A stretch of 64,000 nt of DNA. Source: Chytridium lagenaria. Taxonomy: Eukaryota; Chytridiomycota; Chytridiomycetes; Chytridiales; Chytridiaceae. The notes below the pieces were generated by a model. It was given only the letters and a program-made list of their open reading frames with translations. It made no database searches and was not told the origin of the DNA. The number at the start of each line of letters is the position of its first letter. The first letter of the stretch is position 1. The stretch is taken from positions 18,945 to 82,944 of the forward strand of contig JAHLKC010000162.1 of the NCBI GenBank assembly GCA_025449115.1. Direction: 5' to 3'. Positions 1-64,000 of this stretch are shown piece by piece. The position numbers were made by a program, and so were the translations under genes.

Positions 1-2255
1 GACGGCTGCGTGTTTTCAGACGGTCACGGGAGAAAGCTTCGAGATCGATTCCCTCCTAATAGATTTTTTAAAAAATGTTAGAGAGGTGTTTTAAGAGATG
101 TTTTTAACAAACGAAAGAGATATGTTTAAGATATGTTTTTAATAAACGAAAGAGAGATGTTTTAAGAAGGGTTTTTAATAAAAAGAAGAGATGTTTTAAG
201 AGATGTTTTAATAACGAAAGAGAGATGTTTTAAGAAAAGTTTTTAATAAACAGAAAAAAAGAAAAAAAGAAAGAAAACCGACACGAACCTCTTCAAGGTA
301 TTGCTTAGTTTCTGCAATGATCTGAGTTTCAGCGACGGCCAGACGAACAGCCATATTATCAGATCCAGGATCCAAAATCTCCCCCTTTGTAACCCCAAGT
401 TTCAAAGCCATAGCTTCCGCAACAGCATCGCTCTAAAAAAACAAAGTCAACACACTCACTCCAAATAAACCTCTCCACCCACATTCAAGAACAAACTGTT
501 CCATCCAACATCACTGTTAGCCTCTGCCTTCCTCTTGGCATCCTTCTTCCTCTTGTATGAACTCGTGTTCTCTCCATCATCCTCTTCATGCATGGGGGGA
601 CGTTCTTTGCCTGGCACAACTTCGAGAATCCGGCCTTGGAAAATACTGTTGTCAAGAGCTCCGTATGCCTTCACCGCGTGTTCGGGGAGGAGGTAGAGGA
701 TGAATGCGTATCCTCTCGGTTTCTTGGTCTCTTTGTCAACAGAGATGTGGATCTAGTAACGATATAATACGTGTAAGAAAAGAAACCCAGATATGTCATG
801 AAAACATCATACCTCTGACAAAGGTCCGTATTTTCCAAACAGTTTCTCCAAATCATCTCGTGTGCAAGTGTACGAAAGGTTTTTCACAAATAACCTTCCT
901 GTGTCTGCGATGATGGATGCTGGGGGGGCTTCAACATCGTCCTTGAGTTTTGCACGTTCGGGAATGGATTGTGTGAGTTTGGTAGGATCCCAGGCGCGTG
1001 GGGTGAGGTTGGTGAGAGTTGTGGAGGTGGGGAGGGATGAGTCAAGAGGAGGGGCGGGGTCTTGTGGAGGGAAGGATTAGAATCCATTGGGTGGTCTTCA
1101 TCGTTAGAGGAGAGTTTGGAAGACTCGTCGACTGATTCTTCTGCATCATCGTCCGACTGGGATACAAAACCAATAAGGGTACATGTTTAGTAAAAAGCGT
1201 ATTAAATATCGTTGTTTCATACCTTTTCTTCCATAACCTTGTCATCGTCGTCATCCAAAGTCGACTTCATCCTCGACTTGAAATAATCCAAATCCGAAAC
1301 CTTAGCATCATGCACCTTCTCATCCACCTCCTTCTCCTCCAAAACCGGCACCTCCTCAACCGGAAGATCCTGATAATCCTCATCCCCATCCTCCCCACCC
1401 ACACCCTCATCCCCCCCAAACCTCACATGCGTCCTCGTCACCAACATCCCCTCCCCTCCCGCCTTCCGATTCTTCACCGCCATCACTTCCGCCTTAACCC
1501 CCTTCCCCACATTCTTCTTCATGACCTGATCCAACACATCCAAATCATCATTCGCCCAAGTCCGATGTTTTGCAGCTGCACGAGGTCTCATCACCTCCAA
1601 AAACTCCTTCAACTTGGGATCCTGGTCTGCGGCGTAAAGCGCTGACACATATTTTTGCTTCTTCTCTTGTTCTAGTAACGTGGCCTCGCGGTGCTTGCGG
1701 AGACGTTCTTCGGTTTCTTCTCGTCTTGCTGTCGCGGCTTTTTGAGCTTCTTGTCTTTGTTTGTGGGCTGTTGAGCCCTCCGTGTGGCGACTCCAGGGAC
1801 GGGGGAGGGAGGGGTCGCCGACCTTTTGTTCAAAAGTCAGCATTATAATAGATTAATGAAGCAAGGCAACTGAATTCATCCCCGAGAACACCATAAAGAA
1901 GCCAAACGCACAACTTACCGCTTTTGCTTCAACGACCTCAATCTTTGAAGTATCAATAAACGTATTATTAAAATACTTGATAGCCGCTCTAGCCTCCTTT
2001 GCCGTCTTAAACCCAATAAACCCAAACCTCCTCAACTCTCCACTCCTATTCACCGTTCATCAGCATTGAAACGAAAACGATGTAAAAAAGCCTTACCCTG
2101 TTTTTGCTAGTTTCGCATCCGTCACCTCTCCTTTTGCTGAAAAATGCTCCTTGAATCGTTCTTGGGTGATGTGCTTGGGAAGATTCTTTACCATAATACG
2201 GGACCTAGTGGGACTTTGTTAGCAAGGGGAGGGGGAGGATCGGAGGAGCTTACAT
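1..2255 (-). CDS. MRD1: Multiple RNA-binding domain protein Mrd1/RBM19 (5' part; gene runs off the left edge)
   Basis: Conserved nucleolar protein with several RRM domains, needed for early pre-rRNA cleavage in the small-subunit processome (family knowledge). The N-terminus reads [14 protein letters not shown], matching the family start. RRM1 contains [14 protein letters not shown] and the segment [11 protein letters not shown] charged linker follows (about 1220-1830), then a second RRM (about 480-860, '[16 protein letters not shown]', 'RGYAFILY') and a post-RRM helix region (290-434). The start codon is split: AT at 2255-2254, a 49-bp intron (2253-2205, GTAAGC...CTAG), then G at 2204. Without this intron no family-like start exists. 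The intron at 56-288 is unusually long and holds short tandem repeats. The remaining C-terminal RRMs lie outside the window. The family call is secure; some internal exon borders are approximate. Confidence 0.9.
56..288 (-). repeat. Tandem AT-rich repeats inside a long MRD1 intron
   Basis: Intron of 233 bp, against 40-60 bp for most introns here. It holds about five imperfect copies of a ~35-40 bp unit with the core 'gagatgttttaagagatg' followed by 'ttttaataaacgaaa'. Flanking splice sites on the minus strand are GTTCGTG at 288 and TAG at 56. The repeats explain the intron length; no function is evident. Confidence 0.6.
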
Positions 2256-2428
2256 GGTGGGCCGGGTTAGGTGATGGCTGTGAGGCCTTCAAAGGTTGTC
2301 TTAAAAAAAAAAAAAAAAAAAAAGGTTGTCCGACGTTTTGGTCAGTGATGGCGCTTGCATGTGGGATATCGTTGAGAATGGCAGGATCTTTGGAGTAAAA
2401 TGGACCTGGAGTTTGATGCTTTTTCCTT

Positions 2429-3147
2429 ACCCCACTATATGTTTCGTGCTTTGTTGATTTGGGTGTTCCTACCTCGCTTTTCACGTATGCTTGTAATGGT
2501 TTTTCTGGCAATTAACCTGTCCACGCACATCTTTGGCGACTAAAACGGCCACTCCGATACCGTTCATATACCCAAAACTTTGCCGGTCAAAGTGTGAGAC
2601 GCTCAGATCAACGATCAGCGTGAACGTGAGAAGAAGATCAAGGTAGCTGTTGAGGATGTCTGAAGAAGACATGGAAGCGATTTCTCCACCTATTATTTAT
2701 TTCACGTCTTTTTCTTTCCTCACTACCTAGGTTTCGTGCTTTGATTTGGTGCTCCTACCTCGCTTTTCACGTGTGCTTTGTAATGGGGTTTTTTTGGAAA
2801 TTAACCCATCCGCACATCTTTGGCGACGAAAATGGCTACTCCGATACCGTTCATTTACCTAGAACTTTGCCGGTCAAGCTGTGAGAAGCTCACATCAACG
2901 ATCAGAGTGAATGTGAGAAGAAAAGGTAGCTGTTGAGGATGTCTCAGAAAGAAGACTTGAAGCGATTTCTCCTTTCTTATTTCACTCACTTCTTACTTAT
3001 TTCACGTCTCTTTCTTACCTCACTTCATTAGACCTTGGAGCGATTTCTCCACTTCTTACTTATTTCACGTCTCTTTCTTACCTCACTTCATTAGTTTCGT
3101 AATTTGTTGATGTCGGTGTTCCTATGTCGCTTTTCACTTGTGCTTCA
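2429..3147. repeat. Decayed tandem duplication upstream of MRD1
   Basis: A ~250-bp block at about 2429-2671 recurs at about 2719-2970. Both copies contain 'cctcgcttttcacgt', 'catctttggcgac', 'ccgataccgttcat' and 'gtagctgttgaggatgtct'. A third partial head appears at 3093-3147. A second, shorter tandem duplication ('ttatttcacgtctc', 'ttcttacctcacttcattag') lies at 2970-3090. A short minus-strand reading frame (2672-2481) exists in one copy only and is interrupted in the other, so I do not call a gene. Origin unknown. Confidence 0.6.
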
Positions 3148-3566
3148 TTAGACGTTCTCAGTAAAAATCATACTGAAACTATTTAACAATCGAGCAGATT
3201 ATACTGCATACATAGAATATTGGGTCGGAATATGGTTTGACTTGTTGGTTTCTTTTTGTCAATGTTGAAAGATAAAAGAACAGAGATTGTATAGAGAGAC
3301 ATAAAAAGCAGAAATGGGTAGATTTCAACATCCTTCTTTAAACGAAAAATGAAATAACCGGAAAACGTAAAGATGCAGCGAAAGATATGTTGGTGAGGGA
3401 AAAAAAAACACTTGTTTTTTCCTCCATGAACTTGAGGAGACTTTTCAAAAATAGGGAGGAGACTTTGAAAGAAAATAAAAAAGGAAAGCTAATAAACAAG
3501 ACGGGATGACAAAAACTGTAGATCACAAAAAAATAGGTGGAGGGTGGGATGAGATGAAAACAAAGA
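3148..3566. other. Intergenic, no gene seen
   Basis: AT-rich sequence between the duplicated block and the 3' end of the GH76 gene. It probably contains the 3' UTR of the GH76 gene. Reading frames here are short and low in complexity. Confidence 0.4.
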
Positions 3567-5239
3567 TTAAGCCGCGATAACAACCATTGCAGCTGAAGCA
3601 GCCGCAAGGACAACGTATCCCATGATCATGGGGATGGAAGATGCTCCTGATCTTTGACCGGGAGGGGAGGTGGCCTGCGGAGCTGGAGCAGCAGGTGCGG
3701 GTGGAAGAGCGTTGTTTTCGATAGGTTTGAAGCCACGAACGACACTGAGTGCGGTGAGGAGTTCAATGGTTTCCATTTGATCACGGGGGTTGGTACCGTT
3801 CGGGAACGTGTATTTTTCAGGAACTGATATCATCGTGTTAGCATGGACAAAATACGAAAAAGTGGTAAGTACCTGGATTCAACGTTCTCACGCAATTCCA
3901 GTCGGCGTTTGTTCCAGGACATTTCTTGATATCTTCTAAAAGCGTGTTTTCAAGACTCCGTTCGATCATGTTCCGCACAGTCACGTTGGGGGTGATGGTG
4001 TAGAGAACGGCGAAACCCCTGTACATGGCCCAAGTGAAACCTCCAGGATCTTTGTTGCAAAGGGAACGATATTGAGGGTCACGACAGATGGGGTCGTGAA
4101 TGATGCCGGCAGAGTCAACAAAGAATCTGTGGGCAGCGTCAAAGTGCTTGTGGGCTTCGTCGAGGTAGGTTTCGTCTTTGGTGAGATTGTAGAAGACGGC
4201 GAGACCAGGGATGAGGGCGCCGTGTTGGTAGGACCACTGGTTAAAATGGCGTGAGTAAAGTGGGCATTTTATTGGTCAGAGGGGGCAAGTGGACTTACGG
4301 GGTTGGGGGTGACGGTTCCACATTGATCGGCGGTAGCGCCAGGTCTTAAAGAATCAACACCATCCGCAATGATGTAATCAGGTTGGATAACGTAATCCTT
4401 CATCCATTTATATAACCTATCAGAGATTTTCCTTGTAAACCGGGTCCCTGGTGAAGCCATATAGTTTAGCTGCTGTTTGAACCATTTGGGCGTGGGTGAT
4501 GGAGGATTTGTAGTCCTTTTGATCGAGAGTTTCTGTCACGGGACCAGTAAAGTCCACCTCCGCAGGTGGTTTCGTCCCATTGTTCCATGACGTGAAAAAA
4601 GGTGACATTGACGAGTCTGAGCCAGTTTCTTCCCTTTTCACCGGTTGCGCCAAAGGGGTTGACGAGAGCGTCTGGGCCCCAGATTTCAGCTCCAGTGATT
4701 GCTAAAGAGATGCTAAGTCAGTGAAAACCATTCAAAGCGGAATGATGTAAGAGGATTAATCTACACTGTCACATACCAGCTAGAGCCCACCACAAAATAT
4801 CATCGTTCCATTTCCCCTGGAGAGTAGCCTGAATACCAGAGTTCCCGTCCAAAAAGTCACCTTGATCGTAAAAGGAGGCAATGGCCATCTGACCTGACAC
4901 AAAGGTATCGTACTGACTATCACCGAAATACTTTCTGTACTCTAGGTACGTCTGCCAATACATCCCGGACTCGTGCCAGTGAAGAATGTTTTGATCCCAA
5001 GCACCATCTCCCCAGGATGTATAGTGATAGCCTAACCATCTGCTTCCGAGCCTTGCAGCGTTACGGATAGCGGCTTTGAAATCAAGAGGTGTTAATTACA
5101 TTATGCTGGGTGATCAAATAGCAGTGGATCCATTTGTAAACGAACCTGGGTCCTTGACATCGAGGGTGACTGCTCCAAAGGAGGAGGTGACGGCAGATGC
5201 CAGCACAAGCACCAGCTTTGAGAGTGCGCCTAAAAGCAT
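3567..5239 (-). CDS. GPI-anchored GH76 alpha-1,6-mannanase, Dfg5/Dcw1 type
   Basis: Cell-wall glycosidase/transglycosidase of family GH76; in yeasts Dfg5/Dcw1 help attach GPI proteins to wall glucan (family knowledge). Starts with signal peptide MLLGALSKLVLVLASAVTSS. Family segments follow in order: 'LGYHYTSWGDGAWDQN', 'KWNDDILWWALA' (paired acidic/aromatic motif), 'EIWGPDALVNPFGATGEKGR', 'WDETTCGGGLYWSR' (hallmark), 'SSITHAQMVQTAAKLYGFT', 'YKWMKDYVI' and 'SYQHGALIPGLAVFYN'. The C-terminus has a Pro/Ala-rich stretch, a small-residue site and the hydrophobic tail 'IMGYVVLAAASAAMVVIAA', typical of GPI attachment. Introns include 4301-4243 and one near 5150-5070. Two apparent single-base insertions break the frame near 4533 and 4448. 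These are either consensus errors or a damaged gene. Confidence 0.88.
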
Positions 5240-5542
5240 TGCTGTATCCTCTGGTTTAATGTATCTTGAATGAAAGGATATGCAGATGGAGATGGAGTCC
5301 TGAGTGGTGTAGGCAGTAAGCAAACGACGATGATACAGTGTTGTTAAAGAGGCTGTATATCTGAATAAGACAATAAAAAAGGAAGACGGGAAACAAAGTA
5401 AATATGATAATGTAAAAAAGTGAGTGATGAGTGAGGAAATAAATAAACAGCAGCAGATGAACAAGGTTGAGTTGTGTGTGTGTTTGTAAGGAATTAAGGA
5501 ATAAGGAATAAAAAAGAGATAGATTTTGAAGGTGGCGGGCAT

Positions 5543-6600
5543 ATGAGTTGTTAAGTGATGATAGAAAAGAACAGACTGTTGGAATAAGGTTAAAGTTTAA
5601 GGTTCTAGGGAGGTTTGTTTGTACTACATCAACATCACTATTATTATTATTTAATTATTATAATTTATTTATTAATATTAATAATATTTATTAGTCCAAA
5701 TTGTCAAACTTTATTCTTGACTCTTATAAATAAGTTTTGTGGCGTTAAAAAACAAGAAAAGAAACATAATATTATAAAATATTTACTCACATTTACAATA
5801 ATATGTTGTTTCATTTCAACTCAATTAATGATCATCAATGTGTATGTATATGATAAGATTATTTATATATAGCATAACAGCAAGAGGCATTTAAATATCA
5901 ATATATATTTATATTATTTACAAGGATGACAAGAAGAAACCGTTTCAAAGGCTATTAATGAGTCGACGTTTAAATCTCAAAAGCTGATTAGCCAACTTTA
6001 ATACCTACTTCCAATGCAGCAAAACGAGATGATCATGCGCGTCGGTGGACACTAGGATACAGGTAATATTATTGATGATCATGCAGATGCTTGATTAAGC
6101 GTTGACTGGATTTACTTAAACCTTGTTCGTGTATAATTGTACAAATCATCTCACCAGTTGTAGGTTCAATTACACACTTTCTCCCGTGCATGTCGACTTT
6201 TGGGGAAACATGAAAGGAAAGCGTTTTCATGCTGATATATGCTGTGAGGTGCTGCAAGTACAAACATGCTTATTGAAGCGCTAATCGCATGGCTGCATCA
6301 GAATACAACACTTGCATTCGAAACAAAGATGCTTTTCAGCCACCATACTGTTTTATTTGCTTTGCAGTCGTCTCTCTTTTCGTTTTTAATTCGAAGGAAG
6401 GGACAACTGGGTAAATATTAGATATACTTCAACTACTACCTTTCCTCTTTATCCTTTTAATTCTCCATTCTTTCTGAGCATAATTTTGAGTGCATATTGA
6501 GGGTCCCAAAACGTGAACTTTTATCTAATCACTGGAAAACTGTGTGATCTCCCAAGAGCCCTGGTTTTTTTAACGATTACCAGCGTGAAGTGATAAACTG
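5543..6600. other. AT-rich intergenic region
   Basis: Very AT-rich between about 5630 and 5930, with runs of taataatatt-like sequence. A short open frame on the minus strand (6263-6069) has no recognisable features. I see no supported gene. Confidence 0.4.
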
Positions 6601-6648
6601 GTGCTGTAAAGAAAAATCAGATTTGCGCCTTGAACCCTGTCCTGACTC

Positions 6649-6920
6649 CTGGTGGCGATTAGCCCGCGGAAGTGCGCAACTTGCAGGTGGCAATGGCTTC
6701 TTTCAGCCATCAGCCTCCGAGTGAGGAGAAACAGAGAGCGTGTTTGATGATTCGGAAAACCAATTGTCAGGTTTGAAGGCTGGCTGATCCACCTTCAGCA
6801 GCTGCGGCTTTCCACTTGGATCATTCCCGAAAGCAACTGACATTCAGAGCCTCAGAGGGTGGATAAGTGCAGGCCTTCATGCCCGCGGGCCTATTGCCAA
6901 GTTGGGATAATCGCCACCAG
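6649..6920. mobile_element. MITE-like element: 13-bp perfect terminal inverted repeats, possible 3-bp target duplication
   Basis: The sequence begins CTGGTGGCGATTA (6649-6661) and ends with its exact reverse complement TAATCGCCACCAG (6908-6920). Both ends are flanked by CTC (6646-6648 and 6921-6923). The 272-bp interior is clearly more GC-rich than its surroundings and has no coding potential. This fits a non-autonomous DNA element; no transposase is present. Only one copy is visible, so family membership cannot be shown from here. It lies about 135 bp upstream of a small secreted-protein gene. Confidence 0.5.
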
Positions 6921-6950
6921 CTCGGAGATGCCGGAATCTGTCAAAAGTTT

Positions 6951-6961
6951 TGTATATAAAA
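6951..6961 (+). promoter_or_regulatory. TATA box of the small secreted-protein gene
   Basis: TATATAAAAG lies about 100 bp upstream of the ATG at 7055, followed by a pyrimidine-rich leader (tcaccaccaccacatttc). Position and sequence fit a core promoter TATA element. Confidence 0.5.
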
Positions 6962-7054
6962 GTGCCGTGTGCTTTTCTTACCTTTCATTATCACCACCAC
7001 CACATTTCATTCTTCTCATTCATTGACTTCGTCCACCTCAAACCCAACAAAACG

Positions 7055-7411
7055 ATGCAGTCCATCACGATCCTTGCTCTCCTCCTCGCCTTTGTCGCCA
7101 TCTTTACCAACGCACGCCCCTCTGGACCCAACGTCCCAAGATGCCGTGACGAACGTGTCTTTGCAGCCGCCGACTCCTACCTCGCCGCCTACCCTTGCGT
7201 TCTCACCGCCTTCAAGTCGAGCTTCACCACCACCAATTCATGCAGAGCGTGCGATGTGAGTGTCCTTGCTTCGACGCTTGGGCCTTCCATTGCTGTTTGC
7301 CCTCTGTCTGAGAGGACGATTCTTCAGGCAAAGTTGGTTGAACTTAAGGCTGTCCTTGATCAAGCCTTGTGTCAAGATCTAAGCGCATCTTTTACGCTGC
7401 GTGAACCTTGA
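7055..7411 (+). CDS. Small secreted cysteine-containing protein, unknown family
   Basis: An intronless 118-aa reading frame. The ATG at 7055 is chosen over the upstream in-frame ATG at 6950 because it gives a clean signal peptide (MQSITILALLLAFVAIFTNA) and lies after the TATA box and the leader. The mature chain has six cysteines, including 'NSCRACD', 'YPCVL' and 'AVCPL', and is otherwise helical-looking (Ala/Leu-rich). I do not recognise the family. Size, export signal and paired cysteines fit a fungal small secreted protein. The TIR element immediately upstream could affect its expression, which is inference. Confidence 0.65.
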   Translation: MQSITILALLLAFVAIFTNARPSGPNVPRCRDERVFAAADSYLAAYPCVLTAFKSSFTTTNSCRACDVSVLASTLGPSIAVCPLSERTILQAKLVELKAVLDQALCQDLSASFTLREP

Positions 7412-7845
7412 CAATATTGTTGGGATTTCTTTCATTTCTTTTTGCTTGGCCCCTCGATTGATGGCGTGTTCGAGATTGCTTTTGTTGGCATTGTTTTTTG
7501 CTATCCTTTATTCTTTTCAGCAATGTTGGCGAATGGCCCAGAAGCTTTCTTCCTTTTTTCTTATCCCTTGTGTATCTATTGTATGTATGTGTTGGATCTG
7601 TTGTCTATAGTGCCTAGTTCGGCTCGATTGCCTGAACTTCAGTGTTTTTGAGAGATGGAATATATTGTTCTTGTGCGAGACTTCTGACTCGTGCCTTTTT
7701 TGTTACCCTTGTTTCACCTTGATGTCGCGTGTCGCAAATAGTACGAAATTCTGGACACAAAGAAAAGTTTCGAAAACATTCCACCTCCATCGACATTTCC
7801 CAACCAAAAACGCATCAACATCTATCCATACATCCATCCCAAACA

Positions 7846-9247
7846 ATGACCAACCCTCAAGAAACGGACCTCTACTCCCAAAAGCCAACTCGCCTTTGTA
7901 GACGAAGATTACGACCTCTCCCTCACCCTCTTCACCCGTCTCATCGACGCCAACCCCTCTTCCGCCGATTACTACCTCAACGAGCCATCACCCATTCCAA
8001 GCTCTCCAACCCTCTCGACGCCCTCAACGACGCCACCGCCGCCATCATGCTTGCAGCAGGAAACACGGACATTGCGGCAAAGGCGAATATGCGGAAAGGT
8101 GTAGCGTTGTTTGAGTTGAAGAGGTTTGAAGAGGCTTTGGAAGCGTTGAAGGAGGCGAAAAAGGATTGGATCAAAGGATAAACAGTTGGAGAAGTGGATT
8201 GAAAAATGTGAGGCTTTGGTGCCCGTGAAGGTGGTGGCTGCTGCAGGTGAGTTTGGGGTTATTTTTTTGTTTTTGGAAGGAATGTTTTGTTGAATCGGTT
8301 TGTGGTGAAAGCAGAAACAGTACCCCCGCAGACTATCGCTCCCGCCGCTCCATACCTTCCACCAGCCAAGGTCTGCATTCATTTATTCATCTTTTTTCCT
8401 TCTTTTTTTTATTTGTGGCAGCTTTCTGCTTTTTTCTTAATGATCGTTATCCACCGCCATTGATTTCATATTAACCCCTCCACCACCACAAAGATCCGCC
8501 ACGAATGGTTCCAAAACGAAAACTTTGTCACCGTCTCCGTCTTTATCAAAAAACACCAAAAAGGAACTCGTCAACATCGACTATGCCCTAAATCCCTCTC
8601 CGTCACTGTCAAACTCCCCACAGGGAGTGACTTTACTCTAGACCTCGACCCACTCGCTCATGCTATTGTGCCGAGTGAAAGCAAAACATTCCATTCTGGG
8701 TTCAAAGATTGAGATTAAGTTGAAGAAGGAGAATGTGGGGGTTATGTGGGGGACTTTGGAGGGAGAGGATGAACCGATTTTGAGGACTATGCAGGCTGCG
8801 GGTGAACCAACGTATCCGTCGTCGTCAAAGAAGGTATGATCATGTTTCCAAAATATTCCTCTACAATCGTATTTCCTCTACCATTATATTTCCTCTACCA
8901 TAAAATTTCCTCTGCATAGTATTTCCTCTACCATCCTATACTCTCTACTCCCTGGTGTTTCATTTATCCCGTTAAAAGTTTCGAGAGATTAACGTTTCAT
9001 GATAGAAGCCCAACTGGGATGCCCTCGCGAAATCGATTGAAGAAGAAAACCCGAAGGCGAGGCAGCGCTCAACTCGTTGTTCCAGCAAATCTATCGCAAT
9101 GCCGATGATAACACGCGACGAGCCATGATGAAGAGTTTTGTGGAGAGTAATGGAACCACGTTGTCTACTAATTGGGAGGAGGTGGGGAAGGGGAAGGTGG
9201 AGGTGAATCCGCCGGAAGGGATGGTGGCGAAAAAGTTTGATTTGTAA
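7846..9247 (+). CDS. SGT1: Sgt1-like co-chaperone (TPR-CS-SGS)
   Basis: Hsp90 co-chaperone that links Hsp90 to SCF ubiquitin ligases and kinetochore assembly (family knowledge). An N-terminal TPR region is readable: '[18 protein letters not shown]', then '[19 protein letters not shown]', then '[20 protein letters not shown]'. The CS domain begins '[18 protein letters not shown]' and includes '[20 protein letters not shown]' and 'GTLEGEDEP'. The C-terminal SGS domain includes '[20 protein letters not shown]' and ends 'AKKFDL'. Introns lie near 8247-8330, 8372-8493 and 8832-9006. Single-base frame breaks occur near 7882, 7981, 8567, 8690 and 9050, although the protein sequence between them is strongly conserved. 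I read this as a real gene with consensus errors. Confidence 0.88.
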
Positions 9248-9953
9248 AAGTTTTGTGGGTGTTGGTTTTTTTGTTTGTTTTTTGTGGGGATCTGGAATTT
9301 CTTTTTTCTTTTTTTTTTCTTTTTTCGTTTTCTTTGGGTGTGTAATTATGGGAGAGAGGATGGGAGTGGGTGTTTTTTGTATGTGCAAAATGCTTTTTTT
9401 AGAATGAAGAAAGTGGTGATGATTTGCATACCTCTTTTTTTTTTTTGAGTCTGGTGTGGGTTTTTGAACGAAAATGAACAAAACGGATGACAAAGTCTTT
9501 AGCGTGGGGATTGTGATGCCTGAATCTAATGAATCTTTTTGTTTTTTAAATCACATCACTTGCTAAAACTGTGACGCATAAGTCAATGTAAGCTTAACAA
9601 ATTACAGTTATCAATTTTGATATTTCTTTACTCGGTCATCTCATAAATTCATCTCAACACTTGTCGCTTTAAACAAGCCCATGTTTTAAAAAACCGTACA
9701 CGCTTTTCTCATGATTTCATCTCAACGTGGAGCGCAAAAACGCAGGGTAAACGAGATTTATATTAAGTATCTAAGGATATGTGATTGTTTTGACCAAAAA
9801 AATGTTTGAAAAAGAAACAAGACAATAAAAAGAAACAATAACAATAATATTAATAGAGAAGGCCTTGTGCCAATCTGGGGTAAAAAGAATTCAGGTTTGA
9901 TGGTTTTTGGCTTGGAGGACGTCATCAGGAGATTTGAATGTGTTGGACTTTTT
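9248..9953. other. Convergent intergenic region between SGT1 and a transporter gene
   Basis: Holds the two 3' ends. There are T-rich tracts (9300-9330, 9435-9450). No gene is supported. Confidence 0.4.
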
Positions 9954-11745
9954 TTATGATTTAGTCATTCTACGCGATAGACCGATGGAACTGGAGATTT
10001 TTAAAAGTGAGGTTAGAATCGGTAAGGATTATAAAAATATATGGAAGGGAGAGGAAGGGACTTGAGGTTTACCTATACCATGCCCCGCCGATTAGTGTTA
10101 GGAGGATACCTGTGATCATAAAGTAAATCGAAACGTTAGACAAATGGATTAATTGGGAAAAAAAACGGCCACCACTTACCCAACCCATTAGGAGGCACGG
10201 TAATAATATACCCAAACACCCACACACTCAACGCAATCGTCATACTCTGCTTCACATTCCCCGCCACAGTCATACTCAAAGCTCCGACCCTCCGGTTCGC
10301 CATAAACGACACCAAATTCAAGAAAAACGCCAACCCCCATTCACCAACAACGCCACCATCAACGCCGCAATGGACACTTCGAAGCTCCATCCGATGCAAT
10401 GGAAACACCGATAGTCACCATCATTGGGGAGATGAAGCGTTGGAACGCCGAGAGTTCACCCGACCACCATGCGACGAGGAGACATTGGAGAGTGGCGAGA
10501 CCGGACATGCGACGGAGGAGGTCGAGAGGGTGGAAGTGGAGGGTGCCGACGAGGAGACGGTTGGTGCAGATGCCTTTTAGGGAGGAGAGGAGGACGCCGA
10601 GGAGGGTCATGAGGAGGCCTGGGATGGAGAATTCGTATTCTCCGAGTGTGGCTAGGGCGACGCCAGCAATGACCTGATAAAAATCACGCGGGTATGCAGA
10701 AACAGGAGGCATGATATAGTTAGTATATGTAGTAGATACGATTACTGGACAAGATAAAGCTCACCATCATAAGTGATAGGTAAACATTTTGGTTCGCAAT
10801 CTTTTTCCCAAAAAACACACTCTCCAACGCCAACGTCACCGCTGGATTTGTGCTTCTCACCACCTGATGAAACGGCAATGACACCATATTGAGCGATACA
10901 TTCGACACTGCGATATTGACTGTATATAGAACAGAGAACATGAGGATTGTAATCACGTCATGTCGTTTAGGTCCTTTGACGGTTGATGTCGGAAGCGAGA
11001 CGGTTGTGGATGAGGGTGTTGATGTGGAAATGGGGTCGTAGGTTTGTTTGGAGGTGGGGACGAGAGATAGAAAGATGATGGAACCGATGCAGGAGAGGAA
11101 GGTGTGGATAGCGGTGAGGAGCCAGGGGAAGTTGAAATGGAAGAGTTTCATGATGACTTTGTTGTCTGTAAGAAAGGGGCAGCATTAGCAGACGAACATA
11201 AATCAACAACAATGATGTTAAACGAAAAGAATACAAAGTTGATCAAGATGATATCACAAAGGAAACTACTCACACATGGTCATGGATAAGTTGAGTAAAA
11301 AGTAAACGACAACAATGAAATGTGGATTATCAATAGCTTCCACAACCCAAGCAATTCGATTCCCAACTTCCTCCAAGCACATCACAACCCCAGAAAACCT
11401 CGACATCATTCTCGACATTCTCTGTCGTTCATTCTGCCGCTTCATCCTCCAACGATCTATCCGTGACAGCTTGGAAATGTCAATCGAGACCGCAGAAGGG
11501 GTGGGCTTGTTGTGTTTCTCATCATCAATGTAATGGGTTGAAGCGGGGAGTGGTGCGGATGGAAATGAGGCGGATGATATGGATGGTGGTGGAGTTGTAT
11601 GTGAGATTTGATCTAGAAAGGGTGGTTTTGAGTCCTTTGCCGAGAGGTGTTCCGTATCCAGCCGATGAGTTGATGAAACGGATGTAGTGTGTTGCTGATG
11701 ATGCTGAGCTCTTGCGTCGTCTTGTATGGAGGTTGATGCCGCCAT
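9954..11745 (-). CDS. Triose-phosphate/nucleotide-sugar transporter (TPT/DMT superfamily)
   Basis: Multi-pass Golgi/ER-type transporter of the TPT family. It starts with a ~120-aa hydrophilic Ser/His/Pro-rich tail (MAASTSIQDDARA...). The family entry motif is 'NLSMTMYNKVIMK', assembled across the first intron, followed by 'FPWLLTAIHTFLSCIG'. Further helices contain 'VLYTVNIAVSNVSLNMV', 'FHQVVRSTNPAVTLALE', 'GVALATLGEYEFSIPGLLMT', 'LSSLKGICTNRLL' and 'SMTVAGNVKQSMTIALSVW'. The last exon (from 9991 down) encodes a short basic tail ending in TAA at 9954. The Ser/Asn-rich helices and the 'KG...TN' motif are typical of this group; the substrate cannot be told. Frame breaks lie near 10385 and 10340. 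It is convergent with SGT1. Confidence 0.85.
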
Positions 11746-12735
11746 GATTCAACGCTATGTGGTATTGATAACAACGTGTCGACGGTGTTGTCGTAGTGAT
11801 GATGGGAGACGAGGGTCGTTGATGGCGAGTTTGGGGTGATGGATGGATGATGACGGCTGGAGCGTGCGTTTTCCTTTTTGAACCCCTTCCTTGTCAGCGA
11901 ATGGTGGAATTCCTGATTTTCGTCCTATGCAAGATTTCTTGGCAGACGCAGAAACCCCTTTTCCGCATACAAAAAAATTAACTTGCGGGTGAAAAAAGTT
12001 TGGTGAGACGGGGGGTGTCTGATCCGTCGTTGAAGTGGTATGTCACTGCTGTCGCTGAATCGGCGTGGACGCGATAGAGAGAGAGAGAGAGAGAGGACAG
12101 TTTAATGCCGTCAAATCTTGACGAAAGTTAGCAATAACTCCTTACTGAGTTAAAGTTGTCGATTGAGTTTATCGAATCTCCAATCCCTTTCGCTAAAACA
12201 ACTAATAAAAATCATCCGCAAAACCTTCCTAAGACTCGAAAATCCTTAAAGATTGTAAATGCTTCGGAACTGTTTCTGCAACTATGCTTAATCCACCGGC
12301 GATCTTCACAAATTGGGTTTATTAATGTCACGGAATTTTGAAGATCTTCATATAAGATGAACGTGCTGGATCTTCAAAAGAAAAAGAAAAAAACACTCGT
12401 GCGCCACGTGTATCAGTGCTGTGAGCCTGTGTTCCTTCATCGATGCTTGTACAGAAATTCCCTTAACAGCTGAGCCTCGTATAGAAAGGCCACGTAGTCA
12501 TCCTATTGTTGTAGGTGGCGGAGGGTTTGAGGTGGTATGTGCACCATCGCCAACGGAAGATATTGATTTATGGCTACAGTCTTGAAGACGTAAAAAAAAA
12601 ATTCATACTGCAATGCATACAAAACAGGATGCCGAATATAAGCAGACATATATTGAAGAGAGAGTCTTAGTAAAGCCCCCCACTCCTGGGCCGTGAAATA
12701 TGCCCTCTATATGTAACGCATCTGGGGTATCAAAT
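11746..12735. other. Intergenic region with GA microsatellite
   Basis: Promoter side of the transporter gene and 3' side of ESF1. A (GA)n run lies at 12076-12094. Short open frames, for example 12156-12341, are AT-rich and show no domain. Confidence 0.4.
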
Positions 12736-15258
12736 CTATTGAGGATTCGCACGTTTACCTTGCTTTTGCGGCGCAAGTGTTTTTCGCTTGATCTGTAATC
12801 AAGAATAGAATCCCGCATGTTAGCTCGCACGAAAACACACACAAAAAAAAAAAGAAAAAAGGCAACATCCATCCACGCACCGAATCCACAAGCCCCTTGA
12901 GTTGATCCTCTTGGAAACAGGTTTGGGAGCCTCGTCCATCGGTTTCTTCTGATCGACAACGTTGAGCGATCGTTTCTCAGCAAGGAGCTTCTCCATGTTT
13001 TTCGTCTTCTTGAAACTACATAGCGAAAACGTGAATAAATACTTGGCGTCATATCTAAAATATGAACATACTTTGGATTTGTAGGATCAATCGCAAACTG
13101 ATGCGACGTCAGCGCCTGAGCGAATCGTGGATCCATCGTATTCAACTCGAAATCATCCTGCGTGTCTTCCAATTGTTTGACATGCTTCTTCTTCTTCTTG
13201 TTCAACTGCTTTTCTTGCTTCAAGATTTCTAATATAAAAACCTTGTTAGAAATGATATGCGGTTAAACAAGGGTTTCTCACGTCTTGCGTCAAAGTGCCT
13301 GGACTGCGTTTGGTTTTCATCGTCCATCATGATCAGCTCAAGCTCGGCCTTGGATTTAGCTTGTTCAGCTGCAGTCTCCTTCTTACTCTTCTTGGCGGCT
13401 ATGAGGAAAAAGGTTAAGTGGGATAAAGGTGAAAGTTCAGATCTTACGTTTAGGTTTGTCGCTCTCGAAAAAGTCGTCTGCGACAAAGTAAAAAGAAAAC
13501 GTCAGCAATATAAAAAAAAAACCGATGCTTTTACCTTCATCGTCAGAATCCGCATCCTTCTTCTTTCTCTTCAGCTCGGCGTTACGCTCCTTTTTCCTCT
13601 CCCGTTTCATCCGCATCTGCGCTTCAAACACAGTCTCGTTCTCTCTTGCTACAAAACCCCAACAAAATTAACACAAAACTTCAGCACCACAGAGCATATA
13701 AAAAAATAGTAAAACATAATCTCACCTTCTTCGACGCCATCTTCTCCGCAACAGCCTCACTTAACCCAGGTGTGAAAGTAATCTCCATATGCACATCATC
13801 CTCTTTCTCCTTCTTCTTTCCTTTCCCAAGCACCGGCGCCGCTTCCTCTCCGTCCTCCCCACCCCCCTCCAACAACAACGCCTTATACTTCATCACCTTC
13901 TCCTCATCCAACTCCCCTCACTCTCCTCCGAAGACGAAGCAAGATACGCCTTGAAATCCATATCCTTAATCTCCTCTTTCGAAAACTTTTTCCGCGTCAC
14001 TCGAATCCGTTCAGGGTCATCCTCATCCCACGTTAACTTGACACGGGAATGTTGAAGTGCCTACAAAAAGTCATTTAGACAGATATATATAATATGCGCT
14101 GTACGTTTGTGGTGAAATCGGCGGGGATGTAGCTGGAGGGGGGTTCGGTGATGGTTTCGCGGGGTTTGTTCTCAAATTCCATGTCGTCAGGGATGTATCG
14201 TAAATCAAAGTAGTTGGCGCTTTTCTCAAACTCGGCACCATCGCAGCCTTCTACGATAGCAGAGGCCGTGGCAGTGGTGTCGCATTCAACGACAGCGTAA
14301 TAATACCTATTTGTTGTTGTTATAACTCGTTAATCCAAAAACAATAAATTACTTTAACCGCTCGAGCTGGTATTTTCTCAATGCTTGTTCATCAAAATCA
14401 TCCTGATCTTGATCGTAGAATAGTGGCTTGTTGACGTCGTCATCGTTTTTAAATATCTCAGCCGGTGGGCCTTCACGTTCCTCCTAAAACATCACCTAAA
14501 TCAGCCCCCAACTTTGACGCCGTATTAGAATAACGAACCTTCTCCAATCTCTCCTTTCCAAAATCAGACGGAATGATGGATATGGAAAGAATCTGTCCTT
14601 TCTTTGGCTTGAACCCCTCAAACGCCTTCCAAAGGTCTGATGCCTTCAAATTATCCCAATCCAAATTCACAACTGCGAAACGGCAGGAAGGAGGTCCACG
14701 TTCAACCTTTTTACCGTCCGTTAAAAAAATACCCATAACAACAGGTTGTTACCTTTTCTTCTTCTTTAAGCTCAATCCCAACATCATCATTTTCCTCTTC
14801 AACCTCCACATCGGCCTCCTCTTCTTCATCCGACGATTCGACAAACATCTCTCCACGGATAAGCCTCGATCCTTCCATCTCCTCCTCATCCTCATCACCT
14901 TCACTAACACCAAAGTCTTCCTCCTCCTCCTCAGCACCCTCATCGTCTCCCTCCCCCTCCTCCCCGTCCTCCTCCTTCTCATCCTCCTTCTCATCCACCC
15001 TATAAAACCTCCTCATGTCCTCCGAAGTCGTCGCCTTGACTTTTCGGCCATACCGATCCCTAGCTAAGCTTACCCAGTCAGTCAAATCGCCCTAGAAGCA
15101 TGCAACAGTAGAATAGATACTCAACTGGACGTTCCAAATTCCTCGCCATCAAAAATCGCCTGGAAACGGGGATCAACAACGACTTTGGAGGAGTTCTTTT
15201 TGGGACGGAGGAAACGGGGGTCCCGCTTGAGACGGGCGAAACGTTCATCGTCTTCCAT
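12736..15258 (-). CDS. ESF1: Pre-rRNA-processing protein Esf1
   Basis: Nucleolar protein required for 18S rRNA formation (family knowledge). The N-terminus reads 'DERFARLKRDPRFLRPKKN' then 'VVVDPRFQAIF', typical of Esf1. Next come 'WVSLARDRYGRKVKATT' and a long acidic stretch (about 14990-14760). The conserved core has 'FAVVNLDWDNLKASDLWKAF', 'KKGQILSISIIPSDFGKERL', 'KYQLERLKYYYAVVECDT', 'GAEFEKSANYFDLRYIPD' and 'HSRVKLTWDEDDPERI'. The C-terminal part is basic (Lys/Arg-rich) with 'LNTMDPRFAQALTSHQFAID' and ends 'RGLVDSIKRKTLAPQKQ...'. About nine introns are visible, e.g. 12879-12797. The first intron (near 15129-15091) is very short or misread, so exon borders there are uncertain. Confidence 0.92.
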
Positions 15259-15586
15259 GGTAGTTGTTGAGGGTTCTTTTTTTTTTTTTTTTTGGTGGAA
15301 TTGTCACAGTAAAGCTAAGAAAACAACAAAAGCTTGCCTATTGGCAAAAAACGCTTTAAGGCGCGACAATGTGCTGTTTAAACAGGTTTTTAAGATACAG
15401 ATAAAACGTGGCCTTTTACGTACGGATATGAGAAGAAAAGCCATCTTAAAAAAAATAAGAAAAGAAAACCGAAAATGGCACAACTAAATTCATCCTTAGG
15501 CCTTGTAAAAACAAAAAGGTATATATATGTACAAGCCAAATGCGGGCGCAAAAGAAAAAGAAAAACAAAGAATGAAACAACCGCCA

Positions 15587-16787
15587 TCACCAGCTCCCCA
15601 TCTCATTCTGACTCTTCATCGTATACGCAAGCTCTTTCACGTTCATCAACTGTCTCGCAATGTTAACCATGTTCACCACATAAATAATGAACGCTAAAAT
15701 AAACCCCGTACAATACGACACCACCAACGTCGCATAATACAAAAACACACTATTATTGATCAAAAACATGATCACACCGTAAAACATGGAATACCCTATC
15801 AAAGTGGACGCTCCAACCACAAGCCATCCAAGCGTCGTCACCGCATTCTTTAGCGCAAGAACAATCTCGGCTTGTTGCGTCGCGGCTATACTGGCCACGC
15901 TTGTGGTGTTTTGATGAGTGCTTAAAATGGGTGTAGGGCTTTTCCGTGTTGCGCTTAACATGCTTGAGGAATTTTTCCGTCCTGTGCTGCTGAGCCTTCC
16001 AATAGATGGACCCATGACGGAACGGAGGTGAGAGGCAAAGCTGTTTCGAGCGACGATGAGGACAATATCGAGGGCGATGAAACAGAGCAGCCATAGTCCT
16101 GCGCAAGTCGACACGATGACCATGAATCGTCCGTGAACCGTTTTAGTGTGTTCCGTGTATTGAAAGTAATCGCTGTAGTAGCCTTGGTAGATGAACAGGG
16201 CTGTGACGGAGGTGATGGGGAGGATGAGGGCTGGAGAGGAAGATGGTTCGGATGATGCGGATGGTGCGGTTTTGGAGGGAGTTGGATTTAAGAACCATGT
16301 TGACAAAGAGTAAGGCGGCGATGTACAGGATGTAAACGCCAAGACCGTTCAGCGAGCTAATGCGTCATGATCAATAATGTTAAAAAAGGTGCAAGGACTT
16401 ACTGAAGAGAACGGTTCGAATGGAGACGTAAATGGACAGTGAAAGCGCTATTGCGTTAAAGAGGCATGAGATGGCCATGAGGGCGAGAAAGACTTCGAAT
16501 TGGGAGAGTTGGTGGTAATCGGGTGGAGGAATGTTGCGGAGAAGAGATCGTTTGCGACGAACGTGGACGGATAGAAAGGTCACAAGGATTCCGAGGAGGA
16601 CTGTACCCCAGTTGACCCATACCAGCACGGTTGCAGTTTCTTTCCATGCTGGGACCAAGTGGCAGTCCTTGATTTGGGAGTAAAAGCATTCCTCTATTGA
16701 ATATGTTAGTGGGGGTATCCCCTTTGATGAGCCTTACGTTTCCAGGTAGAGGTCGGAGGTGTTTAATGGTGATGATGGTCTTGCCAT
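15587..16787 (-). CDS. Seven-TM membrane protein, unknown family (paralogue A)
   Basis: Starts MARPSSPLNTSDLYLE. After an intron, 'ECFYSQIKDC' (two Cys) precedes about seven hydrophobic helices: 'VLVWVNWGTVLLGILVTFLS', 'VFLALMAISCLFNAIALSLS', 'VYILYIAALLFVNMVL', 'ALILPITSVTALFIYQG', 'FMVIVSTCAGLWLLCFIAL', 'LGWLVVGASTLIGYSMF' and 'ATLVVSYCTGFILAFIIYVV'. A Ser/Thr-rich loop lies between helices 5 and 6. The predicted short outside N-terminus and seven helices resemble a receptor-like topology, but no known GPCR motif is seen. One frame break lies near 16235. A close paralogue lies at 30858-32121 with the same exon pattern. I do not recognise the family; function unknown. Confidence 0.75.
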
Positions 16788-16861
16788 GTCTCTGGTGAAG
16801 TGGTGGGATGTGGTATAAATTAGGTGCAAGAAAAGAAGCGGACGACGACGCGCCTCTCATT

Positions 16862-18007
16862 TATTTATTTTGATGTTACATTCAAATATCTTTTTTTTTT
16901 AATTAAATATATTCCGAATGTTGCCACACCCATTACCCCATATATGGGCAAGACCTCCCTTGTTTTTTAACATAATTGGGATAAAAAGGAAACAAAATGA
17001 AAGATGAAACGGAATTTTGTATTTATTTATCCTGAAACAATTTCGCCATAAATGACTTGTGCAAATAACCTACAAAAAGCCCTTTTTTAGCAAACCCAAT
17101 ATCTGGATACTTTAAACCCCCATTGACTTGCTTTCTTTAACGCGAAAACTTGACTGTATTGTTTCAAATAAACAGGAATGTTACGTTAGGATCTCTTTTC
17201 ATTATTGCTTTCAAACAAACGTCTTTTAATAACATCACGCAACACCATCTCACCCGTTTTTTCCACAAAAAGCCCAAAAAAGGTCCTACGACCCCCGTAA
17301 TGTCTGCGAAAACAAACCAGCACATGGGGAAAACCGAAAAACCACCACATTCACGAAAGACATTGAATACGGAGCGCTGGTCATTGCTTTCGACTCAATC
17401 ACGACAAACGTTGGTTTGGGTTTCACTAGTTTGTTGACGGTTTCTTTGTTCACAAAAGCGTTCCTTTCAACGCCCCCAAAACACATCTTTTAAGAAAAAC
17501 CGTCATGTTGTGTCGACGGTTTCTTTATCATGAAAAGCGTGACTTTCAACGCCTTACACCACGCCTAAAAAAACACATCACAACACATCATCAAGCCCCC
17601 AAAATTCCAAAAAAAAAAGGTACAATCTATTCCTACGACCGATAAAGTCTGCGAAAAAAACAACAAAAACAACACGAAAAAAGAAAAAAAGAATCAAGGG
17701 AACCGTAAACCCCACATCTCTCAAACAAACCGACAAAAGAAAACTCGTAAAAAAAACACACGATAACGATCCAAAAAAAAAACAAACAAGGAAAACAAAA
17801 GCACCACCACCCAAAAAAAGAAAAAGGATACTCAAAAACTCTCCTTTCATCCACACAAAAAAAGGCAAAAAACGAGAAACGCCTAACAGAAAAAAAAAAA
17901 AGGGTTTACCACAAACGTAAAAATCACAAAAAAAAGAAAAAGAGGGAAAGAGGAAGGGTGGGGGGAGAAAGTGTGGGTAAAAAAAAAAACGACATATCAA
18001 ATCACCT
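16862..18007. other. Intergenic region with degenerate short duplications
   Basis: A-rich on the + strand. Two imperfect ~85-bp copies ('gacggtttcttt...aaaagcgt...tttcaacgcc') lie at about 17436-17510 and 17513-17580. A second pair ('cctacgacc...gtctgcgaaaa') lies near 17284 and 17632. The long open minus-strand frame through 17578-18387 is homopolymer-driven (Phe-rich) and not credible as a protein. Confidence 0.45.
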
Positions 18008-21000
18008 TCACGCCAAAACCAAAGACCCACGTGCATCCTGCGCATACACAAGATTCGCCGTAAACCCTGCATTCCCTCCCGCAATACCTCCACTTCCAAT
18101 CGCGACAATCGCGTTCGTCGAAAACCGAACGGGCGCTGTCCCAGCACGTGTAGCTTCAAGAGCATACTATAAAAAAAAAAGGGAGGCGAAATGTTAATCA
18201 ATAGAAAAAAAAAAAGGGGGTGTGATGAAAAAAAACAAAACAAAACAACCCAGTAAAAAATGCATAACATGGCAAGAAAAAAAAAAAGGGGTTTGTAATT
18301 AAAGAACACTGGTGAAAAAGCAAACAAGCAATTCAAAAAAAAAAAACGAAAGAAAACGGGAGGTCCAAAGAAACCCCCCCGCCCCATTCAAAAAAAAAAA
18401 ATAATCTTACCTTTACAAAAAACGGTCCATTCACTCCCGTCAAACTCAACGTCGCCACCACATCCGTCGCCCCCGTCCCCCCCAACCCAGGCACAGCCGC
18501 AGTCGAAAAATTCCCCGCCGCACTCCCAGTATCAAACCCACCAAGCTGATACGCCACTCCATTATCCGTCCAAGTCACATTCCCCCTCATCTCCGTCCAA
18601 GCCAAAGCCGTTCCAAAAGGGTTACTCTGTCCAAACCTAAAATTCGTGGTCCCCGTAAACAACGTCTCCAACGACATCGACACCGCCGGTCGGTCGGGAA
18701 CAAGGACGCGTTACGCGTCGTGATCGGGAGGTCAATGAGGGAAAACGTTGGTGAGCGCATAGTCTATCGTGGGGTTTCGTCGAGGTTTCGTTGAGGATGG
18801 AGGAGAAGGTGCTGGAAATGCTGCCAGAGTTGAGGTATTTGGATAAAAAGTCGGTTCGAGGCTGGGGTGGCGGAGGAGACACCGGCCGAGGGCTACGGGG
18901 GGTTGGTAGGTGACGGTGGCGGTGGTGAATTGGGTTTCAACACCACGGGGGAGGGAGACAGAGGGGATAAGGCGCGACCGAGGTTGACGGAAGCGCCGGC
19001 AAAAGTGTAGTTAAAGTAGAATTGGAGGTCACCATAGTTCATGGAGACGGTGGAAGGGTTGGTGAGAGCGAGGGTGAGGTTGAAGGTGAGTTCGTTGGGG
19101 TTTCCTGCAATCAAGTCGAGAGAGACGATACGAGGGGATGTGCGGAAACCGTTGAGACCACGGAGAGCGAGTTGACCCACGTTTCCAGAGCACGGGGATA
19201 GGGAGCTTGGTAACGTTGATGGGACCAATTTCAGTGTTGAGACCAATGTCTGCTGCGCCGATAAGGTGGCAGAGACAGTGTCAGCAGAGGTGGTGAGATC
19301 ACGACCCAACGTTGAAAGTTGGTGAGGTAGGTAAGAGTTTTCGGAACGAAGAGAGAGGTTGGTAAAGGTGGAGTTGAAGGGAAGACGTTCGCCACGGTTT
19401 CCAGAGGCACCAGTGGTGTTGATGGCCAGTGGTGATGGCACCAATCTTGTTGCCGTTGTAGTCGAGCTCCCATGTCGTAGGTAAAGGTGCGGAGAGAGTA
19501 TCTAAATTCAAAGGGGATGGCAAATTGACCTTCGACGGGACCTGCGGAAAGAGTTGCCCCCGGTGCCGTTGGAGACGGTGAGATCGATGGTGGCATTGCT
19601 GCCGACAGTAAGGGTGTTGATGAGGGTTTGTTCGTCGGTACCTGTTGAAGATGGCGGTGAGGTTGATGTTCTTGATGGCGTTTTCAAGGTAAGGGACGCG
19701 GTCCGAAAACTTGTCGACGGAGCCTTGGGAGGCACCTTGGAGGTACATTTGGGTGTCACGGCTTTGAAGGAAGGCGTCAAAGAGACGGGAAACACGAAGT
19801 TGGACATCGCTCTTGTTGGGGTCGATGGGAAGAAATGGCACCACGGAAGGGAATCAAGTTGTCACCGGGTTTAACGATAAAAGAGTCAGTAAAGACTTGC
19901 CGATCAGGGTAGTGACGGGGTCCAAGGCACTCGGGCGAGGTAGAGGTCAAGGCGGCGGGACGTAGGGCATCTCAATCTTTGAGGGGTTGTTTAATATAAG
20001 TGGTCAAGGTGATGTTTAATCCGCTAAAGGGACTCAGGTTGGGTCCAGGGAAATCGATTGAGCGGATCTGGGGGTCAAAGGCGAGTTGGTTCCCTGGTTA
20101 AAGTTGTTGAAAGCTGCATAAAGGTTTTAGTTATGAAAATGCCAAAAAAAGAAGAAAGAAAAAGAAAATGAAAGAAAGAAAAACGGAAGAAAAAAAAAAA
20201 AAAGAAAAAAGGTGGATAGAAACGACAGTAAAATAATACTGGTCCAACTTACCCTGGGCTCCAAGAGGCCTCTTGGTCATGGAGGCAGCAACGGTAATAG
20301 GGTTAAAGACAACAACCCTGACATCAGCCGAGATGGTCCAAGTAAAATCCCTGTTCAATACCAATCCTTGTTGAACTGCGTCCATCCCTCTTGGTCTTGA
20401 TTGTGCCAAAAGGGTTCCTGGATGGGACAAGTACCTCCAGAGACTTTGCAAGAATTCTTGGGTTTGGGAACAGTGAGCACATCTCTTCCATTGTATTGCA
20501 CATTGAGGTCGCTGAAGAAGGAAATGTCCATAGGGAGGGGCACCAGCGTTTCCAATGTTCATGTCAAGGTTGAAGGCGACAGTGTCGTTGGTCACTTGCG
20601 TAAAGTTGGCTGCCGAAAGTCGAATCTGGAACCGTTCAAGTTGCCCTCTGAAAGAAATAACGTTAGAGCAATCATTTAGCATTCAGAAAGGGTTTTAAGA
20701 AAAAAATGCAGAAGAAGTACTATGCCTTGCGACTGACAGAGAGCTCGCCTGTTTCTTGAAAAGATAGATAAAAAAAAAAAGAATACTCACGAACGATGTT
20801 TGGCAAAATAACATAGATCAAGACGGGAATCATGACGGCAGCAATGACAAAGATGAGACCAAGACAGACAAAGCAAAAGATTCTTCTCCTTCTAGTCCAA
20901 AACTGCCTTTTCGAGCCACCTGAACTTAGGGGTGAAGCTGCTGAAGAGGAGCCTTGCTGATGGCCTGAAGAGGATGAGGCAGCAGCGGTGGCAGGGACGA

Positions 21001-21372
21001 GTTGGACATCTGAAGCGGCAGAACGAGGGGAAGTTGATGGCCTTGCTTCCTCATAGTCGGTGTTTGTGGCAGAGGCCTCGGTGTATGCAAGAGAGTCTGT
21101 GGAACGAGGGGTGGGGGTGTCGAGTTTGTTTGATTATTTTTGTGGGAAAGAAAAATGAGGGGGAAATTGATGGAATTGACAAGAATGAAAGACAGAGTGA
21201 GACGGTGGAGAGGTGTGGGGATGAGGATCCGTCATAGCGGGTTGCAGTTGAATTGATCAATGTAAACAAGTCAGACAAGAGCAATAGCAAGTAAACAAGT
21301 GAAAGGAACAAAGCAATCAAAAACGAAATCTTTACCTCTTGGGTACTGAGCATTAGTGTAGTTGGTAGCCAT
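18008..21372 (-). CDS. Long single-pass membrane protein with LEA2/DUF3712-like repeats
   Basis: First exon MATNYTNAQYPRG, then a Ser/Ala-rich cytosolic tail, a basic stop ('KRQFWTRRRRIFCF') and one TM helix ('VCLGLIFVIAAVMIPVLIYV'). The rest is a long extracytosolic chain of beta-rich segments: 'FNLDMNIGNAGAP', 'ISADVRVVVFNPITVAA', 'FNLTLALTNPSTVSMNYGDL' and 'YFNYTFAGASVNLGRALSP'. These resemble the LEA2/DUF3712 domains of fungal membrane proteins, with potential N-glycosylation sites. The last exon ends 'ARGSLVLA' at TGA 18010-18008. Many frame breaks occur between 18600 and 20000, so the exact protein cannot be read. Domain assignment is by general resemblance only. It stands head-to-tail upstream of the 7-TM gene. 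Confidence 0.65.
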
Positions 21373-22784
21373 CTCTTGAGTGATTTGGGTGTTTGGTTGA
21401 TGGAGGAGATGTGAGGAGAGGTGATATCACCTACAGAGTGGTATTCTGCAGTTTATTTAAATTGGTGATATCGTCTATTTCTATATAAGCGAGGGCGGGA
21501 AGGGGGAGGGAGAGAAGGTGGGGGGGAGTGACGGACTCGGAGGAGAGAGTGAGAGAGGGGTAATAAAGTGAGGTGAAGAAGATGGATTAATTAATGAAAT
21601 TCCAAAGTGTCTGTCATTCACTCATTCATTAATAGTTAGTAATTAATATTTAATAATATTTAATAAATGAAAATGAAAAATAAAAAATAAAGGGAATACA
21701 AAAGGGAATTTGAGAAACAAGAGGTGATACAACATTTGAATACAAGACTTTATAAAATAAATAATGATGAAATAAAATTAAAATGAATATATTTTAATTA
21801 ATATTATTAATAATAATGAATTAATAAAATATTAATAATAACAGACAAGGAGGGAACAGTAATAATAATAAAATAAACAAATGAATATTTTAATAATAAT
21901 AAATAGAGGGTGCTGAAACAAGTGAAATTGCAATAATAATTAAATAAGTGTAACAGTAAAGTAGCAACAAGCCATCTTATATGATTAGTATATTTATAAT
22001 TATTTTAAATAATTGTGAATGAATACATGATAAATAAATACATGCAAGTAAATAATAATAAATAACGGAAAGTTTTTTTTTCTTCTTGTTTTTCCCTATT
22101 AAATAAATAATATGATTATTTATTATTCAATGTATTAATTTATATGCATGACTCGCCTTGTTCACTAACTACTATTTATTAACCTATGTATATATAAATA
22201 TTGTACATATCCTATATATATGGTCTACATACAGTATATAGTAGTAGTAGTAGTAGTAGTAGTAGTCCAACCTCCTCCTCCATTCAACGCCTTGTCAATA
22301 GATACAACCAACCAAAAGTAATAAAGAACCCTCTCATCTTCATATATTCATATGAATAATAAAATGATTGAATGCTGTTTTATTTATTATCTGTCTGTCT
22401 TTAAAAGTAAAAGTACTTGCATATTCTATTATATACATTGGGCAATCCATCAACAATATACACTTTTATATATTTACTCATTGTAATAATGAATGAATGA
22501 AATGAAATGAAAAGATAATAAAAGTATAGTATAATGAATATTCAACAACTATTATATAGTACTAATATATAAACACTATATACTAAATATACTAACTGGG
22601 TTTGTTGTGGTTGTGTGTGTGTATTATATTTATATTTATATTATTAGCAAGCATCTTGCGCGTCAACGTGAACATATATATATAAACATGACAAACCTAT
22701 ATAATTCATTCATTCATTCATTCATTTATTATTTATTTATTTATTAATATTTTATTAATTAACTCAAAATTTGAAGAAGGGACC

Positions 22785-22816
<32 letters not shown>

Positions 22817-23000
22817 GGTGCTGGCAGGCAGATCTCCAATGATCCACCCTCCACCATCTGCCATGTAAAGCCTCTTCACATTACCCTCTCTCTCTCTACT
22901 ACTACTACTACTACTACTACACTACCACTACGTACATACCAACTCTACTCTTACCCTCTCCAAACACAACTGTTCGATTTGGGACTCTTGAAGCTTGCTT
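21373..23000. other. AT-rich intergenic region with simple repeats
   Basis: About 1.6 kb of strongly AT-rich sequence between divergent genes. It contains (GTA)n at 22240-22266, a 28-nt A run at 22785-22812, CT-rich sequence and (ACT)n at 22897-22920, and many taataa/attatt runs. No coding potential is seen. The part next to 23000 is pyrimidine-rich and probably the cyclin leader. Confidence 0.5.
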
Positions 23001-23019
23001 TTCTCCCTTTGTTTGGGTC

Positions 23020-24709
23020 ATGATCTTGGCCTTGACTCCCACCAGCTGCGTCCTTGCTGCGGCTGTCAGTACAGCAATCGTTGTCTCGGGAGCTCCTCCG
23101 CCTCCTCAACCGTCATCAAACATGTTTGGCGCCTTTTCAAACGGCGCTGCTTCTTCCGCTCCACCCCTCTGTCAGCCACTACCTTTTCCCAGCTCTTTTC
23201 GGCGTCTTCCTCGTCCTCAAACACACCACCAAATCATCCTCTTGCCGCCACCGCCGCCGCCGCCATCAACCCAGGCCTTCTCCATCCCAACCATCCATTC
23301 CTCACCCCAGCCTCCATGTTGAGAGTGCCGGAATCCCAATGGAACGGGGTCGTTGACCCTTCTTCTGTTCTTTCCAACGTGGCACTTGTGGGTGTGGATC
23401 CCATGGCCATGTTTTCATCGTGGGGGGCGTTGGCCCAAGATCGCGGTGCCATGCACCAACAACAACAACAACAACAGCATCAGATGATGTTGGTGTCGGC
23501 ACAACAACAACAGCAGGCGTACCAACAACAGCGAGAGGAACAACAACGTCAACGTCAACAGGAACAACAAAAGCAACAACAACAGCGCCAGCAGCAGCAG
23601 CAACAACAGCAACAACAACAACAACAACAAAGAATACTCTCCTCCTTTGCTGCTTGGTACGTTGTCACGCTTTGGACAACCACCACCACCAATCCATCAT
23701 CCAAACTTGCTCCACCCTCATCCTCTACCACAGCCAACTCCATCTCCATGCTCACCTCCTTCATCGAGCGTCTTGTCGCGGCCACAGGCTCCCCTCCATC
23801 CGCTCTCCTCCTCTCCCTAAAATACATTCACCGTCTCAAAGCCCGCACATCCACCCCGACACATCCCACTGGTGGGGCACCCTCTCCTCTGGTCTCGAAC
23901 ACCGTGTTGGGCAGCCTCCTTTATGCTCGCAGACGCCTTTCTCAACGACAATGCCTTTCTCTGCAAATCATGGTCTGACGTGACTGGGTTCACTGCGGTG
24001 GAATGCGCATCCATGAAACGCGCTTTTCTCTCCTGTATTGGTTCATGATTTATGGTGTACAGAGGGGGAATACTCGCGATGGCTCTCGGATCTTGGGAAA
24101 CAACTCGCCGTTTTCTCCAGCTCCACGTTTGGAAGCACCCTTATCGTCCTACCCCTCGTTCAGTCACCTACCCATCACCGCAATCCCCTCAATCCTCGTG
24201 ATGGGAGCCTTTCAAAACCCCATCTCACCCCTTTCCAACAACAACAACAACATCAACATCAACACCATCAACAACAACTTCAACAACTACAACAACAACA
24301 ACAACTTCAACAACTACAACAACTACAACACCAACAACAACTTCAACAATTACAACAAACTACAACAACAACACCGTCCTGCTGACATTTCTTTCCACCA
24401 ACACCACCAACTCCAACAACACCTCCAAAAGCAATGCCAAATCCAACAAATGCAAATCAGCTCCACCAACAACAAGCCCAAATCCAACTCCAACAACACC
24501 AACAACACCAAATCGCCCTCCACCAGCACCTTCAACACCAAAACGCCCAACTCCACCATCCATCCACCGTCAACCCCTCTGCCATCGTCCTTTCCAGCAT
24601 GTTCCCTAAACGCCACACCACATGGATATCCCGCAACAACGCCATCCCACGTCCCCGACGCTGTTGCATGCGACACGGGCGGATGTGCATCGGAGTCCTG
24701 TGCAGATGA
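23020..24709 (+). CDS. Pho80/Pcl-type cyclin with polyglutamine tracts
   Basis: Regulatory subunit of a Pho85-type CDK by family. The cyclin core reads 'MLTSFIERLVAATGSPPSAL', 'LLSLKYIHRLKA', 'FMLADAFLNDNAF', 'CKSWSDVTGFTAVE', 'MKRAFLSCI' and 'EGEYSRWLSDLGKQLA', matching the PHO80 cyclin fold. Upstream are Pro-rich and polyQ stretches encoded by CAA/CAG repeats (23456-23632). Downstream are more Q/H-rich repeats (24226-24370 and 24440-24560). Frame changes near 23200, 23930, 24050, 24360 and 24450 keep switching between frames that each continue the expected protein, so they are probably indel errors. The N-terminal ATG (23020, or 22995 in another frame) and the C-terminal end are uncertain. 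Confidence 0.8.
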
Positions 24710-24799
24710 CGAGGCAGAGTATGGCGTGTTGGTGAGGGCCTCGCAGAAGGCGGTGGCGGAGGGTGGGGAGGCGGTTGGGATGGGGAGAAGGTCATTCGG

Positions 24800-25205
24800 G
24801 TTTGGCAGAGGCCGGGGGGGGGAGGGGGCAGGGCAGCTTATTGGTGGGCGGGTGTGGGGAGGGGGCAGCTTATCGGATGGGGAGGGCAAGGGTATGGGAG
24901 GGGGCAAGGGTATGGAGGGGGGCAAGGTATGGGGGGAGGGGTTTGATGAATGTGTGGGGAGGGGCAGCTATCGGTGGGGGGGTGTTTGGGGAGGGGCAGC
25001 TTATCGGTGGGGGTGTTTGGGGATGGGGAGGGGGGGCAAGGTATGGAGGGGGAGGGGTTTAATGAAGGTGTGTGGTTATTGTTGCATGTGTGTGGGGGGC
25101 AGCTTATCGGTGGTGGGGGTGTGGGAGGGGCAGCTTATCGGTGGGGGTGTTTGGGGATGGGAGGGGGGCAAGGGTATGGAGGGGAGGGGGTTAATGAATG
25201 TGTGG
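24800..25205. repeat. G-rich minisatellite downstream of the cyclin
   Basis: Strand-asymmetric G-rich repeat. The element 'gggcagcttatcggtggg' or a close variant recurs about six times, alternating with 'gggcaaggtatggaggggag' and 'gtttaatgaatgtgtgg' blocks. Dozens of GGG/GGGG runs are present. Open frames crossing it (Gly/Trp-rich) are a composition effect. Confidence 0.75.
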
Positions 25206-25261
25206 TTTATTGTTGCATGTCTCTTTTTCTTTTTTTTTTTCGTGGCGTCCTGGATATAATT

Positions 25262-27945
25262 GTTTTTTGAGGATGGTGGTTATTGGGGGATCCCGCGATT
25301 TTTTTTTATTTGTTTTGATATTTTGTTGAATTGCATACCCGTGTTTTGTTTGTTTTTGATGAATGGTTTTTTTGTTTTTTTTTGATTTGACGGTTGAGTG
25401 TTTTTGCACCGATGTTTGTTTTTTTTTTATGCACACACTACCTACCTACCTCTGTTCATCGACTTGCTTGGTTTGAAAAAGGTGGATTGAATAAAAAGGA
25501 ATACGTGTCCGTTCTTGTTGTTTTTATAGGTGTTTTTTCGGTTGTTTTTTGAGTATTGGGATCCCGCGATTGTTTGATATTTTGTTGAATTGCATACCCG
25601 TGTTTTGTTTGTTTTTGATGAATGGTTTTTTATTTTTTTTTTGGTTTGACGGTTGAGTGTTTTGCACCGATGTATTTTTTGGTTTTTTTATGCACACTAC
25701 CCACGTACCTCTGTTCAACTTGTTTGGTTTTGATAAAAGGTGGATTGAATAAAAAGGAAATACGTGTCCGTTTTTGATGTTTTTATAGGTTTTTTTTTGT
25801 TGTTTTTTTTGAGTATTGGGGGATCCGCGATTGTTTGATATTTTGGTGAATTGCGTACCCGTTTTTGTTTGTTTTTGATGAATGGTTTTTTGTTTTGGGT
25901 TTGACGGTTGAGTTTTTTTGCACCGATGTGTTTTTTTTGGGGTTTTTTTTTGTGCACACTACTTACCTACCTCTGTTTATCGACTTGTTTGGTTTTGATA
26001 AAAGGTGGATTGAATAAAATGGAAATACGTGTTCGTTCTTGTTGTTTTTATAGGTTTTTTTTTGTTCGGTTGTTTTTTGAGTATTGGGATCCCCGCGTTG
26101 TTTTGATATTTTGGTGAATTGCGTACCGTGTTTTGTTTGTTTTTGATGAATGGTTTTTTTTTTTTGGGTTTGACGGTTGAGTGTTTTTGCACCGATGTGT
26201 TTTTTTTGGGGGTTTTTTTATGCACACACTACCGACCTACCTCTGTTTATCGACTTGTTTGGTTTTGATAAAGTGGATTGAATAAACAGGAAATACGTGT
26301 CCGTTCTTGTTTGTTTATAGTGTTTTTTTTCGGTTGTTTTTTTTGAGTATTGGGGGATCCCGTGATTGTTTGATATTTTGGTGAATTGCGTACCCGTGTT
26401 TTGTTTGTTTTTTGATGAATGGTTTTTGTTTTTTTTTTTGGGTTTGACGGTTGAGTGTTTTTGCAACGATGTGTTTTTTTTGGGGGTTTTTTTTGTGCAC
26501 ACTACTTACCTACCTCTGTTATCGACTTGTTTTGGTTTTGATAAAGTGGATTGAATAAAAAGGAAATACGTGTTCGTTCTTGTTTTTATAGGTTTTTTTT
26601 TTCGGTTGTTTTTTTTGAGTATTGGGGGATCCCGCGATTGTTTGATATTTTGGTGAATGGCGTACCCGTGTTTTGTTTGTTTTTTGATGAATGGTTTTTT
26701 GTTTTGGGTTTGACGGTTGAGTGTTTTTGCAACGATGTGTTTTTTTTGGGGTTTTTTTTTTGTGCACACTACCTACCTACCTCTGTTCAACTTGTTTGGT
26801 TTTGATGAAAGGTGGATTGAGTAAAACGGAAATACGTGTCCGTTCTTGTTGTTTATAGTTTTTTTTGCGGTTGTTTTTTTGAGTATTGGGGGATCCCGCG
26901 ATTGTTTGATATTTTGGTGAAATGCGTACCCGTGTTTGTTTGTTTTTTGATGAATGGTTTTTTTGTTTTTTTTGGTTTGACGGTTGAGTGTTTTTGCACC
27001 GTTGTTTTTTGGGGTTTTTTTTATGCACACTACCCACGTACCTCTGTTTATCAACTTGTTTGGTTTTGATAAAAGGTGGATTGAATAAAAAGGAAATACG
27101 TGTCCGTTCTTGTTTGTTTTTATAGGTTTTTTTTTTGTTGTTTTTTTTGAGTATTGGGGGATCCCGCGATTGTTTGATGTTTTGGTGAATTGCGTACCCG
27201 TGTTTTGTTTGTTTTTTGATGAATGGTTTTTTTGTTTTGGGTTTGACGGTTGAGTGATTTTGCACCGATGTGTTTTTTTGGGGGGTTTTTTTTTATGCAC
27301 ACTACCTACCTACCTCTGTTCAACTTGTTTTGGTTTTGATAAAGGTGGATTGAATAAAAAGGAAATACGTGTCCGTTCTTGTTGTTTTTATAGGTTTTTT
27401 TTTCGGTTGTTTTTTTTGAGTACTGGGGGATCCCGCGATTGTTTGATATTTTGGTGAATTGCGTACCCGTGTTTTGTTTGTTTTGGATGGATAGTTTTTT
27501 TGTTTTTGGGTTTGACGGTTGAGTGTTTTTGCGCCGATGTGTTTTTTTTTGGGTTTTTTTTATGCACACACTACCTACCTACCTCTGTTCAACTTGTTTG
27601 GTTTTGATGAAAGGTGGATTGAATAAAAAGGAAATACGTGTCCGTTCTTGTTGTTTTTATAGGTTTTTTTTTCGGTTGTTTTTTTGAGTACTGGGGGATC
27701 CCGCGATTGTTTGATATTTTGGTGAATTGCGTACCCGTGTTTTGTTTGTTTTGGATGGATAGTTTTTTTGTTTTTGGGTTTGACGGTTGAGTGTTTTTGC
27801 GCCGATGTGTTTTTTTTTGGGTTTTTTTTATGCACACACTACCTACCTACCTCTGTTCAACTTGTTTGGTTTTGATGAAAGGTGGATTGAATAAAAAGGA
27901 AATACGTGTCCGTTCTTGTTGTTTTATAGGTTTTTTTCGGTTTTT
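25262..27945. repeat. Ten-copy satellite, ~267-bp unit
   Basis: Tandem array. Landmarks recur once per unit: 'gagtattgggggatcccgcg' (near 25280, 25550, 25812, 26079, 26346, 26618, 26880, 27148, 27416, 27685), 'gacggttgagtg', 'cacactacctacctacctct' and 'ggtggattgaataaaa' (ten copies, last near 27885). Spacing is 261-272 bp. The + strand is T/G-rich with long T runs that vary in length and make most of the differences. Units 9 and 10 share private changes (tactgggg, ttttggatggatag, gcgccgatg), indicating the newest duplication. Open minus-strand frames inside are Lys/Asn-rich shadows of the T runs. Confidence 0.92.
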
Positions 27946-28162
27946 TTTTGGGGGGGTCTATGAGGGCTTTGTTTTTGGGGTTGGAGGTGGTTTTGGTGAA
28001 TAGTAAAACGACCGATAAATAGTGATGGCCTTTTCATATTTCGTTTCCGTGTTTTCGTCTGGAACACGCGTTTGTCGGCATATTTTAATAAGCGTGTGAC
28101 GGTTTTTTTAGAGGCAAAACTCGGATAATTGAAACTTTATCTGGAAAGATTAGGAATTCAGC

Positions 28163-29646
28163 ATGAAGGCCGTTGTCCTTGTTGAGCCTTTCCATGTCCA
28201 GGTTCAGGACATACCTGCACCAAGGTCTGAGGATCTTGATGAGGGAGAGGCGATCATTAAAGTGAAATTGGCAGGGTTAGTAATGGACTTTTTACTTAAC
28301 GCTTGGGAAGAGCGAGACGTTTAAACGTTCAACATTAGACTCTGTGGATCCGATCTTCACTGTTACCGTGGAAACGAACCTCTCCCTCCCAACAAAATCA
28401 CCATGGGTCCATGATTCGTCGGCGAGATCGTTGCCATCAAACCATACGCTAACTCCATCATCCCCGGAGATGAACTTCATGTTGGAGACATGGTGGTGTC
28501 CCCCTTCACCACCTCCTGTCTTCAATGCAAAGCATGTCTCGCTGGCTTCACATCACGATGCAACCGTTCCCCTTCTTTTCGGTGGTAGCGAGAAACTTCA
28601 AGGCGCTCAAGCCGCTTACGTTGTTGTCAAGGATGCTCCAGGAACCTTGGTTTCGTTACGAACGCTCTCTAAAAACATGGATATCCCTGACGCCGCTTAC
28701 CTCCTATGCGCCGATATCCTCCCAACAGGCTACTTTGCCGCCCTCCAAGCTCTCACTCATCCCAATCTCTCTGGTGTTCTCACAAACCAAACCATGGCCT
28801 CAATCCATCTGGTCCCTCAAAGACAACCCTCGTCATGCCACATCCAACATCTCCCATCGCTATCATGGGGTTGGGACCTGTGGGGCTCTGCGCCGTTGTG
28901 GTCTGTCATTGATATTTTGTCGCGTCCCGGATCTGCGCCGATGGGTTATGCGAACGCGGAACCTTGGAGGGTCACCCTTTTGGTGATTGATGGTGTGCAG
29001 GCTAGACGGGATGCGGCGGAGAGGGCTTTTTGAGGCAATGGGGAAGACGATCCCTGCGTTGAATGAGTGGATGGAGATGGTGTGTTTGGATGTTGATGAA
29101 GCGGGGGGTTGGGTTGATGCGAATTTAAAAGAGTCTATTGGGAATGGGGTGGATGCGGGCGTTGGAGGTGAAATACCTTTTTTGTTTTTTTTTCATAATG
29201 AATTTCTTTCTGGTAATTGAGCTTTTTTTATTAACGACGATCATGCTTTATCAAAGGTCGTGGGATCTCCTGAGCTCTTCATCTCGGATACCACCCTTCT
29301 GAGACCTTTCGGAGTTCTCGCTTCCGTCGGTACGTGTCATCCCCATCCCCCCATTTTACATCCTAAACTTTTGTTTAAAATCCCCCAGGTGTCCATACAG
29401 CCCCCACGTTCCCATTAACAGGTGGCGATCTTTACGACAAGAACGTGGCCATGTGTTTCGGGAGGTGTCCTGTTCGTTCCATCTTACCCGCTGTCGTTTG
29501 GGGTGCTGGAACGCCATGGACGGGTTTTGGTTGGACCTGATCAGAGGAATAAGGATGGACTTGTTGACAGGATTGTGCATGTTGATGAAGCCGTGGAGAT
29601 GTATAAGTTGTTTGGAGGGGAGGGGGTGTGGGAAGGTTTTGTTTAG
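28163..29646 (+). CDS. Zinc-dependent alcohol dehydrogenase (MDR family)
   Basis: Medium-chain dehydrogenase/reductase. N-terminus MKAVVLVEPFHVQVQDIPAP. The catalytic zinc region is 'GLCGSDLHCYRGNEPLPPNK', spliced across a GT...AG intron (about 28277-28340). The structural zinc region is 'CLQCKACLAGFTSRCNRS', with four Cys. A nucleotide-binding segment 'IAIMGLGPVGLCAVVVA' follows, and the C-terminal segment 'DQRNKDGLVDRIVHVDEAVE'. Introns also lie near 29168-29255 and 29331-29388. The usual GHE motif after 'ITMG' reads G-P-stop-F (28412-28423), which two single-base changes would explain. Further frame breaks occur near 28515, 28830, 28905, 29030 and 29505. Substrate unknown. Confidence 0.8.
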
Positions 29647-29819
29647 GTTTGAGTAAGCAGGGTTTTGATGAACGGATAGAGACTTGTTTAGAGTTTGGTG
29701 GATATTGTTGTAATGGCTTGAATGAGGTTGACACGAATATAAAATGGAACGAGAGACCAAGACTTTGGTTTTTGATGTCTCCCGCCGTTCTTCTCATCAC
29801 ACATCAATAATCTCGTCAA

Positions 29820-30857
29820 TACCTTCTTGAGACTTTTTTATGTGATTTTTTTAAGCGACCGCCCGGCTCTTGAAATCAAGTTGACTGTTTCTCGGTCGAG
29901 TTTATTAAACTGCTGATTGCTTCATACAACAATATCACGGGAGCTTGTTGGTGGTCTGTTATTTCGAAATAATAGACCAACGACCATCACCAATTAGACT
30001 CGGTCGGCATTTGACGACCCACCATTAATTTATACATTTCTCATCAGCCCAAAGGATAATGTTTAGGTAGTGAAATTGAGCTATATAAAAAAAACTTTAA
30101 TGGGTTTTGGTTAAAATCCTTTGAAAAAACGTGGTTTTAATTTCTTTTGGGTCTCGGTCGGGATATGAAGACCCACCAGCTAATACTAACAAATTTCATC
30201 TCCTCTCAAGCTCGACCCACACGGATGTTTATTGATTTCAACACACCTAAACGCGTCGCTTCTCAACCTGTCAGACACAGGTCCGCAATAACAGCCAATT
30301 CCGGGGCTTTCGATTACTCTCCACAAAACAAGGGCTAAAGAGGGGTTTTTTTTTTGAGAAAGGAGGCAAAAAGCTGAAACAGACTTAATTCGCCCGCCGA
30401 GCGCGAGTTTTAAGGCAACTCATTAGATAGTTTCATTTTATTGGCTTTTTCCATAATTATTCTAATAGTGTCGGTTGGTCAATTTGCAATGCCATTGGAA
30501 TACAGGCACATGTGGTTAAATTCGTTTCAGCGGCAGACTGACCTACGGCAAAGTGCAGGACGACCATTTTCAAGCAGCTCTAAAGGTGTGCAAGGCGGGT
30601 GGGTGGTTGTTTCAGAATGAGATTTGTTTAGATGAAATCCATATGGGATTTAGGCGCGTTGATTGGTGAGTGACATTCCAGGTTATGCCCAAATTAGGGA
30701 ACGCGGTGAGGAAAATCATTCGTTGCGAAGTGGCTCTAAGCTCCTCTGAAGCAATTAAAAGTAGGGCGCCTTCACACCGTTTTGCCTGCTTCCACCGCTT
30801 CCATCAAGACGCGCACAAAAGACACTAGATCACATCAACTTCTTTAACAACCATAAC
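29820..30857. other. Intergenic region
   Basis: About 1 kb with no supported gene. A diverged repeat pair ('ctcggtcgg...gacccacca...taat...tttcatc' versus 'tctcatc') occurs near 29998-30048 and 30152-30202. The 3' end is likely the promoter/leader of the 7-TM gene. Confidence 0.35.
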
Positions 30858-32121
30858 ATGGCCAAAGCATCATCATTACCTGTGAACACCTCGGACCTCT
30901 ATCTTATCGGTGAGCGAACATTCTTTGAATGCAACCTTAAACGATGCTCTATCTCTTTGACTCACTCTTCCTTTTTTTTTAACAGAGGAATGCTACTATT
31001 CACAGATCAAGGACTGCCAGATGGTGTGGGGTGGAAAGAGACGGCTGCCGTACTATTGTGGGTAAACTGGGGGACATTCTTACTTGGAATCGCTGTCACC
31101 CTTCTGTCCGTTTACGTTCGGAGAAAGAGGGCCTTTGTTCGAAACACCACACCACCACAGTACTATCAGCTATCTCAGTTTGAAGTTTTCCTTGCACTCA
31201 TGGCCTTGTCATCGTTCTTAAACGCTACCGCACTTTCGCTCTCTGTTTACGTATCCATCCGAACCATCCTCCTCCAGTGAGTACTCGGACCTTTAGTAAT
31301 TCTGTCCTGATCACGTTATACTTTCCCGTATTAATCTGCTGATCTCTACATCACTATTCCAGCTCTCTCAGTGGTCTAGGAGCCTTCATCCTCTACGTCG
31401 CAGCCCTCCTTTTCGTTAACATGGTTCTCAAATCAAACTCACTCCAAAATCGCACCGTCCGACTCATCCGCACCATCTTCCTCCCCGCCCTCATCCTCCC
31501 GATCACCTCAGTCGTGGGTCTCTTCATCTACCAAGGCTATTACAGCGACTACTTTCAATACCAAGAGCACACAAAGACCGTCCATGCACGCTTCATGGTC
31601 ATTGTCTCTTCCTGCGCAGGGTTATGGCTCGTCGCTTTCATCGCTCTCGACATTGTCCTCATCGTCGCTCGTAACAGTTTCGCCGTTCACCTCCGCTCAG
31701 CCCTCGCCCTTCCCATCGGTAGAGCGAGCAGCAGCGTTCAAGACAGTGCAGTCGGATCCCGAAAGAGTTTCCCGCAAAACATGTCAAACCAACAAAAATC
31801 TTCCAACGGTGCTAACCTTGCTGCAACCCAACAAGCTGAAGTCGTTCTTGCACTCAAGAACGCTGTCGCTACATTAGGATGGCTTGCTGTTGGAACGACC
31901 ACTTTAATCGTTTACTCGCTCTTTACGGTTGTGTGAGCATCTTTTTGATCAGTAACGCCTCTTTCTTGTACTTTTCGACTCTTGTCGTCTCGTACTGCAC
32001 TGCTTTCTTTATTGCGCTTATCATCTACATTGTCAACCTCGTCAACATCATGAGGCAGCTTTTGAACGTTCAAGAGCTGGAGAATTCGATCAACAGCCAA
32101 AATGGGACTGTCAGTTGGTGA
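30858..32121 (+). CDS. Seven-TM membrane protein, unknown family (paralogue B)
   Basis: Paralogue of the minus-strand gene at 15587-16787. Starts MAKASSLPVNTSDLYLI; an intron (30909-30985) is in the same place as in copy A, followed by 'EECYYSQIKDC'. Shared segments include 'LLWVNWGTFLLGIAVTLLS', 'YYQLSQFEVFLALMALSS', 'LILPITSVVGLFIYQGYY', 'SDYFQYQEHTKTVHARFMV', 'AFIALDIVLIVARNSF', 'AATQQAEVVLALKNAV' and 'TLVVSYCTAFFIALIIYIV'. The loop between helices 5 and 6 is Ser-rich and variable between the copies. Frame breaks lie near 31030 and 31925. Strong conservation of helices and of the 'NTSDLYL' start argues both copies are under selection. Function unknown. Confidence 0.75.
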
Positions 32122-32823
32122 TCAGGCCATCTATTCTTTTCCTTATTCCGTTCACATTTTGTTTATATGATTGCTAGTAACCCTGGTTGACGGAGGATCA
32201 TGTTGCGTTTTTGGTTCTGTACTGCCGTTTATTGTTCTTTTTTTTTCTCGCCATGTTAAGGAATATTTTTGTAAATGAGCTGAAATTAAGTTTAGTATGT
32301 ATAAATGATATCTTTCATAATAAGCAAGCTTTTGGCGGTGTTATAATAATATTAGCGCAGGCTTCTTCTTATATCAAGCGACGGGCTCCAAATAGGTGTG
32401 ATCAGAGGGAGTTAGTAATCGCCGCGCTTAGTTCCAGTATAGAAGATTAAGAAAAAAAAAAAGACGTTCGTTATGTTAATGATGATTAAATTGAACAAGA
32501 TGTGATGCAATTTCATAGGTTTTGTTGTAGGGATGCGTTTTTTCTAAAGTGGCTAACGTCGACTTTTTGCTTAATCAAAACGCTTATTTTTCATTCCAAT
32601 TTATGTTTACAACAAGATCGAGGGACATGGCATAGATTTATGTGCCCAAATGTGCCTCCACTGCTGTTGACGAGTCTACCTAGCTGGTATAATTATATCG
32701 TAATTCCTTCAACTTTGACGCCTGTTGGGCAAGGGTTAAAACCAGGGTAAATTAAGTGACAATTCGCTAACTTGAATCCAGTCCGAACAACAAGCCTCGC
32801 ATCAACAACAAGGAGCGGAGGAG
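32122..32823. other. Intergenic region
   Basis: Between two co-oriented genes; no credible coding sequence. Holds the 3' end of the 7-TM gene and the promoter of the next. Confidence 0.35.
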
Positions 32824-34215
32824 ATGGAGAATACCCGGCCAAGACAAAGTTCTTTTCCAACATCTCCTCGCATTCTCACACCACCCTTACGAACCATGTC
32901 TAAAGAGCCCTTTCTTTGTGCTTTCTCTCCCACCCCGACATCCATCCCCCCTCCTCTCCCATCGAAGGACGCGGAACCATTTACATCACCAAATCCAGAA
33001 CCATCCAACGGCCCATCCTCGCATCCATCAGTTTACATCCACTCCTTAAGAACCGAATGGAAGTCACATGAAGTTTTGGATAATTATTCGCCAGCTTCTG
33101 TTCCGCCTATTGCACTTGCGGATAAGGATTGTGTTCAGCTATCGCAAGAATCATTGAATCGAGCGCATGCAGCTGCAGATGGGAAAGCGGATGCAACACT
33201 TAAAACTGGATTGAGGAAGAATAAGAAAGGGGAGCCATTGACAGCGGATGAGGAGTTTGTAAGGAAGATGAAGAGGAGGAAGTGGTGTTTAATCGCTGTT
33301 ATCATTCTTGGGCTTTTGCTAGCAATAGTGGTGCCCGTCGGTTGGTTTTTTTGGCCGAGGTATGCTTATTTTTTCGGCCTCCTGTACACCCCTTTGATAC
33401 TATTCGCATTGACGGGTTCAAATTTACGATATTTGATCTTTGTTTAAAACCCACTCTTTTTCTAAAAGGTTTCCTGAAATCCGGGTTCTTAATTTGAACT
33501 TGGCCGAAGACAACGGCGGTGCTTATCAGTTTTCTCTTCCCCGAATGCGAGTGATAATTTGAATTATCTTGAAGCGCGTATTCGGTTGAACATGCTGGTC
33601 AGTATCTACAATCCCAACGCCTACGATCTTGAGTTGCAGAGACTTGATATCAATGTAAGGAGCTCGTTAGGAAAATCTTTTATCAAGTTTGAGAAAATTA
33701 TTAACTGTCATTACAATACAGGCTAACTTGAACTGCAACCGATCCGAGCTAGAAAAGGGCCGTCCTCCTTCCAGCTTTGACCTCGAGCAGTACATTGGCG
33801 CTGCCCCACGCAACGAAGATCCCACCTACACCCCTTCCTTTGACCCCTCCATTGGAACAGGAACACGAGGCGGCGGACTCACCTTCCCTTCTCGCGTCAA
33901 CCTCACCTTTGCCCTAAACTTCACCGTGTTCTACACCCCGACCGTGGCGTAGGTCTCCTCAAAGATCCCGTCTTTGCCGAGCTCTTGCAAGTCTGTGGCA
34001 TTACTAGACCCGTCCCGAGACCCGCTAGAATATCGTATGATGCTGTGAGCACGGTGAAGAGTTTGTCAAGGTTGGGGTATTATCCGAGAGTATCGAACAG
34101 TGTTTTTATAAGGTGCCCTGCTTCTGATGAGCAGATTGCAGGGGTTGTGGATGCGGTTAATGGAGAGGGAAATAGGACCGTGTATGAAATCTTGGAAAGT
34201 GTGTTTAGGAGTTGA
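32824..34215 (+). CDS. Single-pass membrane protein with LEA2-like extracellular domain
   Basis: A hydrophilic Pro/Ser-rich N-terminal tail of about 150 aa, a basic cluster ('FVRKMKRRKW'), then one TM helix ('CLIAVIILGLLLAIVVPVGW'). The outside part contains 'NYLEARIRLNMLVSIYNPNA' and 'YDLELQRLDI', a segment typical of the LEA2 fold, then 'SRVNLTFALNFTVFYTPTVA' and 'LLKDPVFAELLQVCGI'. Introns lie at about 33359-33468 and 33655-33721. Frame breaks occur near 33540 and 33950. The architecture matches the long gene at 18008-21372, though this protein is shorter and I cannot show direct homology by eye. It stands 0.7 kb downstream of 7-TM paralogue B. Confidence 0.68.
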
Positions 34216-35340
34216 AGTGGAGGATGTTTTTCGTGGGAAGAAACACAATAAGAATACTTTGTGGCGTGGGACTTGAGATGGACGCAGTCGGGATTTTGTT
34301 TTTTTTCTTGATTTTAAATAACGCACTTAAATTAATATTATGGCATTTTTTGGGACGTATTCATGACCATGTATACGATTAAATATGTAAAGTGTTTAAA
34401 TTTCAAGCAGGGTACAGTTGGATTTACAGCTAGAATAGCACAGTACTAGCTTATTCTATTTAGTCTCCAGGTCAATTGAAGAGTCACATAAAATCAGGAG
34501 AAATATGAAAGGAAATGTGAAAGGGACACCACGCTGGCAGACTACAGGTCTATGGGTAGGTAGACAGAGTAGAATCATTCAGGTGGGAATAGATGTAGGT
34601 TCAGCAAGTATAGATATTGAATATAGTCAGTTATTGCCACTATGCTAAGGTCGCTGCGGTTGGTGGATACCGAAATAGTAAGAGATTATATTGATAGAGT
34701 CAGCCTGCGTCGCCGTGGCGCCGTTGGTGTCGTTGTCACGATCGAACGTAAAACACGACGAGGTTGAACGCTTGAACTGCATAGGTAGTGACAACATGAA
34801 TATATCAAATGGTATGCCGCTGAATAAGGATGACGCAGGTAGAAGTACGGAAGAAAAACGCTTAGCCAAGAATAACTGAAAATAAAGTGAGGGCGGACCC
34901 GAATATAAGGGTGGTGGTATGAATATTTTTTATGGTTTGAAGGTAAGGTTGATAATGACAAATGACAAGAAAACCGATGGGTTAGGGTTAAGAGAATGCC
35001 ATTGTCGAGGTAGGTAGCGGCGTATCCTTCTTCTCGAAATCATCCGTGACATCACGTATTCGCGGGAAATGCAAAGGAGCAATTAAAAAGATCATGCGGT
35101 TCATCAGCAAAAAGAAGAGCGTGACGATGCTAACGCAGGACGAGCGGCTGTCTTCGTCAGTGTGTCCATGCCAGCGTGTTCGGTAAGTCTAATCCTTCAT
35201 CAGCACTCCATCACACCCACTCACCTATCAAAACCAACTCACCTTCTTTTGTTTTTCTATTCATCGTATTCATCATCATCAAAGGGATAACGTCAAGAAC
35301 GTAAGATCTAGTCAAAGAGTCCGTATCCACTCAGTGTTGC
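34216..35340. other. Intergenic region
   Basis: No supported gene. Short open frames around 34645-34961 lie on both strands without features. Confidence 0.35.
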
Positions 35341-35378
35341 ATTGCAAGAATTGCTTCACTACATGGAACAGGGACTTT

Positions 35379-35610
35379 ATGGCGTCCATTGTCATTATGC
35401 TGTGCTGCATCGCTCAAGCTCAAGGGAGGCAGCACCCTCTCCACGGCCCAGTTCCTCGCCGATCAGCAGAACGACAACAAGCCCCGTAACGCCTATAACA
35501 CCCTTTTTTATTACTTCACACCACCCCCTTTATTACATTTGTGGCCCTACTTCACCTTTTGGGGAATAGAGGCAAAAACTCTTGTAAGTAGACTTGTTCT
35601 ACATGTATGA
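35379..35610 (+). CDS. Possible small secreted protein, frame-broken
   Basis: The ATG at 35379 gives a signal-peptide-like start, MASIVIMLCCIAQAQ. The same frame stops at 35489. One base shift after 'AQAQ' would continue in 'GSTLSTAQFLADQQNDNKP' to about 35610. No family is recognised. It could equally be a chance frame. Confidence 0.25.
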
Positions 35611-36268
35611 CATAAAAATACAAGAAAACCGATATCTCCATGATAATTTGCCCATGAATCATAAAGAAAAAAGATAAAAGGTTGAAATCAAAAAGTTACC
35701 CCCTAATTCTATAACAATAGAAACCAGGAAGTCATCACATTTTAGAATCGAATAAATGTAAAAAACGTCAACAAAATAAAACTTCTCGAAAAATACAATA
35801 TGAAAAACAACATCAACGGTAGTGCCAACGTGAAGAAATGGGGGGGATAAATTAACAAAGATCAAAACGAAAAAGGTAATAAAAATAAGAAGACATGATG
35901 GGAAAGGGAGTCTGATATCATCAACGTTTGGAAAAAAAAATGCAAACAGTCTACACAATAATGGTGAAGATGTGGAAAGTAGGGAACTCGATGAAACAAC
36001 AAAATAGATCTCAAAGATAAAAGAATGAACTAGGGTCGTAAATCCTAAAAATAAGATGATGGGAGAAAAAAATACAATGAAGAGTTGGAAAAACAGACTA
36101 GGCGCATTCAAAATAATACGGAAAAAAATGACACAAATACAACAAAAAACAATCGCTAGAAAGAATGGGAAAAAAATAAAAAAGTCAAGCTGTTCAATAA
36201 AATAAAAATAAACCAAAAAAAACCCCAATAAAACCCCAATTTCATCCCTCTACCACAACCCCATCACT
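35611..36268. other. A-rich intergenic region
   Basis: The + strand is very A-rich. The open minus-strand frame (36228-35659) is Phe/Ile/Ser-rich, follows homopolymers, and is not accepted as a gene. Probably 3' UTR of the zinc-finger gene. Confidence 0.35.
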
Positions 36269-39200
36269 TCAAACCTTCACCTTCGCGACTCCCTGCGCAA
36301 CCGCCATCGCCAAACTCACATGTCCCTTCACCTCCACCTTAAAATCCAACCCAACATGACTCACTTTTGGCATGATACTTCAACCCATTCAAATTCTTAT
36401 ACCGTTTCCCACACCCCTCAACGCGACACCAATAAGGCCTTCTCGCAATTTTAATCCCCAAAATCCCATTCGCAGCTGCACTCACATCCCCATTGCTCTC
36501 TACGAGCTTCCGCAGCCGTCCATCAGCCACCATGATGGCGGCAGCAGACGCTGCGGCATTGTCTTCATCGTCGTCAGAGGAATGGGAGGACATGGCGTCA
36601 TCTTCTTCTGCGGCGGTGGCAAGGTCGTCAGCGGGTCTCGGGGCTTTGGTGGCGGCGGCGATGGATTTCGATAGGGAGTTGAGAAGGAGAATGTCTTGAG
36701 CGTCTGCAGCGGTTTCTGGGGTGTTTTCAAGTTCACAATTTCCACGTTCAAGGTGGTATTTTAAACCGTTCAGGTTTTTGTAGGACTGAAATGAATGGCG
36801 TTAAAAACAATCGCTCTTTTTTTTTACAATTCACAGAATATAAGACATACCTTTGAGCAATACGGTTTCGGGCACTTGTATTTGTCTTTGCGGCCACGTT
36901 CCCTGCCTTCAGATTTATCAGTTTTAGTGGCTTTGTTGGGATCCTGGACTGTAAGCGACGCGTTGGGGACGCAGACGAAGACATCAATGGAGGGGTCGAC
37001 GACGGTCTCTGCGGGGGTGACGAAACTCCCATATTCAACGCCGCCACATTCAAACCCTGAAACCCGTCATCAAAACGGTTGCTGCAGCGTTGAGAAAAAC
37101 GACGGATCCATCTGCACGCCTGCCATGGCGGATCTTGGACGTTGAGGAACCTGGAGATGTTGGTGCTGCAGTTTGTGGATGTGCATTTGTTGGAGTTGGG
37201 GGTTTGGAGTTGAAATCATGGGGTTTGATGGAGGGGGCGGTGGGGAGGCGGATTGGGAGGAGGAGGGTGAAGTGAGGGAGGGCATGGAGGGAGAGACGGA
37301 GAAGGACGAATTTGGGGCGTTGGTAGGAGGTGCGCCGAGGGGGGAAGCGATGTGTCGTTGGGAGGACATGATGTGATGGGAAGGTGGGAAGAGGGTGGCA
37401 GCGGGAACTGGGGTGGAGGCGGGTCGTTTGGGTGGTTGAATATTGATTGTGTTTGGGGAGGTGTTCTGCATAACCATCGTGCTTTGTTGTTGATGCATGG
37501 GGAAGGACGCGTTAGGACGAACCATCATCATTGGTTGAGATGACATTGATCCCGGTAGTCCTCCTTGCATCATGACGTGATGTTGCACAGGTTGCTGTTG
37601 GCAGACGACGGGTCCGTTCGGACCTTGCATCATGATACTGTTTGGTGGGTGAGAGTAAAACTGCCCGTTCATGTTGGTCACCATCATCGGGCCTGAAGAA
37701 CTTTGCACAAAGGTTGGCCTGACTTGCATCCCATTATGTATCATTCCACCACCCTGCATGTTAGGCGACCCATCAACATAGGTGAGCCCACCCTGATCGA
37801 GTTTGGTGGAGGTGGAGTCTGCGACATCATAAAAGGTCGAGAGTTTCCAAAAGGTGATTGTGGACGAGCACCATTCATCACAGTAACTTGACCGTTGACG
37901 GGGTAGGTTGCTGAATACCCGGTGAATAGACTCGGGCGACAGGGGACGCGACTCTGCTTGGGACAACAGACGAAGCTGGAGAGGCTGCAAGAGACCCTGG
38001 GGTTCCTGGCCTGACCATAGGTTTTGGGCTTGACATGCGTGATGGCACCGCGATGGGACGATGCGGGACGGGAGAGGATGTGCTGGAGCGCAAGAAGGCG
38101 GGATGATGGACGGCAGGAGAGCCTGGACGGGAAACGATGGGAGAAGACAAGGTGGAGCTATCACCTACAACAGCTGCAGTCGCGGCTGCAATGGCAGATG
38201 AGAAGGCGCTGGCGGTGGTTGTGGTGACCATGGGTTGGGTTGCGGGCATCATCAATACTGTTATTGTTGAGATAGGTGTTCTGGGGCATAGATATGGAAC
38301 TCGGCACGTGCATTCCTTGTGGTTGGTGACTGTAGGAGATGGAGTATGACTGCGGCATGGCGTTCATGGGAGCTTGGGCCATCATTGAGTTGACTGAGCC
38401 ACCAGTTGTGACGCCAGTGATGGACTCCATCAGCATTTGAAGATCAGTGTCGTTCATCCCCAACCCTTCCAACCCCTGTCCATTCCCCATGGCAATTTCT
38501 CCGTTATCCATCACCACATCCTTGATGCTTCCCCCATGTTTTTCCTCATTTCCGCTCTCATATTCCTCCTCTTCCTGAAGGGTACCAGGAACGAGCGGCC
38601 TGCATTTCTTGGCCACATCCCCAGAAATCAGTGAGAATGACAGTGACCTGCCACGTTTGGCGTGGATTCCAGCATCACCACCCCCATCTCCAATCGACCC
38701 AAACGCTTGAGCAAAGGCCCATCATCTCCCTCTCCGAACGTCCCAAACAATCCAGTGTTTTCAAAAGTCACAAAAGCATCATCACCACCATCAGCCCCAT
38801 TATTGGAAGAAGCATCCGAAACGCTTCTTGCAAGAGAAACATCATCCAGCGATGAAAGAGACCCTGACAGAAGAAGATCCTCAAAACGATCAACCACTGA
38901 CATGGAATTTGCAGAGATGTCGAGGATTGCACAGCTCCAATTCCATGTCCAGCCCCCGTGCCAAACATTGGGCCGTGCCCTGCAGCTCCGCCACAGACCC
39001 CAACGACAGCATAGAAAAGGACGGAGAGGCGTGGCTCGGATGTCCTGATGATGGAGACGCGATGTTCTGCCGAAAGGGTGAGGATTGAGTGTGGGTTGGC
39101 GGCGAGGCCTGATCTGCGGCAGGGTTGCTGACGAATAAGGTGTCACCAAGTGAGAATCCAGAACCAAGCATTGAAGTGGCAGCAGCACCACCGCCATTCA

Positions 39201-39663
39201 AGTCTGCGTTGCCACTAAAGAGAGGGCCTTGAATGGGGTTGAGCAGGGATGACGGTGATGTTTGTGAAGAGGAAGGTACCGATCCACTGTTAACAAACAG
39301 TGCGCCTTTTAATTGTTGGCCTTGGGCTGGTGTCGCTTCAGATACGGCCTCAAATGCAAAGAGCTCGTCAAACAGGTCCTTGGAAAACCTTCTGTACCGG
39401 TTGAAGCTGATGCTTGACATGTCGTTGTCCATGCTGGTATCATCCTGCTGTTGCTGGTGTATCATTTTTGTGTCATGGATGGTGCCAGGTGCCGATGCCT
39501 TTAGAATTGTTGTATTTGAAGTGACAGCAACAGCGGGAGGAGTCGAGGGAGGCGTAGCGAGTGATGATGAGAGTGAAGACGGTGTGAAAGAAGAAGAAGA
39601 TGATGGAGAAGAAGAAGCAACGGCGTTTGACTTTTCTCTTGCATTGACATGAGCCATCATCAT
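36269..39663 (-). CDS. Sfp1-like C2H2 zinc-finger transcription regulator
   Basis: A long Ser/Pro/Gln-rich protein starting MMMAHVNAREKSNAVASSS. It is low-complexity through most of its length, with a conserved-looking patch 'NRYRRFSKDLFDELFAFE'. Two related zinc fingers lie at the C-terminus: 'CPKPYCSKSYKNLNGLKYH' followed by 'LERGNC' (C2HC), and 'CRVEGCGKRYKNLNGLKYH' followed by 'AKSH' (C2H2). The spacing and 'KNxNGLKYH' signature match the split-finger Sfp1 group, which controls ribosome-biogenesis and growth genes in yeasts. A frame break near 36355 interrupts the second finger just before its last His. The end is the TGA at 36271-36269. Several introns and frame changes in the middle make the full protein uncertain. 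Confidence 0.75.
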
Positions 39664-41200
39664 TTTCTAAAAGAACGGCAAGAGTGTTGGAAAAGAGTGC
39701 TCTGTAAGGCGTGGATGGAATTATTCACACAACGAGTGATACTTTAATCGTATGGTATCGTATTCTATCTCTAGTATAGAAATAAATATGTGCGGGAATG
39801 TGCGTAAAGTACGATGCGATGCAACGAGGTGGTATCTTTATGAAATACTGGGATAGATAACAGACTGACGCAAGTGAATACGTGAAATGGATAAGCGTTA
39901 TTTGTGGCGTTTGAAAGCGGCCAGGTCTTGGATTTCATTGGTCAGTTTTTAAAGTATCTGTATAGGTTACACGAGAGATTTCATTTCATTTTAGGATTAA
40001 AATGTTCAAATAAATATATAATAGATATACCACAAACCAACCTATTAACCAAACTACCATTCCAAATTGGTTAACGTCTACCTCTATGTCATATAACCAC
40101 GGGGCATTTTGATTGGCGGATACATCACAGTGTTAACTAGTTAACCTATATACCTAGTAACTACTGTATGAATAAATAAAAAGGAAGGTAAATAACGGAC
40201 GGACCAACGTTTCTGTCGTCATCACTAACCCCCTTGTTAGTTCCAAATAACATTTCCTTTTTATAAACACATATCAACCACTAGAACACCAAAAAGAGCC
40301 TTGTTCTCAGTAGAAAGCCAAGACCTCCAAACAGCTTTTTCTAAAACAAGAGCTTATAGCTGTTTAGTTTGCCATTGAAATACTCTGCGAATATTGTGTA
40401 ATAAGAACTGTGTTTTAGACTTTAAAAAACGTCAAGGGGTGAGCGACTGTGATAGAACTTAGAAGCTAGTGGTAAATGTGGGAAAAGAAGAAGAAAAAAA
40501 TGCAAGCACGTCGTAAGTAAAAAATTAAAGCGAAAGCAATGATGCAAATATTGAAGGTTAAGGGTACGAATGGTTCCTCGTGCTTGCCATCCTTCACAGT
40601 GTAATTTTTGATTCCTTGAAAGGGTTAAAACCATGATCAACTGTCGAGGCTTGTTTTCGGTCAAATAATTACGACGAAGTTTGTAGAGCTAATTTAAACA
40701 CGTGCGCTTCTTTTGATATAAAACGCGCTTGAGGAGGTAAGATGTTAAATCAGTTGGACGATCAATCTGTTATCGAGAAATGAATGAATGTACTTTAACA
40801 TGATTTTTCATTTCAATACACTTTAACATGATTTTTCATTTCATTACATTGATTTTGACTGAAAAAAGATAATTTATCATTTTATCATTTTATATCGCCA
40901 ATTTTTTTTTCCAGTTAAATAGTTCAGATGTTCAATAATAATTTCTCTTTTTAATCTGATGTTGCTCATCCTTTGATTTTGAACAATGCATCGTCATCAA
41001 TATGTTGCTCGGCGTTAGGTTCGCCCTCTTTAAAAAGACTGTTCGGAGCTTTAATCATCCAACAGCGTATCGAGGCATCCATATTCCCTAAATGCCTAAA
41101 TGGAGAAAATGCATAAAGTTTTACACGTTTATACAACCATCTGTTGTTCTTTGATAAAAGCACTTGAGCATGACTGCGTCAATCAATAAACAGCAATTAT
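39664..41200. other. Intergenic region with a 30-bp tandem duplication
   Basis: AT-rich. 'acatgatttttcatttcaat' and its context repeat directly at about 40799-40860. A short minus-strand frame (41163-40966) has a plausible acidic C-terminus (EQHIDDDALFKIKG) but no family and no clear start; I do not call it. Confidence 0.35.
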
Positions 41201-41224
41201 GTCCATGCGACCGGACGACTTTAT

Positions 41225-41689
41225 TTGATGAGACATGTTAACGATGTGACGTGCCTTGAACGAGTCCCCCATTATATGATTGCCATTGAAAAAGGCGAAA
41301 ATATCTCACTCTTTCCGATGCCTCGACACTGTTGTCTCTGCAACAAGTACCTCAAAGTAAACGATGACGTAGATCTTGAGGAACACCTTCGAAGCGTCCA
41401 CGCATGCAGGCCGTTGATGGCTACAGCTTTCGTGAGAATGGGGAATAGAAAGATGGCACAAGCTATGTCGGAAAAACTCGGAGAACGATTATCTAAGGCT
41501 TCAGCAACAATGGTGAAATCTTTTTTATCCGCCGAACGCCCTTTGGTAATCAGGTCGGAGAAACGTCGGCTAGAGTCAAAGGGGAACATGAAAGAAACGG
41601 AACTATCGCCCCAGCTATCAAGACGGCTTACCCTCCATATGGGTACACAGGTCGCATCAAAAGGTAAGTTCATATGGCATCTTTCATAA
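41225..41689 (+). CDS. Small protein with one C2H2-like zinc finger, unknown
   Basis: A 154-aa frame. 'CCLCNKYLKVNDDVDLEEHL' continuing 'RSVH' gives a Cys-x2-Cys ... His-x4-His finger near residues 36-59. A basic C-terminal half follows (RSEKRRLESKGN). An intron beginning GTAAGT at 41665 and ending TTTGCAG at 41715 would change the last residues and stop at 41740, overlapping the ATG of the next gene. Either way it lies directly upstream of CKS1. Unknown function; a nucleic-acid-binding role is only inferred from the finger. Confidence 0.55.
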   Translation: MMRHVNDVTCLERVPHYMIAIEKGENISLFPMPRHCCLCNKYLKVNDDVDLEEHLRSVHACRPLMATAFVRMGNRKMAQAMSEKLGERLSKASATMVKSFLSAERPLVIRSEKRRLESKGNMKETELSPQLSRRLTLHMGTQVASKGKFIWHLS

Positions 41690-41735
41690 TGTGATAACCT
41701 CAACAAAAATTTGCAGGACTATTATTCGGACAACC

Positions 41736-42439
41736 ATGTTGACGTCGGAAAACTCGAGTCAATCCCAGCACCGAGACAAAGCAGGCGAAGCTCAACAGGT
41801 ATTCTCAGCCATGCCTATGAATCTCATACTTACTCTTCCTTATGGCGTTAGAGAGCAAAAGACATTAACGAGCATGTATGTACGAATTGTGATTTTGTGG
41901 AGTAACCATGCACTTTTAGGAGGCGGATATTTACTATAGCCCCAGATACTGTGATGATACTCATGAATATCGGCATGTGTGGTAAGCTGATACATGTTTT
42001 TATAGTGTATTGATGTGGATAGTTTACCCCGCCAAATAGGTTCGTCAACTTTGCACTTGGCTGAGATAGCCGTCACATCCTCCATGTCTCAATTCTTACT
42101 CATCCCTTCTCCATCATCCGTCTCTATAAATATCTCCTTCCAAAATGCCACTCACTTTAACCTCACTAGCTCGTTGGGTACCTCAAGGTATGTGTGCTGC
42201 ATAACTTGCAACCCCACTACATGGCACTCACTTCAAGCATCACTCTAATGTCAATATGAAGGGCGTTTGATGGCCGAACAGGAATGGCGAAGCTTGGGAG
42301 TAAAACAAAGTCAGGGATGGACTCATTACTTGATCCACAGTAAGCCTTCTCCTCTCCCCAACTTAATCTAACAGCCCATCTTTAAGCTCCTGAGCCTCAC
42401 ATTCTGCTCTTCAAACGAGACAAGGAGCCCACACAGTAA
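41736..42439 (+). CDS. CKS1: CDK regulatory subunit Cks1 (seven exons)
   Basis: Small phosphate-binding CDK adaptor. Exons read without a frame break: 41736-41798, 41852-41875, 41920-41981, 42023-42039, 42170-42187, 42262-42339, 42387-42439 (315 nt, 104 aa). All donors are GT and all acceptors AG. Joined, they give the complete family core: '[20 protein letters not shown]', 'CLPRQIARWVPQ', '[20 protein letters not shown]' and '[20 protein letters not shown]'. The anion-binding Arg, Ser and Trp positions and the [12 protein letters not shown] end are intact. Three exons are only 17, 18 and 24 nt long; skipping any of them would remove conserved residues, and skipping the 17-nt exon would also break the frame. 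The N-terminal 30 residues are a hydrophilic extension. Confidence 0.95.
42023..42187 (+). other. CKS1: Consecutive 17-nt and 18-nt microexons of CKS1
   Basis: Exon 42023-42039 encodes most of 'LPRQI' and exon 42170-42187 encodes 'ARWVPQ', the expected residues between the conserved 'EYRHV' and 'GRLM' segments. They are bounded by ATAG/GTTCG and CTAG/GTATG. No alternative reading of the 280 bp gives the family sequence. Confidence 0.85.
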
Positions 42440-42617
42440 TATCTCCAAGCGCATCGATGAGATATCCTTATAGATGTAAGAGGCCTTTCAACCATTTGAG
42501 GAAGGCGGCTAATATGCTTGCTCAATCAGAGGTGACCGCCAATCAATCACATTCAGTCCAATATTTCCGAATAGTCATTAAATAAACACCTAACTTTCTG
42601 TACACGTTATTTTGGTC

Positions 42618-43541
42618 ATGGATTCGGCAGACAGCCAGCAGCGAGGGAGTGAAGGCGGCAAGTTTGGAAAGATTGTGACGGGTACTGCACGAGGGTTGTG
42701 GTTTTGGCTTGCTGACAAACTTTGTAAGAACTGGGAAAGCGTTTGTCGAAGCGACAAGAGAAGGATGAGTTGGTGAACCGTAATATTCTTAAAGGTATGT
42801 CTGGAAAACGATCCTTTGCTCTCGGAGCTCACGAATTGGAAAGATGATGAAGCGGTCTCCCCAACGATTCTTCAAACCAAACTTTCGTTAGAGAAGGAAA
42901 AGAATCAGGACCATTTGAACCGACGACTCAGTCATCGACCTTCAAAAGTTGATTTGAAGCTTCGTAATATCTTGAGAGGTTTGTACATGAGTCACCTACT
43001 TCATGTTAATGGTTTTTAAAAGTCGAGAGTGATGATGTAATTGATCAATCTGGAGTGTCGTTGCAAAAGAATATGGATTTTGACCGGCATGCCACCGCCC
43101 TCAGATCCATTTTAAAGCGTCGACCCAGCAAATGCCTTCTCGAAGACATGAACATCATCAGAGGCAAGTAGCCTAATATATTATTTTTTTTAACCTAAAA
43201 AATCAACGCCCGCAGGTTGTAACGGCAGCGTTGACCCTTCCCTAATCGAAACCCAAGAAAAATTACGTCGAGCCCAACTCGAGAATTCTTTGGAAGGCAA
43301 GCTCCGCAACCGCCCCGACATTGAAGAGCTCGCCGACAAGCAAATCCTTCATTTCAATGAAACGGTGGAGGTTCTCCCAACGTTCCGAAAATCCGAGTAT
43401 AATCGAAAACCAGATGGAAACTCAACGTTTCGAAAATTGACACCGCAGATGAAGGTGCAGATTCGGGAGGAATTGAATACGTTCAAGAAAAATGAGATGT
43501 CGGTTCATGAGGAATCGTTGCGTAATACGTGTTTCCATTAG
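42618..43541 (+). CDS. PHACTR-like protein: four RPEL repeats plus a PP1-binding-type C-terminus
   Basis: Exons 42618-42681, 42729-42794, 42844-42978, 43023-43163 and 43216-43541 join without a break to 243 aa. RPEL repeats: 'LGKRLSKRQEKDELVNRNIL', 'LNRRLSHRPSKVDLKLRNIL', 'LRSILKRRPSKCLLEDMNII' and 'LEGKLRNRPDIEELADKQIL'. In PHACTR/MRTF proteins RPEL motifs bind G-actin. The last repeat runs into 'ILHFNETVEV' and then 'KLTPQMKVQIREELNTFKKN', 'EMSVHEESLRNTCFH'. This parallels the PHACTR C-terminus that wraps protein phosphatase 1, but the usual Trp before 'RLTP' is absent and the end is CFH rather than RFHRP. All introns are phase 1; the fourth uses a GC donor. Confidence 0.88.
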
Positions 43542-44500
43542 TCATGTTTTGTCTTTTTTTTTATTAATAATGAATAACAGACAATAATGTCAATACTTTG
43601 AAGATTCATGGATGCGATTATTTGAAGGAGGCGTTTATGGCCGTCGTGATGAATGGGATACGCTGATTCTGAGATTAACAACTGTGTTAACTCTTTATTT
43701 GCGTTCGGCAAATGATTGTAGGATAGAAATCACAGTAGCCGTATCACCTTTTCCTTTCCAGCCAAAGTCCATCTTGAAATAATTCCATAAATCATCTCAT
43801 CAACAAAAAAGTAATCTTTGCTAAAGCACGAAGATGCCTTTCGGGTCAACGGTTATAACGTAGTCTCATTTTATGTATCGACAGAATGAGTTTTACTCCC
43901 GGAAAGATCTTGGAGACCATCAAGGCCAAGTCATCTAAATTGTAACGTATCGCCTTTCCAGTATGTACGTCAATGCCTTGTTTCATACGAAACAAGCTAC
44001 AACTTATCAATAAACGCGTTACGATTTCCCCACTTTCTCCTACGCATTATTTGAAAATTTCTGGGAAAACATAAAACAACCAGAATGCGAATAACCAGCA
44101 CAACAGGAGATAAACGGCTTTTGCCGGATATAGTGACTGAAATAAAGTTTTATCACAGTCTGAAATAGATAGGATTCTGTGGTATGAAATTTATACTCAT
44201 TGATCTTAAATACATGTTACTCGTAAATATCTTCATTGTTTTTAGAAAAGTCGAAGAAAACATAAAATTGGACGTGGATGAAGAAGATTGTAATGCTATC
44301 GTCCTCATAATTTGAGCCCTGTGACAAAAAGCTGAAGCCATGAAAATGGGAATGTTGTGCAATTGCAATCATATCTTAAATTGATTAATATCAAAGTTGA
44401 GCATAATTACTCATGTATGTTTATTCGCGTTCTTCAGAAGTATATGTATGTAATGGCAATTTCAATTTGTAGACGGATTTCAGTTCAACGTCATAATTTT
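43542..44500. other. Convergent intergenic region
   Basis: About 1 kb between the RPEL gene and arginase. AT-rich; no supported gene on either strand. Confidence 0.4.
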
Positions 44501-45780
44501 TCAGTACAAAAGACCCTTTGAACAACAAAAATGTGAATCAGATTATATCGGCAAGTGAAAGAAAGTAAAAGATTTGTGAGCTTACCTCTCCCAAAGCAGA
44601 TCTAATTAAAGAGCACCCAATCTGAATAGGTAGCAAATTTATGACATTAACCATTCTGAAGACACACGAAACAGATTGACTGACAAGAATGGAACAACGA
44701 CGTAAGCAAAACAAAAATAGAAAGTACCTGAATCGTCTGCGCTCTTGCCACAGAATCTCCCAAGAAGGATTCACTTCCATAATATCAATCGCGACCAAAA
44801 TCCCGTCTGATGCATAATTTCCATGATGTAATGGCCTTCACGGAAAGTCAAACCACCGCGAACAGGTGTTCCAGTAGCAGGTGCAACCGTCGGGTCAAGT
44901 GCATCAACATCAAAACTTAAATGGATAGGACAGTCGCGGCCAAGATAGTCCATTGCCATTTCCATGACCTGCGCAATGCCCCAGCGATCGACTTCATGCA
45001 TGGAAAAAGCTTTAATGTTGTTGTCCCTAAGAATCTTTTTTTCGGGTGCGTCAAGATCTCGGAGACCGATATAAACGATGCGGTTTTTGGGAAGGCAGGG
45101 TTTGAGCCATTCAAAGGTCTCTACTTTGCCCGCCAAGCCGGTAAGAAAGGCTACAGGGCAACCGTGAAGGTTTCCGGATGAAGAAGTTTCAGAGTGTTGA
45201 TGTCCTTCGGAAAACATTAGTTAAATTCAATAGAATCAAAATTCATACCGCATGCGCATCCACCCAGACCACACCAAGGTTTGTGTGAACAGCAGCAATC
45301 CCGAGATGGTACCAATCGCAATTGAATGATCACCGCCCAACGTCAACGCCAACTGCCTTTGCGAGCAAATTGATTTGACGGAATGATAAACACTTTCAGT
45401 AACCTTGGAGACATAGGAAACGTTCTTGAGCTTCCCTTTCACCTCCTCCTTTGGCTTCATGTCTTCATACGATTTCGGTGCTTCGCCTTCTGCCACCTTC
45501 CAATCGAGTTCCTTGATCTGGTCGACGAGACCGTGTTCTAGAAGCATGGCGGGACCTTGCTCGACCCCACCACGTGGCTGACATGCAAAGATTAGGGATT
45601 TCCACAACCACCGAGAAACTTATGTACCTGACCACCATCTACGCAAAATAAATTGGTCAGTATTGTGCTTAAAGTGGAAAGAATTTGATGCTAGCTACTT
45701 ACTGAAGCCGCAGCCTACGATATCGACGTGAGGGGTTCGCTGACGTACCTCTGTTTAGTTCTGGTGTTTACGATGCTCAT
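44501..45780 (-). CDS. Arginase
   Basis: Hydrolyses arginine to ornithine and urea. Starts [12 protein letters not shown]. The Mn-binding motifs '[13 protein letters not shown]', 'VVWVDAHAD' and '[20 protein letters not shown]' are all present, with '[19 protein letters not shown]' and 'AIDIMEVNP' downstream. The end reads 'SALGEGLLY' at TGA 44503-44501. The '[14 protein letters not shown]' loop is assembled from an 11-nt exon (45638-45628) between two normal GT-AG introns. Single missing bases appear near 45748, 45190 and 44812; restoring frame there gives uninterrupted family sequence (for example '[19 protein letters not shown]'). I take these as likely consensus errors, but an inactive gene is not excluded. 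Confidence 0.92.
45628..45638 (-). other. 11-nt microexon of arginase
   Basis: On the minus strand the exon reads ATGGTGGTCAG. It is preceded by TTTGCGTAG and followed by GTACATAAG. It supplies the conserved Gly-Gly-Gln of the arginase N-terminal loop. Upstream intron 45702-45639 (GTAAGT...TAG); downstream intron 45627 to about 45583. Confidence 0.75.
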
Positions 45781-46779
45781 CTTTGTAAATTTATTTTTCG
45801 CAACATTCCGGGAATCTTCGGGTTCTTTTTATAGGACATGCGAGTCCGGTGTGGTCCGGGTGTATCATAGAATAATTGAATTAAAATATATGTGATTCTG
45901 CATTTTTTCTACTTATTAGAGCCAGGTATGAGCCTTGACAGCATCCTACGCAGCAATATTGGTGCAAGGCATTAGCGAACTTGCGTGTTATGGAGGATAA
46001 AGACGATGCAAATATGGATGAAGATGAATAAACGAGGCTCGCACTCCTTCTGTCGCCAGAAACGCTTTTTTGCTGTTGGAAATCCTTTGGGAGTCCGAAG
46101 CACTTCTTTATTACGCACTCAAAGGTAAGAGACATAGAACTTTTCGTTGATGTATTATATAAATGTTTCGTAAATATTTACGTTCACTTTATTTCTAACC
46201 AATCTGGTGATATACTTATAAGTCATGTGTAATCATGTCTTAGTGGATAAGATATGGCTTGTACAAATATAGTTTTATGTATAATACAGTGTGTCTCTTA
46301 CATCGACGTCGACTCATTCACGGCTTTCGCTCTCTTATGCAAATTCCCAGTATTGTTGTTCAAAGTACATATCTTTTATGTGTTTTATAACTTCTGCCTT
46401 TTGGTTTAAAATCAACCTTTACACGTTTATAAGGAAATCCACATTAACTCCAATACTGCGTTTCCTGACTGTTCGCTGAGGCGTGTTTATAATCGGGTGG
46501 AACTGCCTGACGCATCTTACAACCAGATTGTCATTTGGCATCCAAATAAAAGTATATCCATGGAGTAGCCCTGTAACAGCTTCCTACAAAAATCGCCTCT
46601 CTCAAATGCGGCATACAGTGCTCTTGACTAGCAAGTGCTAAACTTGATTTAAGACGTTTACTTCCGTTATGAAAGTCTGATGGGTGTAGAGCATGGACAG
46701 ATCAGCAGAAGAGTGAATATCAACTGAAATTTCCGTGTGCAACTCTGAGAAAAAAAAAAAAAAGCTACTTCATTCACAA
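45781..46779. other. Divergent promoter region between arginase and eIF3g
   Basis: 1 kb shared upstream region. Short open frames (46135-45881 on minus, 46291-46479 on plus) have no features. An A run at 46751-46763 lies just upstream of the eIF3g start. Confidence 0.4.
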
Positions 46780-47958
46780 ATGCCTTCAGCTGCTGCAAGG
46801 TAAAGTACTCGCCCGAGTCTTAAAAACTCCTCAGGGCATGCATGCGATCTAAACTTTTTTATCTATTAATGTGCTAATGTGATGTTTGTTGAATTTACAG
46901 ATGGGGAGATGAGGTCGATGAGGGAGGTCAGTACATCTTGACATTAAGCAAGTCGAGGAAGGTCTAAGGCATAAGGACTAAACCCTATTCTCATCATACA
47001 GAAGAAATCCTTACCACCGCCCCTATTTCCCAACTCAACCCCGACGGTACCAAGACTGTTATCGACTACCGGATCAACGATGACGGCAAACGAGTCAAAG
47101 TGACCAGCCGCATCCGCACCAACGTCGTCGTCACCTCCGTCAACCCTTCCGTAGCCCGTCGCAAGCTTCTCCACAAATTTGGAGATTCCAAAAACCTCCC
47201 CGCCGGAATTGACTCGGACTCAACGTCTTTTGGTGAAAAGCAGACAGTTAAATTCAGTTATGGCCGCAAGCTAGATGTTGGACAGCCTGGACAGGATGAG
47301 AACAAGAGTATGAAGGAGAAGTTGGGCAACGCAAAGATCATGTGCAGAATATGTAAAGGAGATCACTGGACTTCAAAGTGTCCTTTCAAGGATTCACATG
47401 TGCCTTTGGAGCCTGTGGAGAAGTTCGTCGGTGGGTTGTCTTAAGAACTTTTTCACAGATGGGCAGTTTTACTGACATTATTCTTTCAGAGGAGCCACCT
47501 GCTTCCAGCTCTGGCGGCCTTGGATCCGGTGGAAAGTACGTTCCTCCAAGTATGCGCGCCGGCGGCAACTCCAAGGGATCAGCACCTCCTGGCGCACCTG
47601 GTCAACGCAACCGTGACGATTTCTTCACACTCCGCATCACCAATCTTTCAGAGGACGCCACCGAACAAGATATCAAGGATCTTGTCAGTCGGTTCGGACA
47701 CACCTCCCGTGTGGTGAGTATTGAGCCCTTTTCCTTCTCGAGGAAGGCTTTTTTGTGATGTTGTGGTGCTGACGGCTTTTCTTTTCTTCTCCACAGTTTG
47801 TTGCAAGGGACCACGAAACCAACATGTGCAAAGGATTTGCATTTGTTAGCTTCTACAGCAAGGATGATGCGGAGAGGGCAATGGCACAGCTTCATGGAAG
47901 AGGTTACGATAACCTCATTCTGCACGTTGAGTTGGCGAAGAACAAGGAGAGAGAATAA
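46780..47958 (+). CDS. TIF35: Translation initiation factor eIF3 subunit G
   Basis: RNA-binding subunit of eIF3, acting in scanning and reinitiation (family knowledge). Exons: 46780-46799, 46901-46926, 47002 to about 47431, about 47491-47713 and about 47797-47958. The N-terminus reads MPSAAARWGDEVDEGEEILT, then 'TAPISQLNPDGTKTVIDYRI' and 'RKLLHKFGDSKN', the family core. A zinc-knuckle 'CRICKGDHWTSKCPFKD' follows. Next is the linker 'GGKYVPPSMRAGG' and one C-terminal RRM with 'TLRITNLSEDATEQDIKDL' (RNP2) and 'CKGFAFVSFYSKDDAERAMA' (RNP1). It ends 'AKNKERE'. No frame break is seen. The TIF35 name follows the yeast orthologue. Confidence 0.95.
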
Positions 47959-49318
47959 AGTTTGGGAGCTATCCTGTTTTTTAGTTTTACTCGGTTTTTT
48001 CCCAAGTATGTGATGATATTGGGCGTACTGTGGTAAAAAATATAACCACATTTGGCGCTTTTACGCGGTGTTGCAATTCAAGTTGCCTTTGCAGATTGTG
48101 GTTTGAAATCCTTGACGGATCACAACGGACGATAAATATGTTTGCAATTATTGTTTTTACATCATCAACGACAATCGTCATGGGTGATTCCACCGGATCT
48201 GCCGCCGCATCTCCGTCAAGAGTTGTCAGAGGCTAATTAATAGTAAATGCATGTTACACCAAATAGCGCAGTAACGCATTAATATTTAATGTATGGCTCA
48301 CACATGCCGCATCTGAATTCCCTTTCTTGACAAGGGCCAAAGTGATGGCAGATCCCTTTAGCAGCCCGTAGCAACGAGGCTCAATGGAGGGAGTGGTGCG
48401 CGTATAGAATTCACCATTTCCTCTCTACTTGTATGCAATCAGTTCATCTGATACTTCGCAACGCGTTTGCCTCTCGTCATTCGTCGACGACCCTCCTTTA
48501 GTCTAAACATTCTTCAACAAAAAACTCTTTCTCTATTACTCTAATTTTGATACTATAGCCTGACGCGTTTGCGCCTTTTTAATAGATTCGAAATCAAGCG
48601 GACACCATTTGTGAGTAATCCCCACACCTCTCTGCCTACGCTTTCGCGTCGCCTCTTTTCAACCTGTTTTTGATTTTACCCCGTATATTCACTATATTAT
48701 ATGGAAAGCTGTTGTGGTGGTTTAACGTGCGGATAATATCTCATGCCTTCTAATTCGTTCTAATTTCATTCCGTCGGCGAAGCCAAAGTTCCCATAAATT
48801 GTCATAAAATGCGTTAATGCTGCCCCACCTCATTAAAACTATAGAGCTGAAGTGGTTTGACCCTTCGGCTAAGCTACATTGCACTGTGTTTGAACCGCAG
48901 CTTAGCATGATCAACGCCATCACTAATGTCATAAGTGTCATTCCGCCCCATCCTATATGCATGTCCATCATCGACATCGTCAACGTCACTATTTCACCAC
49001 CGATGGTTTCTCTCTCTCTTGGAGTACAAACGTGTGCGGCTCCAGGAGGCTGTGTGCATGCAGATACGCATGTATGTACCTGTGAGGGCATCAGACCCAA
49101 TTTCCAATAATAAAATTCAATATGAAAAAATGCAAAAAAAAGGTCTGACAATTTAATTTACTAAGTAATTGCGAGAGACCAGCCTCAATACCTTCAAAAA
49201 AATGAGGGTCTCAAGCCATTCAGTATTTTCATAATTAATTGCTTCTTCGCCGCCAGCCATGTCCGCCCCCAGCTTCAAATATCAAGAAAAATTATCATAG
49301 ACACGGAATTCCTTTCTT
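47959..49318. other. Intergenic region before the secreted-protein block
   Basis: 1.4 kb. Open frames at 48817-49110 (+) and 49151-48750 (-) overlap on opposite strands, have no conserved motif and no clear start context, and are not called. No tRNA-like B box is seen. Confidence 0.35.
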
Positions 49319-49325
49319 TATAAAT
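49319..49325 (+). promoter_or_regulatory. TATA box of the cysteine-module gene
   Basis: TATAAAT lies 78 bp upstream of the ATG at 49403, followed by a CA-rich leader (acacacactcacacacc). The arrangement matches the 7-kb secreted gene. Confidence 0.55.
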
Positions 49326-49402
49326 ACATCCAACACACACTCACACACCCCACATACATACATTCACACAGTACTCAACTTGCATACCCAACCACATCAA
49401 GC

Positions 49403-52400
49403 ATGAAGCTTCTCATCGGATCCGCCGTTGTTGCGGTCCTCTCCATCTCATCATCCACCGTCGCCGCGCCTACAAAACACATCACCATCAAAGGAAATGC
49501 TGGCTCTTATTCAGACTGCAGCAAACTTAGGGAGACAGCTTACAAGGGATGTGTCGACACCTTTCCTCAGAATGGTCCTTTGACCAGCGGTGCTTGTATT
49601 GACCAATCCGTTCGGTGAGGACCATTAACCATCTTCTTCTACATCTCTTTCAATTTGATTCGCGATGGGTCAAGCTTTGGAGTTGCATTCCGCTTGTGAT
49701 TTTTAGAAATGCATCCATTTACTCATATCCAGTTACTCACACGCATTCACATTCTTTTGTTGCGTTTGCTAGTCAAGCTGACAGCTGCGTTCGCGCAATC
49801 GATAACGGAGAGAAACCTTACCCATTCAACTTCAAGTACCCCAGTGCCGCTTCCGAGGAGACGGAGGACAAACCCCCTACTACTGGTGGTGAGCCACCAA
49901 AGGAGGGAGAGAATACCACCCCTCCCACAGCAGCAGGTCCTGGCACTGAAAAGCCTTTGATCGTTACCTTTTCTGATGTTGCGAAGTCATACTCGGACTG
50001 TACAAAGTTTTTAGCCAAGGGTAACGAGCTCTGCCAAGCTTACCCCGAGTGGGTTGAGGACGCGACTAAGCCTATGAGGTTCAAGTGCATCAACGTCAAC
50101 GTTGCGTGAGTAGTCATTCTCATCCTTTTTGCCTATTGACTGACTTTGTGCTTCTAGTGTCGGAGACAAATGTTTCGCTACCCCCTTTGAGCAAGGTGGT
50201 AAAACCAATAACTGGGACTTTGTCTACCCTAAACCGAAAGCTGCCGCCGTAAGGATCGCTGACGAGAGCCGTGCCGAAGAAGCTCCCAAACCCCTCGTCG
50301 TCACTTTCTCCGATGTTGCTAAATCTTACGCTGACTGCACAAAGTTCTTGGCCAAGGGTAACGAGCTCTGCAAGGGCTACCCCGAGTTCTTGGAGGATGC
50401 ATCCAAGCCCATGAGATTCAAGTGTATTAACGTTAATGTTGCGTAAGTGCTTCATTTTATATTATTTATTATTTATAATTTATTATACCTTTTTTGCTAT
50501 ATTGACCAATTCCTTCTTTATAGCGTCGGTGACAAGTGTTTTGCGACTCCTTTTGAGCAGGGTGGCAAAACCTTTGACTGGAAATTCGTCTACCCCAAGC
50601 AGAAGGACGTTGCACCTCCCGTTGAGCCCCCAGTTGACCCTCCCACTGGTGACAAGACTGGCGACAAGACTGGTGACAAGACGGGTGACCAGACCGGCGA
50701 CAAGACTGGCGACGCCAAGATCGTCACTTTCTCCGATGTTGCCAAGTCCTACGCTGATTGCACAAAGTTCTTGGCCAAGGGTAACGAGCTCTGCCAAGCT
50801 TACCCCGAGTATGTGGAGGACGCGTCAAAGCCGATGAGGTTCAAGTGCATCAACGTAAATGTTGCGTAAGTGAAATAATATTTTTCGACCGTCTTTTACG
50901 TTGACATTAACCTTTTTTCTTTACAGCGTCGGTGACAAGTGTTTTGCTACTCCTTTCGAGCAAGGTGGTAAAACGTATAACTGGAACTTTGTCTACCCTA
51001 AGCAGAAGGCTGCCGCTGTTGCCGAGAATCGCGCTGAGGAAGCCCCCAAGCCCCTCATTGTCACCTTCTCTGATGTCGCCAAGTCTTATGCTGATTGCAC
51101 CAAATTCCTGGCAAAGGGCAATGAGCTCTGTAACGGGTACCCCGAGTATGTTGAGGATGCGTCAAAGCCTATGAGGTTCAAGTGTATTAACGTGAACGTT
51201 GCGTGAGTGTCACAGTCATTCTATTTGTTTTGTTCAATTTTTTTCCCTTATACTAACGCTATATTATTTTGTAGCGTCGGCGACAAATGTTTCGCGACTC
51301 CGTTCGAGCAGGGTGGCAAAACTTTTGACTGGAAGTTCGTCTACCCCAAGCAGAAGGACGTTGCACCTCCCGTTGAGCCCCCAGTTGACCCTCCCACTGG
51401 TGACAAGACTGGCGACAAGACTGGTGACAAGACGGGTGACAAGACCGGCGAGAAGACTGGTGACGCCAAGATCGTCACTTTCTCCGATGTTGCCAAGTCC
51501 TACGCTGATTGCACAAAGTTCTTGGCCAAGGGTAACGAGCTCTGCCAAGCTTACCCCGAGTTCGTGGAGGACGCGTCAAAGCCTATGAGATTCAAGTGCA
51601 TTAACGTGAATGTTGCGTAAGTGAAATTATATCTTTCCACCGCTTACACTTATCATTCCTCTTATACGTTGACATTAACCTTTTTTCTTTACAGCGTCGG
51701 TGACAAGTGTTTTGCTACCCTTTCGAGCAAGGTGGTAAAACCTATAACTGGAACTTTGTCTACCCTAAGCAGAAGGCTGCCGCTGTCAGGGTTGCCGAGA
51801 ACCGCGCCGAGGAAGCCCCTAAACCCCTCATTGTCACCTTCTCTGATGTCGCCAAGTCTTATGCTGATTGCACCAAATTCCTGGCAAAGGGCAATGAGCT
51901 CTGTAACGGTTACCCCGAGTATGTTGAGGATGCGTCAAAGCCTATGAGGTTCAAGTGTATTAACGTGAACGTTGCGTGAGTGTCTCAGCCATTCTATTGT
52001 TTTGTTTCAATTTTTTCCCCCTATACTAACACAATATTATTTTGTAGCGTCGGTGACAAATGTTTCGCGACTCCTTTTGAGCAGGGTGGCAAAACCTTTG
52101 ACTGGAAGTTCGTCTACCCCAAGCAGAAGGATGCTGCACCTTCCGTTGACCCTCCCGTTGACCCTCCCACTGGTGACAAGACTGGCGACAAGACTGGTGA
52201 CAAGACGGGTGACCAGACGGGGCGATGCCAAGATCGTCACTTTCTCCGATGTTGCCAAATCCTACGCTGACTGCACAAAGTTCTTGGCTAAGGGTAACGA
52301 GCTCTGCCAAGCTTACCCGAGTGGGTTGAGGATGCGTCAAAGCCTATGAGGTTCAAGTGCATTAACGTGAACGTTGCGTGAGTAAAATACTTATTTTGCT

Positions 52401-53312
52401 TTTTTACGTTGACGTTAACCTTTTTTCTTTACAGCGTCGGTGACAAGTGTTTCGCTACTCCCTTTGAGCAAGGTGGTAAAACCTATAACTGGAACTTTGT
52501 CTACCCTAAGCAGAAAGCTGCCGCCGTCAGGGTCTCTGAAGATCGTGCCGAAGAAGCTCCAAAGCCCCTTGTTGTTACGTTCTCGAATGTCGCCAAGTCT
52601 TACGCGGACTGTGGCAAGTTTTTGGCTAAGGGAAATGAGCTTGCCAAGGGTACCCCGAGTATGTGGAGATGCGTCCAAAGCCGATGAGGTTCAAGTGTAT
52701 TAACGTGAACGTTGCGTGAGTGTCACAGTCATTCTATTTGTTTTGTTCAATTTTTTTCCCTTATACTAACGCTATATTATTTTTGTAGCGTCGGCGACAA
52801 ATGTTTCGCGACTCCGTTTCGAGCAGGGTGGCAAAACTTTTGACTGGAAGTTCGTCTACCCCAAGCAGAAGGACGCTGCACCTCCCGTTGAGCCCCCAGT
52901 TGACCCTCCCACGGTGACAAGACTGGCGACAAGACTGGTGACAAGACGGGTGACCAGACCGGCGACAAGACCGGCGACGCCCAAGATCGTCACTTTCTCC
53001 GACGTTGCCAATCTTACGCTGACTGCACAAAGTTCTTGGCCAAGGGTAACGAGCTCTGCCAAGCTTACCCCGAGTGGGTTGAGGATTCGACGAAAGCCTA
53101 TGAGGTTCAAGTGTATTAATGTGAACGTTGCGTGAGTTTTCCCCTCCCCTTGCTCTTTCCTGTGTCGATAGCTTTCTTGGTTTGACCCATTTTCTTTTTG
53201 CAGTGTCGGTGACAATTGCTTCGCTACTCCCTTTGAGCAAGGTGGAAAGACGTACGACTGGAAGTTTTTTACCCCAAGCCTAAGCAGGCCTCTGCCATTT
53301 CTGGGGACGTAG
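49403..53312 (+). CDS. Secreted protein of tandem four-cysteine modules, 11 exons, unknown family
   Basis: Signal peptide MKLLIGSAVVAVLSISSSTV, then 'SYSDCSKLRETAYKGC'. Exons: 49403-49614, 49773-50105, 50158-50442, 50524-50865, 50927-51202, 51275-51616, 51695-51975, 52048-52377, 52435-52715, 52789-53131, 53204-53312. Each middle exon encodes 'VGDKCFATPFEQGGK', 'W(K/N)FVYPK', a linker, '[20 protein letters not shown]', 'NELCQAYPE' and 'KPMRFKCINVNVA', so Cys pairs straddle the exon joints. Two linker types alternate: A ('AAAVRVAENRAEEAPKP') and B (Pro-rich then GDKTGDKTGD), in four A-B pairs. All introns are phase 2. Exons 1-6 are clean; 7-11 carry indels, and the as-read last exon stops early at 53312. 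No known family recognised; wall, adhesion or effector roles are possible but unsupported. Confidence 0.8.
50158..53131 (+). repeat. Higher-order tandem repeat: four A-B exon pairs (~730-770 bp)
   Basis: Pairs A1/B1 (50158-50865), A2/B2 (50927-51616), A3/B3 (51695-52377) and A4/B4 (52435-53131). Introns repeat along with exons: after A2 and A4 'cacagtcattctatttgttt', before A2, A3 and A4 'ttaaccttttttctttacag'. The intron identity shows duplication of the whole pair, not of single exons. Confidence 0.85.
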
Positions 53313-53855
53313 GCGATGGGACTGAGAGCAATCCAATTGTTTGTTCTCGCTGTTTATGTTATGTATTAAACCGATGTTTGTGGTTATCCAGCATTTCTCT
53401 TTCTTATTTCTTGCATTTTTTTATATATCTGAATTGAGCAGTTTCGTTTTGCTGAAATAAAATACTTTGAATTTGATACCTTTCTCGAGATAGTGTTTTA
53501 AAGCTTTTGTTTGAACTGTACCGTTCTATTTACTTTGAACTGCAAAAGCCTACCGTTCTATTTACCTTGAACTGCAAAAGTGCTTAAGTTTGCGTCAATT
53601 TCTGGAATAATGATCCTTTTATGCTATAGAAAGTTCCGATAATTGACGTATAACCAGTTTTCTGCCACCAAATCCATTTTAATCTTAATGGCTCTAACGT
53701 TAACGTTTGTGGTGTAGGTCATCTGCATTGAGGCTAACAATGTGGCTTTACATGGGGCAGAAAGGTTGTAATATTTATTTAACACGAAACAGTTGAAAAT
53801 GAATACATGAATACACCAACCCACATCTTGACATTTTTTGCATGCAAATTCCACC
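53313..53855. other. Intergenic region with a 33-bp direct repeat
   Basis: 'ccgttctatttactttgaac' followed by 'tgcaaaagccta' repeats directly at about 53521-53580. Otherwise AT-rich with no gene. Confidence 0.4.
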
Positions 53856-55520
53856 ATGCGCCTGTTCCTCGCCGTCATCACAACCCTCTTCTCTATCGCA
53901 TCCACCGCTCCCACAAATCATGTCACAGTCACAGCACCCGCTACCTCCTACACCGATTGCAGCAAGTTGAGGGAAAACAGCTTACAATCAATGTGTGGAG
54001 AAGTTCCCCCTGAACACTGAGTGTTTGGAGTGGGGAGGTCGGTGAGTTGAGTGATTTGAATGTGGAAGTCGCGTACTAACGGGCGTTTATTTAGACAGGC
54101 GGATGTGTGCGTACTAGCTATTGATGACGGGAAGAAGGCATATGTATTCGACTTTAAGTACCCTACAACCCCTTCGAAAGGCCCTACTGAGAATTCGGAC
54201 GAGAAACAGAAAGGCGCTGTTACCAGCATGTTGAACCGCACTGGCGACGATAAGCCTTTGATTGTTACTGTTTCCAGCATGGCAAGGTCTTACTCGGATT
54301 GTGGAAGGTTTTTGGAAAAAGGGAATGACGTTTGTATGGGGTATCCAAAGTATTTGGAGGATGAGACAACGCCTTCGAGCGAGAAGTGTATTAAAGTCAA
54401 CGTTGCGTGAGTGTTTTTAGACATTCGAACGTTGGCTGATGTGGTTTTGTAATAGAGTCGCGGACGAGTTTTTCGCGACGCCTTTCGAGAAAGGCAATAC
54501 ATACGACTGGAAGTTCGTCTACCCTAAGCAGGAGAGTCGTGCTCTCGCGTTCAAGGCGGGATGCAGATTTTTATAAAAATGTTGGACGGGGCAAGACCAT
54601 CACTCTTGATGTGACATCTTCCGACACCGTTGGGAGGTAAAGGCCAAGTCCAGAATAAGGAGAACATCCCTTCTGACCAACAGCGTCTATATACGCCGGT
54701 AAAAACTTGAGGAGGGAGACTCTCTTGGAGTATAATGTTCAGAGGGAGGCGACGCTTCACCTTGTTCTTTCGACTTCGTGGGATGCAGATTTTCGTGAAG
54801 ACGTTGGCCGGGAAGACGGTCAGTCTGCAGGTTCAATCTGCTGATACTATTGATAACGTCAAAACCAAAATTCAAGATCTGGAGGGCATCACGACTGATC
54901 AACAACGGCTCATGTTTTCTGGAAAGGAGCTTGAGGATGGTCGGACTCTTTCAGATTACGGTATTGAGACGGGGTCAACGCTTGACCTTTTTCTCCGTGT
55001 CCGTAGTATGCAGATTTTCATAAAGGTGTTGGCCGGTAAGACGATCACTCTGAACGTTCAGGGCGTCCGATACCGTTGGAACCGTTAAGGCAAAGATTCA
55101 AGAGGTGGAGGGGATTTTGTCTAGTCAACAACGGCTCATGTTTGCTGGGAAGTTACTTGAGGATAGTCGGTCTCTTTCGGATTACGGTATTGAGGAAAAG
55201 TCAACCATTGACCTTGTTTCCGTCTCCACCGATGTCGTCACTTTTGCTGACGTCGCTAAATCGTATGCGGATTGCACAAGATTCTTGGCAAAGGGTAATG
55301 ACCTGTGTCAGGTCTATCCGCAGTGGCTGGAGGATATGTCAAAGCCAGTGAGGTTCAAGTGTTTTAATGCCAATGTTGCGTAAGTATGGTTTTTTTAACC
55401 GTCTTTTCCTCACTCCTTTTTATTAAATCTTCATTTTACAGTGTCGGTGATAGGTGTTTCGCAACTCCTTTCGAAACTGGGAGAACTTACAATTGGAAGT
55501 TTGTCTATCCAAAGCCTTAG
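53856..55520 (+). CDS. Secreted cysteine-module protein with three embedded ubiquitin-like domains
   Basis: Paralogue of the 49.4-kb gene. Signal peptide [18 protein letters not shown], then '[11 protein letters not shown]'. Exons: 53856-54041, 54095-54406, 54456-55379, 55442-55520. Exon 2 has '[19 protein letters not shown]' and '[16 protein letters not shown]'. Exon 3 opens a module ('[20 protein letters not shown]'), then carries three ubiquitin-like domains (54561-55228), then closes with '[15 protein letters not shown]', '[14 protein letters not shown]' and 'KCFNANVA'. Exon 4 is '[20 protein letters not shown]' to the stop. Exon 3 length is divisible by three (924 nt) but contains several internal indels, mostly in the first domain. 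Exon 1 has one extra base near 53975. The ubiquitin array occupies exactly the linker position of the paralogue. Function unknown. Confidence 0.78.
54561..54782 (+). other. Ubiquitin-like domain 1 (indel-damaged)
   Basis: Begins [10 protein letters not shown]; later pieces 'SSDTVG', 'PSDQQRL', '[17 protein letters not shown]' and '[12 protein letters not shown]' align with ubiquitin order, but at least three single-base shifts separate them (54590-54610, near 54693, near 54770). It joins straight to the next Met with one Gly instead of two. Confidence 0.7.
54783..55007 (+). other. Ubiquitin-like domain 2 (intact, 75 aa)
   Basis: An uninterrupted domain: '[20 protein letters not shown]', '[20 protein letters not shown]', '[19 protein letters not shown]', then 'LFLRVRS' directly followed by the next MQIF. 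By ubiquitin numbering Lys6, 11, 27, 29 and 48 are kept, Lys33 and Lys63 are lost, the Leu8/Ile44/Val70 patch becomes Leu/Met/Phe, and the terminal Gly-Gly is replaced by a single Ser. Confidence 0.9.
55008..55228 (+). other. Ubiquitin-like domain 3
   Basis: Begins '[18 protein letters not shown]'; one extra G near 55062 shifts frame; continues '[17 protein letters not shown]', '[18 protein letters not shown]', '[15 protein letters not shown]'. It has no LRLRGG end and merges into '[16 protein letters not shown]' of the next cysteine module. Confidence 0.85.
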
Positions 55521-57508
55521 TAGGCTTTGACCTCTGGTGAGCGTACGTGTTACGCGTTTTTTCTGTCAATTGAAGCATCGATGCGAACGAGACTACGTTT
55601 GGCATCGAGCTGTACATATATATCCTACTTGAACATTACTGTGCTAATGTATCTAAATGAATATGTTTTGAGTTTATTTTTGCGATTGGAGTTTGCGTTT
55701 TTGAAAGATCGTGGCCTGCCTAGACGCGTCTTACTGGAATTGCAGTTTTGGATGAGGGGACAGTAGATATGCATGCATTTGTTGAAAACGTATAATCTTC
55801 GAAAATATAAATATTCCTACACTAAATTTCAGTGCCATCAATATAATCTAGTTCAAACAGCTGCAAGAATTTACTCTGTTGCCTACAATTTGAGTGTATA
55901 GTGTGTTTCCGTTCAGAGTTAAGCCGTTTTTTTATTGAAACTGCATACATTTGTTACGGCCTAGTTTGTTTGTAATTTATTTTAAATCACTGCAGATTAC
56001 CTCCACATCTACAAATTGAAGGCTCATCATCACTACCAGCTAGGACCTGTAATGAAGTCTGCGATACCCCCTTATCCGAGTCATCCAAGCGTTTATCTCC
56101 ATCCCTTTATAAGTGAGCTTGGTCGTGCTCTGGAAGCCCCGCGCCAAGTTTATTTGTGTATCGCTAATGATGATTATGAGCCAAAACCTTTAGGCTTGGA
56201 CGGTAAGCGCTATGCAATAGCACGGATGTTGGTGATGCAGTTTATGTGGAGCTGAATTTGAGTGCCGAAGCTCTGGAGACTTTTGCATGACCTGTAAGTG
56301 TTGGCTTTCAGTTGATGGCTTGGGCACCGCTGTCGATGTATCATGCTAGAATGGGACAGCACCAATAAAGTTTAAGGATATTTGGAAGAGCTGTCGCTGC
56401 GGTGGAGGTGACAGCATCCACATCCATACAGATCATCACCATGGCCGTGTGTGCGGAAACAGATAACTATGGACAAAATGCTTTCGCATCTCAGCATATC
56501 TCCCTTCATTTTGTATTTTATACATTCGCAACGACGAGCTTTAAAACTTGTGGACCGTGCTGCTAACGCCATCCAAAAGTATCTGGGTCCCACTTATTCG
56601 TGAGTGCAAGACCAGCCTCTGCAATATAATGTACAATGTAACTCGCCACTGTTCGACTTCCACTGCACTGAAGCATATAAATCTCACCTTATGGGATCAA
56701 CTCAAGCGCAGTACGTAAGCTGCAAGACTGTAAACACGTTTGGCTCATGCTCGCTGCGTTACGATGTGCTGCCAAAGATCCTTTCGAGAGAACCCGGCAC
56801 AGAGGAATGGTTTGTGAAAAATGTTCGAAGTACTGGGGATGGGGGTTTGGCGCGGTGCGCGCGAGAGGGCTACATTGAATGATAATTTCGTGGGGATTAA
56901 GACACATAGCGTAAACGTGAGGACAGGTGAGGCCAGGTGCCTCCTTTTAGCAATGACGTCGTTGTTAATATTTGGCACCCCTTTGTCCCAACGTCTTCCT
57001 CTCCCTCCTATGATGTCATCACAAATATCGGGGGATCCCGCATCGGCTCAGCGAGGTCCGTTGCCAGCTCAAAGTGAGCAATGTGGAGCACCCACTCAGG
57101 CCTTCCCCTCGTCCCCACTTAGTCTGGAAGAACGGAAAAAGCTTGTTTTTAGTCAGCTTAAACGTCTGACAAGTCGCTTAAACTCCTGACAATTCGCGCG
57201 TAAACTCCGACAACAGAAGGAAGCACGGAAAAACAGAAGCGCAACGGGTGGGGAAGCCTTTCACGTTCCTCACGTTCCCGTCCTTCGTGGGCGGCATAGT
57301 CGACGTCATTGCTTAGAATGGCGTGTTGAGAGACTCTGAAAGCCTTTAAAAATAGACTCCGATTTGGATGTTCCCTCCATCAACAACCTCATCCCCGTTC
57401 ATTTTCTCCCCAAGTTGCGACTTGAAGATCCTACCTCATTCATATCAGCGCCTACTCTATACATTAGAAACTACTTCATCTTCCAGAACTACAAGAATCT
57501 GAAACCTC
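55521..57508. other. Intergenic region with unrecognised short open frames
   Basis: 2 kb. Frames at 56016-56255, 56604-56882 and 56821-57189 (+) are open but share no recognisable domain and no clear splicing partners. The segment near 56180-56290 could be a decayed coding relic. The 57340-57508 part is the probable desaturase promoter/leader. Confidence 0.35.
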
Positions 57509-59268
57509 ATGTCAGCAACAACAACAGCAACCACGACCATTGAGTCGACAAAACCTGCAGCAACTGGCTGGGGACCCACACCCATCACTTTGAAGGTAAG
57601 CGAACTTGAATCGTTGGAATTCTGTTAAGTTTCAAGCATGTCATCTAATTTACGCATCATTGACAGAACATTCGATGGCTGCACGTTTTCCTCCCTTTTC
57701 GGCACCCCTATTATTGCAGTATACGGGCTGTTTACCGTTCCCATTCAATTCAAAACTTTTCTCTTTTCCATCTTCTACTACTACCTCACCGCTTTCGGGA
57801 TCACAGGAGGCAAGTATACATTTCACGTCCTTCCAGTCGCGTCACTTGACGATTATAAATAACTCTTCTGACAATAGGCTACCACCGTTATTGGTCGCAT
57901 CGCTCTTACGACGCGTCCCCGCCCTTTTCAGTATTTCCTGATGTTGATCGCCTCCGGAGCTGTCGAAGGATCTATTCGCTGGTGGTGCAGAGACCATCGT
58001 GCGCATCATCGCTTTACCGACACTCCTAAGGATCCCTTACGGTGCTCAGAACGGACTTTTCTGGAGTCACATTGGATGGATGTTGGTTAAACAGGACAAA
58101 AACGTCATTGGACGGGTTGATATTTCGGACCTTAATAGAGATAAGATGATTACGTGGCAAGCACCAGAACTATCTTTTGTAAGTGTTTTGTTTTTGTTTT
58201 TATCCGAGCTTAAACTTCAGGTTATTCGTCATACTGACTATTGCTTTATAAGCATCTCTTCGTTCATGGCCTTTGGTCCTTCCTTCTCTAGTTGCTGGTC
58301 TTGGATGGGGTGATTACGCTGGAGGTTACTTCTACCGCCGGTGTCCTTCGTCTTGTGTTGGGTATGTTTTCTTCGTCTTCCTCAAAGTGAAATATCTTGT
58401 TACTCACTCTTCGCTCAACAGTCCACCATGCCACGTTCTGTGTTAACTCTATTGCTCACTAACCTTGGCGGAACGTCCTTTGACGACAAGCACTCTCCTC
58501 GCGACCACTTCATCACCGCCCTCCTCACACTCGGTGAGGGCTACCACAACTTGTAAGAGACGAGCTTTTACTTTTTCTCTTGTTGTGAAACACTTGTCCT
58601 TACCGTTTCTTTTATTCTAGTCACCACCAATTTCCTTCCGACTACCGCAACGCCATTCAGTGGTGGCAGTATGACCCTACCAAGTGGTCAATTTGGGTTG
58701 CTTCTCTCTTCGGCCTCACCAACGACTTGAAACAATTCCCCGAAAACGAGATAGTCAAGGGCCGCGTAATGATGCAACAGAAAAAGATTGACGAGATCAA
58801 GAAGAGACTTGACTGGGGTGTTCCCATTGAAACTTTAAAGGTTGTCACGTTTGAAGATGGTGAGCATTTATTCTTTATTTCCCTTCTTAAACTACTGTCA
58901 ATGTACTGTTTTTGACTTTTCCATCTTAATTATCAGTAACCCGTGAAATCGAGCAAACCCGACGACCTCTCATTATCATCGGGGATATGGTCTATGATGT
59001 TACAAAATTCATGAACGATCACCCTGGAGGTAGCGGGTTCTTGAAGAGCGGTGTTGGTAGAGACATGACAAAAGCTTTTAACGGTAAGCGCGTCGCTTTT
59101 CTTTTTTCCATCGACTCAACACTTTCTTTCTCTGATCATTCTGATCATTTTTCTTCTCTAGGTGGTATCTACGACCACTCGAACGCTGCGCGTAATCTAA
59201 TGTCGTCCATGAGATGGGCAAAGTTTGAAGGCGCGGTCCCCGAGTCCTTCAAATCAAAGGAGGAGTAA
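57509..59268 (+). CDS. OLE1: Acyl-CoA delta-9 desaturase with C-terminal cytochrome b5 (Ole1 type)
   Basis: ER membrane enzyme making palmitoleic and oleic acid. Starts MSATTTATTTIESTKPAATG. Histidine boxes are 'HRYWSHRSY' (variant of HRLWSH), 'HRAHHRFTDTPKDPYGAQNG' and '[20 protein letters not shown]'. Between them are 'GLFWSHIGWMLVKQDK' and 'GGTSFDDKHSPRDHFITALL'. The C-terminal cytochrome b5 domain has 'IIIGDMVYDVTKFMNDHPGG' and a second haem-His region 'GGIYDHSNAARNLM', ending 'SFKSKEE'. Introns lie near 57596-57666, 57811-57876, 58179-58251, 58361-58421, 58554-58620, 58858-58936 and 59082-59160. Single-base breaks occur near 57690, 58010 and 58290. Tandem desaturase-b5 architecture is the normal fungal form. 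Confidence 0.93.
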
Positions 59269-59908
59269 TATTCCTCACTCTCACTTTATTTCGACACACC
59301 TCATCCTTCTAGCTGCCACCATTACCTCTCTTGAATCATTTTTTTGTTATCGCGTTCCTCATACTTCATCGTTTTCTCTAGGCAAATATTCAATAAAGCT
59401 TATGACTGTAGTCTTCAATTAAAAGTAATCGCATTTATACAATTTTTCAAATTCATATGTTTATTGAATATGTAGTTAAATAACAATTAAGTACATGTGG
59501 GTTAGTTGAAAATCCTCATAAAGGCACCTTCTAACCTATTCGCGTCAAACTAACACCATTGGACCAGTCTCTCATCACCAAAAATACTATCGCATCAGAT
59601 GAAAACGATAACATCCAGTCCCAATTCAACTGTCATTGGGAGCAAACCTCGCTGGACTGTTTATGCCAAAAGGGTTATGAGCGAAATGTGTCCAATAAAA
59701 TATGAGGTTTAATTATTAATACTACATGACGAAGTTTGAATTATGTTGACCATAAGGTATTCTTTGAAAGAGGAGCTTGCCGAGCAATATATAATGAAAC
59801 GAAACTGTGTTGCATTTTCGCATCCAGGCATGATGAGAGGCAGGATCCCAGTGAGCTCAGTACAAATGAAAGCTCGCGTATAAAGAACTGAGTTAATATC
59901 ATGACCGC
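59269..59908. other. Convergent intergenic region
   Basis: 3' ends of the desaturase (+) and the small membrane protein (-). AT-rich; no gene seen. Confidence 0.4.
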
Positions 59909-60436
59909 TCATTTGCGTTGTTGTCGTTGACGTCTGAAAAAGTGCAAAGCACCAGCCCCAACCACGCCAAGTACAACAACAACACCAACAGCATCCCAGC
60001 AATAGCTCCTCCAGACATCTTGGACGTCCTTGCATTAAGAAGAGGGAGCCTGGAGTTTTCCGACGTAATTGAAGGCACACTCTCTAAACGTGCTCAGAAT
60101 GCCGCCATCGTCTTTAAATCGGTAAGTGACATTCACTGATTCTCTGAAAAAGTCAACACCGTCTGGTTGACCAATGTATAAGTATGACTTGTTGTAAGAG
60201 GTGCAGTCGCAAGTGGTGTTGGCGGCAGGGATGCTGATTTGCCAAGACATGTCACCAGAAACAGCGTATGGTAGGTGATCTGCCGGATAGTGGCCGATGT
60301 TGAGGGACTGACGGCAGTCGGATACGCAGCGGTCTGAGGGGCTCTTGTCTGGTGGAATGAGGCAGTAGAGGCTGCGTTGCGTGTCCGCGAGCGTTGCCTC
60401 ATAGAGTCCGGTGTGGTTTCTTGTTCCGGATGTCAT
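59909..60436 (-). CDS. Small type-I-like membrane protein, unknown
   Basis: ATG at 60436 opens 'MTSGTRNHTGLYEATLADTQ', with Cys-containing segments 'YCLIPPDK', 'DRCVSDC', 'NTTCDCTSYNKSYLYIG' and 'RECAFNYVGK', and several N-glycosylation sequons. A TAA at 60033-60035 ends this frame. A one-base shift just before it leads to 'GGAIAG' and a hydrophobic helix 'VGVVVVLGVVGAGALHFF', followed by the basic tail 'RRQRQQRK' and stop at 59909. The sequons and Cys pairs suggest the N-terminal part is outside the cell, yet no signal peptide is visible at this start, so an upstream exon may be missing. Family not recognised. Confidence 0.5.
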
Positions 60437-62313
60437 GATGGTGAGTGATGGTAAAATGAAGAATGTACGGATGAGAGAGAGGTCAGGCTGATTTGAGACT
60501 GCTGATAAGATATTTTTAAAGGTTTATTAATTATTTTATTATGATGTACATAGTAGCGTTGCTTGGGGATGGCCCTCGTGTCTTGTACAACGCTTTGGCT
60601 CAAGCTACGCTTATAACCAATTGAAATCAGTTGGATTGGGATATGAGTATGTATTAAGCTGAAGTCGGTAGTCGCCTTGTGTTTTGCACTGCAACAAAAA
60701 ACGCATTCCATATAGTTTGGCAACACACAACTTGCTAAAGCATCATTTTAAATTGCCTGGGACTCATTCCTTCTCCTTCCACAACTTACGGCGAATGAAG
60801 CCTCTTTATATCCTATACATCGGGTCTTCAAGGTAAATGTTATAATCTTGCACGCGTCCCTTTAATTGTGCTCTAAATTCTTTCATCGTCTTCAAAGCTC
60901 CATTGTTAGTGGTATCTCGATCCTATAAAACCCAAAACATGTGTTAATGAAGGTCCCTTCAAACTTATGGACGGCCACGTCCCACCCGTCTATATTTAAG
61001 CGACTTCTTCTCTGCATTCGCTGTATATCCTCTCCAGGATCGGTATAACTAATTATTCAGTACTCTCGCACCCACGATTTTAATGCTTCAATCTAAACCG
61101 AAATATTCGCATAGAGAAAATGTTAGGTCGCATTTCTTAGGATTTAACGCATGCGTGCATCTCACCATTTTTGGCCATACCCAGAGCTTCCTCATTTACT
61201 CCTCCCTTAATTTCAAACATGAACCACCCATGCTCGTCCATCTGCTTGCCAACTTCCGAAAGCGGCCTGGTCTCTCTGCAAGACGACGGCTCCATCTTAA
61301 TCACTGGCAACCTCGACAATATTGACATCGGTCAGCTTAGCGAAAGCTTTCCCGGTAACGTCACGCAGCTTTTACTGCTGTAGACGAATATCTTTTCAAT
61401 CGTCACAGGAACCACAGAGCCGCAGGCACCGTAATTCGTCCCATGGACACCTGCTATCTCGTCAACGCCCACCTTTCAAACGGCTTACAGCGAGGAAAAC
61501 GTTTGACCGACTACCCATGCCTTTGTTTAAAAATTATGACGCATTCTATATTTTACAGTATTTAATCTTTTACTCTTTTTCGGGTAAAGAAAAATGATAT
61601 TATGAAGTATATTTATTTATTATAATATCATTGTTGCCTAATATATACCTGAGAATGGGGAGGAGGAGAAGAAGAGAAGAAAAACTGAAGAGAAATGTTA
61701 TATATGGAGAGGAGAAAGAGGTAGGGGCTTTATTCAAACTGTAGATCATTAACCCTATTTTTTGTGAAACCAATATAAGTTTAAAGTTTGTCATTTTTCC
61801 TTAAAAAGAAAAAGAAGAAGGTAATACAAGCAAGTGCCATGATGCTTGTGCTACCTGTTTGTGTTTTAAAGTTTTTGTGCTCCTTTTTTGCAAAGGGGCA
61901 TTAAGGGGCGTAATGACATGTCTGCAGGTGTGCAGATGCAGCAGATCACAGCGGATCATTGAAGCAAATAGAAATTTACAGTTTGACATTTTTCCATAAA
62001 AAGAAAAAGAAGAGGGAAAAGGAGCACAAGCCTTAAAAAGACAAAAAATAAGAAGAGAGCACAAGCGAGTGCCTCATATACAGCCATGCAGCAGATGCTT
62101 GTGTTTTCTCTTCGTGTTTTTTTTAAGTTTTTGTGTTTTTGTGGTCCCTTTTCCTCTTCACAAAATATAATAAATATATTTATGATACATATAACACCAA
62201 GTGTTTCTCTTCTCCATTCCATACGTACGTCATACATATAACGACGGGATCCTGCGAGTCCGTCAATCACACTTGCACCAAAACCATAGATATAATACAG
62301 ATAGAAGAGGATA
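60437..62313. other. Intergenic region with imperfect duplication
   Basis: 1.9 kb. A block 'gtttgtcatttttccttaaa' to 'tgtgttttaaagtttttgtg' (about 61788-61883) recurs diverged at about 61981-62140. A frame at 61171-61383 (+) shows no family. The last 100 bp, with 'tatataacga'-like and 'gatataatacag' sequence, is the likely promoter of the deacetylase gene. Confidence 0.4.
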
Positions 62314-63536
62314 ATGTTTACTTCAACCGCAAGCAAGATTGCACTCGTTGCTGCCATCTCTGCATCAACCGTTATCGCTGCCCCACAAGCAGCTACCACC
62401 GCAACACCAGTAACAACATACAAGGCTTGTCCCGATCCCCTCTACCCCTCTTGCGAATCTCTCCCACTGCCGGCCACAAACTACTGGAAGGACAATTTCA
62501 AGGTTTATACTAATGCAGCACAATCCATGTCACCTAATTCGTAACTGACCTTTATTCTTCTAAAAAGGTTCCTGAACCCCCTGTCATCGCTGACTGGGTC
62601 AAGTGGGTGCGAGAGAGAGAAAACCCTGTCTACCCCATTGACGTCAAGCCCGTCTCGCCTAATGGTACTCTCTGGGGAGCTTCTTCTCCTGCATCGAACA
62701 AGCGTGGTCTTAGCTGGATCGACCCCGATAACCTTGCTACCGAGATCTGTGGATGCACAGATGGAAAGTGGGCCTTTACGTAAGTTCACTCAATTGTTGT
62801 TAATTGTTAATTGTTGGTTTTACATATGGCTGACGTGATGTTTTATTAGTTTCGATGATGGGCCTAAGGATCTTACAAGAGACTTTCTGGCACTTCTCGC
62901 CCTTTACAAAATCAAAGCAACCTTTTTTGTAATTGGATCCAACGTCATCGCCAGCTCTGTGTACAGGCAAAACTTGAAGGCTGCCTACGATGCCGGCCAC
63001 CAGATTGCGTAAGTGCCTGTATTTAATGCATTGTTGGCGAGAACATTCATATTTAGAGTTTATGCTGACTACTTTGCTCAGTCTCCACTCCTGGACCCAC
63101 ACCCACAGCACAGCTCAATCCACAGATGTGCTGATTAGTGAGGTCATCTACTCTGCCAAGGCCGTTTTCGAGACTATTGGAAAGGTCCCGCGTTACTACC
63201 GCAACCCCTGTAAGTCTTACCACAAAAATATCCCTGCGTTTTCCCAAAAACTTATACTTCTTCCTCCCTCAGACGCCGACATTGACGATCGCACTCGTAA
63301 CCTCATGGTCGCCTTCGGCCTCCGTGTCGCCCTCTGGAACGCCGACTCCGGCGACATTGGCGCCGTCTTCTCAGTCAACGACGCTATCAAAACCCGTCCT
63401 AACGGTACCCCCTTTTATGACCATACCCTGTGGACCGCCGTCAACGTCACCCAACGTTTCCGCGAGATCGCAACCGTCGGTTTCCAATCCGGCGTCACCT
63501 GGGTACCTCAAGCCCCTGCCGCCGTTCGCGCCGGCG
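62314..63536 (+). CDS. Chitin/polysaccharide deacetylase (CE4), truncated by the telomere
   Basis: Secreted or wall CE4 enzyme removing N-acetyl groups from chitin. Signal peptide 'MFTSTASKIALVAAISASTV'. The N-terminal region has 'CPDPLYPSCESLPLPATNYW'. NodB motifs: motif 1 'TFDDGPKDLTRDF', motif 2 'HSWTHTHST', motif 3 'RYYRNPYADI' (RxPY is normally preferred), motif 4 'WNADSGDIG'. Introns lie near 62505-62567, 62780-62849, 63009-63081 and 63210-63272. The reading frame continues through 'WTAVNVTQRFREIATVGFQS' and runs into TTAGGG repeats at 63537, before the expected motif-5 His and the usual C-terminal region. The stop codon and terminator are therefore lost. This is a 5' gene fragment unless the telomere tract is internal. 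Confidence 0.88.
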
Positions 63537-64000
63537 TTAGGGTTAAGGTTAAGGTTAGGGTTAGGGTTAGGGTTAAGGTTATGGTTAGGGTTAGGGTAAG
63601 GTTAGGGTTAGGGTTATGTTAGGGTTAGGGTTAGAGTTAGTGTTATGGTTCGGGTTAAGGGTAGGATTAGCGTTAGGGTTTGTGTTAAGGTTAGGGTTAG
63701 GGCTAGGATTACAGTTAGGTTTAGGGTTAGGGTTAGGCTTAGGGTTAGGCTTAGGTTAGGGGGTTAAGGTTAGGGTTAAGGTGGGGCAGGGTTAAGGGTA
63801 GGGTTAGGGTTAGGGTTAGGGTTAGTGTTATGTTTAGGGTGGGTTAGGGTTAGGGTTAGGGTTAGGGTTAGGGTTAGGTTAGGGTTAGGGTTAGGGTTAG
63901 GGTTAGGGTTAGGGTTAGGGTTAGGGTTAGGGTTAGGGTTAGGGTTAGGGTTAGGGTTAGGGTTAGGTTAGGGTTAGGGTTAGGGTTAGGGTTAGGGTTA
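63537..64000 (+). repeat. Telomere: (TTAGGG)n, chromosome right end
   Basis: 464 bp of TTAGGG-type repeat reaching the window edge, G-rich strand running 5' to 3' toward the end as expected of a right telomere. The proximal ~300 bp is mixed with variants (TTAAGG, TTATGG, TTAGAG, TTAGTG, TTCGGG). The distal ~160 bp is nearly pure TTAGGG with two TTAGG units. Confidence 0.97.

Follow-up and report, generated by a model that had tools for sequence, protein, structure and literature searches.

In Chytridium lagenaria, a gene built of repeated cysteine modules carries three head-to-tail ubiquitin-like domains (UBL1, UBL2 and UBL3, 54561-55233) between two of these modules. The gene lies on the forward strand of the 64,000-nucleotide stretch of contig JAHLKC010000162.1 analysed here (the window, to which all positions refer) and its parts follow each other in the order signal-peptide-like start, module 0, module 1, three UBLs and module 2 (Table 1). 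The joining of a ubiquitin array to a Cys-module gene is real. We think it probable, though with ample room for doubt, that polyubiquitin units were captured long ago, were duplicated in place and serve as folded, non-cleavable linker domains. The frame of the gene is broken as assembled and the draft genome is error-prone; the gene may still be intact and making protein.

The four-exon structure proposed in an earlier note was recovered, with GT-AG introns at all three sites. Its three head-to-tail units within one exon were also found again: they lie in exon 3, and the spacing from UBL2 to UBL3 is exactly 225 nt, or 75 codons. No open frame runs through exon 3, which is broken before UBL1, inside UBL1 and in UBL3.

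Table 1. Position of the target gene, its parts and the neighbour paralogue in the window
Feature	Position	Strand	Description
Neighbour paralogue	49403..53344	+	ten Cys modules, no UBL; 10 frame breaks in spliced alignment
Target gene	53856-55520	+	four exons; GT-AG introns 54042-54094, 54407-54455 and 55380-55441
Exon 1	53856..54041	+	signal-peptide-like start (by eye) and 5′ half of module 0; frame broken once, near 53970
Exon 2	54095..54406	+	3′ half of module 0, linker and 5′ half of module 1; frame unbroken
Module 1	54261..54531	+	spans intron 54407-54455; Phe instead of fourth Cys
Exon 3	54456..55379	+	3′ end of module 1, the three UBLs and 5′ half of module 2
UBL1	54561..54782	+	4-7 frame breaks, depending on penalty; ends RLRG, then Met of UBL2
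UBL2	54783..55007	+	75 codons without break; ends RVRS, then Met of UBL3
UBL3	55008..55233	+	one frame break at ~55062-55065; ends SVSTD
Stop-free frame, most of UBL3 and first half of module 2	55054..55383	+	from the ORF list
Module 2	55234..55514	+	spans intron 55380-55441; 4/4 cysteines; no frame break
Exon 4	55442..55520	+	includes stop codon

The Pfam ubiquitin profile (PF00240) was run on the ORFs of UBL2 and UBL3. Both ORFs belong to the ubiquitin family, with scores over the curated cut-off of 25.4: the ORF of UBL2 reached 92.1 bits (E = 1.8e-26) and that of UBL3, which covers most of this unit, 65.9 bits (E = 2.9e-18). Taken with the DNA match to polyubiquitin given below, these values argue that the array exceeds chance. 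Compared with ubiquitin, 22 of 75 residues differ in UBL2 and 28 of the 74 compared in UBL3; six changes are common to both (T9A, E18Q, I44M, N60G, Q62E and H68D) and K63 is changed in each. Gly-Gly is absent at every junction (RLRG/M, RVRS/M and, at the end of UBL3, SVSTD). The array is therefore not a polyubiquitin precursor, made of 76-residue units ending in Gly-Gly, nor is it a conjugatable ubiquitin with a C-terminal Gly-Gly that can be freed, the array being internal to the gene. Pfam matched no intein-like (BIL) domain in the six scanned ORFs of the target and neighbour genes, and the target is not a polyubiquitin-BIL fusion. At the 3′ side, UBL3 and module 2 are joined in a single stop-free frame, so the fusion there needs no choice or repair of frame. 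The 5′ join, from module 1 to UBL1, depends on one frame break at that place being an error.

The host gene is of the same family as its upstream neighbour. Both have a repeated module with conserved cysteines, a Y before the first Cys, an F-x-YP-like end and an intron in most modules, and in target modules 1 and 2 the intron (NVA/VAD and NVA/VGD) falls at the same place as in the neighbour. Similarly, the start of target exon 1 resembles that of the neighbour's annotated protein P0121, MKLLIGSAVVAVLSISSSTVAAPTKH. This protein (BC829DRAFT_76720 of C. lagenaria, 248 aa) covers the start of the neighbour gene only. By spliced alignment this gene comprises 1046 aligned codons in eleven exons; its 3′ end lies some 500 bases upstream of the target, and its linkers alternate between a Pro/GDKT and an AAAV...EEAPKP type. 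In an alignment of ten modules (two from the target, four from the neighbour and four from a gene at C6, leaving out target module 0, six neighbour modules and a locus at C111), the module measured 71-76 residues, with three cysteines invariant and the fourth present in 9 of 10. The start of the target looks by eye like a signal peptide, as in the earlier note; of the four-cysteine modules described there, module 1 is an exception, with Phe for its fourth Cys. Secretion of the protein is putative, as suggested by this start, by one N-glycosylation sequon (NRT) in the exon 2 linker and by kinship with the neighbour.

Other module loci in the genome were found at C6 and C111, the C111 match being weak (E 9e-4); frames of this further Cys-module locus (L048) appear broken. 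Outside C. lagenaria, the family was found just in Dinochytrium kinnereticum (HDU67_006675, P0122), among 2 protein-database matches. P0122 and the C6 gene, like the target, have tandem Cys modules of the same family; unlike in the target, no ubiquitin match was found in P0122 or reported at the C6 and C111 module loci, where counts are lower bounds. No Pfam family scored over its cut-off in the four scanned ORFs without UBL, in P0121 or in P0122, and PDB chains gave no match to the module up to E = 10. The Dinochytrium homologue was modelled from two sequences; the model is weak (mean pLDDT 46.8), and in it the modules have a strand-helix-helix-strand look. We rejected a viral origin of the module: one peptide pattern gave 18 viral-contig matches and 0 relatives. 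An annotated protein with the module-UBL fusion was not found; with module 2 as query, 4 candidate proteins were scored and 0 retained, and the search with the UBLs covered the best 120 of 5291 matches, with long polyubiquitins ranked first, so that it could miss a fusion orthologue. Elsewhere in the window (~57500-59300), what we take to be a desaturase-like gene is seemingly broken across several frames.

As for the origin of the array, it matches the polyubiquitin gene on C66 at the DNA level (E = 3e-73, ~71% identity over two long matches). A small DNA tree of 12 units was built, and a protein tree beside it. In the DNA tree the three UBLs fell, with modest support, among polyubiquitin units and not with the two single-unit (ribosomal-fusion) ubiquitins; the protein tree did not resolve their origin because ubiquitin copies are identical. 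UBL2 and UBL3 joined at 0.993 in the DNA tree and 0.949 in the protein tree. UBL1 joined this pair at only 0.694 in the DNA tree and there may therefore have been one capture or two. By NG86, dS between UBL2 and UBL3 is 0.47 versus 2.1-2.4 to polyubiquitin, which points to duplication after capture. Third-position G+C is 0.48-0.49 in UBL2 and UBL3, the level of the host gene, whereas two polyubiquitin units that are intact have 0.63 and 0.75. The DNA tree and the C66 match support entry of polyubiquitin material into the linker of a secreted-type repeat protein, as the earlier note had it. Its term 'intronless copy' need not mean retrocopying, because internal units of the C66 polyubiquitin are already without introns. 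The array had further been placed exactly at the Pro/GDKT linker of the paralogue: it does occupy a linker between modules, and the module types around it (CQVYPQW type after), judged by eye, weakly suggest the Pro/GDKT kind rather than the other linker type of the neighbour.

We examined how the units have changed. In UBL2 and UBL3 alike, 14 of 14 positions which we take to form the ubiquitin core remain hydrophobic (P = 0.010 by neutral simulation). Core retention and absence of stops, taken jointly for both units, gave P = 0.0018, absence of stops alone being unremarkable (P = 0.19). Four stretches of UBL1 picked by eye (54 residues, each stretch in one frame) were hydrophobic at 11 of 11 core positions. 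Divergence from ubiquitin at codon positions 1 and 2 was 0.14-0.17 for UBL2, 0.23-0.27 for UBL3 and 0.11-0.12 for UBL1, this last value being understated because the frame-tolerant alignment picks the best-matching frame. Divergence between UBL2 and UBL3 is near neutral, with dN 0.29 and dS 0.47 by NG86 and dN 0.33 and dS 0.36 by YN00; silent and replacement codons (11 and 28) did not depart from neutrality (P = 0.27) and second-position changes were slightly below random (P = 0.049). Compared with five neighbour modules, module 2 changed mainly at third positions (8/8/39, for example). One reading of UBL2 and UBL3 is constraint on the fold without the surface, another is relaxed constraint. 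Retention of the core, and the fact that of the three units UBL1 is closest to ubiquitin, make an old pseudogene unlikely.

Frame breaks were counted by protein-to-DNA alignment permitting breaks and introns, with penalties of 8, 11 and 14 applied equally to all genes (values are given in this order). UBL1, of 75 codons, showed 7, 6 and 4 breaks, UBL2 none at each penalty and UBL3 2, 1 and 1; one further break lies just before UBL1 and one in exon 1. In the ~525 codons of the C66 polyubiquitin the counts were 6, 6 and 5. At each penalty, the 368 codons of actin had 3 breaks and the 1046 of the neighbour gene 10, and the single ubiquitins had 1 in 75 codons (C9) and 0 in 76 (C46). Pooled genes gave 20, 20 and 19 breaks in about 2090 codons, that is ~1 per 100 codons, and 11 other ubiquitin-like domains, two of them identical copies, gave 3, 1 and 0 in 612-639 codons. 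Outside UBL1 the target matches the pooled rate (20 in 2097 codons in that comparison), with 3 breaks in ~427 codons versus 4.1 expected. For UBL1 the pooled genes predict ~0.7 breaks (P 1e-5, 1e-4 and 0.0053).

All ten breaks of the neighbour lie from 51718 on (51718-53344, ~456 codons, the final two-fifths of the gene) and none in the preceding 2.3 kb, which may reflect either poorer assembly in this region or true decay of the gene. With this bad stretch as reference, a comparison picked after the stretch had been seen, 1.6 breaks are expected in UBL1 (P 0.0016, 0.0069 and 0.085). Thus the error rate of the assembly accounts for the breaks of the target outside UBL1 and hardly for those of UBL1, which is therefore either genuinely damaged or part of an exceptionally error-rich stretch. 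In the same assembly, two copies of another gene (C28 and C41), ~90% identical, differ by one- and two-base gaps, some seemingly frame-shifting.

The main rival to our explanation is a recently dead gene, in which the fusion was once translated, frameshifts in UBL1 now stop the protein and everything 3′ of it (UBL2, UBL3 and module 2) survives as a relic. We judge this rather unlikely, even though UBL1 exceeds the pooled genes in breaks at every penalty tried, module 1 has lost a cysteine and change between UBL2 and UBL3 is near neutral. Outside UBL1 the target is no more broken than genes elsewhere in the assembly, among them polyubiquitin and actin, and the excess in UBL1 becomes marginal against the bad stretch of the neighbour at the penalty used for other genes (P = 0.085). 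Moreover, UBL1 is the unit nearest to ubiquitin at positions 1 and 2, though the alignment favours that, and module 2, located 3′ to the breaks, differs from the neighbour modules mainly at third positions.

In the capture model that we prefer, the host gene is one of a small chytrid family of secreted-type Cys-module proteins, and one or more internal units of the organism's own polyubiquitin gene would have been copied long ago into the linker between two Cys modules, and one unit of the array would later have been duplicated in place to give UBL2 and UBL3. Each unit would keep the ubiquitin fold and, without a C-terminal Gly-Gly, would stay fused; from established ubiquitin biology, only with Gly-Gly lost would the fusion be expected to withstand deubiquitinases. 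The array could then stand where the flexible Pro/GDKT linker would be and act as a linker or interaction domain that is folded, rigid and non-cleavable. We favour this role because residues of the signalling surface changed while the core did not, and because Gly-Gly was lost.

The earlier note had left a choice between such a spacer and an exported ubiquitin mimic, a secreted array whose targets would be the ubiquitin receptors or ligases that an algal host or a competitor possesses. There are precedents for a secreted ubiquitin that acts on another organism, namely BfUbb of Bacteroides fragilis (PMC5705921) and a nematode ubiquitin extension protein (PMC4802876). In the array, however, Gly-Gly is lost and K63 is changed in UBL2 and UBL3. 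Both units also carry I44M and H68D, at positions which we take to be part of the ubiquitin binding patch. These changes would favour a structural spacer, and mimicry appears improbable.

An assembly artefact, with a polyubiquitin fragment wrongly joined into the contig, is very improbable, even in an assembly which is error-prone and carries redundant sequence. At other places in the genome, the DNA most similar to the array is 71-79% identical to it, the array locus itself was found once and the join of UBL3 to module 2 is in one frame. Misassembly of the cytosolic polyubiquitin, raised beforehand as a possible objection, is contradicted by a DNA identity to C66 of ~71%. At another place, L078 (C142) and L079 (C24) are 100% identical across 2188 bases, and the assembly is therefore partly redundant there. 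Finally, splicing of UBL1 as a hidden intron, leaving an array of two units, is scarcely credible: 14 frame-keeping GT-AG pairs lie between module 1 and UBL2, but none has a donor like the gene's own gtgagt, gtgagt and gtaagt, the candidates all measure 170-236 nt versus 49-62 nt for its three introns, and UBL1 retains a coding signal.

Few proteins are as conserved as ubiquitin, which is normally a tag inside cells. Ciliate polyubiquitin-BIL genes have ubiquitin units fused to other domains, and BIL domains self-process; the target differs in having no matched intein-like domain. Proteins of the Hs-UBI1 type consist of a single ubiquitin beside a short C-terminal extension, and ISG15 ends in a conjugatable tail. 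Polyubiquitin of the UBI4/UBC type, the apparent source, resembles the array in its head-to-tail units without spacers and its intronless internal units; the array differs by its divergence, by the lack of Gly-Gly at the UBL1-UBL2 and UBL2-UBL3 junctions and by its place inside a signal-peptide-like Cys-module gene. The secreted ubiquitin extension proteins of cyst nematodes (Hs-UBI1) are a case of ubiquitin in a secreted eukaryotic fusion (PMC4802876), whereas the array has three units between two Cys modules and no cleavage site. BfUbb of Bacteroides fragilis is an exported ubiquitin-like protein with a signal sequence (PMC5705921); it is a single mature 76-residue bacterial protein, unfused and with no array, in contrast to the fused array of the target. 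ISG15, with two ubiquitin-like domains and also secreted (PMC8834048), has no Cys modules, unlike the target. Searches of the open-licence literature yielded secreted single ubiquitins; ubiquitins arrayed inside a secreted repeat protein were not among the results. Zoosporangia found on Oedogonium are described as resembling C. lagenaria (PMC10470594).

It is conceivable, if somewhat doubtful, that a polyubiquitin segment was taken into the secretory pathway as extracellular architecture, a non-cleavable ubiquitin-fold array replacing a flexible linker between disulfide-type modules. If true, this would clearly exemplify how a linker can capture a domain, and the adjacent paralogue would still show what kind of linker was ancestral. 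Drift away from signalling with the core kept would separate the constraints of the fold from those of signalling, and ubiquitin would have been exapted as a building block, not as a signal.
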